From assembly GCF_003177035.1 (NCBI RefSeq), contig NZ_CP029488.1, positions 2,666,001-2,730,000 of the forward strand: a DNA stretch of 64,000 nt, written 5' to 3'. The notes under the pieces were generated by a model. The model did no database searches. It saw only the letters and a program-made list of their open reading frames with translations, and was not told the DNA's origin. The stretch is from Salinisphaera sp. LB1. Its GTDB lineage: Bacteria; Pseudomonadota; Gammaproteobacteria; Nevskiales; Salinisphaeraceae. Shown here piece after piece: positions 1-64,000 of the stretch (its first letter is position 1; each line of letters begins with the position of its first letter). Made by a program: the position numbers and the translations under genes.

Positions 1-470
1 GCGATCGCGGGCGGCCCGGTAGCATCGCTCGGGCCGACATCGGATGCCTGTGAAGCCGGTGCCGCGGCTACTTCGGGCGCCTCCGATGTCGCTTCGGGCG
101 GGCTCGGTTCCGCCGCGGCGACGGCCTCGCCCTGATCACTCGGCGCATTGCCGATGGCGGGCGTGACCGGGTTGGCGGCTTCGATCGGCGCGTTCGGTGC
201 GGTAACGCTGTCGGCCGTCGGCGCAGATGATGCCGATGCGCTGGTCGTGCGGCCGGCTTCGCGGCTGTTGTCGTGCAGTTGCTCGATCGGCATGTCCTTG
301 ATGCTGGGCGGCGTGGTGTCCAACTTATCGAGCGACACCGTCACGCCGCGCGAGGTTTTCGACGAGGGTGTCGGTGGGGAGGGCGACCAGATCAGCAGTG
401 CGATCACCAGCGTATGAAGCAGCGTCGCCCAGCCGATCGCGATCAGCCATTGCCGGCGGGAAATCCGCAT
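1..470 (-). CDS. tonB: TonB-like energy transducer, N-terminal part (cut by window edge)
   Basis: Reading leftwards from an ATG at 470, an open frame runs off the window start (about 156 residues visible). It begins with a short basic stretch and one membrane helix (residues about 8-28) carrying a His at residue 19, the intramembrane His typical of TonB. A long Pro/Ala/Ser/Glu-rich periplasmic spacer follows. The C-terminal receptor-contacting domain lies outside the window. The start overlaps the stop of the upstream exbD (TAATG), so it is the last visible gene of an exbB-exbD-exbD-tonB operon. TonB passes proton-motive energy from ExbB/ExbD to outer-membrane receptors. Identity rests on the membrane helix, the spacer and the context, not on the missing domain. 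Confidence 0.8.
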   Translation of the reverse strand, partial: MRISRRQWLIAIGWATLLHTLVIALLIWSPSPPTPSSKTSRGVTVSLDKLDTTPPSIKDMPIEQLHDNSREAGRTTSASASSAPTADSVTAPNAPIEAANPVTPAIGNAPSDQGEAVAAAEPSPPEATSEAPEVAAAPASQASDVGPSDATGPPAI

Positions 471-889
471 TATCCGCGGGTTGATTGGGTCACGAGCCGC
501 AGGCGATGGGCGCCGGCCGCCCGCAAGACGTGCATCATCTTCACGACTCGACTCGTGGCCAGGCCGGCGTCGGCGCGCAGGCGGATCGGCGTGTTCGGCC
601 GCCGTTGCAGCCGTTGCCGGACCGCTTTTTCCAGCGCGTCCTCCTGAATCGGCTGATCGTTCAGGGCCACGCGACCGCCGGTTGCCAGCGAGATTTCGAT
701 GCCCTGTTGGTCCACGGGGGTCGGGCTGGTCGAGTGGGGCGGCTTGACGCCCAGCGGCGAGGGTGTGGCCAGTTGGCCGGCGAGCATGAAGAAAATCAGC
801 AGCAGGAAAACCACATTGGTCAGCGGCAATACCGCATCGTCCAGGCGTGCGGCCATGGAGGTCGAGCGACGGGCGCGCTGAAAACGCAT
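470..889 (-). CDS. exbD: ExbD/TolR-family biopolymer transporter (paralogue 1, Asn in the membrane helix)
   Basis: A 139-residue ExbD/TolR protein with a short cytoplasmic N-terminus, one membrane helix (about 20-40) and a periplasmic domain with the family's alternating strands and helices. The helix reads PLTNVVFLLLIFFM: the Asp that ExbD normally carries here (D25 in E. coli) is Asn25. The start ATG overlaps the stop of the preceding exbD (TGATG) and its own stop overlaps the tonB start, so translation is probably coupled. It should sit in the inner membrane in an ExbB-ExbD motor, presumably as partner of the Asp-bearing paralogue. Family assignment is firm; the role of the Asn form is inferred. 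Confidence 0.87.
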   Translation of the reverse strand: MRFQRARRSTSMAARLDDAVLPLTNVVFLLLIFFMLAGQLATPSPLGVKPPHSTSPTPVDQQGIEISLATGGRVALNDQPIQEDALEKAVRQRLQRRPNTPIRLRADAGLATSRVVKMMHVLRAAGAHRLRLVTQSTRG

Positions 890-1335
890 CAGGACGAGTG
901 CCCGCCGGCCCGGGCCGTGGCGTCCATCAGTGAAATATGCTGGACGCCGGCCTGCGACAGCGCATCCAGCACATGCACGGTGTCCTGCAGTGTGACGCCG
1001 TCGGCCGATCGGACCAGCACGCGGCGGCCCGGGTGCCTGCGCCGCGCCGCTGTCACCCGGGCGATCAGCTTTTTCATCGGCATATAGTGGCCCGCGAAGC
1101 GGACGCCGTCCGTGCGCACCTCGACCAGCAGGGCACCTTCGATGCCGTGGGCATGCGCGCTTCCCGAGGCGGTATCCAGCGTGATCCGGTGCTCGTCGGT
1201 GAAGTTATAGGCGAGCATGAAGAATAGCAGCAGGATGAACACCACATCGATCAGCGGCGTCAGGCCGATGAGCCGCGCGCGGCGGCGTCGGCCGGCGCTG
1301 CTAAATGACGGGGCGGCGATAGACGAAGGGTTCAT
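889..1335 (-). CDS. exbD: ExbD/TolR-family biopolymer transporter (paralogue 2, canonical Asp)
   Basis: A 148-residue ExbD family protein. The chosen start is the ATG at 1335, giving a short Ser-rich then Arg-rich cytoplasmic N-terminus. A start at 1428 is possible but would add 31 residues read inside exbB. The membrane helix has PLIDVVFILLLFFM with the proton-relaying Asp at residue 30, followed by a periplasmic TolR-like domain. It overlaps the end of exbB by about 35 bp and the start of the next exbD by one base. It should form the proton channel of a TonB motor with ExbB. Two adjacent exbD genes are known in some TonB systems. Confidence 0.87.
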   Translation of the reverse strand: MNPSSIAAPSFSSAGRRRRARLIGLTPLIDVVFILLLFFMLAYNFTDEHRITLDTASGSAHAHGIEGALLVEVRTDGVRFAGHYMPMKKLIARVTAARRRHPGRRVLVRSADGVTLQDTVHVLDALSQAGVQHISLMDATARAGGHSS

Positions 1336-2008
1336 CGGTATCGATATCCGGTTCGGTATCGGGCTGCGACGGATCGAGTATGAAAATACGCGTGACGATG
1401 CTATCCATCTCCTGGGCCTGGCGATCAATAAGGCGTTCGAACCAGTTCACCGCAACCATGACCGGCATGGCCACCCCCAGACCGACGGCGGTGGTCAGCA
1501 GCGCCTGCCAGATGCCGCCGGAGAGCAGCGCCGGGTTGACCTGGTTGCCCGCGGCCTGGAGCGCCTGGAATGCCTCGATCATGCCGAGCACGGTGCCGAA
1601 CAGGCCGAGCAGCGGCGAGAGCGATGCGATGACTTCGAGCGTGCGCAGATGCGAGCGGAGTTCCTCGAGGATATCGGCGCCGTATTGCATGATCTCTTCG
1701 CGTATCCGGGCTTCGGGCAGGCTTTGACGCGCCTTGAGCTCCAGCGTGCGCCGGGCCACCCGGGCCACCGGGCTGCGCGAGCGCCGCGTCGCGGCCAGCG
1801 CCGCGGGCGCATTGCCGGTTCGGTAGAGCGAGAGTGCCTCGCGTGCCGAGCGGAAGTCGCTGATCCCGGCGGTGCGGAACTGCATCAGCTTGGCCACGAT
1901 GATCGTGATCGCGACGATCGATATCAGCGCCAGAAGAATCACGACCGGGCCGCCGACAAGCAGTTTGTCGTTGAGGTGGTTGAGCAGTTCGACTAGATTT
2001 TGCAGCAC
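1301..2008 (-). CDS. exbB: ExbB/TolQ/MotA-family proton channel protein
   Basis: A 235-residue protein with the ExbB/TolQ layout: N-terminal membrane helix (about 20-40), a long cytoplasmic segment, then two C-terminal helices. The family signature LLGLFGTVLGMIEAF lies near residue 130 and the last helix is in LLTTAVGLGVAMPVMVAVN. The start is GTG at 2008, preceded by GGAG at suitable spacing; there is no better ATG. It lies 27 bp after the secreted protein gene and overlaps exbD. It should form the pentameric inner-membrane stator around the ExbD dimer. TolQ is less likely because no tolA or tolB is present and two exbD genes follow. Confidence 0.88.
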   Translation of the reverse strand: MLQNLVELLNHLNDKLLVGGPVVILLALISIVAITIIVAKLMQFRTAGISDFRSAREALSLYRTGNAPAALAATRRSRSPVARVARRTLELKARQSLPEARIREEIMQYGADILEELRSHLRTLEVIASLSPLLGLFGTVLGMIEAFQALQAAGNQVNPALLSGGIWQALLTTAVGLGVAMPVMVAVNWFERLIDRQAQEMDSIVTRIFILDPSQPDTEPDIDTDEPFVYRRPVI

Positions 2009-2035
2009 TTGTCTACTCCGTGGCGCCCGGGTCGG

Positions 2036-2632
2036 CTACTCGATGAACGGTACGCGACCGCGCTGCGACACAGAAATCAGGGAGAGGCAGTCGTCACGCT
2101 TTTGCGGCGGGCCCTTGCCGGTATCCACCGTGCACTGCAGCACATTGTTGAGCAGCAGTTGCCCGATCTTCTTACAGGCGAGCCCCGGGATGTCGAACAC
2201 CTTGAGGCTGGTCTTGCCGGCCGGCATCGGCCCCAGTTGCACCGCAAGACGCTTGGCCACGATGCCGTTGTTGTCGAACATCACCACGTCCAGTTTGAAC
2301 GAATCGAACGAGCGGTTGGTCAGGTTCTGGGTGACGAGATAGGCCCGGCATGCATTGTCGACCGTGGTCATCTTGTTGAGCTCGACATCCACTGCCTGCG
2401 AACTTGCCGGCCCCGCGCTGGATGTCTGAGCGGCCGATGGATTGCCGGTTGCGGCGCTCGATGCCGTGTTGGCGCTGCCAGCGCCGGACGTGTTGGCACT
2501 GGCGCTGGAATCCCCGCTTGCCTGGGCGGCCGAGGGATTACCGGCCATCGATTGGCCGTCATGCGTCTGGGCCAACGCCATGCCGGCAAAGCTTAGCGCG
2601 CCAACGCACAGCAGAATGCGTAATCGTTGCAT
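2036..2632 (-). CDS. Conserved secreted protein of the exbB operon, function unknown
   Basis: The first gene of the TonB operon; 198 residues from ATG 2632. A Sec signal peptide (about 1-22, ending ALAQ) is followed by a low-complexity Ala/Ser/Gly/Asn region (about 25-80). A conserved C-terminal domain then begins at VDVELNKMTTVDNACRAYLV and contains NRSFDSFKLDVVMFD, LPAGKTS-like and VPFI motifs plus several Cys. From memory, proteins with this domain occur beside MotA/TolQ/ExbB genes in other proteobacteria, often under a generic Tat-signal name. The signal here looks Sec-type, without twin Arg. A periplasmic partner of the TonB motor is a reasonable inference; no enzymatic motif is visible. 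Confidence 0.75.
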   Translation of the reverse strand: MQRLRILLCVGALSFAGMALAQTHDGQSMAGNPSAAQASGDSSASANTSGAGSANTASSAATGNPSAAQTSSAGPASSQAVDVELNKMTTVDNACRAYLVTQNLTNRSFDSFKLDVVMFDNNGIVAKRLAVQLGPMPAGKTSLKVFDIPGLACKKIGQLLLNNVLQCTVDTGKGPPQKRDDCLSLISVSQRGRVPFIE

Positions 2633-2794
2633 GACAGAGCCCCCTGACGACCCCTGACTCTCGAGCCGGATCGCGTGCATCGCATGAATAACACGGTGAG
2701 TATCGCGATCGTCGACAGTCGCTGCAAGCCGTCAATCGACAGCCGCGGGCGCTGGCGTCAGACTCGACCGTTTACAAAACGTCGAGGACAACGG

Positions 2795-3835
2795 GTGACG
2801 GTTTTTTCATCGATGGTCGCAGCCGGCCACGAACAGGTCTGTTTCTTTCATGAGCCGGCGACCGGATTGCGCGCCATCATCGCGATCCATTCCACCGCGC
2901 TGGGGCCGGGGCTCGGCGGCGTGCGTATCCGCACCTACCACGATGAGGCCCAGGCTTTAACCGATGTGTTGCGTCTGTCCGAGGCCATGACCTACAAGGC
3001 GGCCTGCGCGGGATTGTCGTGTGGCGGCGCCAAGGCCGTGGTCATGGGCCCGTTTCCGGCCGATCGCGAAGCCGGTATGCATGCGCTGGCCGACTGCATC
3101 GAGCGCGTTGGCGGGCGTTATATCGCAACCGAAGACATGGGCATGAACGAGTCGGACATCGCCCGGCTTAACGATGTCACCCGGTTCGCGGTGGGCCGCG
3201 GCCTGGATGAGGGCGGTTCGGGGGATCCGTCGCCGCACACCGCCCAGGGCGTGATCAACGGCATGCGCTCGGCGCTGCGGGCTGCCGGCATGCCCGATGA
3301 TTTCCACAGCCTGAAAGTTGCCGTGCAAGGTTGTGGCAATGTGGGCTTCGGCGTCATCGAGCGTCTGATCGCCCAGGGGGCCGAGGTGTGGGCCTCCGAC
3401 GTCGACCAAGCGGCGATCGAACGCGCGCGTGGCGCCGGGGCGGCCATCATCGCAAACGACGCGATCATCACTGCGGACGTGGATGTGTTCGCGCCCTGTG
3501 GCATTGGCGCGGTGCTCAACGAACGGAGTATCCCGGCCATTCGGGCCCGCGTGATCGCTGGCGCGGCCAACAACCAGCTCGCCACCGACGCCGATGCGGC
3601 GCGGCTGGCGGAGCGCGGCATCGTGTACGCGCCGGATTTCGTCATCAATGCCGGTGGGTTGATCAACGTGGCCGACGAGATCGATCCCGCCGGCTATGAC
3701 AGCCAGCGCGTCGCGGACCGCGTGGCCGGGATCGAGACGACGCTCGACGAGATCTTTGCCGAGGCCGAACGCAGCGGCCGGACCTCGGCCGAGGTCGCGC
3801 TTGCGCTTGCGCATGCCCGGATCGGCGCCGCGTGA
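2795..3835 (+). CDS. Glu/Leu/Phe/Val dehydrogenase (leucine dehydrogenase-like)
   Basis: An amino-acid dehydrogenase that deaminates branched-chain or aromatic amino acids to 2-oxo acids with NAD+. From the GTG at 2795 (GAGGA at 2784-2788) the protein has 346 residues, the family's usual length, and the family's two lysines fall at positions 68 (MTYKAA) and 80 (GGAK). The second motif is GGAK rather than the common GGGK. The C-terminal Rossmann domain begins at VQGCGNVGFG. A longer reading from 2675 adds 40 unrelated residues; an ATG at 2813 is also possible. It is divergent from the exb operon and seems monocistronic. Leucine versus valine or phenylalanine preference cannot be read from sequence. 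Confidence 0.9.
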   Translation: MTVFSSMVAAGHEQVCFFHEPATGLRAIIAIHSTALGPGLGGVRIRTYHDEAQALTDVLRLSEAMTYKAACAGLSCGGAKAVVMGPFPADREAGMHALADCIERVGGRYIATEDMGMNESDIARLNDVTRFAVGRGLDEGGSGDPSPHTAQGVINGMRSALRAAGMPDDFHSLKVAVQGCGNVGFGVIERLIAQGAEVWASDVDQAAIERARGAGAAIIANDAIITADVDVFAPCGIGAVLNERSIPAIRARVIAGAANNQLATDADAARLAERGIVYAPDFVINAGGLINVADEIDPAGYDSQRVADRVAGIETTLDEIFAEAERSGRTSAEVALALAHARIGAA

Positions 3836-3947
3836 ATCCGTCCCGGCCGCCGACGATATCGATAAGCGGCCACTTGATTATGTACGACACTGAGGGTGTA
3901 GACAAACCCTTATTCCGCCTACCGAATTTAAAAACAATGCCTTGACG

Positions 3948-4045
3948 GTAGGTCGGATTAGCGCGCAGCGCGTAATCCGACGCTCAATCGGCGAGTTCCG
4001 AGGCTCGGCTGTCGGATTACGGTGCAAGCACCTAATCCGACCTAC
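3948..4045. repeat. REP-like double palindrome
   Basis: Two successive hairpins, each with GTCGGATTA and TAATCCGAC arms around a short GC-rich loop. Together they form a larger palindrome whose outer ends are GTAGGTCGGATTA and TAATCCGACCTAC. It lies inside the larger MITE-like element. The arms resemble the bacterial REP/BIME sequences found between genes. Confidence 0.65.
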
Positions 4046-4127
4046 GTAACTGTCTGATATTGCGTTTATCACCGGCAGTTAATTTGTCTACACCCTCACT
4101 CAGTTGGCTGACTAAGCGAGTGCATTT

Positions 4128-4165
4128 TGTCCGCAAATGCACGCGAATGAGCGCAAATAAGAAGG
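4128..4165 (+). repeat. Dispersed repeat copy A (TGTCCGCARAT family)
   Basis: Lies within the MITE-like element. It has the internal periodic form CCGCAAAT-N-ACGCGAAT-N-GCGCAAAT and aligns over 38 bases with 57877-57914, differing at about ten positions. Confidence 0.5.
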
Positions 4166-4253
4166 AAGATCAAGGTGCTGTCGCTTCAGGTTCGCGAGCA
4201 ATCGCAATGTCAGGACTTTGGCTGAACTTTGTACATAATCAAGAGCGGCCATG

Positions 4254-4281
4254 AAAAAGCCGCGCTCGTCGAGCGCGGCTT
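4254..4281 (-). terminator. Rho-independent terminator of the aldo/keto reductase gene
   Basis: A perfect 11-bp stem AAGCCGCGCTC/GAGCGCGGCTT with a 3-base loop (4257-4281). On the minus strand it is followed by TTTTT, 27 bp after the stop of the gene ending at 4308. Confidence 0.88.
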
Positions 4282-4307
4282 AAAAGTCCTGCATGGTTTG
4301 CCGAGGG

Positions 4308-5138
4308 TTAGGCGGCGTTGTCCCAGGCCGGCGCGAACGACGGATTGATCATTCGGCCGTCCTCGGAATGCAGCTTGCTGATCTCGCTCATTTCTTTCTC
4401 GGTGAGCTCGAAATCGAAGACCTCGAAGTTGGCGGCGACGTGCGCCGGGTTGGATGAGCGGGGCAGGGCGATCACGTTGTCCTGCTGAATCAGCCAGCGC
4501 AGCGCTACCTGGCCGGCATTCTTGCCGTATCGCTTGCCGATGCGTTCCAGCGTCGGGTCCTTGAATACCTCGCCGCGGGCCAACGGGCAGTAGGCAGTGA
4601 GTGAAATGTCGTGCTCGGACAAGGCATCCAGCACCGGCTTTTGATCAAGGTAGGGGTGATACTCGACCTGATTGGTGGCCAGTGGCTTGGCCGAGAGCTC
4701 GGCTGCCTCATGGATCTGGGCGCGGGTGAAGTTGCTGATGCCGATGTTGCGCACCAGGCCCTTGTCCTGCACTTCGTTGAGTGCGGCCAGCGTCTCCTTG
4801 AGCGAGACATCCGGGTTCGGCCAGTGCAGCAGCAGCAGGTCGAGATAATCGGTATCGAGCCGTTCAAGGCTTTCAGCGACCGACTTCTGCAGCTCGCCGT
4901 CGGTGTAACGGTCGGTCCAGACCTTGGTGGTCAGGAAGATGTCTTTGCGGGTGACGCCGGAATTCTTGATGCCGCGGCCCACGGCTTCCTCGTTCTTGTA
5001 GGCCTGGGCGGTATCGATGTGGCGATAACCCACCGCGAGTGCATGTTCAACCATCGCCTCGGCGTCCTTGGGCTCAAGCTCGAAGGTGCCGAAGCCGATC
5101 GCGGGAATCGTCGCGCCATTGGCCGTCACATTATGCAT
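4308..5138 (-). CDS. Aldo/keto reductase (2,5-diketo-D-gluconate reductase-like)
   Basis: A single-domain (beta/alpha)8 NADPH oxidoreductase reducing aldehydes or ketones. From ATG 5138 it has 276 residues. The full catalytic tetrad is visible: Asp42 (in HIDTAQAY), Tyr47, Lys72 (TTKVW) and His105 (LLLHWP). The C-terminal phosphate-binding segment ALPRSSNPAHVAANFEVF fits NADPH. It resembles the DkgA/DkgB group. A TTG two codons upstream is an alternative start. It is monocistronic, between clpB and the MITE-like element, with its own terminator. The physiological substrate is unknown. Confidence 0.87.
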   Translation of the reverse strand: MHNVTANGATIPAIGFGTFELEPKDAEAMVEHALAVGYRHIDTAQAYKNEEAVGRGIKNSGVTRKDIFLTTKVWTDRYTDGELQKSVAESLERLDTDYLDLLLLHWPNPDVSLKETLAALNEVQDKGLVRNIGISNFTRAQIHEAAELSAKPLATNQVEYHPYLDQKPVLDALSEHDISLTAYCPLARGEVFKDPTLERIGKRYGKNAGQVALRWLIQQDNVIALPRSSNPAHVAANFEVFDFELTEKEMSEISKLHSEDGRMINPSFAPAWDNAA

Positions 5139-5232
5139 GCTCAATTCTGATGTGTTCGATTCAAATTCATAACCTCACGCTGTGGGGTGCCACCGCGATA
5201 ATCAACCCGGGCATTGACTGCGTGCCGCCATG

Positions 5233-5260
5233 AAAAAAGCCCGCGGCGCATGCCGCGGGC
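5233..5260 (-). terminator. Rho-independent terminator of clpB
   Basis: A 9-bp GC stem GCCCGCGGC/GCCGCGGGC around a GCAT loop (5239-5260). On the minus strand it is followed by six T (5233-5238), 28 bp beyond the clpB stop. Confidence 0.9.
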
Positions 5261-5288
5261 CTGGCTGGCGGACCGCCGGGTGGCGGTA

Positions 5289-7880
<2,592 letters not shown>

Positions 7881-7946
7881 GGTCGGCTTTCCTTTGTGAA
7901 GACGGGTGAGTGTGCCGCACTGCGTACGGCCATCGCTTTGAGGTTG

Positions 7947-7975
7947 TAATGAGGTCTGCCTTGAACATTTCAACC
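7947..7975 (-). promoter_or_regulatory. Candidate sigma-32 (heat-shock) promoter of clpB
   Basis: On the minus strand GGTTGAAA (7968-7975) is followed after 13 bases by CCTCATTA (7947-7954). This is close to the sigma-32 pattern CTTGAAA-N13-CCCATNT and sits about 67 bases before the clpB start. ClpB is a classical sigma-32 target; the match itself is a visual call. Confidence 0.55.
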
Positions 7976-8079
7976 ATTGTTTGATGGATTCCATTCCATC
8001 ATGCGGCAGACCACGCCTGCGCTGATATACTCGCGCGTTTGCCGCGAACCGGCGTGATCTAAATCATCCCGAGGTCTGA

Positions 8080-8820
8080 ATGTCGAACGCCTACACCGAT
8101 GCGGATTTCATGCTGGGTGAGGAAGCCCGCCCGCTCCGGATCCTGTCCGAGTACATCGAGCCGCGTACCCGGCTGATGCAACTGGACGTGCATAACGGTC
8201 TGATCTTCTGGGGCTCGGCGCGGCTGCGTCCGCACGAGCGCGACCCGGTGGCCGATACCGTCGACTACTACGCCGAGGCGCGTGAACTGGCCCGCCGCAT
8301 GATGCGCTGGACCATGGACGAGCACGCCAGCGGCGAGCACTACTATGTCTGCACCGGTGGCGGCCCGGGCATCATGGAAGCGGCCAATCGCGGCGCAGCG
8401 GATGTCAATCCGGAACTGTCGATGGGGCTCAACATCGAGCTGCCGCACGAGCAGGGCACCAACGCCTGGGTGCACGAGCGCCTGAACTTCAATTTCCACT
8501 ACTTCTTCATGCGCAAGTTCTGGTTCATGAATCTTGCCAAGGCACTGATCATCTTCCCGGGTGGCTTCGGCACCATGGATGAGCTGTTCGAGATGCTGAC
8601 CCTGATCCAGACCGGCAAACAGCCGCGAATCCCGGTCGTGCTTTACGGCCACGATTTCTGGAGGCGCCTGATCGATTTCGATGTGTTCCGCGAGCTCGGC
8701 TTGATTGCCGATGCGGATATGCGGCTGTTCTACCAGGCCAATAGCGTCCAGCATGCATACGATTTCCTGACCGACGCCCTCGCAGGGCAGATGCCGGAAG
8801 ACGCCAAGAAGCAGGCCTGA
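8080..8820 (+). CDS. LOG-family (TIGR00730-type) Rossmann-fold protein
   Basis: A 246-residue cytosolic protein of the LOG/lysine-decarboxylase-like family. The signature PGGFGTMDELFE (about residues 160-171) and the upstream nucleotide-binding CTGGGPGIMEAANRGA (about 91-106) are both present. Members with PGGxGTxxE are nucleoside 5'-monophosphate phosphoribohydrolases (cytokinin-riboside-phosphate hydrolases in plants); bacterial roles are mostly in nucleotide turnover. A TATACT -10-like box lies at 8026-8031 and CGAGG precedes the ATG. It is divergent from clpB. The family is clear; the substrate is not. Confidence 0.87.
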   Translation: MSNAYTDADFMLGEEARPLRILSEYIEPRTRLMQLDVHNGLIFWGSARLRPHERDPVADTVDYYAEARELARRMMRWTMDEHASGEHYYVCTGGGPGIMEAANRGAADVNPELSMGLNIELPHEQGTNAWVHERLNFNFHYFFMRKFWFMNLAKALIIFPGGFGTMDELFEMLTLIQTGKQPRIPVVLYGHDFWRRLIDFDVFRELGLIADADMRLFYQANSVQHAYDFLTDALAGQMPEDAKKQA

Positions 8821-8888
8821 GTCCACTCGAATTGCACCACCCGAACAGGCGATAGCCGGTGGTCGCGGACGGAGTTTCGTTCGAGGGG

Positions 8889-8916
8889 TTGGCAAGCGCC
8901 ACAAGCCTGCTATCAT
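8889..8916 (+). promoter_or_regulatory. Promoter of tRNA-Ala
   Basis: TTGGCA (8889-8894), a 16-base spacer and TATCAT (8911-8916), followed by a GC-rich discriminator (ACGCCGC). This is typical of stable-RNA promoters under stringent control. The expected start is about 28 bases before the tRNA. Confidence 0.6.
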
Positions 8917-8950
8917 ACGCCGCTCGTTGCCAGGCAACAGACGGTTTCGT

Positions 8951-9026
<76 letters not shown>

Positions 9027-9032
9027 TATCGA

Positions 9033-9064
9033 AGGGGTCAGGCCACGCCTGATCCCTTTTTTTA
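9033..9064 (+). terminator. Terminator after tRNA-Ala
   Basis: An 11-bp stem AGGGGTCAGGC/GCCTGATCCCT (one G-U pair) with loop CAC, then a run of about eight T, starting seven bases after the tRNA. Confidence 0.9.
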
Positions 9065-9280
9065 TTGCCCGTGATGCGGTGCCCGTTGCGCGATCAACGG
9101 GCCGGCGTCGGCAAATTTCCGGCCGGGCTCGCGCGCCGCGTTGAGGCTGGCCTGTAACGCCATGATTCGACTTGATTGTTGAGCGGTTGTTCGCGACTAC
9201 AACCATGGTCGCAATGACAACGTTGTCGTCGCTAAAATAATTTTTCTCAATTGTTGAAAAATATTTCATCGGCATCGTTC

Positions 9281-10252
9281 ATGGCTGACCGGCAAACCGA
9301 CGATCTGGCGATTTATGTCGCTTGGTTGTCTTACATCGGCGGGTATACCCAGGCTGAAATCGCCGATCGACTGTCGTTGTCGCGCGCCAAGGTCCATCGC
9401 CTGATCGGCGAGGCCCATCAAGCCGGCTATGTTCACGTCTATATCGATCGCTCGCCCCAGCGCCTGGTCTCCTACGAGGATCGTATCGCCGAGTATTTCG
9501 GCCTGAGCCAGTGCCTGGTCGTGCCCGACGTGGAGGATCCCAATGATCGCCACGGCAACGTGGGGGCGCTTGGCTCGGCCGCAGCGCGTTACGTGCATGG
9601 GCGCATCGCGAGTGGCGAGGTGTCGTCGCTGGGCGTGTCATGGGGCCGTTCGCTGGCCGAGATGACGCGTCAACTGCCCCGAGAGGGGCTTCCCCACCTG
9701 GCCATCGTCTCGCTCATGGGCAGTCTGACCCAGCAGTCGGCGATCAATCCGTTCGATGTGGTCTATCGGTTGGCCGAGAAAACCGGCGGGCAGGGGTTTT
9801 TCCTGCCGGTGCCATTCATCGCCGACAGTATCGAGGACCGCAACGTGCTGATGGCCCAGCGCAGTGTCGCCGATGCCCTCGCCCGGGCCCGGGCAATCGA
9901 TCTCGGCGTAGTCGGCATCGGTGCCATGGCCCTTGATCAGCCCATGTTCATGGAAGAGCGCGGTTTGCTCGGCGCGCGCCAGCTGGCGGAACTGATCGAG
10001 GCAGGTGCCGTGGGTGAACTGGTCGGGCATTTCCTGGACTGCAACGGGCGGCCCATTCCCATGGTGATCAACGAACGCACGATCGGCCTGTCCCTGGCCG
10101 AGCTGGCCGAGCGCGAAATCGTGGCGGTGACCGGGGGCGCCGACAAGGGCCCGGCGATCCACGCCGTGCTCAACAGCGGTGTCGTCGACCGTCTGATCCT
10201 GGACGAGCCCGCGGCAAAATCCTTGCTGAATGTTCGTTCTCGCGCTGCGTGA
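9281..10252 (+). CDS. SorC-family sugar-binding transcriptional regulator
   Basis: A 323-residue regulator with an N-terminal helix-turn-helix (about residues 15-55, GGYTQAEIADRLSLSRAKVHRLI) and a SorC/DeoR-type effector-binding domain that normally senses a phosphorylated sugar. Typical segments are GVSWGRSLAEM and the C-terminal VAVTGGADKGPAIHAVL. The start is the first ATG (9281); a TTG at 9251 would add ten residues. It lies upstream of and co-oriented with the porin and the zwf-pgl-edd-eda genes. Control of the glucose locus is therefore likely but inferred. No HexR-type regulator is in the window. Confidence 0.85.
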   Translation: MADRQTDDLAIYVAWLSYIGGYTQAEIADRLSLSRAKVHRLIGEAHQAGYVHVYIDRSPQRLVSYEDRIAEYFGLSQCLVVPDVEDPNDRHGNVGALGSAAARYVHGRIASGEVSSLGVSWGRSLAEMTRQLPREGLPHLAIVSLMGSLTQQSAINPFDVVYRLAEKTGGQGFFLPVPFIADSIEDRNVLMAQRSVADALARARAIDLGVVGIGAMALDQPMFMEERGLLGARQLAELIEAGAVGELVGHFLDCNGRPIPMVINERTIGLSLAELAEREIVAVTGGADKGPAIHAVLNSGVVDRLILDEPAAKSLLNVRSRAA

Positions 10253-10733
10253 TCGCCCTCGGGTGGTGCGAAGCGAACGCATAGGTTCGAAAACGAAAAT
10301 GGACCCGGTTCCAAATGTTCGACTTTTCGCGAATGGGTAACGGCCTAACTGATCGTTATGATGCAGGGAATGAAACAATCTGCGACGGCATTCACGGGCC
10401 TTTTTGCCCTACCGTGCCAGGTCGTCATTTCAATACCGACCCGGTAAAGAGCGCCAGGTACGTGACGCAGCCGAGGGGATGATGGTTCGGGACGACATTG
10501 AGTCTGCAAGCCGCATTGACCAAGCAGCGCTATCGCGAGGCAGGGCTTGCCGTTGGCTTCGATTCGAGATGCGAATGGATTGATTCGAGTTTGACGGCTT
10601 ATTAAGAACACATGAGCGACCAACTGGCTGGTTAGCTCGCCCTCCCGCGGGGAGTGCGTTGTGCCGGCAGTTATCGAAGGGGCGTGGAGAACTTCCGCGA
10701 ATAGAGTAAAACTAGCCAATCAGGAGAACCACT
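10253..10733 (+). promoter_or_regulatory. Regulator-porin intergenic region
   Basis: 481 bp without a convincing gene. At 10282-10337 there are loosely inverted A/T tracts (TTCGAAAACGAAAATG and TTCGACTTTTCGCGAATG) that could be an operator for the adjacent SorC regulator. AGGAGA at 10722-10727 is the ribosome site of the porin. A 124-codon minus-strand frame here shows no recognisable feature. Confidence 0.35.
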
Positions 10734-12344
10734 GTGGGCAAGCTAAAAATACAAGAGCGCACCGCGCTCAACAGCCGCGTAAGTCGTTATACGACATTGC
10801 TGCTCGGGACCACCGCGCTTGTGTGCGCCGGTGCCGCCCAGGCGCAAACGAGTAACTCGAACGACGACATGTCGTCGCTGAGTTTTCCGGAGATGTTTCA
10901 GAAGCAGGTCGTGGAAGGCTCGCAAGTGCACGGACGCGTGGGCTTCTACGACTTTCGTCGCTGGCACGACACCAACCAGCCGTACCCGGGTCAAGCAAAG
11001 ACCGGGGATAACTACAATACCGAGAACACCAACTTCGGTGCTCAGATCGGTATTACGACGGGTCGTCTGTACGGGTTTTCCGCGGGCGCCGAATTCGTCT
11101 ATGAGCATGCGCTCTATGGCAACAATGCTGCCGGCACCAAGCTGAACTGCAACCTAGCCTGTTCCACGGTCGAGAATTTGACGCAGGGCTATCTGCAGTT
11201 CAATGCGTATGGGTTCCAGCTTCGTGGCGGTCGGCAGCTGATCAACACACCGTTGGCCGGTGCCGATCAGTTCACCTTCCTGCCGCGCGCCTTCCAGGGC
11301 GTGAGCGCGGTGTGGCGTCCGCTGGATACCATGAAGCGGATGTCGTTCACTGGCGGCGGTTCCGCCAAGACCGAAGGCAACAGCGGCCCACAAATCAACC
11401 AGTCCAGCGTAGCGCAGACCGCGACCTACGAGACCAATCAGTATCTGCCGTTCTTCGGTCTGGACGCCTCGGCCATGGATCAGCCCGAGTGGCAGGTTTT
11501 CGGTGCCAAGATCACGCGCTATGAGGGCCGCGGCAACAGCTCCAGCTTCGTGAAAAAGAATCGCTATTTCGATAACGTCAGCGGCTTCTGGTCACTGGGT
11601 ACTTCCTATCGCAACGTGATGTCCAACGGCGGTCAGGTTGTCGGGCAGTACTACCACTATGACTTCCAGCAGACCGAGTCGGCCGACTACGGCGAAATCG
11701 GCTATATGGCGCCGACGATGGGCTCGGGGACCATGGCCTGGGCGCCGTATGTCCGTGCCCAGGCGATCGCGGCCTATAATGCGGACAAGAGCCGTATCCC
11801 GCAGGGTATCAACAGCCAGATCTACGGTCTGAAGCTGGGCGTGCAGAGCGGCATGGTCGGCTTCTCGGTCTTCGCCAATTTCTCGCCGGAGCACAATAAC
11901 TCGTTCAACCACGGCCAGCTCCTGCATCCGTATACCGATCTGTCGGGTGTAATCTACACCGATACCATGAATGACGGTATCCAGGAGCAGGGCCCGGGCT
12001 GGGCCGCGGGTGCGCGCATCGATTTCACCCCGACCGACAACTTCTCGATGTATGCGCGCTATGTGCAATACGAAGCCAAGTATGGTCACTCGCATGACTT
12101 CTACTTCGGCGGCGGGAGCAATGGCCAGATCGGTGATGGCCGTAATGGCAACCCCGACTCGTTTACGGGTACCCAGTACCGGAACCAGAAGAGTCAGGGC
12201 ATCGGCATCGGCATGACCTACGATCTGGGCGGCATCTCCAAGCAGCTCGCCGGCTTGAAGATTGGCGACAACCTGGGCATCACCAAGTTCGACCACGCGC
12301 CGAACTTCTACGACAACCGTATTCGCTTCTACTACAGCTTCTAG
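10734..12344 (+). CDS. Outer-membrane porin, OprD-like, probably for sugar uptake
   Basis: 536 residues starting at GTG 10734, fixed by AGGAGA six bases upstream. A signal peptide (about 1-38, ending AAQAQ) is followed by alternating aromatic/polar beta-strands throughout and a terminal Phe (FYYSF), the outer-membrane assembly signal. Segments such as LRGGRQLINTPLAGAD and LPRAFQGVSAVW resemble the OprD family rather than the trimeric general porins. It sits between the SorC regulator and zwf with its own terminator. Specificity for glucose is inferred from position only. Confidence 0.82.
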   Translation: MGKLKIQERTALNSRVSRYTTLLLGTTALVCAGAAQAQTSNSNDDMSSLSFPEMFQKQVVEGSQVHGRVGFYDFRRWHDTNQPYPGQAKTGDNYNTENTNFGAQIGITTGRLYGFSAGAEFVYEHALYGNNAAGTKLNCNLACSTVENLTQGYLQFNAYGFQLRGGRQLINTPLAGADQFTFLPRAFQGVSAVWRPLDTMKRMSFTGGGSAKTEGNSGPQINQSSVAQTATYETNQYLPFFGLDASAMDQPEWQVFGAKITRYEGRGNSSSFVKKNRYFDNVSGFWSLGTSYRNVMSNGGQVVGQYYHYDFQQTESADYGEIGYMAPTMGSGTMAWAPYVRAQAIAAYNADKSRIPQGINSQIYGLKLGVQSGMVGFSVFANFSPEHNNSFNHGQLLHPYTDLSGVIYTDTMNDGIQEQGPGWAAGARIDFTPTDNFSMYARYVQYEAKYGHSHDFYFGGGSNGQIGDGRNGNPDSFTGTQYRNQKSQGIGIGMTYDLGGISKQLAGLKIGDNLGITKFDHAPNFYDNRIRFYYSF

Positions 12345-12362
12345 TCGCGTAACGGCCCAACG

Positions 12363-12396
12363 GCCCGGTCATCCCTCGGGATGGCCGGGCTTTTTT
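12363..12396 (+). terminator. Terminator after the porin gene
   Basis: A stem of about 12 bp, GCCCGGTCATCC paired with GGATGGCCGGGC (one T-G pair), followed by six T, 18 bp after the porin stop. Confidence 0.9.
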
Positions 12397-12454
12397 AATG
12401 GTGTGGATAGCCGGCAGCTCGGTTTGCCTGCGCCACAGAGCCCGGCGAAGCGGT

Positions 12455-12460
12455 TATACT
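12455..12460 (+). promoter_or_regulatory. Candidate -10 element for zwf
   Basis: TATACT 37 bases before the zwf ATG and downstream of the porin terminator. No clear -35 hexamer was found, which would suit an activated or repressed promoter. Confidence 0.4.
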
Positions 12461-12496
12461 TGCGCGTTGTATTGGTTAGCGAGAAAGAGAGAGACG

Positions 12497-13975
12497 ATGG
12501 CCGCCGAATTCGTACCCGTGGATCCGTTCGACCTGGTGATATTCGGCGGTACGGGTGATCTGGCGCGGCGAAAACTGCTGCCGGCGCTTTATCACCGCGA
12601 CCACGATGAGCAGTTCTCGGACGACAGTCGCATCATCGCGGTGTCCCGCCAGGAGATGAGCGACGAGGACTACGCGGCGTGGGTTCGCACGGTGCTCGAA
12701 GAGCATCTTCCGGATAATGAGATCGACGAGGATGTGTTCTCGCGTTTCCAGGATCGCCTCGCCCATGTGCGGCTCGACGTGGACGACGCGGCCGGCTGGA
12801 CGGCATTCGCCGAGCGGTTCGACGACGATGGCCGTATCCGTACGTTCTATCTGGCCACCGCGCCCAGCCTGTTCGGCAAGATCGCCAATGGCGTGGCCGA
12901 CGCCGGGCTGGTGGATGCAAGAGCCCGGATCGTGCTGGAAAAGCCGGTGGGCCACGATTACGAATCGGCGCGCGATATCAACAATGCGGTGGGCGCGCGG
13001 TTCGACGAATCGCAGATCTATCGTATCGATCATTATCTGGGGAAGGAAACGGTCCAGAACCTGATTGCCCTGCGTTTCGGCAACTCCTTGTTCGAGCCCG
13101 TGTGGGGCCGGCAGGCGGTGGACAACGTGCAGATCACCGTCGCCGAGAGCCTGGGCGTGGATGAGCGTTTCGAGTTCTACGAACAGACCGGCGCGCTGCG
13201 CGACATGGTGCAGAACCACATGCTGCAACTGCTGTGCCTGACGGCGATGGAGCCGCCGGCGAGCATGAATCACGACGATGTGCGCAACGAAAAGATCAAG
13301 GTGCTGCGCTCGCTCAAGCCCATTACGCCGCAGGATGTGCACAAGGTCACGGCGCGCGGGCAATACGCCGCCGGCATGATCGACGGCCAGGCGGTGCCGG
13401 CCTACGGTAGCGCGAACAACAAGGCCCAGGCGCCCGCGGACGAGGCCAGGGCCGAGACGTTCGTGGCGATCAAGGCCGAGATCGACAACTGGCGCTGGCA
13501 GGGCGTGCCCTTCTATCTGCGCACCGGCAAGCGCATGGCACGCAAGTCGTCGCAGATCGTGTTCGAGTTCAAGCCGGTGCCGCACTCGATCTTCGGTGAT
13601 GAGCCCCTGCAGCCGAACCGGCTCGTGCTCCGTCTTCAGCCGGAAGAAGGGGTGGAGATGTCGATCATGACCAAGGAGCCGGGCCCGGGTGGTTTCCGCA
13701 TGCGTAGCCTGCCGCTCAATCTGAGTTTCAGCCAGGCGTTCGAGGTGGCGTATCCCGACGCCTACGAGCGGCTGTTGATGGAGGTTCTGCGCGGCAACCC
13801 GGCATTGTTCATGCGCCGCGACGAGGTCGAGGCGGGATGGCAGTGGATCGACCGGATTCTGGAGAGCTGGCGTCTCGAACAGGTCGAGACCCAGGAATAC
13901 ATGGCCGGCAGCTGGGGCCCGACCGATGCCTTCGTCTTGCTCGATCGCGATGGCCGGCGGTGGCACGATAGCTGA
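12497..13975 (+). CDS. zwf: Glucose-6-phosphate 1-dehydrogenase
   Basis: Oxidises glucose-6-phosphate to 6-phosphogluconolactone with NADP+/NAD+, opening the Entner-Doudoroff and pentose-phosphate routes. 492 residues from ATG 12497 (purine-rich GAGAGAGA upstream). The nucleotide-binding motif GGTGDLARRKLLPAL is at about residues 16-30 and the active-site motif RIDHYLGKE at about 176-184. It is the first gene of zwf-pgl-edd-eda, all co-oriented. An open frame beginning at 12398 adds non-homologous residues that lie before the likely promoter. Confidence 0.97.
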   Translation: MAAEFVPVDPFDLVIFGGTGDLARRKLLPALYHRDHDEQFSDDSRIIAVSRQEMSDEDYAAWVRTVLEEHLPDNEIDEDVFSRFQDRLAHVRLDVDDAAGWTAFAERFDDDGRIRTFYLATAPSLFGKIANGVADAGLVDARARIVLEKPVGHDYESARDINNAVGARFDESQIYRIDHYLGKETVQNLIALRFGNSLFEPVWGRQAVDNVQITVAESLGVDERFEFYEQTGALRDMVQNHMLQLLCLTAMEPPASMNHDDVRNEKIKVLRSLKPITPQDVHKVTARGQYAAGMIDGQAVPAYGSANNKAQAPADEARAETFVAIKAEIDNWRWQGVPFYLRTGKRMARKSSQIVFEFKPVPHSIFGDEPLQPNRLVLRLQPEEGVEMSIMTKEPGPGGFRMRSLPLNLSFSQAFEVAYPDAYERLLMEVLRGNPALFMRRDEVEAGWQWIDRILESWRLEQVETQEYMAGSWGPTDAFVLLDRDGRRWHDS

Positions 13976-14055
13976 TCGTTGCCCATGGTCGACGGCGTCG
14001 CGCGGTATGGCGTCCCAGCCAAGCTTATATATGATTCTTGAGAGGGACCGTTCCC

Positions 14056-14739
14056 ATGGCCGAATTGACACAGTATTCCAGCCGCACCGAAGCGGCGCGC
14101 GAGCTCTCGGCGTCGATCGCCGAGCGTTTGCGCGAAGCGATTGCCGAGCGCGGCGAGGCGAGTCTGGTGGTCTGTGGCGGCAGTTCGCCCAGGGAACTGT
14201 TCGAATTCCTGTCGGCTGAAAAACTGGCCTGGTCGCGGGTGACGATTGTTCCGTCTGACGAGCGCTGGATGCCGGTGGACGACCAACAGAGCAACGAACG
14301 GCTGGTTCGGCAGACGCTGTTGGTCGGGCCGGCGGCCGAGGCGCGGTTCGTGGGGCTGTATCGCCCGACCGATACGCCCGGCGAAGCGCTCGACGCGGTC
14401 GCGGCCGCCTTGACCGACGTGCCGCGGCCGCTCGATGTGGTATTGCTGGGCATGGGGGACGACGGGCACACGGCCTCGCTGTTCCCGCACGCGCCCGACA
14501 TCCAGAGCTGCCTCGACTCGACTGCGCCATGCGTGGCACCAAGCGTTGGCCCACCGGCCCGATTGTCCCTGAGTCTGGCGTACCTGACCGATGCCCGCAG
14601 CATCGATCTTCTGATCTTCGGCGACGAGAAGCGCCACGTGTTCGAACGCGCCCAGGCGGCCGGCCCGATGGCCGAACTGCCCGTGCGCGGCGTCTTGCAT
14701 CTCGAGCGCCCCGTGGCCCAGGCACACTGGGCTGAATGA
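14056..14739 (+). CDS. pgl: 6-phosphogluconolactonase (DevB/SOL type)
   Basis: Hydrolyses 6-phosphogluconolactone to 6-phosphogluconate. 227 residues; ATG 14056 with a GAGAGGGA ribosome site. The family motifs VVCGGSSPRELFEFL, SDERWMPVDDQQSN and GMGDDGHTASLFP are present. It lies 80 bp after zwf and 47 bp before edd. Confidence 0.95.
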   Translation: MAELTQYSSRTEAARELSASIAERLREAIAERGEASLVVCGGSSPRELFEFLSAEKLAWSRVTIVPSDERWMPVDDQQSNERLVRQTLLVGPAAEARFVGLYRPTDTPGEALDAVAAALTDVPRPLDVVLLGMGDDGHTASLFPHAPDIQSCLDSTAPCVAPSVGPPARLSLSLAYLTDARSIDLLIFGDEKRHVFERAQAAGPMAELPVRGVLHLERPVAQAHWAE

Positions 14740-14786
14740 ATGAAACACCCGGCGGTATCGCCGGGTGTCCGTGAGCGGAGGCTGTC

Positions 14787-16616
14787 ATGGCACTCAATCC
14801 CGTCATCCACGATGTCACCCAGCGCATCATCGAGCGCAGTCGTGACTCCCGTGCGGATTATCTCGCACGCATGAACGAAGCCGGGCGGCATGGCCCGCAC
14901 CGCGGCACCATGTCGTGCTCGAATCTGGCCCACGGCTTTGCCGCCTGTGGCGCGCCGGACAAGGACGCGCTGGCCTCGGATGTCCGGCCCAATGTCGGCA
15001 TCGTCTCGGCCTACAACGAGATGCTCTCGGCCCACCAGCCGTTCGTCGATTTTCCGGACATCATCAAGAAGGCGGCCTGGGACGCGGGCGGCGTGGCGCA
15101 GTTCGCCGGCGGTACGCCGGCCATGTGCGACGGCGTGACCCAGGGCCAGCCCGGCATGGAGCTCAGCCTGTTCTCGCGCGATGTCATCGCGTTGGCCACC
15201 GGCGTGGCCCTGACGCACAACATGTTCGACGCCGCCATCTGCCTCGGTGTCTGCGACAAGATCGTGCCCGGGCTGCTGATCGGCAGCCTGGCCTTCGGTC
15301 ATCTGCCGGTGATCTTCGCGCCGGCCGGACCCATGACTTCGGGGATGTCGAATCCGGTCAAGGCGAAGGTTCGCGAGCGTTTCGCCCAGGGCGAGATCGG
15401 CCGCGACGAGCTGCTCAAGGCCGAATCCATGGCCTATCACTCGCCGGGCACCTGCACCTTCTACGGCACGGCCAATTCGAACCAGCTCATGATGGAGTTC
15501 ATGGGCCTGCATCTGGCCGGAACGTCTTTCATCAACCCCGGCACGCCGCTACGCCATGCGCTCACCGAGGCGGCCGCCCGACGGGCTGTGGAGATGGCCT
15601 CCGTGCCCGACGACGGCCAGGCCCGGCGGATGTGCGACATCGTGGACGAAAAATCCCTGGTCAATGGCCTGGTCGGATTGCTGTCCTCGGGCGGATCGAC
15701 CAACCACACCATGCACTATGTGGCGGTGGCGCGTGCGGCCGGCATCAAGATCAACTGGGACGATTTCTCGGAGCTGTCATCGGCGGTGCCGCTGCTAGCC
15801 CGCGTTTACCCGAATGGGGTCGCGGACGTCAACCATATGCGGGCCGCGGGCGGCATTCAGTTGATGATCCGCAGTCTGCTCGATGCCGGCCTGCTGCATG
15901 ACGACGTCATGACGGTTGAGGGCTACGGCCTGCACAACTACACGCGTGAACCGTTCCTCGACAATGGCGAGCTCGCCTGGCGCGAGGGCGCGATGACCAG
16001 CCACGACGAAGACGTCATGCGCACGGTGGACACCCCGTTTGCGGCGACCGGGGGCATCAACGTACTCAATGGCAACCTGGGCCGCGCCATCATCAAGACC
16101 TCGGCGGTGGACAAGAAATATCGCCGTATCGAGGCGCCGGCACAGGTGTTTTCGACCCAGCAGGCGGTGCTCGACGCGTTCAAGGCCAATGAACTGAACA
16201 AGGACGTGGTGGTGGTGGTGCCGTACCAAGGCCCGCGTGCCAACGGCATGCCTGAACTGCACAAGCTGACGCCGAGTCTGTCGGTGCTGCTGCAGCGCGG
16301 TTATCAGGTCGCCCTGGTTACCGATGGGCGCATGTCGGGCGCCTCCGGCAAGGTGCCGGCCGCGATTCAGGTCACCCCAGAAGCGAAGCTCGGCGGGGCC
16401 ATCGGCCGGATCCGGGACGGCGACATGGTGGTCGTGGACAGCGAGACGGGCGAGCTTTCGGTGCAGGTCGATCAGGCAGAGCTCGACGCCCGCGAGCCGG
16501 TCTCCTTCGCCGATCCGCCGCCGACCGAATACGGTTTCGGTCGCGAGCTGTTTGCGTTGTTTCGCCACAACGCCGCGCCGGCCGAAGAAGGCGCCGGCCC
16601 GGTGCTCCATGACTGA
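14787..16616 (+). CDS. edd: Phosphogluconate dehydratase
   Basis: An iron-sulfur dehydratase (IlvD/Edd family) converting 6-phosphogluconate to 2-keto-3-deoxy-6-phosphogluconate. 609 residues, the normal Edd length. Cluster and active-site segments are recognisable: [42 protein letters not shown] and, near the C-terminus, [29 protein letters not shown] precedes the ATG. It is followed 30 bp later by eda, and together they form the two Entner-Doudoroff steps. Confidence 0.97.
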
Positions 16617-16646
16617 ACGCGATCCGTCGAGAATCAAGAGGTAACC

Positions 16647-17276
16647 ATGGCCGATACACTCGCCATCATGAAAATGTCGCCGGTGATCCCGGTGGTGACC
16701 ATCCACTCGGTCGACGATGCCGTCGCCATGGCGCGCGACATGTACGACGGGGGGCTGAAGACGATCGAGATCACGCAGCGCACCCAGGTCGCACTCGAGG
16801 CCGTGCGTGCGATCGCCCAGGCCGTGCCCGATCTATGCCTCGGCGTAGGTACGGTGTGGACCGCGGCACAGGCGCACGAAGCGCTGGATGCCGGTGCCCA
16901 GTTCATCGTTTCGCCGGGCATTGCGGACGAGGTCGGCGCGGTCTGCCGCGACGCGGATCTGCCCTATCTGCCGGGGGCGCAGACGGTCAGCGAGGTTGCC
17001 CATCTGGTGCGTCAGGGCTGGCAGCAGATCAAGCTGTTTCCGGCCTCCGTGATCGGCGGACCTTCTGCAATCAAGGCGTATGCGGCCGTGTTCCCGGATG
17101 TCCGCTTCTGCCCGACGGGCGGCATCACCGAGCAGAGCGCACCGGATTATCTCAAGCTGCCCAGTATTCCCTGCGTTGGCGGCAGTTGGCTCGCCACGCC
17201 GGCGACCGGGGATGAGCCCGCAGGTCAGTCGCCAACCCGTGCAGCCGCGGAGCGTGCCGCACGGCTCGGACGCTGA
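16647..17276 (+). CDS. eda: 2-keto-3-deoxy-6-phosphogluconate aldolase
   Basis: Splits KDPG into pyruvate and glyceraldehyde-3-phosphate. 209 residues of the class I KDPG/KHG aldolase family. The Schiff-base Lys lies in IKLFPASVIGG, the catalytic Glu in TIEITQRT, and the phosphate loop in CPTGGITEQSAPDYL. It is the last gene of zwf-pgl-edd-eda and is followed by a bidirectional terminator shared with the convergent gts operon. Confidence 0.96.
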   Translation: MADTLAIMKMSPVIPVVTIHSVDDAVAMARDMYDGGLKTIEITQRTQVALEAVRAIAQAVPDLCLGVGTVWTAAQAHEALDAGAQFIVSPGIADEVGAVCRDADLPYLPGAQTVSEVAHLVRQGWQQIKLFPASVIGGPSAIKAYAAVFPDVRFCPTGGITEQSAPDYLKLPSIPCVGGSWLATPATGDEPAGQSPTRAAAERAARLGR

Positions 17277-17331
17277 CGGCCGTGGCGGGCCGCCTCGACG
17301 CGGCACCGCCCGCCAACGCATGGCATGGCAG

Positions 17332-17371
17332 GTAAGAAAAAAAGCCGGGCTCGAGCCCGGCTTTTTCTTAC
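17332..17371. terminator. Bidirectional terminator between eda and gtsD
   Basis: A near-perfect palindrome: GTAAGAAAAAAAGCCGGGCTC and its inverse, giving a GC stem with a run of T on both strands. It serves the plus-strand zwf-eda genes and the minus-strand glk-gts operon. Confidence 0.92.
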
Positions 17372-17387
17372 TGGCGGGTGGGCGCGC

Positions 17388-18485
<1,098 letters not shown>

Positions 18486-18576
18486 GTAATTCGCTTCTCG
18501 TTATGGCGTTGGTTCGCGGGATGCACGCGGTCGCCCATGCGGCCGCGGGCTGGCCCGCCCCCGGTTTGAATTGGCG

Positions 18577-19461
18577 TCAGCCTTTCACTGCGCCCGCAGT
18601 CAGCCCGCGCATGAAGTAGCGTCCGGCCACCACGTACACGATAAGCGTGGGCAGGGCGGTGATAATCGCGCCGGCCATGTCCACGTTGTAGCGCTTGACC
18701 CCGGTCGACGAGGTGTTGACCAGGTTGTTGAGCGCCACCGTGATCGGATGCTCGCTGCCCGAGGTGAACACCACGCCGAACAGGAAGTCGTTCCAGATCT
18801 GGGTGAACTGCCAGATGACGCACACCATCAGAATGGGCGTCGAAATTGGCAGGATCACGTAGAAGAATGTCGACACGAAGCCGGCGCCGTCGATGCGCGC
18901 CGCCTTCACCAGCTCGTCCGGAATGGTGACGTAGTAATTGCGACAGAACAGGGTCGTGAACGCGATACCGTAGACGGTATGCACCAGCGCCAGGCCGGTC
19001 AGGGAATTCGCCAGCCCGATCTTGCCGAGTACGCCGGCCATCGGCAGCAGGAACATCTGGAAAGGCACGAAGGTGCCGCCCAGAAGCAGGCCGAAGACCA
19101 GTTCGGAGCCCTTGAAGCGCCACTTGGTCAGCACATAGCCGTTGATAGCGCCAAACAGGGTCGACAACGCCACGGCCGGGATCGTAAAGCGTACGGAGTT
19201 CCAGAAGTAGCCGTGCAGCCCGGAGCAGTCGGCGCCAGTACAGGCTTTGGACCAGGCGGCCGTCCAGCCTTCGGTCGAGAACGGCGATGGCAGCGCGAAC
19301 AGATTACCGTGGCTGATCTGCGGCAGCGTCTTGAACGACGTTGTCAGCATTACGTACAGCGGCATCAGAAAATAGAGAGCCGCGAAAATCAGCACGGCGT
19401 AGACCAGCGCGCGGGCGATTGGTCCGCCACGCTGAATGCCGTCTTCAGTGGGTCCGGCCAT
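18577..19461 (-). CDS. gtsC: Glucose ABC transporter permease GtsC
   Basis: Inner-membrane permease of the MalG type. 294 residues with six predicted membrane helices and the EAA-type cytoplasmic loop DELVKAARIDGAGFVSTFFYVILP that contacts the ATPase. Start ATG 19461 (AAGGAG upstream) overlaps gtsB by 17 bp. The extracytoplasmic insert with a CTGADC segment between the first two helices is common in this subfamily. Confidence 0.92.
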   Translation of the reverse strand: MAGPTEDGIQRGGPIARALVYAVLIFAALYFLMPLYVMLTTSFKTLPQISHGNLFALPSPFSTEGWTAAWSKACTGADCSGLHGYFWNSVRFTIPAVALSTLFGAINGYVLTKWRFKGSELVFGLLLGGTFVPFQMFLLPMAGVLGKIGLANSLTGLALVHTVYGIAFTTLFCRNYYVTIPDELVKAARIDGAGFVSTFFYVILPISTPILMVCVIWQFTQIWNDFLFGVVFTSGSEHPITVALNNLVNTSSTGVKRYNVDMAGAIITALPTLIVYVVAGRYFMRGLTAGAVKG

Positions 19462-20374
19462 CACGGCGCTCCTTCAGTTCGGCAATGAGCATGGGCAGCA
19501 TGGCGAGCGCGACGGCGGCCATCATGAGCGTTGCGGCGGCCGCACCCAGGCCGATCTGGCCCCGATTGAAGCCGAAGTTGTACATGAAAATGGCGGGCAG
19601 CCAGGTCGAGTAGCCGGGGCCACCACCGGTCAGGGCGATGACCAGGTCAAAGCTCTTGATGGCGAGGCTGACCAGCAGAATGATCGCCGAGAAGAACACC
19701 GGTCGCAGACTCGGGATGATGATCGAGAAATACACGCGCGGAAGACTGGCGCCATCGATCTGGGCTGCCTTGATGATGGAACTGTCGATACCGCGCAGGC
19801 CGGCCAGGAACAGGGCGGTGACGAAGCCCGACGCCTGCCAGACCGCGGCGATCACCACGGTATAGATCGCCATGTTCGGATTGACCAGCCAGTCGAATGA
19901 AAACCCCGTCCAGCCCAGTGACTGTACGACATGCTCCAGACCGAGACTGGGATTGAGCAGCCATTTCCAGACGACACCGGTCACGATCAGCGACAGGGCC
20001 AGCGGGTAGAGATAGATCGTGCGCAACCAGCCTTCGGCGCGGATCTTCTGATCGAGCATGATGGCCAGAAACAGGCCGATAGCCAGACAGATCGCGACAT
20101 AGAGAATGCCGAAGATCGCCAGATTGATCACCGATACCCACCAGATATCGAGCTGAAACAGCACCTTGTACTCGCGCAGGCCAGCGAAGTTGTTGGTGGG
20201 GAGAAGGCTCGAGTTGGTCAGCGACAGCCAGATCGTCCAGGCGATGAAGCCATAGATGAAGATCAGCGAAGCAAGACCGCTGGGTACCAGCGAAAACTTG
20301 GGCAGCCAGCGATCGAGCCGGCGTCGCCACGGCGTGGCCGCGGCCTGGGCGGCCCGGGGCGATGATTCAGCCAT
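19445..20374 (-). CDS. gtsB: Glucose ABC transporter permease GtsB
   Basis: Inner-membrane permease of the MalF/UgpA type. 309 residues, six membrane helices and an EAA loop SSIIKAAQIDGASLPRVYFSIIIP. It is encoded between the binding protein and GtsC, overlapping gtsC, so the two permeases are translationally coupled. A stem-loop at 20409-20436 separates it from gtsA. Confidence 0.92.
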   Translation of the reverse strand: MAESSPRAAQAAATPWRRRLDRWLPKFSLVPSGLASLIFIYGFIAWTIWLSLTNSSLLPTNNFAGLREYKVLFQLDIWWVSVINLAIFGILYVAICLAIGLFLAIMLDQKIRAEGWLRTIYLYPLALSLIVTGVVWKWLLNPSLGLEHVVQSLGWTGFSFDWLVNPNMAIYTVVIAAVWQASGFVTALFLAGLRGIDSSIIKAAQIDGASLPRVYFSIIIPSLRPVFFSAIILLVSLAIKSFDLVIALTGGGPGYSTWLPAIFMYNFGFNRGQIGLGAAAATLMMAAVALAMLPMLIAELKERRDGRTH

Positions 20375-20408
20375 GTAGGATTATCCGTTGTGCTTGTCGG
20401 CGCATCAG

Positions 20409-20436
20409 AGAAAAGCCGGCGCCTAGGCGCCGGCTT
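20409..20436 (-). terminator. Intra-operon stem-loop after gtsA (candidate attenuator)
   Basis: A perfect 11-bp stem AAGCCGGCGCC/GGCGCCGGCTT with loop TA. On the minus strand it is followed by TTTTCTC, 26 bp after the gtsA stop. In binding-protein operons such structures usually protect or limit the transcript, so that the binding protein is made in excess of the permeases. Confidence 0.7.
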
Positions 20437-20461
20437 GAAGGAAGGCGGATGATGCCACCCG

Positions 20462-21754
20462 CTACATCTGGGACATCATCTTGGCCTGCTTGGCCTGGCT
20501 CGCCATGGCCTTGGCGGCCGCTTCCGGCGTCATGCTCTTGTCGTTGTAGAACTTGGCGATGACATCGAAGATGGCACCCTTGACTGCGCCATTCTCGGCC
20601 ATGTCCTGCGAGAAGCTCGGCACAAGCGCATTGTTCTTCTCGGCGGCGGTGAAGTCCTTCTGGGACTGCTTCGCACAGGCATCGAAGCCCTTGAGCGAGA
20701 CGCCCTCACGCACCGGGATCGAGCCCTTAGCCATGTTGAACTTGCGCTGGAACTTCGGCGACAACGCCGTGCGCGCGAACGCGTACTGGGCATTCTTGTC
20801 CGAATGCGAACTCTTGAACATCTCGAACGAGTCGGTGTTGTAAACGAAGCCGTTGTGTTCGCCCGGGAACGCCATGCAGGCGATTTCCTTGCCCGGCGTG
20901 GCGTTGTCGTTGGTGATTTCGCCCTTGGCCCAGTCGCCCATGATCTGCATCGCGGCCTTGCCCTGGACCACTTCGCCGGTGTCATGGTTCCACGACAGGC
21001 CCTGACCGTTCTGATCCTCGTACTGCTCGATCGTGCGCAGACGTTTGAAGACCTTGGCCATGGTGTCGCCGGACAGCGCACTCGGGTCGAGGTCGACGAA
21101 AGCCTTGCGATAGAAGTCGGCGCCGCCGGTGGCGATCGCGATGGCATCGAACTCGGTCGCCACCTGCCAGGTGTCGCCGCCGCCGGCGATCGGGGTGATA
21201 CCGGCCGATTTCAGCTTCTTGAGCGCGGCCACCAGCGAATCCCAGTCGGTCGGCATCTGGGCGCCGGCCTTTTGCATCACCGACTTGTTGATCCACAGCC
21301 AGTTGATGCGATGCAGGTTGAACGGCACGGCCACATAGTGACCGTTGCACTGCATGCCCTTGGCCACGGGGCCGGGCAGGATCTTGGACCAGTTCTGCTG
21401 CTTGGCGACCTTGTCGATGTTCATCGTCAGGCCGGTGGTGCACCACTGCTGAATTTCCGGGCCCTTGATCTGGGCCGCGCCCGGCAGGTTGTTCGACTGG
21501 ATGCGCGACTTGAGCACCGTGCGGGCGTTGGAGCCGCCGCCGCCGGAGACGGCGTCGTTGATCATCTTGTAGCCCTTGTCTGCCATCATCTGCTGCAGCA
21601 CGTTCATGGACTTGGCCTCGGAGCCCGATGTCCACCAGTTCAGCACGCTGACGCTGCCCTTGCTGGGTGCGGCCAGGGCCACACCACCGACCGTCATGGC
21701 GGCGACCGACAGGCCGATGGTGACGCTCTTGCGCAAAATACTCTGGTTCCTCAT
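20462..21754 (-). CDS. gtsA: Glucose ABC transporter substrate-binding protein GtsA
   Basis: Periplasmic sugar-binding protein. 430 residues from ATG 21754, preceded by GGGAGGAG. A signal peptide (about 1-29, ending AALAAP, cleavage approximate) precedes the mature family-1 solute-binding fold. NWWTSGSEAKSMNVL, SGGGGSNARTVLKSR, PFNLHRINWLWINK and MQIMGDWAKGE closely match Pseudomonas GtsA as remembered. It is transcribed after glk and before gtsB. An open frame extending to 21793 is not needed. Confidence 0.93.
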   Translation of the reverse strand: MRNQSILRKSVTIGLSVAAMTVGGVALAAPSKGSVSVLNWWTSGSEAKSMNVLQQMMADKGYKMINDAVSGGGGSNARTVLKSRIQSNNLPGAAQIKGPEIQQWCTTGLTMNIDKVAKQQNWSKILPGPVAKGMQCNGHYVAVPFNLHRINWLWINKSVMQKAGAQMPTDWDSLVAALKKLKSAGITPIAGGGDTWQVATEFDAIAIATGGADFYRKAFVDLDPSALSGDTMAKVFKRLRTIEQYEDQNGQGLSWNHDTGEVVQGKAAMQIMGDWAKGEITNDNATPGKEIACMAFPGEHNGFVYNTDSFEMFKSSHSDKNAQYAFARTALSPKFQRKFNMAKGSIPVREGVSLKGFDACAKQSQKDFTAAEKNNALVPSFSQDMAENGAVKGAIFDVIAKFYNDKSMTPEAAAKAMASQAKQAKMMSQM

Positions 21755-21886
21755 GGGCTCCTCCCTGATACCGTATCCGGCCCGTCGGGCCACGGCGTAT
21801 TCGTTTAGTTACGATTGCCTCGTGCGCCACAGCGGGCGCATTTGTTCAAGCATCGAGCAAACGTTCGGGGATCACAACGGAACGAA

Positions 21887-21899
21887 GGTCTAATAGACC
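21887..21899. promoter_or_regulatory. Perfect palindrome in the glk-gtsA gap, candidate operator
   Basis: GGTCTAATAGACC is a 13-base perfect inverted repeat with one central base. It lies in the 219-bp gap before gtsA, about 133 bases upstream of the gtsA start. It could bind a regulator of the transporter genes; no known consensus was matched. Confidence 0.35.
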
Positions 21900-21973
21900 A
21901 TTCTGGGACCGTGCCCACAATCAAACGAAGCCGAGCTAACTTGTTGTTGCCAAAGCTTGTACTCGGGGGTGGG

Positions 21974-22966
21974 CTACAGGTCGTCGAGGGCGGCTAACGC
22001 GCCTTCCAGCGCCGGATATTTGGCCGTCACGATGTAGCAGGGGACGTCGGCGAGATACTCGGACAGCCGCCCGTGCGCTTCGAATCGCTCGCGGAAACGG
22101 CTTTGCGCCAGAAACGGCTGCAGCCGCGGCGCGATGCCACCGCCGATATAGGCCCCGCCGCGCGCGCCCAGGGTGAGCACCAGGTTTCCGGTGGCCGTGC
22201 CCAGCATGGCGCAGAAGTCGTCGAGCACCTTCATGCAGATGGCACATTCCCCGGCAAGGCCGCGCTCGGTGATGTCCGACGGCTCCAGCGCCTCGGCGTC
22301 CACGCCTTCGAGCTCGCAGTTGGCTCGATACAGGTTGACCAGCCCCGGCCCCGACAGCACGCGCTCGGCCGACACATGATCGAACTGCCGGGTGAGAATG
22401 CCCAGTAACTCGACTTCACGTGCATCCGCGGGGGCGAGCGTGACATGGCCGCCCTCGCTGTCGAGAGCACGCCAGCGGCCGCCGAAGTGGAAAACGCCCG
22501 ACACGCCCAGCCCCGTACCCGGGCCGATCACCGCGCGCGGCGCATTCGGTGCCCCCCGGCCATGTGGGGTCACCGGCACCAGCCACTCGCGATCCAGTCG
22601 CGGGATCGACAGCGCGAGTGCGGTGAAGTCGTTGACGACGTGAAAATCCTTGACCCCGAGCTGGCGACTCAGGTCCCGGATCGAGAACGACCACGGCGAG
22701 TTCGTGAACGCGACATGGTCTTCGTAGACGGCGGTCGCGACGGCCACCGCGGCCGCGCGAATGCTGCCGACATTGTGATTCGACAGGTAATGCCGGGTGG
22801 CCTCGGCCAGGCCGGCAAAATCCTCGCAGCGCAGCGTCTCCTGACCCTGTAGCGCGCCGTAGTCGTCGGCCAGCGCGAAGCGCGCATTGGTGCCGCCCAC
22901 ATCGGCGACAAGCCGCCACGAGCTGTCCGGATCACCGGCAAGACCAACACGGGGTTTATCGAACAT
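21974..22966 (-). CDS. glk: Glucokinase
   Basis: Phosphorylates intracellular glucose with ATP, feeding zwf. 330 residues from ATG 22966. The ATP phosphate-binding motif LVADVGGTNARFAL (about 19-32) and glucose-site segments VNDFTALALSIP, GPGTGLGVSG and GGHVTLAPAD follow the proteobacterial Glk family. It is the first gene of the minus-strand glk-gts operon. The open frame extends 59 codons further upstream without family similarity. Confidence 0.94.
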   Translation of the reverse strand: MFDKPRVGLAGDPDSSWRLVADVGGTNARFALADDYGALQGQETLRCEDFAGLAEATRHYLSNHNVGSIRAAAVAVATAVYEDHVAFTNSPWSFSIRDLSRQLGVKDFHVVNDFTALALSIPRLDREWLVPVTPHGRGAPNAPRAVIGPGTGLGVSGVFHFGGRWRALDSEGGHVTLAPADAREVELLGILTRQFDHVSAERVLSGPGLVNLYRANCELEGVDAEALEPSDITERGLAGECAICMKVLDDFCAMLGTATGNLVLTLGARGGAYIGGGIAPRLQPFLAQSRFRERFEAHGRLSEYLADVPCYIVTAKYPALEGALAALDDL

Positions 22967-23251
22967 GGGCGCGACTCGACTGGGATGCGAAACGCCGCAT
23001 ATGAAGCCATAGCTTCGGAGCGAAGGCCAGTGCGGCCCGCTCAGGCGTTGCCGCGTGATTGCCGCACGAACCGCCGACGAGCGCGCCATGCGGGCTTGTT
23101 TCGCATTGTCTGCACAGCTTGTTCCCGCTGTCCCGCTCGACATTAGTTATAGCGTGCCGGGCGCGAGAGCGCGCGGTTGCGGGATTTTCAGGAACAGAAG
23201 AATTTCGTTGACAGCGACGTGCTTAACGGCACCCCGCGTCGCTGCGTCAGG

Positions 23252-24169
23252 TCAGGCTGGCCGGGGCTCGGCCGTGGCGCTGCGCGCCGCGGCCTCGAGC
23301 GCCACGATCGCTTCGTCCTCGGCGCGCGAGGCGAGATAGCACAGCCCGAGGGTCTGGGACACGCGTTGCTCGCGGCGCACGCGCGAGTATTGCAGGACGC
23401 CGGGGTAGAGCTGGCCGATGCGACCGGGCAGCAGGGCCAGGCCGACGCCGCCGCGCACCAGCGACGACAGAGAAAAGATGTCGTTGGCGCGCAGCGCGAC
23501 CTTCGGCGTTACCCCGGCCTGGTCGAACATGCGGTAGGCATCGCGGCCGGAAGAGAATTCCTGCGACAGCATCACGAACGACCGATCCGCCCAGTCGCGC
23601 AGATCCACCGGGGTCCGTGAAGGCGCGTCATTCTTCCGGCTGGCCAGATACATTTCGTCCTCGAACAGCGCGATGACGCGCCGGCTGCGCGAGCTGTCCA
23701 TATCGTGTACGCACATCACCGCGGCATCGACCTCGCCGGCGGCGAGCTTGTCCTCGAGATCGGTATTCGAGCCCAGCACCAGCTCGATGTTGCAACCCGG
23801 CAGCGAGGTCTGGATGGCGGTGATGATGCGGGGCACCACCTCGATGGTCAGCGAATACAGCGAGCCGATCCGGAAGGTCCGGGGCGAGATGCCCGCGGCC
23901 TGGCGCGTGGCGTCCACGCTGCGCTGGATGCCGTCGATGATGTCGGCGGCGTGGGACTCCAGCACGGTGGCCGAGGCCAGCGGTTCCAGCGCCCGGCCGC
24001 GATGGGCGAACAACGGCGCGCCGACCGCGGTCTCCAGCGAATGAATCGCCTTGTGTACCGACACACTCGACAGCCCCAGGGCCTCGGCAGCCCGGGCGAG
24101 ATTGCGTTCGCGCATGAAGACTAGAAAGATCTCCAGCTTGCGCAGGGTGATTTCGTCGCTGCCGCTCAA
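23252..24169 (-). CDS. mdcR: LysR-family regulator, probably MdcR (malonate decarboxylase activator)
   Basis: 305 residues with an N-terminal winged helix (ITLRKLEIFLVFMRERNLARAAEALGLSSVSVHKAI) and a LysR effector domain. The chosen start is TTG 24169, because GGAG lies seven bases before it and the usual N-terminus begins just after. An alternative from 24208 adds 13 residues. It is divergent from mdcA with a 154-bp spacer holding a GTTA-N7-TAAC palindrome. By position and by analogy with Klebsiella and Pseudomonas it should activate the mdc genes in response to malonate. Confidence 0.85.
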   Translation of the reverse strand: MSGSDEITLRKLEIFLVFMRERNLARAAEALGLSSVSVHKAIHSLETAVGAPLFAHRGRALEPLASATVLESHAADIIDGIQRSVDATRQAAGISPRTFRIGSLYSLTIEVVPRIITAIQTSLPGCNIELVLGSNTDLEDKLAAGEVDAAVMCVHDMDSSRSRRVIALFEDEMYLASRKNDAPSRTPVDLRDWADRSFVMLSQEFSSGRDAYRMFDQAGVTPKVALRANDIFSLSSLVRGGVGLALLPGRIGQLYPGVLQYSRVRREQRVSQTLGLCYLASRAEDEAIVALEAAARSATAEPRPA

Positions 24170-24238
24170 ATGATGGCTCCTCCAGACCCGGGGCGGTGAC
24201 CGCGGCATGCACGGCGACCGGCGCTGGGCTTTGCCCGA

Positions 24239-24255
24239 CGTTAACGAAGCTAACG
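24239..24255. promoter_or_regulatory. LysR-type operator between mdcR and mdcA
   Basis: CGTTA-N7-TAACG forms a perfect interrupted palindrome that fits the T-N11-A LysR box. It lies in the divergent mdcR-mdcA spacer. Confidence 0.55.
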
Positions 24256-24323
24256 CGAGCTTGATTGATCCTCCGGTGGGCCGATTCTATCGTCGGCCAT
24301 CCCGGCTCAGGCGATGCGGTGGC

Positions 24324-25982
24324 ATGATTCAAGACAACGATACACGCAACTGGAACACGCGCGGTGAGGACAAGGCCGAGCGCCTGGCGGCGGCCGCCGG
24401 CCACCTCGAGGGCAAGCTGGCCCGGCGCGAGGCCATCGCCGATATTCTCTACGCCTGCATCCGCTCGGGCGACCGCGTCATCGCGGAAGGCAACAACCAG
24501 AAACAGGCCGATTTCCTGTCGCGTGCGTTGGCCGAGCTCGACCCGGCGCGCGTGAACAACCTGCACATGATCCAGCCGAGCGTGGGCCGGCCCGAGCATC
24601 TGGCGGTGTTTGAAAAGGGCATCGCGAAAAAACTGGATTTCGCCTTCTCCGGCACCCAGAGCCACCGCATCGGCGCGCTCATGATGGACGGTACGATCGA
24701 GGTCGGCGCCATCCATACCTACATCGAGCTGTACGCCCGGCTGTTCGTCGATCTCACGCCGCGCGTCGTGCTCACCGCGGCGTTCAAGGCCGACCGCGAG
24801 GGCAATCTCTATACCGGCCCGTCGACCGAGGACACGCCCGCGCTGGTCGAGGCCGCGGCGTTTTCCGACGGCATCGTGATCGCCCAGGCCAACGAGATCG
24901 TCGACGACGTATCGGATCTCGACCGGGTGGATATCCCGGGGTCCTGGGTCGATATCGTGGTCGAGGCGGACCGGCCGTTCTACATCGAGCCGCTGTTCAC
25001 GCGCGACCCGCGCAACATCACGCCGGTGCAGATCTTCATGGCGATGATGGCCATCAAGGGGATCTATGCCGAACACGGCGTGACCTCGCTCAATCACGGC
25101 ATCGGCTTCAATACCGCGGCCATCGAGCTGCTGCTGCCCACCTTCGGCGAAAAGCTCGGCCTGCGCGGGCGCATTGCGAAGAACTGGGTGCTGAACCCGC
25201 ATCCGACGCTCATTCCGGCGATCGAATCGGGCTGGGTCGAGTCCGTGCACTGCTTTGGCACCGAACTCGGCATGGAGCGCTATGTCGCGGCCAGGCCCGA
25301 CGTGTTCTTCACCGGCGCCGATGGCTCGCTGCGATCCAACCGTGCGTTCTGTCAGCTCGCCGGCCAGTACGCGGCCGACATGTTCATCGGCGCCACGCTG
25401 CAGATCGACCCCGACGGCAATTCCTCGACCGTGACCGAGTCGCGCGTGTCCGGCTTCGGCGGGGCGCCGAATCTGGGCAGCGATGCCCGCGGGCGGCGAC
25501 ATGCCACACCGGCCTGGGCCCATCTCGCGGGGCCGGACGACAAGCTCGGCCGCGGGCGCAAGCTGGTGGTGCAGATGGTCGAGACCTTCCAGGCCGGCCT
25601 GAAACCGACGTTCGTCGACCAGCTCGACGCGGTGAAAGTCGCCGAGAAAGCCCATCTGGCGGTGGCCCCGGTCATGGTCTACGGCGACGACACCACCCAT
25701 TTGCTCACCGAAGAAGGGCTGGCGTATCTGTACAAGGCCGAATCGTTGGCAGAGCGGCGTGCGATGATCGCGGCCGTCGCCGGGGTCACGCCGCTGGGGC
25801 GGTCGGCCGATCCGCGGATCAGCGCGCGGCTGCGCCAGCAGGACAAGATCCGCCTGCCCGAGGATCTGGGCGTGGCGCGCGCCGAGGCCACGCGATCGCA
25901 GCTCGCCGCCTCCAGCATTGCCGACATGGTCGACTGGTCGGGCGGGCTTTACGATCCACCACCGCGCTTCCGGAGCTGGTGA
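24324..25982 (+). CDS. mdcA: Malonate decarboxylase alpha subunit (acetyl-S-ACP:malonate ACP transferase)
   Basis: Transfers the acyl carrier protein from acetate to malonate at the start of each turnover of the biotin-independent malonate decarboxylase. 552 residues from ATG 24324. The MdcA hallmarks RVIAEGNNQKQADFLSRAL, LDFAFSGTQSHRIGALMMDG, SLNHGIGFNTAAIELLLPTFGEKLGL and SRVSGFGGAPNLGSDARGRRH are all visible. Its stop overlaps the mdcB start. The longer frame from 24207 has unrelated residues. Confidence 0.96.
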   Translation: MIQDNDTRNWNTRGEDKAERLAAAAGHLEGKLARREAIADILYACIRSGDRVIAEGNNQKQADFLSRALAELDPARVNNLHMIQPSVGRPEHLAVFEKGIAKKLDFAFSGTQSHRIGALMMDGTIEVGAIHTYIELYARLFVDLTPRVVLTAAFKADREGNLYTGPSTEDTPALVEAAAFSDGIVIAQANEIVDDVSDLDRVDIPGSWVDIVVEADRPFYIEPLFTRDPRNITPVQIFMAMMAIKGIYAEHGVTSLNHGIGFNTAAIELLLPTFGEKLGLRGRIAKNWVLNPHPTLIPAIESGWVESVHCFGTELGMERYVAARPDVFFTGADGSLRSNRAFCQLAGQYAADMFIGATLQIDPDGNSSTVTESRVSGFGGAPNLGSDARGRRHATPAWAHLAGPDDKLGRGRKLVVQMVETFQAGLKPTFVDQLDAVKVAEKAHLAVAPVMVYGDDTTHLLTEEGLAYLYKAESLAERRAMIAAVAGVTPLGRSADPRISARLRQQDKIRLPEDLGVARAEATRSQLAASSIADMVDWSGGLYDPPPRFRSW

Positions 25983-26908
25983 TGCGGCGTCTGGATTTCG
26001 ATGCCGCCGGCGCTGCCGGGCCGCGCTCACCGGCACTGGATCTGGCCGGCATGGCCGTGGCTGCGCTGCGCGACGAACTCGACCTCACGCCCAAACCGGG
26101 GCTGGTGGACCGGACGACGACCGGCGCGCATCGCGATATGGATCACGCCTTGATGACGGCCTCGGCGCTGGCACTGGAACCGGGCTTCGCCGCGATCGCG
26201 ACCGCTGCTGCCGGGGAGGCCGATGCGGCGGCCCTGCGCGCGGCGCTGGGCGTGGCCGGCCGAGAGGCCGAGGCCGCGATGATGCAGGCTACCCACGGCG
26301 TGAACACGCATCGCGGCGCGATCTGGGCGCTCGGCCTGATCGTGGCGGCCGCCGCGGCGACGCCGCGGCGGCAATGGCAAGCGGTGCCGCTGCTCGGCTG
26401 GGTCGCCTGGATGGCGGCGATCGACGATCCGGTGGCGGCGTCGATGCGTCGGGCATCGCACGGTACGCGCGTCGTGGCGCGCTATCGGGTGGCCGGCGCG
26501 CGTGGCGAAGCCATCGCCGGTTTTCCGCAGATCGTTGAAGCCGGGCTGCCGGCATTGCATGGCGCCCGCGCCCGCGCCCGGGACGCCGACGAAGACTCGG
26601 CCCGGCTGGACGCGCTGGCGGCGATCATCGCCGTGCTCGACGATACCTGTGTGCTGCATCGGGCCGGCGCCTCCGGCCTGGCCGCGGTACAGCGTGCGGC
26701 GGCGGCGGTGGCCGCGCACGGGGGCTCGGCCCGCGTGGCCGGCCGCACGGCCCTGGCCGAACTCGACGCCGTTTTTCTGGCGCACAACGCCTCGCCGGGC
26801 GGCGCCGCGGATCTGCTGGCGGCCACGCTGCTGGTGGATCGCCTCGAAACCGCAGCCGGATTCCGTTCGGACCTGCAGGAGACAAACCATGCAAACGCTA
26901 TCGCTTGA
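25982..26908 (+). CDS. mdcB: Triphosphoribosyl-dephospho-CoA synthase MdcB
   Basis: Makes 2'-(5''-triphosphoribosyl)-3'-dephospho-CoA, the precursor of the carrier-protein prosthetic group, from ATP and dephospho-CoA. 308 residues, CitG/MdcB family. Motifs include LTPKPGLVDRTTTGAHRDMDHALM near the N-terminus, THGVNTHRGAIWALGLI in the middle and LDDTCVLHRAG near residue 220. ATG 25982 overlaps the mdcA stop; a GTG one codon earlier is equivalent. Its end overlaps mdcC by 20 bp. Confidence 0.94.
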   Translation: MRRLDFDAAGAAGPRSPALDLAGMAVAALRDELDLTPKPGLVDRTTTGAHRDMDHALMTASALALEPGFAAIATAAAGEADAAALRAALGVAGREAEAAMMQATHGVNTHRGAIWALGLIVAAAAATPRRQWQAVPLLGWVAWMAAIDDPVAASMRRASHGTRVVARYRVAGARGEAIAGFPQIVEAGLPALHGARARARDADEDSARLDALAAIIAVLDDTCVLHRAGASGLAAVQRAAAAVAAHGGSARVAGRTALAELDAVFLAHNASPGGAADLLAATLLVDRLETAAGFRSDLQETNHANAIA

Positions 26909-27206
26909 TTATCCGGCCGGCGAACCGCCAGCACGCCGCGCGCTGGCCGGTGTCGTCGGCTCCGGCGATCTCGAAGTGCTGCTCGAGCCGGGCGCGGTCG
27001 GGCGCGCCACGGTGGCGATCAAGACCTCGGTCGACGGTGTCAACGACATCTGGAAAGCCGTGATCGATCGCATCTTCGCCGATGGACAGGCCCCGGCCGT
27101 GGCGCTCGAGATCAACGATTTCGGTGCCACTCCCGCTGTGGTGCGGCTGCGTATCGCCCAGGCCATGGAACAGGCCGCGCGCCGGGCCGACGGCGGTGCG
27201 GCATGA
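26889..27206 (+). CDS. mdcC: Malonate decarboxylase acyl carrier protein (delta subunit)
   Basis: 105 residues from ATG 26889 (CAGGAGA upstream), shorter than the open frame around it. It carries the covalently bound phosphoribosyl-dephospho-CoA arm. The attachment Ser is residue 25 in VVGSGDLEVLLEPG, the same position as in Klebsiella. Later segments TSVDGVNDIWKAVIDRIF and ALEINDFGATPAVVRLRI are typical MdcC. It overlaps mdcD by ATGA. Confidence 0.95.
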   Translation: MQTLSLDYPAGEPPARRALAGVVGSGDLEVLLEPGAVGRATVAIKTSVDGVNDIWKAVIDRIFADGQAPAVALEINDFGATPAVVRLRIAQAMEQAARRADGGAA

Positions 27207-28063
27207 ATACCGCCGAATTGCTGGCGCGCGAGAGCTTCGTCGAACTGCCGGCCCGGGCGCGCGTCGAGTGCCTGCTCGATGCGGGCACGATGCGCGAGCT
27301 GGTCGGGCCGTTCGAGCGCCAGACCTCGCCCTGGCTGCCCAAACAGGACATCGTCACCCAGGCCGATGACGGCGTGATCATCGCCCGCGGCACCATCGAC
27401 GGCGTCGATGTGGTCGTGGCGGCGATTGAGCCGGCGTTCCAGGGCGGCTCGATGGGCGAGGTCGGCGGCGCCAAGATCGCCGGGGCGCTGGAGCTGGCGG
27501 CCGAGGATGCCGCCGCCGGCAAGCCGGTGGTGCCGGTGCTGTTGCTGGAAACCGGCGGGGTCCGGTTGCAGGAGGCCAACTGCGGGTTGGCGGCGATCGC
27601 GGAGATCCATGCCGCGATCGTGGCGCTGCGCGCGTTGGTTCCGGTGATCGGCGTGATCACGGGGCCGGTGGGGTGTTTCGGCGGCATGTCGATCGCCGCC
27701 GGGCTGTGTTCGCATCTGATCGTCACGCGCGAGGCCCGGCTGGGCCTGAATGGCCCGCAGGTGATCGAACAGGAAGCCGGCGTCGAGGAATTCGATTCCC
27801 GCGACCGGCCGATGATCTGGAGTCTGCTCGGCGGCGCCCAGCGCGCGGCCACCGGCCTGGCCGACGAACGCACGGATGACGATCGCGCCCGGATTCGCGC
27901 GCGCATTGCCGCGGCCGTGGCCGCCGGCCCGACGCGGCTGGCGCGTACGGCCGATGTCGCGGCCTGGGACCGCTTGCTCGAAGCGATCGATCCGGCCGAG
28001 CGCGCCGAGGCCGGCGTCGTGCGCGAGGTTTTCGCCCGACATCTGGGAGGCCGTCATGAATGA
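27203..28063 (+). CDS. mdcD: Malonate decarboxylase beta subunit
   Basis: With MdcE it forms the carboxyltransferase-like core that decarboxylates malonyl-S-ACP to acetyl-S-ACP. 286 residues of the crotonase-like carboxyltransferase fold. Features are RESFVELPARARVECLLD, AAIEPAFQGGSMGEVGGAKI, GGVRLQEANCGLAAIAEI and the oxyanion segment GPVGCFGGMSIAAGLC. ATG overlaps the mdcC stop (ATGA); the end overlaps mdcE by 8 bp. Confidence 0.95.
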   Translation: MNTAELLARESFVELPARARVECLLDAGTMRELVGPFERQTSPWLPKQDIVTQADDGVIIARGTIDGVDVVVAAIEPAFQGGSMGEVGGAKIAGALELAAEDAAAGKPVVPVLLLETGGVRLQEANCGLAAIAEIHAAIVALRALVPVIGVITGPVGCFGGMSIAAGLCSHLIVTREARLGLNGPQVIEQEAGVEEFDSRDRPMIWSLLGGAQRAATGLADERTDDDRARIRARIAAAVAAGPTRLARTADVAAWDRLLEAIDPAERAEAGVVREVFARHLGGRHE

Positions 28064-28853
28064 AGCCCCATCCCTCGGCGCCGAGTGGCTGTCGGCACTG
28101 GTCGGCGAGGCCCCGGTGCAGTCCGGCTATCCGGCCAGTGTGCGCGTGGTCGACGGCCAACTGGCCGGCCGGGCCGCTCGCTTTATTGCCGTCGTCCCCG
28201 ACCCGCACAGCCGTTACCCGCGCGCCCGCAACGGCGAGGTCGGCCTCGCCGAAGGCTGGGCGTTGGCCCGTGCCGTGCGCGAGGCAATGGCCGCCGACGA
28301 CAGCGCCGATACCCGGCGCGTGATCGTGGCCGTGATCGACGTGCCCAGTCAGGCCTACGGCCGTACCGAAGAAGCCTATGGCATCCATCAGGCGCTGGCC
28401 GCGGCGGCGGAGGCCTATGCTCGGGCCCGCCAGGCGGGGCATCCGGTGATCGGGCTGATCGTCGGCCGGGCCATGTCCGGGGGCTTTCTGGCACACGGCT
28501 ATCAGGCCAACCGGTTGCTCGCGCTGTCCGGCGAATCGGTCCAGGTGCATGCCATGGGCAAGCAGGCCGCGGCGCGCATCACCCAGCGCAGCGTTGAAGG
28601 TGTCGAGGCGCTGGCCCGGACTATCACGCCGATGGCCTACGATATCGACAGCTATGCCTCGCTCGGCCTGTTGCATCGCCGGCTGGATGTGGCGGCGGAG
28701 GATACGAGTCAGGTGGCCGTGGTGCGTGAGGCCCTGGTGGCGGCGGTCGCCGATATCGGGGGTCGCACCGATCTGGCCGATCGTTTCGACGACCAGGGCC
28801 GACCAGCCTCGATGGCGGTTCGGCGCCGGCTGCGGGAACAGTGGGCCGGCTGA
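28056..28853 (+). CDS. mdcE: Malonate decarboxylase gamma subunit
   Basis: Partner of MdcD in the decarboxylase core. 265 residues from ATG 28056, with GGGAGG five bases upstream; a longer open frame upstream is not MdcE. Recognised by VRVVDGQLAGRAARFIAVVPD, VIVAVIDVPSQAYGRTEEAYGIHQAL and GLIVGRAMSGGFLAHGYQANRLLAL. It overlaps mdcD and mdcG, consistent with stoichiometric coupled translation. Confidence 0.94.
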   Translation: MNEAPSLGAEWLSALVGEAPVQSGYPASVRVVDGQLAGRAARFIAVVPDPHSRYPRARNGEVGLAEGWALARAVREAMAADDSADTRRVIVAVIDVPSQAYGRTEEAYGIHQALAAAAEAYARARQAGHPVIGLIVGRAMSGGFLAHGYQANRLLALSGESVQVHAMGKQAAARITQRSVEGVEALARTITPMAYDIDSYASLGLLHRRLDVAAEDTSQVAVVREALVAAVADIGGRTDLADRFDDQGRPASMAVRRRLREQWAG

Positions 28854-29524
28854 CCGATCTCGCCGGCGGTGATTACAGCCAGCCGCGGACGGTAGGCGCG
28901 GCGTTCCGTCCGCATGATCTGGTGCAGATCGCGCCGGCGGCGCTGACACCGGATGCTCCCGCGTGGGCGCATGCCGTGGTCGCCCGCGGCGAACCGGTGG
29001 TGGTGCGACGCGGGCATCGCGATACGACGACCCTGCCGGTCGGCGTTCGCGGGGCGAGCCGTGATCGACGCTTCGCCGCCCGTGTATCGCCCTCGCGGTT
29101 GCGGGGCGATCCGGTCACGCCGGAATCGCTCGTCGACGGGCCCGACCCGGCGCGGGCCGCGCGCATCCCGGCCCTCGCCGTGCTGCCGGCGCTGCGCGCC
29201 GCGATGGCGCCGTGGCGCGGCGCCTGGGGCATCGGCGGGGCCGTGGGTTACGAATTGGCCTGCGGGGCGGCGGCTTGTCATGCCCAATCCGATCTCGATC
29301 TGATCCTTCGTGTTGGCCAGACGCCGGCACCGGCCGCGCTGCGCGCGCTGGCCGAACGCCTGGCCACGCTGCCGGTGCGCTGCGACGTCCAGCTGGAAAC
29401 GCCGGCCGGCGGCGTGGCCTTGGCCGATTGGCTGTCGGCGTCGCCGCAGGTGCTGATCAAATCGGATCAGGGGCCGTATCTGGCGGCCGATCCCTGGGCG
29501 CTCATGGCAGGCTGTACGTCATGA
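28841..29524 (+). CDS. mdcG: Phosphoribosyl-dephospho-CoA transferase MdcG
   Basis: Attaches the triphosphoribosyl-dephospho-CoA group to Ser25 of MdcC, releasing pyrophosphate. 227 residues. The nucleotidyltransferase signature GIGGAVGYELACG followed by SDLDLILR (about residues 127-155) carries the metal-binding Asp pair. Start GTG 28841 overlaps mdcE by 13 bp; the RPHDLV-type N-terminal segment begins about residue 23, so a slightly later start is possible. The stop overlaps mdcH (ATGA). Confidence 0.92.
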   Translation: MGRLTDLAGGDYSQPRTVGAAFRPHDLVQIAPAALTPDAPAWAHAVVARGEPVVVRRGHRDTTTLPVGVRGASRDRRFAARVSPSRLRGDPVTPESLVDGPDPARAARIPALAVLPALRAAMAPWRGAWGIGGAVGYELACGAAACHAQSDLDLILRVGQTPAPAALRALAERLATLPVRCDVQLETPAGGVALADWLSASPQVLIKSDQGPYLAADPWALMAGCTS

Positions 29525-30462
29525 GCGTGGTGTTCACCTTTCCCGGGCAGGGGGCGCAGCGCCCCGGCATGCTCGCCGACTTGCCCGACAACGACGTCGT
29601 GGCCGAAACGCTGGCGACCGCCCGCGCCGCGCTCGGTGAAGACGTGTGCGCCCTGGATACGCGCGCGTCCCTGGCCGACACCCGGGCGGTGCAGATCGCG
29701 CTGTGCGTGGTGGGGGTCGCGGCCGCGCGCGATCTCATCCAAGCCGGCGCCGCGCCGGCCGCCGTGATAGGACTTTCCATTGGCGCCTGGCCGGCGGCGG
29801 TGGTCGCGGGCGCGATCGATTTTGCCGATGCGCTGCGGCTGGTGGCCGAACGCGGTCGCCTGATGGGCGAGGCCTATCCCGAAGGCTATGGCATGGTCGC
29901 CGTGATCGGCCTGTCGGTCGCGGCGGTCGGGGCGTTGCTCGATGAACTCAATATCGGGGCCGGGGCGGCCGACACCCTCTATCTGGCCAATGTAAACGCC
30001 GATCAGCAGATCGTGGTCGCCGGCGCCGATACCGCGCTGGCCCGGCTCGAACAGGCGGCTGCCGACACCGGGGCGCAACGGGTGGTGCGACTGGACATGG
30101 CCGTGCCGTCCCATTGTGCGTTGATGCAAACGCCGGCCGGCCAGCTGGACGCCATGGCCCGTGACGTGACTTTCCGCGAACCGCGGCTGGCTTGCTTCTC
30201 GGCCAATCGGCGTCGGCGCTTGTGGACCGGCGCGGAGATCCGCGACGATCTGGTGTGGAACATGGCGCGAACGGTGTATTGGGCCGATACCGCGCGCATC
30301 GTCGCCGAGGCCGGCTTCCGGCTGGCGGTGGAAATGCCGCCCGGCCACACGCTCACCCGCCTGCAGCCGCCGCTCGATCCGCCCGGCGAGGCGATCGCGC
30401 TGGCCGATACCGGCCGGGCGAACACGCGCGCCCTGGTTGCGCGTGTCCAGGCCGGTCTATAG
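29521..30462 (+). CDS. mdcH: Malonate decarboxylase epsilon subunit (malonyl-CoA:ACP transacylase)
   Basis: Loads malonyl groups on the holo-carrier protein to activate the enzyme. 313 residues, FabD-like fold. FTFPGQGAQRPGM is at the N-terminus, the nucleophile Ser86 in GLSIGAWPAAVV (MdcH form of GHSxG), and the catalytic His198 in VPSHCALM. ATG 29521 overlaps the mdcG stop, and a longer frame from 29212 is a shadow of mdcG. It is the last mdc gene; no transporter gene of the MdcF or MdcLM type follows. Confidence 0.94.
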   Translation: MSVVFTFPGQGAQRPGMLADLPDNDVVAETLATARAALGEDVCALDTRASLADTRAVQIALCVVGVAAARDLIQAGAAPAAVIGLSIGAWPAAVVAGAIDFADALRLVAERGRLMGEAYPEGYGMVAVIGLSVAAVGALLDELNIGAGAADTLYLANVNADQQIVVAGADTALARLEQAAADTGAQRVVRLDMAVPSHCALMQTPAGQLDAMARDVTFREPRLACFSANRRRRLWTGAEIRDDLVWNMARTVYWADTARIVAEAGFRLAVEMPPGHTLTRLQPPLDPPGEAIALADTGRANTRALVARVQAGL

Positions 30463-30597
30463 GGGCGTTTGCCGTTTCGACGGTCGCAGCGCGCGGCTGG
30501 CATACTACGCGTCGCTTGAATCGGCGCGCCGCCGCTCGCGGCGAACAGCCCGCGCGCTTGTCTCACCGTCCGCCGGCCGGTGCAAGGAGTTCTCTCG

Positions 30598-31812
30598 ATG
30601 ACCGAAACCGCCCAGAGCCGGGGCGAGCACGTGCTCATGGTCTGCGTGCTCGGCCTGCTGACGGCCGTCGCGCCGCTGTCGATCGATACCTATCTGCCGG
30701 CCATGCCGGCACTGGCACGCCAGTTCGCCGTCGACCCGGCCCATGTCCAGTACAGTCTGAGCCTGTTCTTCGTGGGGTTGGGCTTCGGCCAGTTGCTCTA
30801 TGGTCCGGTATCGGACCGGCACGGCCGGCGCCCGGTGCTGTATTTCGGGCTGGCGTTGTATCTGGTGGCGAGCCTCGCCTGCGCGTTGTCGATCTCGATC
30901 GATATGCTGATCGTGGCGCGCCTGGTGCAGGGGTTGGGTGCCGCGGCCGGGCCGGTGATGGCCCGGGCCATCGTGCGCGACCGTTTCCAGGGCTCGAAGG
31001 CGGCCAGTGTGATGTCGTTCGTGGTCATGGTCATGGGCGCCGCACCGCTGATCGCGCCCATGATCGGCAGCATGATTCTGTTCTTCGGCGAATGGCAGCT
31101 CATTTTCTGGATGCTTCTGGTCTATGCCATCGTTGCGCTGGCGAGCATTGCGCTGCTGTTGACCGAGTCGCATCCGCAGCGTCGGCGGGTGCGCGACCGC
31201 AGCCTGGTGTCGCAATACATCGGCTATCTTTCGCTGGTCACGCGGTTGCCGGTATTTCTCTATCTGGCCTGCGGCTCGCTGATGTTCGGCGCGCTGTTCT
31301 CGTACGTGGCCGCCAGTTCGTTCGTGTACGTGAACGAATTTGGCGTGGACGAATCGCTGTTCGGTTTCTATTTCAGTACCAACGTCGTGTCGATGCTGAT
31401 CGGCACCTTCACCAACGGGCGCATCGTCCAGCGTTTCGGCTATCGCACGCTGCTTGGCGTGGCGGTGGGCAATACGCTGGCCTGTGCCCTGATTCTGCTG
31501 GCGACCACATTGACCGGTTTCGGCGGCTTCTGGGGCGTGGCGGTGCCGTTGTTCTTCCTGTTGTCGACGGTTGGCGTTGCCGGGGCGAACACGGTCGCCG
31601 GGTTGCTCGATCTGGCGCCCGACGCCGCCGGCGCGGCATCGGCCCTGTTCGGCGTGTTCCAGTTCGCCTGTGGCGCCATCGCCACCTGGGGCGTGGGCCT
31701 GATCGGCGGCGATGCCCGGGCCATGGCGATCGTGATGACGGGCTCGGCCGGGGCGGCGTTTCTGGCGTATATGGCGCTGCGCCGCTGGGCCCCGGCGCCC
31801 GGCGACACCTGA
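30598..31812 (+). CDS. Bcr/CflA-family multidrug efflux MFS transporter
   Basis: 404 residues with about 12 membrane helices. The N-terminal PLSIDTYLPAMPALARQF and LFFVGLGFGQLLYGPVSDRHGRRPVL and the motif-C region VQGLGAAAGPVMARAIVRD are typical of the Bcr/CflA drug/H+ antiporters (bicyclomycin, chloramphenicol, cysteine export). ATG 30598 has AAGGAG eight bases upstream. It lies 135 bp after mdcH on the same strand but resembles efflux pumps, not malonate carriers. Confidence 0.88.
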   Translation: MTETAQSRGEHVLMVCVLGLLTAVAPLSIDTYLPAMPALARQFAVDPAHVQYSLSLFFVGLGFGQLLYGPVSDRHGRRPVLYFGLALYLVASLACALSISIDMLIVARLVQGLGAAAGPVMARAIVRDRFQGSKAASVMSFVVMVMGAAPLIAPMIGSMILFFGEWQLIFWMLLVYAIVALASIALLLTESHPQRRRVRDRSLVSQYIGYLSLVTRLPVFLYLACGSLMFGALFSYVAASSFVYVNEFGVDESLFGFYFSTNVVSMLIGTFTNGRIVQRFGYRTLLGVAVGNTLACALILLATTLTGFGGFWGVAVPLFFLLSTVGVAGANTVAGLLDLAPDAAGAASALFGVFQFACGAIATWGVGLIGGDARAMAIVMTGSAGAAFLAYMALRRWAPAPGDT

Positions 31813-31969
31813 GCGGCCGGTCCCTGCGGCTCGCGGCGATCGCCCGCGGGGGCGGGTGAGGCTTTGCCAGCGGCGGCCGGCATGCAACGAATGGCGGAGG
31901 GATGAACACGGCCATGGCAGCGGTTGCTATGTCAGGATAGCTGAATTGTCGTACCCGAGATGAACGCGC

Positions 31970-32884
31970 ATGTCCCTTCGTATTCTTTTTACCGGCGGCT
32001 CCGGCAAAGCCGGCCGCCATGTGGTGCCCTATCTGCTCGATCGCGGCCACACCGTGGTCAACATCGACCGGACGCCGCTGGATGACCCGCGAGTCCACAA
32101 CCTGACCGCCGACATCACCGATTCAGGCCAGATGTTCAATGCATTGACGGGCTATGCGCATCTCGGCGAGCTGGAACAGGCCGAGGGCGGGCCGAAGCCG
32201 TTCGATGCCGTGGTTCATTTCGCCGCCATCCCGCGCATTCTGGTCACGCCGGACAACGAGACCTATCGCATCAACACGGTGGGCACCTACAACGTACTCG
32301 AAGCGGCCACCAAGCTCGCGGTGCGCAAGATCGTGTTCGCCTCCTCGGAGACCACCTACGGCGTCTGTTTCGCCGAGGGCGAGGTCAAGCCGGAATTCCT
32401 GCCGGTCACCGAAGACCATCCGACCCGGCCCATCGACAGCTATGCCATGTCCAAGCTCTGCAACGAGGCGACCGCGGAAGTGTTCGCCCGGCGCAGCGGC
32501 GCGGATATTTATGGCCTGCGTATCGGCAATGTGATCGAGCCGCATGAATACGCGACTTTTTTCCCGCGCTATTTCGACGACCCGTCGCTGCGCCGCCGTA
32601 ATATATTCTGCTACATCGACGCCCGCGACCTGGGTCAGATCGTGGATCGCTGCCTGGCGACCGACGGGCTGGGCTACGAGGTTTTCAACGCCGGCAACGA
32701 TGACAACTCGGTCGACCTGACCACCACCGAGATCATTGAGGAATTCTATCCGGACGTGCCGGTGACCCGGGAGCTGGGCGAATACGAAGCACTGTATTCG
32801 AATCGCAAGATCCGCGATCTGCTGGGCTTCGAGGAACAGCATCCCTGGCATCGCTACGTGCGTTCGCCTCGACAGGACGACTGA
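31970..32884 (+). CDS. NAD-dependent epimerase/dehydratase (extended SDR)
   Basis: 304 residues with an N-terminal Rossmann motif TGGSGKAGRHV (about 8-18) and the catalytic SASSETTYG-like Ser/Thr segment (FASSETTYG). The YAMSK tetrad (Tyr/Lys, about 158-162) and substrate-pocket segment YIDARDLGQIVDRCLA also fit. It is of the UDP-sugar epimerase/uronate dehydrogenase type; the substrate is not evident. It stands alone between transporter genes. Confidence 0.82.
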   Translation: MSLRILFTGGSGKAGRHVVPYLLDRGHTVVNIDRTPLDDPRVHNLTADITDSGQMFNALTGYAHLGELEQAEGGPKPFDAVVHFAAIPRILVTPDNETYRINTVGTYNVLEAATKLAVRKIVFASSETTYGVCFAEGEVKPEFLPVTEDHPTRPIDSYAMSKLCNEATAEVFARRSGADIYGLRIGNVIEPHEYATFFPRYFDDPSLRRRNIFCYIDARDLGQIVDRCLATDGLGYEVFNAGNDDNSVDLTTTEIIEEFYPDVPVTRELGEYEALYSNRKIRDLLGFEEQHPWHRYVRSPRQDD

Positions 32885-33040
32885 GCCCGGGGGCAGGCCT
32901 TGCGCGCCGGCGGCGGGCGGGCAGCGATTCGCCGTTGATTCACGGCCCATCCGGCGATCGGACGGTAATGCACTGACGCACCGCGCGCCCGCGACGACCG
33001 ACTGGTAGTATCGCCGGTCGAATCCATCCGTCGCTGTGTT

Positions 33041-33916
33041 ATGTCGAGTTCTCGTCACACCGGCCTGGCGAGCCTGTGTGTGCTCCTTGCCGGCTCACTC
33101 TGGGGGGTGTACTGGGTGCCGGTCCGTGCGCTGGCGAGCGCGGGCCTGGTCGGGGCTCGAGGCTCGCTGCTGGTGGCGGGGGTCGCGTTTGTACTGTTGC
33201 TGATGGCCATGTGCGTTGTCCGTTCGCGCCCGGGCCGGATCGATCCGCTCGGTCTCGGTGCCAACGCCGCGGGTGGCGCGGCCTTCATGCTGTATTCGGT
33301 GGGTCTGGTGGAAGGGCGGATCAGCGCGGTGATCCTGTTGTTCTACCTGACGCCGGTATGGACCACTCTGATCACGGCGTTCGTGCTGCGCTGGCCGGTG
33401 CCGCGGCTGCGCTACGCGGTGATCGGGCTCGGCCTGATCGGGCTCGTGCTAGTGCTGGGCGTGCACGACGGCGTGCCGTTGCCGCGTGCGGTGGGCGAAT
33501 GGCTCGGCCTCGCGGCGGGCGCGCTGTGGTCGTTGGCCTCGGTCGGCATGCGGGTGCGCGGTGAAATGCCGCCGCTTGCCGGCAGCACGGTGTTCGCCGC
33601 AGGCGCGTTGATCGCGGGCGGGCTGCTCTGGCTGGTGCTCCCGATGGCGCCGGATGCGCCCGCCATCTCGTTCGATGCCGTATCCGCCGTCTGGGTGGTG
33701 GCCGCCGCATTGATCTGGTGGATCGGGTCGATGCTGGCGCTGGTCTGGGCGGCTGCCCGTCTCGAACCGGCCCGGGTCGGCATTCTGCTCATGAGCGAAG
33801 TGTTGGTCGGCGTGGTTTCGTCGGCGCTCTTCACAAACGAGACCTTGACCGCCGCCCAGATCGCCGGCGCCGCGCTGCTGCTGGCGGCGGGTCTTCTGGA
33901 CGCCTTGTCCGGTTGA
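33041..33916 (+). CDS. EamA/DMT-family membrane transporter
   Basis: 291 residues, almost entirely hydrophobic, with about ten membrane helices in two EamA repeats. The first begins LAGSLWGVYWVPVRALASAG and the second LGLAAGALWSLASVGMRVRGE. DMT transporters of this kind export amino acids or metabolites; the cargo cannot be read. It converges on the vanZ-like gene with a 9-bp gap. Confidence 0.82.
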   Translation: MSSSRHTGLASLCVLLAGSLWGVYWVPVRALASAGLVGARGSLLVAGVAFVLLLMAMCVVRSRPGRIDPLGLGANAAGGAAFMLYSVGLVEGRISAVILLFYLTPVWTTLITAFVLRWPVPRLRYAVIGLGLIGLVLVLGVHDGVPLPRAVGEWLGLAAGALWSLASVGMRVRGEMPPLAGSTVFAAGALIAGGLLWLVLPMAPDAPAISFDAVSAVWVVAAALIWWIGSMLALVWAAARLEPARVGILLMSEVLVGVVSSALFTNETLTAAQIAGAALLLAAGLLDALSG

Positions 33917-33925
33917 GTGGGTGGC

Positions 33926-35143
33926 CTATTCGGCTGCCGGTGGTGTATCGCGTACGGGCTTGATTCGCGCCCCGGCCGCGGTTTGGCCCGTCCCCGGGGA
34001 CACCGCTAGCCAGCCGAGTACCGTGGCGGCGCCGAGCGCGATCACCGCGTCGGTAATCTCGGCCGAACGGCCAGGCAGGTGGGTTTCGAGCACGCTGGTG
34101 GCGAACAGCCCGGCCGCGACCAGGGCGCCGGCGACGGCATGACGCGGGCCGGCCACGGTGATGAGCCAGACCAGGCTCGAATACAAAAAAACCTTGTCGG
34201 CCAGCGCCTGGGTATTGGCGGCCATCGATCCGTGCAGAATCGAGAAGAAGGGCAGCCAGCCGAATGCATGCCCGATCGGCTGCCAGTCGAAGGGCAGCAG
34301 GCGATCGCCGACGATCACCAGGCCCAGCAGTACGGCCAGCACACCGCCGGCCCATGCCCGCTGCCGGGTCGACAATACCAGCCAGGCGGCGACGGCGACC
34401 GGCAGCGCGACGAGTTCGGACAACGACAGCCGGTTGTGGGTGATGAGGATCTTGGCCGACAACATCGCGAGCATCACGGCCACGAGCAACCAGCGGCTGC
34501 GCCGGCGCCCGGCCAGATCGCGCAGCAGGGCCGCCACCACCGTCCAGGTGACCGCGTAGGACACGACGTCGAAGCCGTGCACGCTGGGATGGATGACGAC
34601 CGGCTTGATCGCCCGCCAGTAGGCGTGCAGGTCGATCGTGGGCACGTAGGGAAAAAGGCGGCAGGCGAGAAACGACAGCAGCAGCAGTGCGGCGGTCTGG
34701 CGTGCCGGTGAATTCATGTCGCCGGGCCGATCCAGCCACCGGGTCAGTGGCAGCGCCAGCAGCGCGCCGAACAGCGTACCGGCCACGTTCGCATAGACAT
34801 CGGTGAGCGTGGTGACGCGGCCGGTGTCGAAGAACTGGCTGATCTCGATGCCCACACACAGCACGGTGCCCAGCCCGGTTGCCCACAGTACCTGCCGCCA
34901 TGCGGGCCGTGCGTCATTCTGTGCCGCTACGCAAAACAGGCTCAGCGGGACATACAGGCCGATGTTCGCGATCAGGCCGGAAAACGGCTGATCGCGCATG
35001 TGGTCGCTGAGAAACAGTGTCCGGACCGCGGCCACCGGCGAGCCGCCGTGGAAAGCGAAGGGATAGAGCGAGCCATAGACAATGAAGATTGTCGCCGCCA
35101 GGCTGGCGTACACGAAGCGACGAGGCGAATTGAGCGACGGCAT
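33926..35143 (-). CDS. VanZ-like multi-helix membrane protein
   Basis: 405 residues from ATG 35143, with roughly nine to ten membrane helices. The N-terminal part carries a VanZ signature: ANIGLYVPLSLFCV, then GIEISQFFDTGRVTTLTDVYANVAGTLFGAL, with the conserved Glu, Arg, Asp and Asn. VanZ-like proteins confer low-level teicoplanin resistance in enterococci or occur with cell-envelope genes. The role here is unknown. It starts 31 bp after cdh on the same strand. Confidence 0.78.
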   Translation of the reverse strand: MPSLNSPRRFVYASLAATIFIVYGSLYPFAFHGGSPVAAVRTLFLSDHMRDQPFSGLIANIGLYVPLSLFCVAAQNDARPAWRQVLWATGLGTVLCVGIEISQFFDTGRVTTLTDVYANVAGTLFGALLALPLTRWLDRPGDMNSPARQTAALLLLSFLACRLFPYVPTIDLHAYWRAIKPVVIHPSVHGFDVVSYAVTWTVVAALLRDLAGRRRSRWLLVAVMLAMLSAKILITHNRLSLSELVALPVAVAAWLVLSTRQRAWAGGVLAVLLGLVIVGDRLLPFDWQPIGHAFGWLPFFSILHGSMAANTQALADKVFLYSSLVWLITVAGPRHAVAGALVAAGLFATSVLETHLPGRSAEITDAVIALGAATVLGWLAVSPGTGQTAAGARIKPVRDTPPAAE

Positions 35144-35174
35144 GACCGCTAGTCTAGCCTTACCGGCGAAACGC

Positions 35175-35954
35175 TTACGGGGCGCGAAAGCGATCAATGC
35201 CGGGCAGCACGCCACAGGCATGCGAGGACAGTTCCTCGGCCGAGCCGAAGTTGCCCGCGAGTCGATGCGTGCGCGTGGCAAGCAATACGGGGCCGGCACC
35301 GTTGACCGCGGTCAGCGCCATGCCGTAGTCGCCCATATGCTGTCGCGCATGGTCGTGGTCAGCCAACAGCCGCACAGCGCTCTCGCGCTCGAGCCGGTTG
35401 ATCGAAACCCGGCGGGCGATGTAGCGATGTCCTTGCAACGGTCGCGGCAGGGCGGCCCACTGCCGGCCGATCCGGTGCGCCATGGCGGTGAGCCGCTGCT
35501 TTACCATCGGATCGATACAGGAGATATGGATGTGCAGTTGGTTCTGGGTCCGCCCGTGGGGCGAGTTCAGGGCCAGCAGGATGTCATCGTCGGGGACCCG
35601 GTGCCCGAAACGTTGGGCCATGACACCCCGGTTGCGCCATGCCTCGGCGAAATAATGGGGCGTGCCGGGCGCGAGCACGGCCGGGCTTTCGATTCCGGTC
35701 ACGCGCCGGGTTGGAATCAGCAGATACTGCAGCGGCCCTACGAGATCCTTGAGCAGCGCATAGCCGCCGGCGGTATCGACGCGCGCGCAGGGGCCGGTGC
35801 CGTGATCAGCCCGGGCGGCGGGTACGCATTTGTCGTGCACGATATGCCAGAGCGCATTGGGATCGTGCGCGCAGGCGGTGCCCGCGGCGATCATGCCCAA
35901 CAGGCCGATCGCGGCCAGTAGCACAAGTGCGACTCGTGGGCGTGAAGGGCGCAT
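35175..35954 (-). CDS. cdh: CDP-diacylglycerol diphosphatase
   Basis: Hydrolyses CDP-diacylglycerol to CMP and phosphatidic acid at the membrane. 259 residues from ATG 35954. One N-terminal anchor/signal segment (about 8-29) is followed by CDP-DAG pyrophosphatase motifs: WHIVHDKC, FAEAWRNRG and the HIT-like catalytic QNQLHIHISCI (His-x-His). The upstream part of the open frame to 36044 is not family-like. It is followed by the VanZ-like gene, suggesting a small envelope-lipid unit. Confidence 0.88.
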   Translation of the reverse strand: MRPSRPRVALVLLAAIGLLGMIAAGTACAHDPNALWHIVHDKCVPAARADHGTGPCARVDTAGGYALLKDLVGPLQYLLIPTRRVTGIESPAVLAPGTPHYFAEAWRNRGVMAQRFGHRVPDDDILLALNSPHGRTQNQLHIHISCIDPMVKQRLTAMAHRIGRQWAALPRPLQGHRYIARRVSINRLERESAVRLLADHDHARQHMGDYGMALTAVNGAGPVLLATRTHRLAGNFGSAEELSSHACGVLPGIDRFRAP

Positions 35955-36246
35955 GACGTTCGACGGCGGTTCGAGGTGACCGAGCTTAGCGCAAGTGCCA
36001 TTGGTGTAGCACGGGATGCGTACGCGCCATGTTGCGTGCATCATGCACTCAGTTGCTCCGGGCCTGGAGGCCGGGCATGGCTTTGACGGTTGGTCGGCCT
36101 TGCAGGCAGGGGCTGCCGCTGATTCCGGACCCTCGAGTGCGCTGGCGTGCCTCGGCGTCTGTCTTGACTCGAGTCGCTCACGGCCGCCCGGGCGATCGGC
36201 GTCGCCGCGATCTTGCTATCGAATCGAACCATCCAATGGAGTGACC

Positions 36247-37215
36247 ATGGAATACCGCACACTGGGTCTGACCGACCTCAAGACCGCCCCGCTGATTTTC
36301 GGCGGTAACGTGTTCGGCTGGACGCTGAACGAAAAAGACAGCTTCGACATGATCGATGCCTGGCTGGATGCGGGCTTCAACATGATCGATACCGCCGACG
36401 TCTACTCGAAGTGGGCCGAGGGCCACGCCGGCGGGGAATCGGAAAGCCTGCTGGGGCGTTATTTCGCCGAACGCGGCAATCGCGATCGCATCGTGCTGGC
36501 GAGCAAGGTGGGCATGGAGATGCCCGGTCAGGGCCAGGGGCTGTCGCGCGACTGGATCACCACCGCGATCGAGAACTCGCTGCGGCGCCTGAATACCGAT
36601 TATCTCGATCTGTACTTCGCCCATACCCACGACGACAGCACGCCGATCCACGAAACCATGGCGGCTTTCGATCGGTTGATCGCCGACGGCAAGGTTCGCA
36701 ACATCGGGGCATCCAATTACGATGGCTCGCGCCTGGTGTCGGCGCTGGGCGCGGCCCGCGATCTGGAGGTGCCGCGCTATGAAGTGCTGCAGCCGTTCTA
36801 CAACCTCTACGACCGCTTCGACTTCGAGAATGATCTGGCCGAGATCTGCCGCGAGCACCAGCTCGGTGTGACCCCGTACTTCGCGCTGGCCAGCGGTTTC
36901 CTGACCGGCAAGTACCGCAGCCGCGCCGACGCCGAAGGCCGTGCGCGGGCACCGTTCGTGGACAAATACTTCGACGCGCGCGGCATGCGCATTCTCGATG
37001 CGCTGGACGCAGTGGCTGCGCGCTACGAGACCACGCCGGCCGCGATCTCGCTGGCCTGGCTGATCCAGCGGCCGAGCGTGACCGCGCCGATCGTGTCCGC
37101 GACGTCGATGTCCCAGTTCGACCAGCTGGTCGCCGCGACCTCGATCACCCTCGACGAACAGGCCCTCGCCGCGCTGGATGAAGCGAGCGCCACCGCGCCC
37201 GAAGAACGCGAATAA
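36247..37215 (+). CDS. Aldo/keto reductase
   Basis: 322 residues from ATG 36247 (GGAG just upstream). The family tetrad is visible: Asp in MIDTADVYSKW with Tyr, Lys in LASKVG, and His in YFAHTHDD. The cofactor segment PIVSATSMSQFDQLV is near the C-terminus. It is of the Tas/YajO/YghZ class. Next to it, in the same orientation, lies a second, only distantly related aldo/keto reductase. The long upstream frame to 36016 is not coding by similarity. Confidence 0.87.
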   Translation: MEYRTLGLTDLKTAPLIFGGNVFGWTLNEKDSFDMIDAWLDAGFNMIDTADVYSKWAEGHAGGESESLLGRYFAERGNRDRIVLASKVGMEMPGQGQGLSRDWITTAIENSLRRLNTDYLDLYFAHTHDDSTPIHETMAAFDRLIADGKVRNIGASNYDGSRLVSALGAARDLEVPRYEVLQPFYNLYDRFDFENDLAEICREHQLGVTPYFALASGFLTGKYRSRADAEGRARAPFVDKYFDARGMRILDALDAVAARYETTPAAISLAWLIQRPSVTAPIVSATSMSQFDQLVAATSITLDEQALAALDEASATAPEERE

Positions 37216-37287
37216 TCAACCCACGGCCGGTCGCGTCGCGCCCACGGCGCGGCCAGCTATCCATCCGTCAATGCTCAGGAGGACGAG

Positions 37288-38274
37288 ATGAGCGATTTCA
37301 AGCATTCCGGACCACGCCTGGACCGCATGGGATTCGGCGGCGCGCCATTAGGCGATATGTTCGCCCATTCCGACGACGACCGCGCCCGCGAGACCCTGGC
37401 CACTGCCTGGGATCATGGTATCCGGTATTACGATACGGCCCCGCATTACGGCGCCGGCCTGTCGGAGCAGCGCTTCGGCTCGTTCCTGGCGCGCCGGCCG
37501 CGTTCCGAGTACGTGTTGTCGACCAAGGTCGGGCGTGTGCTGGAGCCCGCCGACGCGCCCGAGGCCACCGGCCCGTTCGTGGGCGGACTGTATTTCAAGC
37601 GCCGCATGGATTATTCCTACGACGGCGCCAGGCAGGCCGTGCACGACAGCCTCCAGCGCCTGGGCGTGGGCTATCTGGATATCGTCTATATCCACGACCT
37701 GTCGCCGGACGCGCTCGGCGACGCCTGGACCGAGCATTTCGCCACCGCGATGTCGGGCGCGGCGGTCGCGCTCACGGAAATGCGCGACCAGGGCCTCATC
37801 CATGGCTGGGGCCTGGGCGTGAATACCATCGAGCCGTGTCTGCGCACGCTCGACGAAGCGGACCCGGATATCTTTCTGCTGGCCACCCAGTACCATCTGT
37901 TGAACACGGCCGGTGCCGACGCGCTGTTTCCGCGCTGTCTGGAGCGGGATGTCAGCGTGGTAGTCGGGGCGCCGTTCGGCTCGGGATTGCTCGCCGGCGG
38001 CGATCACTATCTGTACGAAAAGGCCGCCGCCGAGCCGGTCCGCATTCGCGATCGTATGGCCGAGATCTGTGCGGCGCACAATGTCGACCTGAAGGCCGCC
38101 GCGCTGCAGTTCGCGGCCGCGCACCCGGCGGTGGATTCGATCATCCCGGGCGCGAGCAAGCCCGAACGCATTCCCCAGAACAAGACGTTGTTCGAGACCG
38201 ATATTCCGGCCGAGCTCTGGGCCGAGTTCAAGCGCGAGGGGTTGTTGCCGGAATCGGCGCACGTGCCGGACTAG
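37288..38274 (+). CDS. Aldo/keto reductase (D-threo-aldose 1-dehydrogenase-like)
   Basis: 328 residues; AGGAGGA precedes the ATG. The N-terminal GFGGAPLGDMF, YYDTAPHYGAGLSEQRFG (Asp, Tyr), LSTKVGRVL (Lys), YIHD (His) and the C-terminal IIPGASKPERI match the aldose/L-fucose dehydrogenase branch. It probably oxidises a free aldose such as fucose or arabinose with NAD(P)+, but this is family inference. It lies 72 bp after the other aldo/keto reductase and has a strong terminator. Confidence 0.85.
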   Translation: MSDFKHSGPRLDRMGFGGAPLGDMFAHSDDDRARETLATAWDHGIRYYDTAPHYGAGLSEQRFGSFLARRPRSEYVLSTKVGRVLEPADAPEATGPFVGGLYFKRRMDYSYDGARQAVHDSLQRLGVGYLDIVYIHDLSPDALGDAWTEHFATAMSGAAVALTEMRDQGLIHGWGLGVNTIEPCLRTLDEADPDIFLLATQYHLLNTAGADALFPRCLERDVSVVVGAPFGSGLLAGGDHYLYEKAAAEPVRIRDRMAEICAAHNVDLKAAALQFAAAHPAVDSIIPGASKPERIPQNKTLFETDIPAELWAEFKREGLLPESAHVPD

Positions 38275-38347
38275 GGCGTCCGCGTCCGCGCCTATCGGGA
38301 TAGGCTCCAAGACCGCTTTTAGCGTCTTGGATGCCACCCACCGAGCC

Positions 38348-38379
38348 GGCCCGATCAGCCCGATCGGGCCGCTTTTTTT
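38348..38379 (+). terminator. Terminator after the second aldo/keto reductase
   Basis: A 9-bp stem GGCCCGATC/GATCGGGCC, loop AGCCC, then GC and seven T. It lies upstream of the chosen ggt start and argues against a ggt start at 38331. Confidence 0.9.
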
Positions 38380-38450
38380 GGACCGGCGGGGTGCTGGCGA
38401 TGGAACGGGCGGGCTATAGTGCCCCCATCATTCAGATCATGATCGGTTTC

Positions 38451-40256
38451 ATGCACAAGGAATTTCGGCGCTGTCTTCGGCTCATCTGCGCCGCGGGGGT
38501 TGTGGCTGTTGCGCTTGTTGGCAGCGGGGTCGCCGGCGCCGCCAGCACGAATGCTTCCGGCATTGCCGCCAGTGCGCTGGACGTCACCGCGCCGCCCACC
38601 ACGCGGGCCGCCCTGGCAAAAGCCAAACCGGTGACCGCCCAGCACGCGATGGTGGTGACCGCACAGCATCTGGCCACGCGCGTCGGCGTGAAGGTGCTCG
38701 CCGACGGCGGCAATGCGGTCGATGCCGCCGTGGCCGTGGGCTATGCACTGGCCGTGGTGCATCCCTGCTGCGGCAACATCGGCGGCGGCGGTTTCATGGT
38801 ACTGCATCTGGCCGGCTCGACCGATCACCCGGCCCGGAATCTGTTCCTCGATTTCCGCGAGAAAGCGCCCGAAAAAGCGACGCCCACGCTGTTCCAGGAT
38901 GCCGACGGCAACGTGGTCAAGGGCCGCAGCACGAAGACCTATCTCGGCACCGGCGTGCCCGGCACCGTGATGGGGCTGGAACAGGCCCGCCGTCGTTTCG
39001 GTACGATGAGCCGGAAGCGCCTGATGGCGCCGGCGATCAAGCTGGCGCGCCAGGGCTTTACGCTCGACCAGGGCGACGTCAATATCCTGCACGAACGCAG
39101 CGACGATTTCGCCGACCAGCCCAACGTGGCGAAGATATTCCTGAACCATGGCCAGCCCTATCAGGTGGGCGATACGCTCAAGCAGCCCCAACTGGCGCAC
39201 ACGTTGTCGCTGATCTCGAAGCGCGGCACGAAAGCCTTCTACCAGGGCCCCATAGCGAAGGCGGTGGTCAAGGCCAGCAAGGCCCATGGCGGTATCCTCA
39301 CCATGCAGGATTTTGCCGATTACACCGCCCCCTGGGGCAAGCCGGTCACCTGTGGCTACGAGGGCTACACCGTGGTTTCAACGCCGCCGCCAAGCTCGGG
39401 CGGCACCACGATCTGCGAGATTCTCGGCATCCTGGATCCGTTGCCGCTGAAAAAATGGGGCTATGGCTCGGTCAAGACCTCGCATTACCTGATCGAGGCC
39501 GAGCGGCGTGCCTTCGCCGACCGCAATACCTATCTCGGCGATCCGGCGTTCGTCGACAACCCGATCGGCAAGCTGCTGTCCGCCGATCACCTGAATCGTC
39601 TACGCGGCGACATCGACCCGGACAAGGCGACGCCGTCGTCACGGATCCACGGCAGCCTTGGCCCGCGCGAGGGCCAGCACACCACGCAGTACTCGGTGGT
39701 CGATGCCAAGGGCAATGCGGTGAGCGTGACCTATACCATCAATTATCTGTTCGGCAACGGTCATATCGCCGGCAACACCGGATTCTTCCTCAACAACGAA
39801 ATGGACGACTTCACCGCCAAGCCCGGCGTGCCCAACTCCTTTGGCCTGGTGCAGGGCAAGGCGAATCAGATCGAGGGCGGCAAGCGGCCGTTGTCGTCCA
39901 TGTCGCCGTCGCTGGTGCTCAACAACGGCGATCTGTTCATGGTGACCGGCAGCCCCGGCGGTTCGACCATCATCTCGACCACGCTCGAGAGCATGCTCAA
40001 CGTGATCGATTTCGGCATGAACATCCAGCAGGCGGTCGACGCGCCGCGAATCCACAATCAGTGGTTGCCGGATCACACCAAGGTCGAGCCGGGCTATCTG
40101 ACCGATGCGGTGAAACAGAAACTGGAAGCGATGGGGCACAGCTTCGACGTGGTGCGCTCCTGGGGCGCCGACGAGGCGATCCGGCGACGTCCGGACGGCG
40201 CGCTCGAAGGCGCCAACGATCGCCGGCGTCCGGCGGGCCTGGCGGCGGGGTACTGA
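38451..40256 (+). CDS. ggt: Gamma-glutamyltransferase precursor
   Basis: Periplasmic enzyme that cleaves or transfers the gamma-glutamyl group of glutathione and self-processes into two subunits. 601 residues from ATG 38451 with a signal peptide (about 1-30). The nucleophilic Thr that starts the small subunit is the first Thr of HTTQYSVVDAKGNAVSVTYT (about residue 411). LLNNEMDDFTAKPGVPN and the glycine-rich SPGGSTII segment also match. A -10-like TATAGT is at 38415-38420. ATG 38439 is an alternative start; no clear ribosome site supports either. Confidence 0.92.
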   Translation: MHKEFRRCLRLICAAGVVAVALVGSGVAGAASTNASGIAASALDVTAPPTTRAALAKAKPVTAQHAMVVTAQHLATRVGVKVLADGGNAVDAAVAVGYALAVVHPCCGNIGGGGFMVLHLAGSTDHPARNLFLDFREKAPEKATPTLFQDADGNVVKGRSTKTYLGTGVPGTVMGLEQARRRFGTMSRKRLMAPAIKLARQGFTLDQGDVNILHERSDDFADQPNVAKIFLNHGQPYQVGDTLKQPQLAHTLSLISKRGTKAFYQGPIAKAVVKASKAHGGILTMQDFADYTAPWGKPVTCGYEGYTVVSTPPPSSGGTTICEILGILDPLPLKKWGYGSVKTSHYLIEAERRAFADRNTYLGDPAFVDNPIGKLLSADHLNRLRGDIDPDKATPSSRIHGSLGPREGQHTTQYSVVDAKGNAVSVTYTINYLFGNGHIAGNTGFFLNNEMDDFTAKPGVPNSFGLVQGKANQIEGGKRPLSSMSPSLVLNNGDLFMVTGSPGGSTIISTTLESMLNVIDFGMNIQQAVDAPRIHNQWLPDHTKVEPGYLTDAVKQKLEAMGHSFDVVRSWGADEAIRRRPDGALEGANDRRRPAGLAAGY

Positions 40257-40290
40257 TCCGGCGCGTGTCGCCCGGCAGGCCGGCGGTGCT

Positions 40291-40317
40291 CGGCCACGGC
40301 CGTTGGGGCCGTGGCCG
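40291..40317. terminator. GC hairpin between convergent ggt and DUF2058 genes
   Basis: A perfect 11-bp stem CGGCCACGGCC/GGCCGTGGCCG without a T run on either side. It may limit read-through or stabilise both transcript ends. Confidence 0.45.
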
Positions 40318-40320
40318 GGC

Positions 40321-40881
40321 TCACCACATCAGGTCGTCGGGGACTTCATATCCGGCGTAGGGATCGTCCGGATCGGTCGGGCGCTTGTCGGCTTCGGTGA
40401 TGCGCGATACCGCCTTCGGGACCAGCGCCTCCAGGCGCTCGGCGGTCTCGACGTCGACCAGTGAGGTCTGCCCGTCATAGCGCACGATGGCCAGTCGGCC
40501 GTCGGCCAGCCGCCGACGCTGGTCGCGGCTGACCGGCAGGCGGCGGATCTTGCCCTTGACGGTATAGCTGTAGGGCGGCTCGTCGGCTTCCGGCGCCTCG
40601 ATGGCGATGCGGTTCTCGTTGATGATCTGGATCACCTGGCGCTTGCGCTCGCGCTGCTGACGTTCGGCGTTGGCCGCTTCCGCGCGCTTGCGGTCGGCTT
40701 CGCGCTTCGCGGCGGCCGCGGCCTCGACTTCCTGCGACAGCTTGCGCTGTTCCTCATCGCCGGTATGGCCCGCCCGGCGTGCCGCCTTGTTGCGGCGCGC
40801 CTTGTCGTGGCGTGCCTTCTTGGCCTGTTTCGGCTTGGCGATACCGGCCTTGAGCAGCTGGTCCTGTAGCGACTGACCCAT
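40321..40881 (-). CDS. DUF2058 family protein (YaiL-like)
   Basis: 186 residues, very rich in Lys/Arg/Gln/Ala. The N-terminus MGQSLQDQLLKAGIAKPKQAKKARHD-like opening is diagnostic of DUF2058. A long charged coiled coil (about 40-85) and a small C-terminal domain (YSYTVKGKIRRLPV, LAIVRYDGQTSLVDVETAERL) follow. Family members are annotated as nucleoprotein or polynucleotide-associated; no catalytic motif is seen. A repeat element begins 36 bp upstream of the start. Confidence 0.85.
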   Translation of the reverse strand: MGQSLQDQLLKAGIAKPKQAKKARHDKARRNKAARRAGHTGDEEQRKLSQEVEAAAAAKREADRKRAEAANAERQQRERKRQVIQIINENRIAIEAPEADEPPYSYTVKGKIRRLPVSRDQRRRLADGRLAIVRYDGQTSLVDVETAERLEALVPKAVSRITEADKRPTDPDDPYAGYEVPDDLMW

Positions 40882-40917
40882 GGTGATGCGTCGATTGCGG
40901 TAGATCGGGGGACTATT

Positions 40918-41190
40918 CTAGGGCCTGTGGCCGTTTCGTACACGTGCCGCGTTGGAGACCGCAAATCCGTCGAGACAAGGCGCGCGTCGCAGGTCGTGGC
41001 GAGCCACGATCAAGACGCGCAACGCCGTATCGGCGGATTTGCGGCCCAACCCTTCGGGACAAGCGCTGTTTTGCGGCAATCCAGCGTTGTAGCTCTCTCA
41101 CGTAGAACGACTACGCTACGTTCGCTACGCCTCGTCTTGCCGCAAAACAGCGCTTGGCGCGGACGCGGACGAAACGGCGACAGGCCCTAG
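40918..41190. mobile_element. Structured repeat element with inverted ends and CTAG duplication (MITE-like)
   Basis: A gene-free 273-bp block. The ends are an 18-base inverted repeat with one mismatch (GGCCTGTGGCCGTTTCGT at 40922-40939; complement at 41169-41186). Each is flanked outside by CTAG (40918-40921 and 41187-41190), like a 4-bp target duplication. Inside are a perfect 20-bp inverted repeat (40+ loop) at 41060-41079/41137-41156 and another with CCGCAAATCCG/CGGATTTGCGG arms. A further copy of the left end (GCCTGTGGCCGTTTCGTAC) lies directly beyond at 41191-41209. No transposase frame is visible. Confidence 0.65.
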
Positions 41191-41216
41191 GCCTGTGGCC
41201 GTTTCGTACGAGGCCG

Positions 41217-42413
41217 CTACCAGTCGATGTCGCAGCAAAGGACCTGCGTCGGCGGGTTGCCGCGCGCGATCGAGAGCGTGACACACATGTAGGCGCCCGT
41301 GCTCGACAAATAGGGGCGCGAGGTCTGCAGGCGGTACGGTTCGGCCATGGCGGCGCGGAAATACTGGCGTCGATACCAGGTGCCGCCCGAGGTGTCGGTG
41401 ATCGGACCGGCATGGAAGATGCGGCGGGTACGCAACGAACGGCCGTCGACATGCATGGTCTGTTCGCCGCGCTCGTTGAGAATATAAAAGCGCGCGGCGC
41501 GCGCCAGGGTCATCAGCTGGCGCGCGGCGGCATGCGGTGCCTCGCCGCGGCCGATGCGCTCGACGGCGTCGCGGAAGGCCTCGGCGTAGGGCGCAATGCG
41601 ATCCGCCTCGATGCGCTCCTCGATCGTGGTCGTGGTCTCGAAATGACGGGTGATATCGCTGAGTATCGGCAGGCCGTCGATCTCGAGGTGATTAATTTCG
41701 CGCGACGGCCGCGCGAAGTAGAAGCCCTGGACAAAGTCGATATCGGCATCCATGGCGAGCAGTGCCTGCTCATGCGTCTCGATACCTTCGGCTAGTACCA
41801 GGGAGCCGGCTTCGTGAATCAGCGACACGAGGTTGGGCAGCATCTGCCGCAGCCGGCCGGTGCGGTGTTGTTCGGCTTCCACGATCAGGCTGCGGTCGAG
41901 CTTGATGATGTCGGGCGCGAGCCGCCAGATACGGTCGAAATTGGAATGGCCGGTGCCGAAGTCGTCGAGGGCGACCAGCGCGCCGATGGAGCGGAAATAG
42001 TCGACGGCGGCGAACAGCTGCGGCTCGTCGTCGATCGCGCCCTCCACGATCTCGATGACCAGACGCTGCGGCGGTACGCCGGCCTCGCGCAACGCCCTCG
42101 TGAGCGTTCCGTCATGATACCAGCGGTCGGCGATGGTGCTGGGGTCCAGGTTGAGGAAAAGCCAGCGTTCTTCCGGCGCCTGGGCCGAGAAGTTGCGGAT
42201 GTGCAGGCTTTGGCAGAGCGTATCCAGCAGGCGAATGTCGCCGCGCTCGGCGGCTTCCCGCATGACATCGGCGGGTGCATGCGCGTGGTTGTCGACATCC
42301 GTCGAGCGCAGTAGCGATTCGAAGCCGACGCTGCGTCGGTGGCACAGGCTCAGAATGGGCTGGAAGACGCTGTGTAGCTGGTAACCGTTGTACTGCGCCG
42401 TGATCGCGTTCAT
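41217..42413 (-). CDS. EAL-domain cyclic-di-GMP phosphodiesterase with C-terminal sensory domain
   Basis: 398 residues from ATG 42413. The N-terminal EAL domain (about 10-240) keeps the catalytic set: Glu32 (motif FESLLR in place of EAL), Asn in FLNLDPS, Glu in VIEIVEG, DDFGTGHSNF, Lys in IKLDRSL, LAEGIET and FVQGFYFARP. It should hydrolyse c-di-GMP. The C-terminal part (about 250-398; ARAARFYILNERGEQ, GGTWYRRQYFRAAM) resembles the PAS-like domain that follows EAL in YkuI-type proteins and probably binds a signal. No membrane helix is visible. It is divergent from htpX. Confidence 0.85.
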   Translation of the reverse strand: MNAITAQYNGYQLHSVFQPILSLCHRRSVGFESLLRSTDVDNHAHAPADVMREAAERGDIRLLDTLCQSLHIRNFSAQAPEERWLFLNLDPSTIADRWYHDGTLTRALREAGVPPQRLVIEIVEGAIDDEPQLFAAVDYFRSIGALVALDDFGTGHSNFDRIWRLAPDIIKLDRSLIVEAEQHRTGRLRQMLPNLVSLIHEAGSLVLAEGIETHEQALLAMDADIDFVQGFYFARPSREINHLEIDGLPILSDITRHFETTTTIEERIEADRIAPYAEAFRDAVERIGRGEAPHAAARQLMTLARAARFYILNERGEQTMHVDGRSLRTRRIFHAGPITDTSGGTWYRRQYFRAAMAEPYRLQTSRPYLSSTGAYMCVTLSIARGNPPTQVLCCDIDW

Positions 42414-42775
42414 GGCAGCTGCGGCGCCCGCCACTGGCGCCCGGCCGGAGCACGGCTCGATACGCGCAAGTGCGCGTGTCGGCCTGGCGGTCCGGCCCGG
42501 TGGCGACAAGGCGAAGGCGAAAGCGGATCGGTCATGGCTCGTCTCGGTAGACCAGGCCGGCGATTGTCCCGGTCACGCCGCTCATCGGGCCTCGTGGGTG
42601 GGCTGGGGTATCGATGGCGTGCACGTCTTGTCGCGTATTGTCACGGACTGTTAATGAAGGATACGCGCAAGATCGGGGCGAATCGAGCATTTCGTACGTC
42701 ATCTTGATTCGGTTGCGAACGCCGCTATCTTGAGCATGAGTGTTCGGGTTGCTTGTTTGAAAGAGGGTGCTAGAA
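42414..42775 (+). promoter_or_regulatory. Divergent promoter region of the EAL gene and htpX
   Basis: 362 bp without a gene. For htpX, TTGATT (42704-42709) and TATCTT (42726-42731) are spaced by 16 bases, giving a plausible sigma-70 promoter about 45 bases before the ATG. A sigma-32 site was looked for and only CTTGATT was found. GAGGGTG just before 42776 is the likely ribosome site. Confidence 0.45.
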
Positions 42776-43645
42776 ATGAATGCGTTGCGCACGACCATTC
42801 TGCTGGCCGGCCTGACCGCGTTGCTGGTTCTAGTCGGGGGCGCGCTCGGCGGCCGTGGTGGCATGGTGCTTGCCCTGGTGATCGCGGCGGCGATGAACTT
42901 CGGCAGCTACTGGTTTTCCGATCGCATGGTGCTGAAGATGCACGGCGCCCGCGAAGCCTCGGCCGCGGAGGTGCCCGAGCTGTATAACGTGGTGCGCGAG
43001 TTGGCCCAGAGCGCCCATCTGCCCATGCCGCGCGTCTACGTGATGGAATCCGATACGCCCAACGCCTTTGCCACCGGTCGCAGTCCGTCGCATGCAGCGG
43101 TGGCCGCAACCACCGGCCTGCTGCGGATCATGAACCGCGATGAGTTGCGTGGTGTGCTCGCCCACGAGCTGGCGCATGTCCGCCATCGCGATACGCTCAT
43201 CAGTGCCGTCGCCGCCACTTTCGCGGGCGCAATCACCATGATCGCGAACATGGCGCAGTGGGCGATGCTGTTCGGCGGTTTCCGCGGCAGCGACGATCGC
43301 GAAGGCGCGGGCGGCATGATCGGCGCCTTGGCGACGATCATACTGGCGCCGCTGGCCGCCGCCCTGATCCAGATGGCCGTGTCGCGGTCGCGCGAGTTCG
43401 CGGCCGACAAGGGCGGCGCCGAAATTTCGGGCAGCCCGATGGGGCTGGCCAACGCGCTGCGCAAGCTCGAGCAGGCCAATGAGCAGCACCCGATGTCGTC
43501 GGCCGAGCGCAATCCGGGCACGGCGCACCTGTTCATCGTCAACCCGTTGGCGGGCGTGAACATCGGCAAATTGTTCTCGACCCATCCGCCGACCGAGGAG
43601 CGCATCCAGCGGCTGGAAGCGATGTCCGGGCGCGCCCGGATGTAG
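42776..43645 (+). CDS. htpX: Membrane protease HtpX
   Basis: Zinc metalloprotease of the inner membrane that degrades damaged membrane proteins alongside FtsH. 289 residues from ATG 42776. There are two N-terminal helices (about 5-22 and 28-45) and the zinc motif [10 protein letters not shown] (HExxH). A further hydrophobic pair (about 145-200) is followed by the third zinc ligand in [13 protein letters not shown] and C-terminal [13 protein letters not shown]. An upstream GTG at 42767 adds only three residues. It is followed by a terminator. Confidence 0.95.
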
Positions 43646-43670
43646 TAGCCGCCGGTGCCGGACGAAAAGA

Positions 43671-43698
43671 GGCCGCCGATCAGCCCGGCGGCCTTTTT
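43671..43698 (+). terminator. Terminator after htpX
   Basis: An 8-bp stem GGCCGCCG/CGGCGGCC with a seven-base loop, then TTTTT, between convergent htpX and the CBS gene. Confidence 0.85.
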
Positions 43699-43711
43699 CG
43701 TGCGACGGGCC

Positions 43712-44143
43712 CTAATGCCCGGTAATGTAATGCTCGAGTTGCTCGATCATGAATTCCTTGTCGGCGATCACCCCTTTGACCAGGTCGCCGATGGAGACCA
43801 GCCCCACGAGCTTGTCGTTGTCCATGACCGGCAGATGCCGGAAACGCTTGTCGGTCATCAGCGCCAGGCATTGCTCGATTTCGGTGGAGGGGGCGATATA
43901 GGCCACACGCTGGGTCATCACGTCCTGCACCGGGGTCTGTTTCGATGACCGGTTCTCCAGTACGAGCTTGCGGGCATAGTCGCGTTCGGACAGCAGACCG
44001 ACGAGGCGGCCGGCGTCCATCACCAGCACGGCCCCAATGTTCTTGTCCGCCATCAGCTGCAGCGCATCGTATACCGAATCATCCGGCGCCACCGTCCAGA
44101 TATCCGATGGCTTGTCACGAAGTAAATCGTTGATGGTTGTCAT
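43712..44143 (-). CDS. CBS-domain pair protein
   Basis: 143 residues made of two CBS domains (about 8-65 and 73-130). The repeated core is GAVLVMDAGRLVGLLSERDYARK and LPVMDNDKLVGLVSIGDLVK. Stand-alone CBS pairs bind adenosyl ligands such as AMP, ATP or SAM and regulate partner enzymes or redox proteins. No partner is encoded alongside. GGGAGGAG precedes the ATG. Confidence 0.88.
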   Translation of the reverse strand: MTTINDLLRDKPSDIWTVAPDDSVYDALQLMADKNIGAVLVMDAGRLVGLLSERDYARKLVLENRSSKQTPVQDVMTQRVAYIAPSTEIEQCLALMTDKRFRHLPVMDNDKLVGLVSIGDLVKGVIADKEFMIEQLEHYITGH

Positions 44144-44226
44144 GGCTGATCTCCTCCCTAAATCGTGGAATCAGGATCGTACCGTGTTCGCGTTCCCGAT
44201 AACGAGTGGTGCGGCGCGGGCATCGC

Positions 44227-44255
44227 AAAAAATAGCCCGGCTTGAGAAGCCGGGC
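44227..44255 (-). terminator. Terminator of the lipoprotein gene
   Basis: A 9-bp stem GCCCGGCTT/AAGCCGGGC with loop GAG (44235-44255). On the minus strand it is followed by TATTTTTT, 24 bp after the stop at 44279. Confidence 0.9.
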
Positions 44256-44278
44256 CATTGCGTTCGGAACGGGCGGAC

Positions 44279-44941
44279 CTAACCATTGTTGACGGTCTTG
44301 GGTTTTTTGGGTTTCTCGCTATTCATCCGGGCCTGTTGCGTGGGTGTCAGCAGATTCTGATGCTTCCAGCTGATGCCCATGATCGATGACTTGTCGTAGT
44401 GAGAAAAGCCGTAGACCGGCCCGACGACATCCTGCATATCGCCGGTCTTGGCGTTATAGAACGCAATGCCGAATTTGGCCACGCCGGTGCGGCGCGCTTT
44501 CTTGTAGAAGGCGATCTCTGGCGTGCTCACCGTCCCGGTCAGCGGGATCGGGATCGGAATGCTGGGAATGCCGAGCATGGTGTTGGCCTGATCGATCGAC
44601 AACGCGCCGTTGCTCACCAGCGCGATCGTGTCTGCCTTGTCGGCCGAACCGACGAGCTTGTAGCCATCGGCCAGCAGTTGCGACTGGATCTGCGCGATGG
44701 CGTATTTCGTCTTGTATTCGGCGTCGTCCGTGAACTCGCTGGAATCCACATAGATCGCGTTGCCGCGGGGCACGTTGGGCTTGATCTGGGCGCTGGCGCG
44801 ATCGGCCGCGGTGGACAGCATGAGCTGCTCGCGAGCCGTTTGCGTCGGCTGGGTCTCGCGCACGGTCGTGCAGCCGGCCACGGTCAGGCACGCACCCACG
44901 ATAGTCCCCGTGACCAGGATCCTTTTCGGCATTGAATTCAT
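44279..44941 (-). CDS. Putative lipoprotein (DUF6655-like)
   Basis: 220 residues. A lipoprotein signal peptide ends in LTVAGC (Cys at about 24), so the mature protein is probably membrane-anchored. The segments CTTVRETQPTQTAREQLMLSTAADRA and, later, ALSIDQANTMLGIPSIPIPIPLTGTVSTPEIAFYKK resemble a conserved family of unknown function (DUF6655, recalled from memory). The C-terminus is Lys/Pro-rich. No catalytic motif. Monocistronic. Confidence 0.75.
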   Translation of the reverse strand: MNSMPKRILVTGTIVGACLTVAGCTTVRETQPTQTAREQLMLSTAADRASAQIKPNVPRGNAIYVDSSEFTDDAEYKTKYAIAQIQSQLLADGYKLVGSADKADTIALVSNGALSIDQANTMLGIPSIPIPIPLTGTVSTPEIAFYKKARRTGVAKFGIAFYNAKTGDMQDVVGPVYGFSHYDKSSIMGISWKHQNLLTPTQQARMNSEKPKKPKTVNNG

Positions 44942-45058
44942 ATTGGGAGCTATTAATTCGACGGGCTATCGACCGTACCAGAGCGGTGTGTCCAAAGCGA
45001 AAACGGGCGTCGAATCCGTGCCTTATGCGCGCGCATCCCGAAGGCGCCGGCGGGCATG

Positions 45059-45093
45059 AAAAAGGCCGGCGCCCGGCGAAGCGAGCGTCGGCC
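45059..45093 (-). terminator. Terminator of the isocitrate dehydrogenase gene
   Basis: A 9-bp stem GGCCGGCGC/GCGTCGGCC (one G-U pair). On the minus strand it is followed by five T, 37 bp beyond the stop at 45130. Confidence 0.8.
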
Positions 45094-45129
45094 CTGGATC
45101 GGCCGCAAGCCGGCCGGTTGCTGACCGGG

Positions 45130-47370
45130 CTATTTCCGGTTCGCGGCGACCATCGCGATGGTCTGGTTGAGCGTGGCGCTCGGGCGCATCACTTCGGTGG
45201 CAAGCTGCGGATCCACGAAGTAATAGCCGTTGAGGTCGACCGGTTCGCCCTGAACCGCGTTCAGTTCCTCGACGATCTGGTCCTCGTTGGCTTCAAGCGC
45301 ATCCGCCAGTTCGGCGAACGTCCCGGCGAGCTCGGCATCGGCCTTCTGGTCGGCGATCGCCCGGGCCCAGAACATGGCCAGGTAGAAATGGCTGCCGCGG
45401 TTGTCGAGTTCGCCGACCTTGCGCGAGGGCGACTTGTTCTCCGACAGGAAGCGGCTGGTGGCCTGGTCCAGCGCCTCGGCCATGACCTTGGCGCGTTCGT
45501 TGTCGAAGGTCTTGCCGAGATGCTCGAGCGAGGCGGCCAGGGCGAGGAATTCGCCCAGCGAATCCCAGCGCAGGTGATTCTCCCGCTGAAGCTGGCGCAC
45601 ATGCTTGGGCGCCGAGCCGCCGGCCCCGGTCTCGAACAGCCCGCCACCGGCCATCAGCGGCACGACCGACAGCATCTTGGCGCTGGTGCCCAGCTCCATG
45701 ATCGGGAACAGGTCGGTGAGGTAGTCGCGCAGCACATTGCCGGTCACCGAGATCGTGTCCCGGCCGGCGCGTACGCGTTCCAGCGTGTGGTTCATGGCCT
45801 CGACCGGTGCCATGATCCGGATGTCCAGGCCCTCGGTGTCGTGCTCGGGCAGATACTGCTTCACCTTGGCGATGATCTGGGCGTCGTGGGCACGGTTCTC
45901 GTCCAGCCAGAATATGGCCGGCATGCCCGAATCGCGAGCGCGGGTGACCGCCAGCTTGACCCAGTCGGCGATCGCCGCGTCCTTGGCCAGGCACATGCGC
46001 CAGATATCGCCGGCATCGACTTCGTGCTCGAAGACCACGTTGCCGGCGCTGTTGGTCACGCGGACGGTGCCGTCGGCCGGGACCTGGAAGGTCTTGTCGT
46101 GCGAGCCGTATTCCTCGGCCTTCTGCGCCATCAGGCCGACATTGGGTACGGTGCCCATGGTGGTCGGATCGAAGGCGCCGTTTTTCTTGCAGTCCTCGAC
46201 CACGGCGGCATAGATGCCGGCATAGCAGCGGTCCGGAATCAGCGCCTTGGCTTCGTGCTGGTCGTCGTCGGCGCCCCACATCATGCCGGAGTCGCGAATC
46301 ATGGCCGGCATCGAGGCATCGATGATGATGTCGTTGGGCCAGTGCAGCACCGAGATGCCGCGGTGTGAATCCACCATCGCCAGCGGCGCCGATTCCTCGT
46401 TGACCTTCGCGATCTCGGATTCGATCGCCGACAGCTTGTCGTCGGGCAGCTGCTGGATGTTCTTGTACAGATCGCCCAGGCCGGAGCGCGGGTCGAAGCC
46501 GACCTCGTGCAGCGTGTCGCCGAACTTGTCCATCACGTCCTTGTAGAACTGGGTGACCACCCAGCCGAACATGATCGGGTCGGAGACCTTCATCATCGTG
46601 GCCTTGAGATGCACCGAGAACAACAGGTTCTTGGCCTTGGCATCGGCGATCTCGCGATCGATGAACGCGCGAAACGGTTCGGCATGCATGGCCGCGGCAT
46701 CGACCACTTCACCCGCGGTCACGGCGATGTCCTTCTTGAGGACCCGCGCATCGCCGGATTTCGGGTGCAGGGTGACCGTGAGCTTGTCGACGGCGTCGAA
46801 CGTGGCCGACTTTTCGGTGGCGTAGAAATCGCCGTCGTCCATATGCGCAACTTCGGCCTTGTTGTCCGGCTCCCAGGCGCCCATGCGATGCGGGTACTTG
46901 CGCGCATAATCCTTGACCGAGGCCGGCGCGCGGCGGTCCGAGTTGCCCTGGCGCAGCACCGGGTTCACGGCACTGCCCTTGACCTTCTCGTAGCGCTCGG
47001 CGATCTCTTTTTCCGCGTCCGTTTCCGGTTCTTCCGGATAGTCGGGCAACGCGTAGCCGGCGTTCTGCAGCTCGGCGATCGCTTCCTTGAGCTGCGGCAC
47101 CGAGGCGCTGATGTTGGGCAGCTTGATGATGTTGGCCGACGGATTGGCTGTCATCTCGCCCAGCTCGGCCAGGTCGTCGGCGGCCTTCTGCTCGTCGGTC
47201 AGATAATCCGGAAAGTGGGCGATGATGCGCGCGGCCAGCGAGATGTCGCGGGTCTCGACGCGGATGCCGGCCGAATCGGTATAGGCATCGATGATCGGCA
47301 GCAGCGAATGCGTGGCCAGGGCCGGGGCTTCGTCGGTGAGCGTGTAGATGATCTTCGGCGTGTCGGACAT
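45130..47370 (-). CDS. icd: Monomeric NADP-dependent isocitrate dehydrogenase
   Basis: Oxidative decarboxylation of isocitrate to 2-oxoglutarate in the TCA cycle, producing NADPH. 746 residues, the typical length of the monomeric type (the homodimeric form is about 415). It is recognised by [21 protein letters not shown] at the start, [52 protein letters not shown] and [20 protein letters not shown] 47370 has a GAGG-type site. Its NADPH complements zwf. Confidence 0.96.
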
Positions 47371-48089
47371 CGTCGCGTTTCAACCTCGCAGAGCTTGTGT
47401 GTCATCCCGTGGGGATGGAAATGTTGATAGCTTGTCGCAAGCCGGGTCGGCGCTGTACGCCGCCGGCGAATGACCTTTCTCATTAAAGGCCGGGTGTTTC
47501 GTTGTACGGGTCAGCCGAACCGCCCCGGGGCCGCCGGCCACCGAGATGGTTGGCCTGTGCAGCTATTGTACGGCACGTCCGCCGGGCCTTGGCCCTCGGG
47601 GCGGCCGCGCGCTGCGTTATCCAGGGGCGCTATTCTAGCGCGTCATCGGTCTCGACGCTGATCGCGCGGGCGCGGCGCCGGCTGCTCGCTCGGGCGCCTG
47701 CCGTATTGCTGGCCTGTCGGGCCGCGAGGCAGGGCGTGCGTGAGCCGCGTCGGACGCCGGGCAAGCGCGTCCCGCGGGCGCGCCCGACGCCGCCCGATCG
47801 CGCGTTCGCGCGTTCGCGCCATTGAGGGCGGGCGCAAGCCGAACAAGACTGGTGCCGTACGACGCGCCCGCAGAATGGGGCGGGGCCCGGTTCGCGAAAA
47901 CGTACCGGCGCCGTCGCGGCGTGGCGGGCGGCCGATTTCCGTTGTTTTATCGTGGGACCGATTCCGGCGCGAATGCGTCGCAAAGCGTGCCTAAATTATT
48001 ATTTAAGACTTTAGTATTAGGCTCGGGGCGTGTATTCTACGTTTCGATTCCCTTGGCCCGTGTCGGGCTTTTTCCCTTCGATTTCGCTT
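47371..48089. other. 719-bp region without a recognisable gene
   Basis: Lies between divergent isocitrate dehydrogenase and MFS genes. Most of it is extremely GC-rich, so open frames exist on both strands, but all are Arg/Ala/Pro-biased with no start signal or family feature. An AT-rich patch at about 47990-48025 and a TATTCT box at 48033-48038 may be the MFS promoter. Nothing else is supported. Confidence 0.5.
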
Positions 48090-49274
48090 ATGCCGAACAG
48101 AGTGCTTCAAGTGCTGGTGTTCGTGGCGCTGGCGACCGGTGGTTTTGCGATCGGCACGACCGAGTTCGGAACCATGAGCCTGCTGCCGCTGATCCAGCGC
48201 GCATTCACTGTGGACGAATCGACCGCCAGCCATATCATCAGTGCTTATGCGCTGGGTGTGGTGGTCGGGGCGCCGATCATCACCGTGCTGTCCGCCCGGA
48301 TTTCGCGCAAGCCGCTGCTCATCGGGCTGATGGCCGTGTTCGCCGTGGGCAACGGCCTGAGCGCGCTGGCGCCGAGTTATCACTGGCTGATCCTGTTTCG
48401 TTTTGTCAGCGGTCTGCCGCATGGCGCTTACTTCGGCCTGGCCTCGTTGATGGCGGCCTCCGTGGTCCGGCCGCATCGCCGGACCCAGGCGGTGGGCTAC
48501 GTCATGCTCGGGCTGACGCTGGCGACGATTCTCGGCGTGCCGGCGGCGACCTGGCTGGCGTCGCTGGCGGGTTGGCGTGCCGGTTACTGGACGGTAACCG
48601 CGATCGCCATCGCGGCCGGGGTGCTGATCGCCATCTTCGCGCCGTATCAGGGCGCGCACAGCGATGCGCACCCGCTGCGCGAGCTGACCGCGCTGGCCCG
48701 GCCCAATGTCTGGTTGACGCTGTCGATCGGCGGCATTGGTTTCGGCGGCGTGTTCGCGGTGTATACCTATCTGACGACCACGCTCACGCACGTCACCCAC
48801 ATGTCGAGCGCGCTCGCCCCGGTGGTGCTCGCCGTGTTCGGGGTGGGCATGACCATGGGCAACATGATCGTGCCGCGCTTTGCCGATCGGGCACAAATGC
48901 CCACGGCAGGCGCGATGCTGGTCTGGAGCCTGGTTGCGCTGCTGGCCTTCCCGCTGGCCAGCAATGACGGTATCGCAGTCACCATCGACGTGTTCTGCAT
49001 CGGCTTTGGCGTGTCGCTGGCGGCTATTCTGCAAACCCGGCTGATGGATGTGGCCGGTGATGCGCAGAATCTGGCGGCGGCGCTGAACCACGTGGCGTTC
49101 AACTTCGCCAACGCGCTCGGCCCGTTCCTGGCCGGGCTGGTCATCGCCTTCGGTTTCAGTGCCGAGATCGCCGGCTATGTCGGCGCCGGTCTGGCTGTCG
49201 CCGGCCTGGCCATGTGGGGGCTGACGTGGCATTACGATCATCGCGTCGGCCATGTGCCGAACGCGGTGTCGTAG
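48090..49274 (+). CDS. MFS transporter (AraJ/PbuE-type)
   Basis: 394 residues from ATG 48090 with about 12 membrane helices. The opening FVALATGGFAIGTTEFGTMSLLPLI and the motif FVSGLPHGAYFGLASLMA are characteristic of the AraJ/YdhP/PbuE sugar or purine efflux branch. The Arg/Lys-rich loop SARISRKPLLIG matches motif A. Substrate unknown. It stands alone; an upstream extension to 48030 is possible but unlikely. Confidence 0.87.
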   Translation: MPNRVLQVLVFVALATGGFAIGTTEFGTMSLLPLIQRAFTVDESTASHIISAYALGVVVGAPIITVLSARISRKPLLIGLMAVFAVGNGLSALAPSYHWLILFRFVSGLPHGAYFGLASLMAASVVRPHRRTQAVGYVMLGLTLATILGVPAATWLASLAGWRAGYWTVTAIAIAAGVLIAIFAPYQGAHSDAHPLRELTALARPNVWLTLSIGGIGFGGVFAVYTYLTTTLTHVTHMSSALAPVVLAVFGVGMTMGNMIVPRFADRAQMPTAGAMLVWSLVALLAFPLASNDGIAVTIDVFCIGFGVSLAAILQTRLMDVAGDAQNLAAALNHVAFNFANALGPFLAGLVIAFGFSAEIAGYVGAGLAVAGLAMWGLTWHYDHRVGHVPNAVS

Positions 49275-49474
49275 GTCGCGACTGCCGTCGTTTCAGTCGG
49301 CCCCGCGCCGGCGGACGCCTGGGCTGGCCGGTTCGGGCCGCAACGCCGGGTCGCGACAGGTGGCGATCGCTCCCGCAAGGCGGGCGGCAGACGTCGGCGA
49401 CCTCCTGCGCTACGCTGCGCCGTCCGGTAGCCGACGAATCGGCACGTCGCAGCGAACAGGGAGAGCCGCACGAC

Positions 49475-50350
49475 ATGAGCGAGATCATTTCCATCCAGAG
49501 CCATGTCGCCTATGGCTACGTCGGCAACCGGGCCGCCGTATTCCCGTTGCAGCGGCTCGGATGGGACGTCACGGCCGTGAACACGGTGCAGTTCTCGAAT
49601 CACACCGGCTACGGCCGTTTCACCGGCGAGGTGTTCTCGGCCGCGCACATTCGCGAGGTGGTCGATGGCATCGAGGCGCTGACAGGCTTTGCCGGTGTGC
49701 GGGCACTGCTGACCGGCTACATGGGTGATCAGGCCACCGGGGCGGCGGTGCTCGATGCGCTGGCGCGGCTGCGGGCCGCGCATCCGCAGGCGCTGTATTG
49801 CTGCGATCCGGTGATGGGCGATACGGGCCGCGGTTTTTTCGTGCGCGATGGCCTGCCGCAATGGATGCGCGATCACGCGCTGCCGGCGGCCGACATCGTC
49901 ACGCCCAACCAGTTTGAACTGGCCTGGCTGGCCGATCGCGACATCACCACCCGCGACGACGCGGTGACCGCGGCGGCGGCGCTGCGCAGGCGCGGGCCGA
50001 GGGTGGTGCTGGTCACGTCGCTGGTGGTCGACGACAGTCAGGCCGACCGCATCGCCATGCTGGTGGACACGGCCGACGGCAGTTGGCGGGTTTCCACACC
50101 GCTGATCCACTTCGATCCCCCGCCCAACGGCGCCGGCGACTTCACCGCCGCCGTGTTTCTGGCGGGCTGTCTCGAGCTGGGGCTGGGCGGCGACGGCCCG
50201 GCCCGCGCTCTGGCTCGCACGGCGGCGGCCGTGCGTATCCTGTTCGAGGCCACCCAGGCAGCCGGTGGTCGCGAACTGGCGCTGATCTCGGCCCAGAACG
50301 AGATCGCGGCGGCCTCCGGCGATACGGTAGCGATCGAGCGGCTGCGCTGA
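49475..50350 (+). CDS. pdxY: Pyridoxal kinase
   Basis: Phosphorylates pyridoxal to PLP in the vitamin B6 salvage pathway. 291 residues from ATG 49475 (AGGGAGAG upstream). PdxY/PdxK motifs present are [62 protein letters not shown] and the anion hole [17 protein letters not shown] with the catalytic Asp. Long open frames upstream (from 49214) are not pdxY-like. It ends two bases from the convergent murI stop. Confidence 0.93.
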
Positions 50351-50352
50351 GG

Positions 50353-51165
50353 TTACAACGCGCTTGCCGGCGCGAGTCCGAAGCGCGCCAGGCCGGGGAT
50401 CAGCGCGGTGCAGGCGGCGGCGTCGCCCGTCGTCACCGTCACGCCGGCGGGTGCATGCGCCGGCCAGTCCTGATGCGTGAGCAGCGCAGCACAGCGCCGG
50501 GCAATGCCTTCGGCGCCGTCGACGAATTGCATCGCGGCGGGCGCTGCGCGCCGCAGCGCATCCCCGGCCAGGGGGAAATGCGTACAGGCGAGCACGACGG
50601 TGTCGATGGCGTCGCCGCCCGGTTGAGCGAGTAGGCCGGCTAGCGCGTGGCGTGGCGCCTCGGGGTCGGCGGCCATCTCGTCGCGCAGCATCGATTCCAC
50701 GTAGTCGACCAGGGCCGGGGCGCCGTGGCGCAACACGCGGCAGTCGCCGGCAAAGCGTTGCGCCAGATCGTCGACGTAGGCCTGGCGTACGGTGGCGCGC
50801 GTGCCGAGCACGCCGATCACGCGGCTGGATGAGCGTTCGGCGGCCGGCTTGATGGCCGGCACCGTGCCCACCACCGGGGTCGCGAGCACGTCGCGGACCG
50901 CGGCCAGCGCGATGGTGGAAGCCGTATTACAGGCGATCACCACAAGACAGGGGCGATAGCGCTCCACCAGCCGGCCGAGCAGGGCCGGAACGCGGGCGGT
51001 GAGTTCGGCCTCGTCGCGTTGGCCGTAGGGGTAGCCGGCGCTGTCCATGGCATACACCAGCGGCGCCCGCGGCAGCCGGGCCCGAACCGCGGCGAGCACC
51101 GACAGGCCGCCCACACCGGAGTCGAAGATCAGGATCGGGGCATGGGCGAAAATGCGACCGGACAC
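50353..51165 (-). CDS. murI: Glutamate racemase
   Basis: Supplies D-glutamate for peptidoglycan. The two catalytic Cys motifs are seen, VIACNTASTIA and VLACTHFPLAG, with the N-terminal ILIFDSGVGGLSVL and YPYGQRDE. No ATG lies near the family N-terminus. GTG 51165 gives 270 residues, the usual length; the frame stays open to 51258 and other GTG/TTG starts are possible. It is convergent with pdxY and divergent from the GGDEF gene. Confidence 0.88.
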   Translation of the reverse strand: MSGRIFAHAPILIFDSGVGGLSVLAAVRARLPRAPLVYAMDSAGYPYGQRDEAELTARVPALLGRLVERYRPCLVVIACNTASTIALAAVRDVLATPVVGTVPAIKPAAERSSSRVIGVLGTRATVRQAYVDDLAQRFAGDCRVLRHGAPALVDYVESMLRDEMAADPEAPRHALAGLLAQPGGDAIDTVVLACTHFPLAGDALRRAAPAAMQFVDGAEGIARRCAALLTHQDWPAHAPAGVTVTTGDAAACTALIPGLARFGLAPASAL

Positions 51166-51341
51166 GATGGGGACGACGGTATGCAGAAAAACCAAGGGTG
51201 GTATTGTCGCGGCCGAGGGCCGGTTTCGCCACCGCCCGGGCGATGGCGATACCCGCACACATCGGCCCGGCCAGCGAAGCCGGGCCCGCGGTTCGGCGCG
51301 AACCGAACCGTTTACTGGTTTGCCACAACCCGAAAACCATA

Positions 51342-52535
51342 ATGTCGAACGATGATCGCCACGCGGAGGAGACCGAATCGGAGCGCCGCGCGCGGCATCA
51401 GCGCGTTCGGCTGCAGAGGCTCGGGTTGTCCTGTCTGTCTTATGCGCTGCAGATCGCGCTGGCTGCGGTGCTCAGTCTGCTGGGCGCGGTTTCGCCGCAG
51501 TTCGTGGCCGGCTATGCCATCGCTCAGTGCGTGATCGTGGTGACGTTCTACGTGGCGTTTCGCACCGGCCTGAACCTGCGCTCGCGCGAACCGAATCTGA
51601 CACTGCCCCAGGTGTTGATACCTGCATTACCCGGCCTCGTCCTTCTCTACCAGCTCAATTCGGCCGAGGCGCAGGCGGCCCTGGTGCTGACGACGGTCGT
51701 GCCTCTGCTTTACGGCACACTCGATCTGAGCATGGGCCGATTCATCGTCGCGGCCGTGGTTTACTCGACCGGTTATCTCGTGGTGCTGTTCTGCCACGGT
51801 CTGTTGCACACGGAAGACGGCTTGTTCTTCCATAACTGGATGTTGCTGGCCTCGCTGGTCATCGTCATGCCGCAGATCGTGCTTCTGAGCGCGCTCATCA
51901 ACCGGATGCGCCGAACCCTGCGCGAACGCAACCATGAGATCCGCGAAGCCATGGCCCGGATTTCGGTCATGGCCGTACGCGATCACCTGACCGGGTTGTA
52001 CAACCGTCGCTGGCTCATGGAAGTGCTTGAGCGCGAGCGTGTTCGTTGCCAACGCGCGCCCTATGTATTCTGCGTCGGCGTGATCGACATCGACCACTTC
52101 AAGCGCATCAACGATACACACGGCCACGCCGTGGGCGACGAAGTACTCAAGCGGCTCGGCCGGAACATGGTCGAAGAGGTGCGTGAGATCGACAGCTTCG
52201 GCCGGTTCGGAGGCGAGGAGTTTCTGTGGATCGTCCCGGGCACCGATCTTGAGTGTGCGCTGAAGGCGGCGGAACGATTGCGCCGGCGCGCTGCCGAGCT
52301 GGTGTTCACCGGCGAGGGCGGGACGCAGTTCTCGGTCACGCTCTCGATCGGGCTGGCGCAGAACGACAGCGAACGACGTCTGCCGAACGACACCTTGTTG
52401 CGCTCGGCCGACGAAGCGCTATACGACGCCAAGGAAGGCGGCCGTAATCGTATCGTGGCGGCGCCGCGCGACGCGCCGGTGCACCCGGTCACGCGTCCGC
52501 GGATACGCGAGCGCCGGGGCGAGGGTCAAAATTAA
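51342..52535 (+). CDS. Membrane-bound GGDEF diguanylate cyclase
   Basis: 397 residues from ATG 51342. About six N-terminal membrane helices (35-205), a short coiled linker (RMRRTLRERNHEIREAMARI) and a GGDEF domain (about 225-385). The active-site loop is GGEEF, preceded five residues earlier by REID, an intact RxxD inhibitory site. DHLTGLYNRRWL and DIDHFKRINDTHGH are also canonical. It should make c-di-GMP and be feedback-inhibited. It ends tail-to-tail with the ydiJ-like gene, sharing TTAA. Confidence 0.92.
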   Translation: MSNDDRHAEETESERRARHQRVRLQRLGLSCLSYALQIALAAVLSLLGAVSPQFVAGYAIAQCVIVVTFYVAFRTGLNLRSREPNLTLPQVLIPALPGLVLLYQLNSAEAQAALVLTTVVPLLYGTLDLSMGRFIVAAVVYSTGYLVVLFCHGLLHTEDGLFFHNWMLLASLVIVMPQIVLLSALINRMRRTLRERNHEIREAMARISVMAVRDHLTGLYNRRWLMEVLERERVRCQRAPYVFCVGVIDIDHFKRINDTHGHAVGDEVLKRLGRNMVEEVREIDSFGRFGGEEFLWIVPGTDLECALKAAERLRRRAAELVFTGEGGTQFSVTLSIGLAQNDSERRLPNDTLLRSADEALYDAKEGGRNRIVAAPRDAPVHPVTRPRIRERRGEGQN

Positions 52536-55531
52536 TCGATCTCTGCCAGCAGGGCCTGCGCCGGGTGCCGGGCGGTTTCTCCCTTGAGACGCGCGATCTG
52601 GCTGCGACAGCTGTAGCCGGGCACCAGGGGTTGCGCCGCGCCGCGAGATAGCGCGCCCGTCCAGGACAGCTCGAAGACGGTTTGCGATGTCTGGCGATGG
52701 CGCGCTTCGTGGCCGTAGGCGCCGCTCATGCCGCAGCAGCCGACGTTGCCGGTTTCCAGCGATAGCCCGAAGTAGGCGAAGGCATCACGCCAGGCACGGG
52801 TGCTCCCCGAGGACGCTGTCTGGGCCGTGCAATGGTTGAGCAGGCGATAGCCCGGTGACGATCCGGCCGTTGGCGCTGGCGCGCGTGTAGCGAGCGCCGA
52901 GGCCAGCCATTGCTCGAACAGTTGTACCGGCAGTGCGCGGCCGATCGCTTGCTGATAATCGGTTGCGAGCGCCAGCGTCACGCTCGGCTCGATGCCGACC
53001 AGAGGCCGCCGGTGGGCCGCGAGCGCGTCGATCCGGCGGGCGTGGCGGCGCGCCACGCGCTCGAACTCCGGCAGGAAGCCCTTCACGTGCAGCGGCTTGC
53101 CGCTGGCCGAGAACGGCGCGACTTGGGGCCGGTAGCCGAGGGCCGCGATCAACTCGATCACCGCGATCGCGACCGGGGCGTCGAAGAAGCTGGTGAACGC
53201 ATCCTGGATCACGAATACGCTGCGCGCGCGCTCGGCGTCGCTCATCAGCGCCCAACCGTCGGCGCTGTAACGATAGCCGGGATGTCGCTTCAGCCAGTCA
53301 GCAAGACCCGGCCGGCTCAGCGGCGGTGGATCGACCAGGCCCAGCTTGGCGGCGAGAAGCCGCCGCAGCGCGGGTACGCGCAGCGCCGCATTGGCGAGCC
53401 CGGGCAGGTGGCTGGCGAGCGCGGCGCCGGTCTCCAGCCCGGCCAGGGCATAGTCGGCCGGCGGACGCGCATAGCGGCCGTGGTACAGCGCCAGGAACTC
53501 GCTCTTGAACGTCGGCACGTCGACCCGGATCGGGCACTGGGTGGCACAGGCGCGGCACGACAGACAGCCGTCCATGGCCTGCCACACCTGGTGCGAGAAA
53601 TCGGCCTCGGGATCGGCCGGCCCGGCCGCGAGGTCACGCAAGGTGCGCCAGGCCAGCGGCGATTCGGCCGGGGCGAGATCGCCGGTACCGGTGCCGGCCT
53701 CGGCGAGCTGGCGCAGCCATTCGCGCATGGCGCCGGCGCGCCCCTTGGGCGAATGCAGCCGGTCGCGCGTGGCGCGGTACGACGGGCACATGATGTGGGT
53801 CGGGTCGTAATCGAAGCAGGCGCCGTTGCCGCTGCATTGCATCGCACCCGGGAATGCGGCGCGCTCGTCGGCCGGGATCCGGCGATCGAAGGTGCCGCGG
53901 GTCGGCGCGTCCATGGCCGCCAGCGGGACGCGCTCCGGTTCCAGGGCCACGATCTTGCCGGGGTTGAGCTGGTTGCGCGGATCGAAGGCACGCTTGATAT
54001 CGGCGAGTGCGGCGTAGAGCTGTTCGCCGAAGAAGGGCTTGTTGTATTCCGAGCGAAAGCCCTTGCCGTGCTCGTTCCACAGCAGGCCGCCATAGGATTC
54101 GGCCAGCTTCGCCACGCGGGTCGTGATCTCGCGCATGATGCGCTCGTCGTCCGGATCGGTGAGATCCAGCGCCGGGCGCACATGCAGGCAGCCCACGTCG
54201 ATATGCCCGAACATGCCGTAGGACACGCCGTACTCGTCGAGAATGGCCCGGAAATCGATGACGTAGTCGGCCAGCACGCGCGGGTCGACTACCGTGTCCT
54301 CGACGAACGGCAATGGCTTGCGCGCGCCGGGCGCCGACCCGAGCAGGCCGACACCGCCCTTGCGCAGATCCCAGAGCGCGGCCCGGGCCGCCGCGCTCTC
54401 GGCGCGATAATGGCCGGTCGCGCCGCTATCGCCGGCTTCGAGTGCCACGTCCAGCCGTGCCGCCCCTTCGGGCAGGCCATCGCGGCCGGCGAACTCGACC
54501 AGGTTCACCGCGCCCGGCGTGGAGCCGTCATCGTTCTCGATAGAGTCGCGCACCCGTTCGTAGATCGGGTTGTCGCGCGCCAGGTTCATCACCGTTTCGT
54601 CGACCGATTCGATGGCGCTCGGGTCGTATGCCACCAGCGATTCGGCATCGCGCAGGGCGGCATCGAAGCTGGCATAGCGCAGCGCATAGAGCACGGTCGT
54701 ATTCGGGATCGGCGTGAGCTTGAGCGTCAATTCACTGACCAGCGCCAGCGTGCCCTCCGAGCCGCCGATCAGCTTGTTGAGATGACAGCGACCGGCCGCG
54801 TCGACCGCCTGTGCCAGGTTGTAGCCCGACAGATAACGCGACAGATCGGGGAACACACGGGCGATCTCGCCGCGATTGGCGTCGATGATCGATGTCACGC
54901 GTTGGTTGATGGCCGCGATGCGCTCGTCGGGATCGTCAGCGCCGCGCCGCGAGTCAATTACGTGGGCCGCGCCATCGGTGAGCACCACGCGGGTGGCCAG
55001 TACGTGATCGCTGGTCTTGCCGTAGATGCGCGAGCCCTTGCCGCAGCCGTCGGTGTTGGCCATGCCGCCGAGCGTCGCGCGCGACGATGGTGCCACGTTG
55101 GGCGCGAAGAACAGCTCGTGTTCGGCAAGCGCGGCATTGAGCTGGTCCAGCACCACGCCCGGCTGCACGACCGCTTCGCGGGCTTCGGGGTCGATCGACA
55201 GGATGCGATTCATGTGCCGTGAGCAGTCGAGCACGAAGCCCGCCGTCAGCGAACAGCCGATGGTGCTGGTGCCGCCGCCGCGCGGCGCGAGATGAACGCC
55301 GTGAAAATCCGGCTCGGCGAGCAGGGCGGCTACGCGCTCGATATCGGCTTCATCGCGCGGAAAAAACACCCCGGCCGGCAGCTGCTGGAAAGCGCTGTTA
55401 TCGGTGGCCAGCGTGACGCGCGTCGCGTAGCGCGTATCGATATCGCCGGCAAAGCCGCTGGCGGCCAGCCGGTCGACGAATGCGCGCTGCCGCGGGTCGA
55501 GTGTGTTGTCGGGCGAGAGCGTGGGCAGCAT
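52532..55531 (-). CDS. ydiJ: FAD-linked oxidase with Fe-S domains (YdiJ-type D-2-hydroxyglutarate dehydrogenase)
   Basis: 999 residues. The N-terminal FAD-binding domain (FFPRDEADIERVAALL, LAPRGGGTSTIGCSL, NVAPSSRATLGGMANTDGCGKGS) is followed by an FAD-oxidase C domain (YGMFGHIDVGCLHVRPALDL, LWNEHGKGFRSEYNKPFFG). Cys clusters come next: MQCSGNGACFDYDP with HIMCPSYR, then the 4Fe-4S motif CLSCRACATQCPIRVD. A CCG-type end (VGCCGMSGAYG) closes it. This order and length match E. coli YdiJ, which oxidises D-2-hydroxyglutarate; D-lactate is an alternative substrate. Confidence 0.9.
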   Translation of the reverse strand: MLPTLSPDNTLDPRQRAFVDRLAASGFAGDIDTRYATRVTLATDNSAFQQLPAGVFFPRDEADIERVAALLAEPDFHGVHLAPRGGGTSTIGCSLTAGFVLDCSRHMNRILSIDPEAREAVVQPGVVLDQLNAALAEHELFFAPNVAPSSRATLGGMANTDGCGKGSRIYGKTSDHVLATRVVLTDGAAHVIDSRRGADDPDERIAAINQRVTSIIDANRGEIARVFPDLSRYLSGYNLAQAVDAAGRCHLNKLIGGSEGTLALVSELTLKLTPIPNTTVLYALRYASFDAALRDAESLVAYDPSAIESVDETVMNLARDNPIYERVRDSIENDDGSTPGAVNLVEFAGRDGLPEGAARLDVALEAGDSGATGHYRAESAAARAALWDLRKGGVGLLGSAPGARKPLPFVEDTVVDPRVLADYVIDFRAILDEYGVSYGMFGHIDVGCLHVRPALDLTDPDDERIMREITTRVAKLAESYGGLLWNEHGKGFRSEYNKPFFGEQLYAALADIKRAFDPRNQLNPGKIVALEPERVPLAAMDAPTRGTFDRRIPADERAAFPGAMQCSGNGACFDYDPTHIMCPSYRATRDRLHSPKGRAGAMREWLRQLAEAGTGTGDLAPAESPLAWRTLRDLAAGPADPEADFSHQVWQAMDGCLSCRACATQCPIRVDVPTFKSEFLALYHGRYARPPADYALAGLETGAALASHLPGLANAALRVPALRRLLAAKLGLVDPPPLSRPGLADWLKRHPGYRYSADGWALMSDAERARSVFVIQDAFTSFFDAPVAIAVIELIAALGYRPQVAPFSASGKPLHVKGFLPEFERVARRHARRIDALAAHRRPLVGIEPSVTLALATDYQQAIGRALPVQLFEQWLASALATRAPAPTAGSSPGYRLLNHCTAQTASSGSTRAWRDAFAYFGLSLETGNVGCCGMSGAYGHEARHRQTSQTVFELSWTGALSRGAAQPLVPGYSCRSQIARLKGETARHPAQALLAEID

Positions 55532-55605
55532 TGGGGCAGGAACGGCGGATATCCTGTGCGGCAGGATAAACCCGATGGCCCGTGCCCATCAGCTGCCGCG
55601 GGCGA

Positions 55606-56529
55606 TCACGCGATTGCGGCCGGCAACCGATAGCGCCGGTCGGCCTTGCCGGCCTTGACCACCTGGCCGGGCACGTCATGACCGATCAGGCTGGGCAGGG
55701 TCTCGCTGACCGCGATCAGGCCGTCCAGATCCACGCCGGTGTCGACGCCCATGCAGGCGAACATATGCACCAGATCCTCGGTGCAGATGTTGCCGGAAGC
55801 ACCCGGCGCATAGGGGCAGCCGCCGAGGCCGCCGAGGGCGGCATCGAAGCGCGCTATGCCCACTTGCCAGGCGGCCAGTGCGTTCGCCAGGCCCATGCCG
55901 CGCGTATTGTGCGGATGCAGGGTGAGATCGAGTCCCGGATAACGCGTGCGCACGGCTTCGCACAGGGCAGCGACCTGCAGCGGATTGGCTACGCCGGTGG
56001 TATCGCACAGCGTGACCCCGGCGATGCCCAGATCCGCGATGCGCGCGACGATCTCCATCACGCGGTCGGCCGGCACGCGGCCTTCGAACGGGCAGCCGAA
56101 GGCGGTGGAGATGGACGCGTTCAGGCGCACATCCGCCCCTTCGGCGGCCACAACCATGTCGGCAAAGCGTGCCAGCGATTCGTCGGCGGTCATGCGCAGA
56201 TTGGCGCGGCCATGGCTGTCTGAGGCCGACATCACGAAATTGAGCTCATCGGTGCCGACCGAAAGTGCGCGTTCGACGCCTTTGACGTTCGGGATGAGGG
56301 CCACATAGTCGATGTCGGGCGCCCGATGGATGCCGCGCATCACCTCGGCGGCATCCGCCAGATTGGGGATCGCCTTCGGCGAGGTGAAAGAAGTCGCCTC
56401 GATCTTGGCCAGCCCGGTGGCCGACAGCCGGTCGATGAAGGCGATCTTGTCGGCGGTCTCGATCCAGCGCGGCTCGATCTGGAAGCCGTCGCGGGCGGCG
56501 ACATCGTTGATGAATACGCGATGGCTCAT
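55606..56529 (-). CDS. Hydroxymethylglutaryl-CoA lyase family protein
   Basis: Cleaves HMG-CoA (or a related 3-hydroxyacyl-CoA) to acetoacetate and acetyl-CoA. 307 residues, TIM-barrel HMGL family. Active-site elements are NDVAARDGFQIEPR (Arg-Asp), HPHNTRGMGLAN (metal His pair) and the flexible loop GLGGCPYAPGASGN with the catalytic Cys. ATG overlaps the stop of the preceding CoA-transferase (ATGA), so the two form an operon. Whether the substrate is HMG-CoA or citramalyl-CoA-like is open. Confidence 0.88.
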   Translation of the reverse strand: MSHRVFINDVAARDGFQIEPRWIETADKIAFIDRLSATGLAKIEATSFTSPKAIPNLADAAEVMRGIHRAPDIDYVALIPNVKGVERALSVGTDELNFVMSASDSHGRANLRMTADESLARFADMVVAAEGADVRLNASISTAFGCPFEGRVPADRVMEIVARIADLGIAGVTLCDTTGVANPLQVAALCEAVRTRYPGLDLTLHPHNTRGMGLANALAAWQVGIARFDAALGGLGGCPYAPGASGNICTEDLVHMFACMGVDTGVDLDGLIAVSETLPSLIGHDVPGQVVKAGKADRRYRLPAAIA

Positions 56530-57755
56530 TGCGCATGCTCCGAGTCGTAAAGAACGCCGCGCTCGTACAGCGCATCCTGGGTTTCACGGTCGATGCCCAG
56601 CTCGTCCATTACCGCGCGGGTATGCGCGCCCAGCGCCGGCCCGCCGCCGTCGATGCGCCCCGGCGTGCGCGACAGCCGCGGCATCACCGCCGGCACCTTG
56701 AGCTCGTGGCCCGCGTCGGTGGTGATGGTCTCGATCATGCGCCGGGCGGCGTAGTGCTCGTCGGCCACGATATCGGCGGCCGTGTAGGGGTGGCCGGCCG
56801 GCACGCGGGCGGCTTCCAGGGTTTCCAGCACGTCGTCGCGCGAGCGTGTCCGGCTCCATTCGGCGATCGCGCCGTCGATCCGTTCGGCCTGTTGCGAACG
56901 GCCGTCGTTGTGGGCCAGGTCCGGATCCTCGGCGAGGTCCTCGCGGCCGATGGCGGTCATCAGACGCTTGAAGATCGAGTCGCCGTTGCCGGCAATCAGC
57001 ACTTCCGAGCCGTCCGCGCAGGGATAGGCGTTCGACGGCGTGATGCCGGGCAGGGCGCTGCCGCTGGGTTCGCGCACGATCCCGGCGGCGTCGTATTCCG
57101 GAATCAGCGATTCCATCATCGCGAACACCGATTCATACAGCGCGACATCGATGTACTGACCCTGGCCGGAGCGCGCGCGCTCGTGCAGTGCCAGCAGCGC
57201 GCCGATCACGCCGTACAGCGCGGCCAGCGAATCGCCGATCGATATGCCCACGCGCACCGACGACTCGCCCGGATGGCCCGACAGATAACGCAGCCCGCCC
57301 ATGGCCTCGCCGATCACGCCGAAGCCGGGCCGGTCGCGGTAGGGCCCGGTCTGGCCGTAGCCGGAGATACGAACCATGATCAGGCCGGGATTGATCGCCG
57401 CGAGGTCTTCCCAGCCCAGCCCCCATTTCTCCAGCCGCCCGGGCGAGAAATTCTCGATCACTACATCGGCCTCGGCGACCAGTTTCTTCACGATCGCCTG
57501 GCCTTCTGCCGATTTCAGGTCGAGCGAGACCGAGCGCTTGTTGCGCGTCTGGACATGCCACCACAGCGACGTGCCATCGCGCATCACCCGCCAGCGCCGC
57601 AGCGGATCACCCGTGCCGGGCGGCTCGATCTTGATCACGTCAGCGCCGAATTCGCCGAACAGCTTGGCCGCGAACGGCCCGGCAATGAGCTGGCCGAGCT
57701 CAAGCACCTTGATACCGGACAGGGCCTGGGGCGAAGCGGTAGCGGGTTCGGTCAT
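56526..57755 (-). CDS. CaiB/BaiF family (class III) CoA-transferase
   Basis: 409 residues from ATG 57755. Family features are VLELGQLIAGPFAAKLFGEFGADVIKIEPP, TRNKRSVSLDLKS, DVVIENFSPGRLEKWGLG and SGYGQTGPYRDRPGFG, with the candidate catalytic Asp in VGISIGDSLAALYGVIGALLAL. It moves CoA between a donor thioester and a dicarboxylate acceptor. Coupled to the HMG-CoA lyase gene, it could be a succinyl-CoA:HMG/glutarate-type transferase; this is inferred from the pairing. Confidence 0.88.
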   Translation of the reverse strand: MTEPATASPQALSGIKVLELGQLIAGPFAAKLFGEFGADVIKIEPPGTGDPLRRWRVMRDGTSLWWHVQTRNKRSVSLDLKSAEGQAIVKKLVAEADVVIENFSPGRLEKWGLGWEDLAAINPGLIMVRISGYGQTGPYRDRPGFGVIGEAMGGLRYLSGHPGESSVRVGISIGDSLAALYGVIGALLALHERARSGQGQYIDVALYESVFAMMESLIPEYDAAGIVREPSGSALPGITPSNAYPCADGSEVLIAGNGDSIFKRLMTAIGREDLAEDPDLAHNDGRSQQAERIDGAIAEWSRTRSRDDVLETLEAARVPAGHPYTAADIVADEHYAARRMIETITTDAGHELKVPAVMPRLSRTPGRIDGGGPALGAHTRAVMDELGIDRETQDALYERGVLYDSEHAQ

Positions 57756-58226
57756 GGCGGTCAACGTTTGGAATGCATTACTACGCTAAGCGGACGGAGC
57801 GGCGCCGACAATTGCCGGGTCGACAAGCCGGGTTTCGCGATTCGTTAAGGCTCGTTGTCGTTGTTCGAAAATGATTGTCCGCAGATCGACACGGATCAAC
57901 GCAGATAAGGCAGGGCATAGGCACGCCGCGCGGTCAGGTGATGGGGCAACAACGCCAGTTGAACCGTGGTGCTCGGCGTCGCTTCGCCTCTATTGCCGAC
58001 CGATGGGTCTTCGTGGAGGCTATCGGAGTACGGCTAGGCTTGTAGCGTCGGCTATCGGCCAACAGCCGTCACTGCTCAGTGGATAACGTCTTGTATTGCC
58101 GTTCAACTAAGTCCTTTCCAGCACCCTCTCTTTCTGGCCGTCCCAGTTGTACCCCTCTAAACACCTCTTAATTGACTCTTCTCCCAGCTTTCAGCACCGT
58201 GTCTAAAACACAAAAGTTGGAAGGCT
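57756..58226. other. 471-bp gap at the left edge of the foreign SIR2-HerA segment
   Basis: No gene is supported. It holds a repeat-family copy at 57877-57914 and, toward 58100-58226, AT-richer sequence like the genes that follow. GGAAGG at 58219-58224 is the SIR2 ribosome site. No tRNA, integrase or clear attachment repeat was found. Confidence 0.5.
57877..57914 (+). repeat. Dispersed repeat copy B (TGTCCGCARAT family)
   Basis: TGTCCGCAGATCGACACGG onward, with the same periodic CGCAGAT/CGGAT/CGCAGAT pattern as 4128-4165. It lies 350 bp upstream of the SIR2-HerA genes. Confidence 0.5.
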
Positions 58227-59374
58227 ATGACAGCAGTCGATGACCTCGCGCCAATCCGTGAAGGTGGCTTCCAAGTCGCAATCGACAACGTCGAAGATCT
58301 GTTGGCGCAGGGCCGCCGCGTTTTTTTGGCTGGAGCGGGGTGTAGCAAGTGCGCCGGGTTACCACTGACCGTCGAGCTGACAGAAAAAGTGCTCGTTAGT
58401 GAGCAACTTTCAGAAGTATCAGAAAAACTACTTTGTGCGATTCGAGATGGTTTTGAAGGGGCTGATTACGCAAATATTGAGGATTATTTAAGCGAACTTG
58501 TTGATCTCCTGGCAATTGCTGATCGACGGTTTGTTAGAAGAGCGGACCGCAACGCAATACGAATAGGTGACGATACATACGACCGAAATACCCTTCGAGT
58601 AGCGGCCGGTGAGATAAAAGCAGCAATCTCTGAGACTATCTCTGTCGGTGTAGATCCCTCGGTGCATCAGCGTTTGGTAAGAACCCTCCATCAACCGCTT
58701 AGACCGGGCAAATCTGGCACTGAGAGACATGTTGATTACCTAGTACTCAACTACGACACGCTATTCGAGGATGCTCTAGCCTTAGAGCGCGTTAACTTCT
58801 CGGATGGAATGAGCGGGGGGCAACAGGGTGGTGGGAACCCTCGCTTCTGGATCAAACAACTCTTCACGCAAAGGTACTGAAACTCCACGGCTCCATTGAC
58901 TGGTGTCAGCTATCAGAGGACCGTTATCCGCGACGGGTTAGTCCCAAGCTCTCTCTAGGCGAGGAAGCCCCGGCGCAGATTGTCATCTGGCCTGCAGCTA
59001 CTAAGTACCGAGAAGCACAATTAGATCCTTACGCTGAGCTTCTTGAGCGCGCCCGCTTTTGTCTCAATCCGCCGCGAAACGATCAAAGGGTCTTACTAAC
59101 ATGCGGTTACAGCTTCGGGGATAGCCACATCAATATTGAACTTGACCGGGCGCTTAAAGCCTCCCGCGGCAATCTAACTATCGCAGCGTTTTGTCCGGAT
59201 GATAGTCCTACAGGAATTCTCAAAGAGTGGCATGAAAATCCCGGGTTGACTGAACAGATTCTTATATTCTGCGGGGGTGGATTCTTTCACGGAGATAACC
59301 ATATTCAGGCAGATCAAAATCTGCCTTGGTGGAAGTTTGAAAACCTTGTTCGGTTGTTGGAGGGGGAACGGTGA
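58227..59374 (+). pseudogene. SIR2-like NADase of a SIR2-HerA defence pair, frameshifted at a G6 tract
   Basis: The first frame (58227-58880, 217 codons) has the SIR2 NAD-binding motif GAGCS (36-40) and LNYD (174-177) but then reads into a stop. A second frame, joined at the run of six G (58815-58820), continues TGWWEPSLL, then KLHGSIDW with the expected catalytic His, GYSFGDSHINIEL, and stops at 59374. Restoring one G, or a -1 shift, gives a 382-residue protein of normal SIR2-like layout, His about 221. GGAAGG precedes the ATG. The stop overlaps the herA GTG (GTGA). Base composition is AT-richer than its surroundings. Mutation, slippage or sequencing error cannot be separated here. Confidence 0.85.
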
Positions 59375-61125
59375 TTAACTCAGCTGCCACCGCCTTAGAT
59401 CCGATTCACAACCTTTCGATAGGAAAGATAATAGAAGTAGACGGCGCGCGGGTCATAGCCGAGCTCGATTCTGATATTTCTGATCTTTCGAGGATTTACG
59501 CGGGCGAGACTTACCCAATCGGCCAATTTGGCTCCATTATCCGTATTCATTTCGGACGTCGGGTAATATACGGGATGGTGGGGCGTTTGCGAATGAAGGC
59601 CGAATACGAGGCGGAGAAAGGCGTGGCGCCTCATGCGTCGCCAGATGAACGTGTGGTGGAAGCGGAACTATTTGGAGAGGCAAGCTGGGGTGTAGACGAA
59701 GCCGGGTTGCCAAAATTCATTTTTGAGCGAGGTGTGTCGACATATCCGCTTCCGCAACAAACAGTATATTTAACGCCGAAATCTGAGTTGCGAAATATAT
59801 ACGGCGGTACTGGACGGCCGGCAATCGAACTCGGAACTCATGTGGGCACTAGCAATGCGCCGTGCTACGCAGACTTGAATGAGTTATTGGGCAAGCATAC
59901 TGCGATTCTCGGCTCTACGGGGTCAGGGAAATCCGGCGCTGTAGCAGCACTCTTACATGGCATCGTCAACCATGGCCAGAAATGTGGTTACCAAAATTGG
60001 AACCCAAGGATCATCGTTCTTGATCCGCATAACGAATATGGCGCGGCGTTTGCGGATCACCGAAGGTTATCCACGGACGAGGGTTCATTAGCCCTACCGT
60101 ATTGGATGCTGAATTTGGAAGAGACAATCGGACTTCTAGTAGGTAAAACAGAACACGCTGCAACGTCGCAAGCAAATATCGTGAAGAATGCGCTGTTGGA
60201 GGCGAGGTCTCAAGCCGCAAGCGAGCTTGGTTTCGTCACAGAAAGAACCACAGTCGATGCGCCGATCCCATACGTCTTGGGAGACCCCCGTGGTTTAGAT
60301 GAGTTTGGCGAGCGAGATGGCGGGAGATATACCGAAGGATTTGTCGGTGCTATCAACGCGCAGCGTCCCGATAATAAAAACCGTAAAGATCATCAGGATT
60401 ACGGAAAAGTTCTCAGGAAGCTTGAGTCATTGATAAACGATGACCGGCTCCGCTTTATGATGCGTCCATGGAGTGGTGATTCGGACGACCTGGCTGAGAT
60501 TCTTGCGCAGTTAGTCGGGGAAGGCTCGATGGTGAGAGTCATTGATCTTTCTGGTGTTCCGAATGAGGTGGCCGGTGTTACCACTTCAGTAGTTAGCAGA
60601 ATGTTATTCTCAATAAAGGTTTGGCAAACCTCTAATGAGCGCGAATCCAGTCCAGTGTTACTCGTCTGCGAAGAGGCACATAGGTATGTTCCGAACAGAG
60701 GCGAAGCGCAATACGAAGAGGCGCAAAGTGCTATACGCCGTATAGCGAAAGAAGGTCGTAAATACGGCCTCAGTCTCTTGCTTGTGTCTCAAAGGCCTAG
60801 TGAGGTGGAGACTACGGTGCTGTCGCAGTGCAACTCCTGGCTGGTTCTACGGACTACGAATGACGCGGATCGAGAACACGTAAGAGGTGTGCTGCCAGAT
60901 TCGATGACGGGGCTATCCAAGATGCTTCCTGGATTGCGACGCCGTGAAGCGATCTTCGTCGGGCAAGCGGCCGCGCTCCCGTCGCGAATAATCATTCGCG
61001 AGTTACGCGTTGATGAAACTCCTAAGTCCAATGATGTCGATTTCGATAAAGGCTGGCAGTCTGAGCCGTTGGATTCCCAAAAACTAACTGAAGTGGCACA
61101 GCGCTGGCGGTATCAGGAACGGTAA
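59371..61125 (+). CDS. herA: HerA-like ATPase of a SIR2-HerA anti-phage system
   Basis: 584 residues from GTG 59371 (GGAGGGGG just upstream; overlaps the SIR2 stop). It has an N-terminal HAS-barrel-like domain (about 15-100), Walker A GSTGSGKSG (181-189), VLDPHNEYG (216-224), Walker B VLLVCEEAHRY (429-439) and RRIAKEGRKYGLSLLLVSQRPSE, the FtsK/HerA hexameric ATPase core. In known SIR2-HerA systems the HerA hexamer assembles with SIR2 and the complex depletes NAD+ and/or degrades DNA on infection. AT-rich codons (TTA, ATA, AGA) mark it as acquired. The frame is intact. Confidence 0.9.
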   Translation: MINSAATALDPIHNLSIGKIIEVDGARVIAELDSDISDLSRIYAGETYPIGQFGSIIRIHFGRRVIYGMVGRLRMKAEYEAEKGVAPHASPDERVVEAELFGEASWGVDEAGLPKFIFERGVSTYPLPQQTVYLTPKSELRNIYGGTGRPAIELGTHVGTSNAPCYADLNELLGKHTAILGSTGSGKSGAVAALLHGIVNHGQKCGYQNWNPRIIVLDPHNEYGAAFADHRRLSTDEGSLALPYWMLNLEETIGLLVGKTEHAATSQANIVKNALLEARSQAASELGFVTERTTVDAPIPYVLGDPRGLDEFGERDGGRYTEGFVGAINAQRPDNKNRKDHQDYGKVLRKLESLINDDRLRFMMRPWSGDSDDLAEILAQLVGEGSMVRVIDLSGVPNEVAGVTTSVVSRMLFSIKVWQTSNERESSPVLLVCEEAHRYVPNRGEAQYEEAQSAIRRIAKEGRKYGLSLLLVSQRPSEVETTVLSQCNSWLVLRTTNDADREHVRGVLPDSMTGLSKMLPGLRRREAIFVGQAAALPSRIIIRELRVDETPKSNDVDFDKGWQSEPLDSQKLTEVAQRWRYQER

Positions 61126-61256
61126 AGCCTTCAGTGAGAAGGCCCGAGTCCTAATAACTGCCAAAGCGAATAGAGGAATGGCTGCTTTGGGTCGAACGCG
61201 GACACGGAGCAATCGTGCGCTCACATTACGCGTTTTATTGATTGCTAATTGATTCC

Positions 61257-62162
61257 CTATCCGCGCCACTCGGCCGACGAGCCAAACCATTCCTCGAGCA
61301 ACTCGATGAAGCGGCGTACTTTGGCGCCGACTAACCGGGCCGAGGGATAGACCGCATGAATGCCGAGGCTTCGGGTCGTGCAATTTCCCAGGATCTGTTC
61401 CAAGTCGCCGGTGGCCAGATGGCGGTGGAACACGAAGCGGGGTCCATAAGCGATTCCGGCCCCACGCAAGGCGGCGGCTAACAGCATTTCCACGTTGTTG
61501 GCGGAAAACCGTGAACGACCGGAGACCTTATGCATTTGGCCGTCCGTGTCGGTAAAGCCCCAGTCGCCGGCCGAAATGGCTTCGCTGAACGCGAGGCGAT
61601 CATGATGGCTCAAATCTGATGGCGCTGCCGGCCGGCCGTGTTCGGCCAGATAGGATGGGGCGGCGCAGGCGATCATCTCGGTACGTGCAAGGGGGCGTGC
61701 GACCAGACTCGAGTCCGGCAGGTCACCGATCCGGATCGCGACATCGAAACCGCCGGCCACGAGATCGATAAAGTGGTCGTCGAGCGTCATCTCGACGTCG
61801 ACGTGCGGGTAGCGCCGAATGTATTTGGCCACCGGGGCGCCCATGTGCAGTGCCCCGAACGTCGTCGGAGCAGTGACTCGTAACGTGCCACGCGGCTGAT
61901 CCTGCAATTCGCGTGCGGCGCGGTCGGCGTCATCGAGCGATTCGAGGATATGCCGGCTGCGCTGATAATACTCCTGGCCGACGTCGGTCGGATGAAGACG
62001 GCGCGTGGTGCGGTGCATGAGCCGCACGCCTAATGATGCCTCGATCGCGGCGAGATGCTTGCTGGCCATGGCCGGCGTGATCCCAAGGGTTCGTGCCGCC
62101 GCTGCCAGGCTGCCCTGTTCGACGGCGGCCGTAAAAACCGAAAGTCCGGTGAATCGGTCCAT
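61257..62162 (-). CDS. LysR-family transcriptional regulator
   Basis: 301 residues. An N-terminal winged helix (DRFTGLSVFTAAVEQGSLAAAARTLGITPAMASKHLAAIE) and the CrgA/AaeR-type effector domain (RHILESLDDADRAARELQDQPRGTLRVTAPTTFGALHM). It is divergent from the hydrolase fusion gene across a 119-bp spacer with a TCGATA/TATCGA palindrome, so it probably controls that gene and itself. Effector unknown. Confidence 0.9.
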   Translation of the reverse strand: MDRFTGLSVFTAAVEQGSLAAAARTLGITPAMASKHLAAIEASLGVRLMHRTTRRLHPTDVGQEYYQRSRHILESLDDADRAARELQDQPRGTLRVTAPTTFGALHMGAPVAKYIRRYPHVDVEMTLDDHFIDLVAGGFDVAIRIGDLPDSSLVARPLARTEMIACAAPSYLAEHGRPAAPSDLSHHDRLAFSEAISAGDWGFTDTDGQMHKVSGRSRFSANNVEMLLAAALRGAGIAYGPRFVFHRHLATGDLEQILGNCTTRSLGIHAVYPSARLVGAKVRRFIELLEEWFGSSAEWRG

Positions 62163-62169
62163 GATTTAT

Positions 62170-62188
62170 TCGATACCTATGTTATCGA
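62170..62188. promoter_or_regulatory. Palindromic operator candidate between the LysR gene and the hydrolase
   Basis: TCGATA-N7-TATCGA, a perfect interrupted palindrome beginning 8 bases outside the LysR start codon. It fits a LysR recognition site. Confidence 0.5.
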
Positions 62189-62281
62189 GTGCATGTCGAA
62201 AAAAAGGGATTATCGCTTAAATCGAGGCCTCCTATGATTTGTTTCGACGCTCGAAGCGCTTTAACGCATAGGAGACAAGCC

Positions 62282-63448
62282 ATGAAGATCAACGCGAACG
62301 GATTGACGCTGCACGCCGACGATAGCGGCCAAGGCCCGCTAGCCCTCGTTTTCCGCCACTACTGGGGCGGCACGGCTCGAACCTGGCAAGCAGTGATGGC
62401 AGTGCTGCCGGCGAATCTACGCAAGATCGCTTTGGATGCTCGCGGATGGGGCCGATCGGATCGCCCCGACGACGGCTACGATATTGCGACCATGGCCGAC
62501 GACGTAGAAGCCGTAATCGCCGCGCTCGGCCTGAATCGCTACGTGCTGGTTGGCCATTCGATGGGCGGCAAGGTGGCGCAGCTATTGGCTTCGCGTCGCC
62601 CCTCCGGTTTGGCGGGGCTCGTACTGGTGGCGCCGTCACCCGCGGAAGGCAAATCGTTGCCGGGGCCGGAACGCGACGCGATGGCAGGCGCCTATGCCGC
62701 GCCGGAATCGGTCGGCTGGACTATCGATAACGTCTTGAGCGAACGCAAGCTATCGCCCGCCATGCGCGATCAGGTGATCGCCGACAGTCTCGGCGGCGCG
62801 AACGCTGCAAAACAGTTCTGGCCGCATACGGCGATATCCGAGGACGTGAGTGCCGACCTGGCGCGGATTGACGTCCCGGTTCGAGTGATCGGCGGCGAAC
62901 ACGACAAGGTCGATTCGATCGACATGTTGCAACGCGTCGTCCTGCCGTCGCTGCCCGGTGTGGCGATGCAGATCATACCGGGCGTTGGGCATCTTATCCC
63001 GCGGGAAGCGCCGCAGGCGCTGGCGGCCCTCATTGCTGAATTCGTCGATACCGAATGTTCGGGCGCATCGGAGGCGGCGGCACGGCCGGAGGCGGTGGCC
63101 GCGCTATTCGACGCGGCGCTCAATCGCGGCGATCTCGACGCGGTTATGTCGCTCTTTCACCCGGAGGCAACGATGCGGATGCAGGATGGCCGCACGATCG
63201 CCGAAGGTCACGACGCACTGCGCGACGCATTCGCTCGGCTGATGATCGCACGGCCCCAAATACGTAACGGCGTTCCCCGGGTCATCGCAAGCGGTGACAT
63301 CGCACTACTGCTACTCGAGTGGACGATCCGTATCGCCCCGCCCGATCAGGATGAGATCGTAGAGAGCGGCGTTGCGACCCAGGTGGCCGAACGCAACGCC
63401 GATGGTATCTGGCAACTGCGGATCTCGAACCCTTTGGGGATCGATTGA
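62282..63448 (+). CDS. Alpha/beta-hydrolase fused to a SnoaL-like domain
   Basis: 388 residues from ATG 62282, fixed by AGGAGA upstream. The N-terminal alpha/beta-hydrolase (about 1-255) has nucleophile Ser93 in VGHSMGGKVAQ, an acid Asp208 in GGEHDKVD and His237 in GVGHLIP. The oxyanion region reads FRHYWGG instead of the common HGWGG. After a short linker (about 255-268) comes a SnoaL/nuclear-transport-factor-2-like domain (ALFDAALNRGDLDAVMSLFHPEATMRMQDG) to the end. The fusion is in one uninterrupted frame. Substrate unknown; regulation by the divergent LysR gene is likely. Confidence 0.87.
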   Translation: MKINANGLTLHADDSGQGPLALVFRHYWGGTARTWQAVMAVLPANLRKIALDARGWGRSDRPDDGYDIATMADDVEAVIAALGLNRYVLVGHSMGGKVAQLLASRRPSGLAGLVLVAPSPAEGKSLPGPERDAMAGAYAAPESVGWTIDNVLSERKLSPAMRDQVIADSLGGANAAKQFWPHTAISEDVSADLARIDVPVRVIGGEHDKVDSIDMLQRVVLPSLPGVAMQIIPGVGHLIPREAPQALAALIAEFVDTECSGASEAAARPEAVAALFDAALNRGDLDAVMSLFHPEATMRMQDGRTIAEGHDALRDAFARLMIARPQIRNGVPRVIASGDIALLLLEWTIRIAPPDQDEIVESGVATQVAERNADGIWQLRISNPLGID

Positions 63449-63497
63449 GGCGATGACCATAGCCGTCGTCTGCTAATGATGAGTCCCGCTCGTCGGG

Positions 63498-63529
63498 CAC
63501 GTCGAGTGATTTTCGAGTCACTCGACGTG
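63498..63529. terminator. Hairpin between convergent hydrolase and racemase genes
   Basis: A perfect 12-bp stem CACGTCGAGTGA/TCACTCGACGTG with an eight-base loop and no T run. It is placed where transcripts from both sides would end. Confidence 0.5.
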
Positions 63530-63554
63530 CAGCGCTTTGATACCGAGCGCTTGC

Positions 63555-64000
63555 TCAGAGCGCGGGTGGCCAATTGACGAGGCGCTTTTCGCGCGGCTCG
63601 CTGAACGTGCGAGCCTTGGATGTTGACAGGTTCTGAGCGACCAAGCCTTCGGTAAGCTTGACCGCGGCCGATACGCCGTCGATGACCGGCACGCCGGTTT
63701 GTGCCACGACTCGGCTCGTGAGCCCGGCCATGCCGCCGCAGCCGACACAGATCGCCTCCGCGCGATCGACCTCCACAGCGTGCAAGGCCTTGGCCACAAT
63801 AGCTTCGATCGCGACCTCGGGGTCTCGCTCGAGTTCGAGCACGGCCAGGCCGCTGGCATGCACGGACGCCAGCCGATCGCTCAGTCCGGCCAGTTTGAGC
63901 CGGTCTTCGATCATCGGTACGGCGCGGTCGAGCGTGGTAACGACCGATTAGCGATGACCGACGAACAAGGCCGTGGCTGCGGCGGTCTCGGTGATGTCGA
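63555..64000 (-). pseudogene. Asp/Glu/hydantoin racemase family gene with an internal stop (cut by window edge)
   Basis: The C-terminal part (119 codons from ATG 63914) has the racemase motif AICVGCGGMAGLTSRV with the second catalytic Cys. Reading the same frame upstream gives SVVTTLDRAVPMIEDR, preceded by a TAA (63948-63950). Beyond that DITETAAATALFVGHR continues to the window edge. Family members read without a break through this region (HR-aromatic-SVVTTL). A single base change in a Tyr codon would make this stop. The first Cys would lie outside the window. A separate short gene starting at 63914 is the less likely reading. Confidence 0.72.

Follow-up and report, generated by a model that had tools for sequence, protein, structure and literature searches.

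Between two co-directional genes of Salinisphaera sp. LB1 lies a repeat, picked out in an initial annotation as a structured element with CTAG at both ends, which raises the question of what kind of element it is, what moves it and whether the sequence between its ends has a role of its own. Positions are given within the window, the whole 64,000-nucleotide stretch of DNA that was analysed. On one side is a gene for a DUF2058 protein (40321..40881, minus strand), with the element 36 bp upstream of its start, and on the other a gene for an EAL-domain protein (41217..42509, minus strand), the stop codon of which is 7 bp from an additional copy of the element's left end. Taken together, the sequence features described below make it highly probable that 40918-41190 is one copy of a gene-less, non-autonomous miniature transposon (MITE).

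CTAG is indeed found at 40918-40921 and 41187-41190. The MITE proper occupies 40921..41187 on the plus strand (267 bp, GGGCC...GGCCC) and lies between CTA (40918..40920) and TAG (41188..41190), target sequence in which the TA is, from comparison of flanks, the presumed 2-bp target duplication. The inverted ends next to CTAG form a 28-nt pair (40918-40945 / 41163-41190) with 89% complementarity, including the left (40921..40945, plus strand) and right (41163..41187, minus strand) terminal inverted repeats, which match the ends of insertion sequences (IS) of the IS5 type. Enclosed by these is a core of two composite hairpins. Hairpin 1 (40958..41047, minus strand) carries a conserved motif in reversed form, ACAAGGCG...CAACGCC, and takes in an internal hairpin at 40959-40976 / 41027-41044; hairpin 2 (41062..41152, plus strand) has the motif as GCGTTG...CGCCTCGTCTTGCC; a perfect 20-bp inverted repeat (41060-41079 / 41137-41156) falls mostly within it and is itself part of a 25-nt pair with 92% complementarity. 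Alongside covariation, the two hairpins are defined by scores of 84.4 and 85.2 bits, respectively, against the covariance model R1 described below, values that are not independent of the model, both hairpins being among the 12 used to build it. A linker mini-hairpin, CCCTTCGGG in the window and CCCGAAGGG in other copies, is located at 41050..41058. The perfect internal repeat and the further hairpins of the initial annotation are therefore all present, and when folded as single-stranded DNA, 40918-41190 reaches -108.2 kcal/mol, compared with a mean of -59.1 for dinucleotide shuffles, none of 200 of which was equally good (z = -11.6).

The element is present at no fewer than 40 places scoring over 100 bits in the LB1 genome (4.14 Mb, one contig), with identities ranging from 100% to 72%; this count is a lower bound, as 40 of 99 first-look candidates were scored. 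Both ends were identified in 35 of the 40, which are thus short, multicopy and bounded by terminal inverted repeats, and the five places without one end were excluded from counts of flanks. A genome-wide search with the end pattern, as the annotation had proposed, gave 116 matches at two or fewer mismatches, against none for a reversed control pattern, and part of these matches have no partner end nearby. Element matches were found in all 14 genomes of the genus Salinisphaera searched, LB1 included. The 35 LB1 copies and 60 near-full copies from other genomes of the genus, taken from among the matches listed, of which there were more and for which at most 12 candidates were scored per genome, together form the 95-copy set used below.

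Some variation between copies is modular. By eye, for example on comparing the window copy with L035 and L040, copies look like mosaics in which each fixed place is filled by one of a few internally complementary modules, such as GATTTGCGG or CCCCTAGTAATTTTTTTATGGGCGG, as if hairpin arms had been swapped between copies. Minimal versions of 53 nt (L149, 1475-1527) and 50 nt (L157, 1501-1550), in genome G002, consist of the two ends alone as one near-perfect palindrome. An 84-nt fold-back at L070 (478-561) looks as if it were made of the MITE's right half, inverted, which suggests template switching within the palindrome.

The sequences flanking the copies bear on how the element inserts. TA is present on both sides of 59 of the 95 copies (15 of 35 in LB1), including exact CTA/TAG flanks in 36 (9 of 35 in LB1); a further pattern, CTA|element|TAA (the CTA/TTA type), flanks 14 of the 95 and fits a 2-bp TA duplication. 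The 4-bp CTAG duplication originally suggested is not borne out by these counts of flanks; instead, the duplication looks like the 2-bp TA within a YTAR/CTAG target. The base adjoining GGG is A on both sides in 89 of the 95 copies, and TA is missing on at least one side in 36. Either, therefore, the element includes A...T and is inserted without duplication, or hairpin-guided correction alters one flank.

Insertion is also evident from empty sites. Four of the six flank pairs queried match across the junction in other species, with clean empty sites for L017, L009 and L024 and a less clean one for L019, such that insertion is precise; the flank pairs of L016 and L020 had no junction-spanning match in other species. 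At L017, the empty site reads CTGG and the filled one CTG...CAG, which fits neither duplication alternative simply. L017 (LB1 1885577) and L020 (LB1 1518454) are seemingly inserted within the first codons of coding sequences, in frames that by eye are racemase-like and glutathione-S-transferase-like, after CTGCCTG and TTGCCTG, respectively. The annotation had held that a single copy, or copies lacking CTAG flanks, would speak against its reading. The former does not apply; the latter is seen in many copies, although the empty sites show real insertion.

The IS5 affinity proposed for the ends was confirmed by the discovery of a putative partner, through a pattern for ends not continuing into the MITE core. 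In Salinisphaera sp. Q1T1-3 and S. hydrothermalis C41B8, the same ends enclose an 860-bp IS, flanked by CTA/TAG and encoding a 267-aa transposase with the Pfam domains DUF4096 and DDE_Tnp_1, which scores 248.6 bits against the NCBIfam IS5-family model NF033580 (cut-off 110). The ends are thus common to the MITE and to transposase-encoding IS. Related transposases were detected in 8 of the 14 genus genomes (E <= 0.001). Among 68 named loci with a related transposase, 29 have an end pair, at up to three mismatches each, at IS distance; TA is found on both sides of 25 of these 29, whereas L222 (TT/TT), L231, L249, in which the ends are shifted by one, and L261 depart from this. Similar ends also occur on IS5-type elements of Pseudomonas and others. 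The LB1 genome has no match to the partner transposase at E <= 0.001; a profile search returned three transposase matches there, all below the curated cut-off, of which the highest-scoring contains a stop codon, and the end sequence does not occur nearby at three or fewer mismatches. An inverted end pair 2.2 kb apart (L068) was considered as an autonomous copy and rejected, as it contains frames that by eye are aldo-keto-reductase-like and LysE-like, and no transposase.

MITE ends appear largely to follow those of the partner IS by species, with exceptions. The variant TGTTGAGGTTT, found at the IS ends of S. hydrothermalis, was present in 16 of the 24 MITE ends fetched from that species and in 2 of 166 from the other 12 genomes. 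Both of these are the only two ends fetched from genome G003, where the IS pieces found end in TGTTGCCGTTT, leaving the variant in none of 164 ends outside S. hydrothermalis and G003. Likewise, TGTTGATGT, which the Q1T1-3 IS has in its right end, is shared by all six MITE ends from Q1T1-3 and by 9 of 184 others, namely 3 of 70 in LB1 and 2 of 8 and 4 of 8 in two other genomes. Across genomes with four or more copies, a deviation at one end of a copy recurs at its other end 54 times, compared with a mean of 14.7 and a maximum of 29 in 500 permutations; common ancestry within a genome could account for part of this excess.

The ends being those of IS5-family (NF033580-type) IS, we infer from them and from the flanks that the element is mobilised in trans by a resident IS5-type transposase, which would cut at GGG...CCC, and that insertion would be into YTAR targets with duplication of TA.

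This leaves the sequence between the ends. The fold of the 95-copy alignment consists of a terminal stem, hairpin 1, a CCC-loop-GGG mini-hairpin and hairpin 2, with Watson-Crick pairs in 9531 of 10520 pair cells. The core can be described as two hairpins of about 91 nt, usually inverted relative to one another and separated by about 13 nt, in which an internal-loop motif is near-invariant. Its relatives extend outside the genus. Five of six loci examined among weak matches in other families proved to be elements with other ends (L063-L067), and the sixth, L062, in a different genus within the family of Salinisphaera, has similar ends. Among the 12 hairpins of six loci (L063-L067 and the window), the motifs C.GCGTTG and CGCCT.G.C are invariant and 23 of 32 pairs show double changes.

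The covariance model R1, built from these 12 hairpins, was run at E <= 1e-4 on two overlapping samples. In the class sample it matched 105 of 369 genomes, spread over 84 of 271 genera, and in the phylum sample 101 of 398, spread over 48 of 213; the E-values are rough owing to a short calibration, and the counts were made without a shuffled-genome control. As 11 and 10 candidates, respectively, were scored per genome under stricter filters, the numbers of matches per genome are lower bounds. Of the 101 genomes matched in the phylum sample, 41 are in the element's own class; among the other 60, 49 belong to a single family (f211) and 11 are elsewhere, so the spread of the core outside the class rests on few families.

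The geometry around the core is nearly constant. An inverted partner hairpin is close by in 27 of the 30 best class loci, with one same-strand partner and two having none at threshold. Terminal repeats, which lie outside R1, surround the core in 32 of 35 loci, giving total lengths of 265-288, in a set comprising best hits per genome rather than a random sample and including L063-L067, which were used in building the model. They were also found in 26 of 28 further loci, likewise best hits per genome, 24 with lengths of 264-298 and two of 177 and 179, the best of three placements being kept for each locus. Fifty cores (49 loci and the window, omitting loci without a clear end pair and some with one) were compared: most are 195 nt long, and identity to the nearest neighbour is 64-97%, being at least 0.73 for 47 of them, as against a maximum of 0.61 for shuffled cores in 40 trials.

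By contrast with the core, the ends vary. The types seen are GGGCCTGTTAACACT, by eye the commonest, AGAGCCTATCCGTGAATAA, GGGCGTGTCATCATGAGAT (in the Salinisphaera genome G003), GGGAGACGCTGATTGAATCG, AAGGAAGATCTCATCTATTCG and TGTCCCGTCTGGCTAATTCG. Cores flanked by AGAGCC ends share 79% identity with the core of L345, which has GGCCTGTGAACACT ends, and the cores of L384 and L385 are 95% identical with ends differing at several positions; some end types, AGAGCCTATCC, GGGAGACGCTGATT and TGTCCCGTCTGG, look unrelated. Among the places listed in three carrier genomes, no inverted pair of AGAGCC-type ends was found at 0.7-3 kb. In four plasmid records containing a relative, no gene is listed beneath the match in a table restricted to coding genes, and a search of phage records with one copy, L385, gave no match. 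No earlier description of the element was found in the Rfam scans of the window and seven loci or among the titles and abstract openings listed from open-access papers, though other sources may contain one.

From these comparisons, the element is best described as a MITE with a core conserved far beyond the genus and ends that differ between lineages. The recurrence of the core in many proteobacteria, combined with differing ends, suggests that it has a function in its own right. Bacterial MITEs are usually viewed as IS ends around arbitrary filler. In this case it is the sequence between the ends that is conserved, the twin-hairpin core being matched in about a quarter of the genomes in each of the two samples, whereas the ends themselves vary. 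The nearly constant geometry and near-invariant loop raise the question of which factor needs the core, and the covariance model is now available for annotating the repeat.

One proposal is that the core adopts the form of a cruciform or of single-stranded hairpins, and so would hold the two ends together while making the internal loops, near-invariant GGCGTTG / CGCCTTG, accessible to a host factor; by virtue of these properties, the same core could travel with the ends of different transposases. We put this role forward tentatively, as having a little less than an even chance of being right. More doubtful still is the broader idea that the core is a selfish or functional module spread through the Proteobacteria by exchanging ends, exploiting several transposases, and that a conserved host factor, or else the transposition machinery itself, binds the loop.

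Covariation this strong, coupled with the near-invariant internal-loop motif, might also be expected of an RNA: the core could be co-transcribed and its hairpins processed or bound by protein, regulating mRNA stability or termination, with mobility only serving to spread it. This is compatible with the element being a MITE, and the window copy does sit between co-directional genes; moreover, passages of PMC2229807 record a proposal that transcripts of Neisseria MITEs are processed by RNase III. Against it, the hairpins are mutually inverted in the 27 of 30 loci noted above, and wobble pairs reveal no RNA-typical strand preference, with 223 G.T to about 195 A.C in the 95 copies, with three mainly T-G pairs excluded, and 56 to 109 in the 26 variable pairs of 68 hairpins. 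These counts do not look like selection on an RNA strand, though they are compatible with it. In Rfam, the only match to the window at gathering score was a tRNA, and at E <= 5 seven loci gave four weak hits to microRNA models, all below gathering. Overall, an RNA-level role for the core seems rather unlikely.

The similar numbers of G.T and A.C pairs would suit a core without function, in which covariation arose by hairpin-templated (quasipalindrome) correction in an old MITE lineage with drifted ends. This too is compatible with a MITE, and would be in keeping with both the deviations shared between left and right ends, far above permutation, and the occurrence of the linker loop in both orientations, CCCTTCGGG and CCCGAAGGG. 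However, such correction should have removed the mismatched internal loop as well, whereas few parts of either hairpin vary as little; the core length, 195 nt at the majority of the 50 loci, and the seemingly unrelated end types argue in the same direction. Overall, the absence of any function seems improbable.

The MITE interpretation, with a core that may be functional, can be set beside known systems. RUP (with IS630), Correia/NEMIS and ERIC, bacterial MITEs mobilised by IS, are, as far as they are covered in passages of PMC2229807 and PMC4133298, likewise short, multicopy, highly folded repeats with terminal inverted repeats and no transposase gene, and they have TA-type target duplications, like that presumed here. 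On the basis of those descriptions, the window element is set apart by its IS5-family ends, by two composite hairpins inside a terminal stem, by a core mostly of 195 nt and by the fact that this core is common far beyond one genus with different ends. The IS5-family IS of the NF033580 type in Salinisphaera, Pseudomonas and Methylomonas have closely similar terminal repeats and the same YTAR/CTAG targets, but encode a transposase, whereas the MITE encodes none and is alike only at the ends. Caulobacter CIR repeats also comprise two arms and a linker; in their description in parts of PMC2229807, with which the comparison was made, the motif is GANTC and there is no mention of a terminal stem around the arms.

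REPINs and BIMEs are similarly palindromic and numerous, and mobilisation of such an element by a RAYT (Y1 TnpA-REP), cutting a single-stranded hairpin at CT without duplication (CT^NN), was entertained, as many flanks can be read as CT|AGGG...CCCT|NN, cleavage by TnpA-REP at CT is described in passages of PMC8266576, Y1 transposase genes are present in 14 of 14 genus genomes and minimal palindromes of 50-53 nt exist, but it was abandoned as very improbable because the end matches near Y1 genes are chance-like, at three mismatches (8 of 8 loci in LB1 and 18 of 29 scanned in relatives, with no Y1 gene flanked by the repeat among these), and an IS5 partner was found, whose ends the element closely matches and largely tracks by species, no GTAG-tagged hairpin beginning the terminal repeat.

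The additional left end noted in the annotation is exact, 40922-40941 recurring at 20 of 20 positions in 41190..41209 (plus strand). Its suggested origin, in a tandem pair or an adjacent insertion, agrees with its being the remnant either of a local duplication or of a second insertion, the rest having been lost; both fit. It shares a GTGG variant with the window left end that is absent from the other left ends of the 35 LB1 copies, a link that is indecisive because a solo end at LB1 1547959 has GTGG too.

Finally, certain odd flanks have a separate source. At L028, L038 and L039, the CAA flank is supplied by an IS110-family IS whose own end exactly adjoins that of the MITE; it does not account for the other odd flanks. 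This IS is present in L183-L187 (LB1 445474, 1894619, 2037385, 1375700 and 4120655) and encodes a 358-aa transposase (L187:476-1552, minus strand) with the Pfam domains DEDD_Tnp_IS110 and Transposase_20. In four of these loci it terminates exactly at the MITE terminus, as ...GACACAA|GGG, and in the fifth at the similar GGGTCTGT, and thus the MITE end seems to be a target of this IS110-family IS. A junction of the same type as in L183-L187 is also found at L157, one of the minimal versions in G002.
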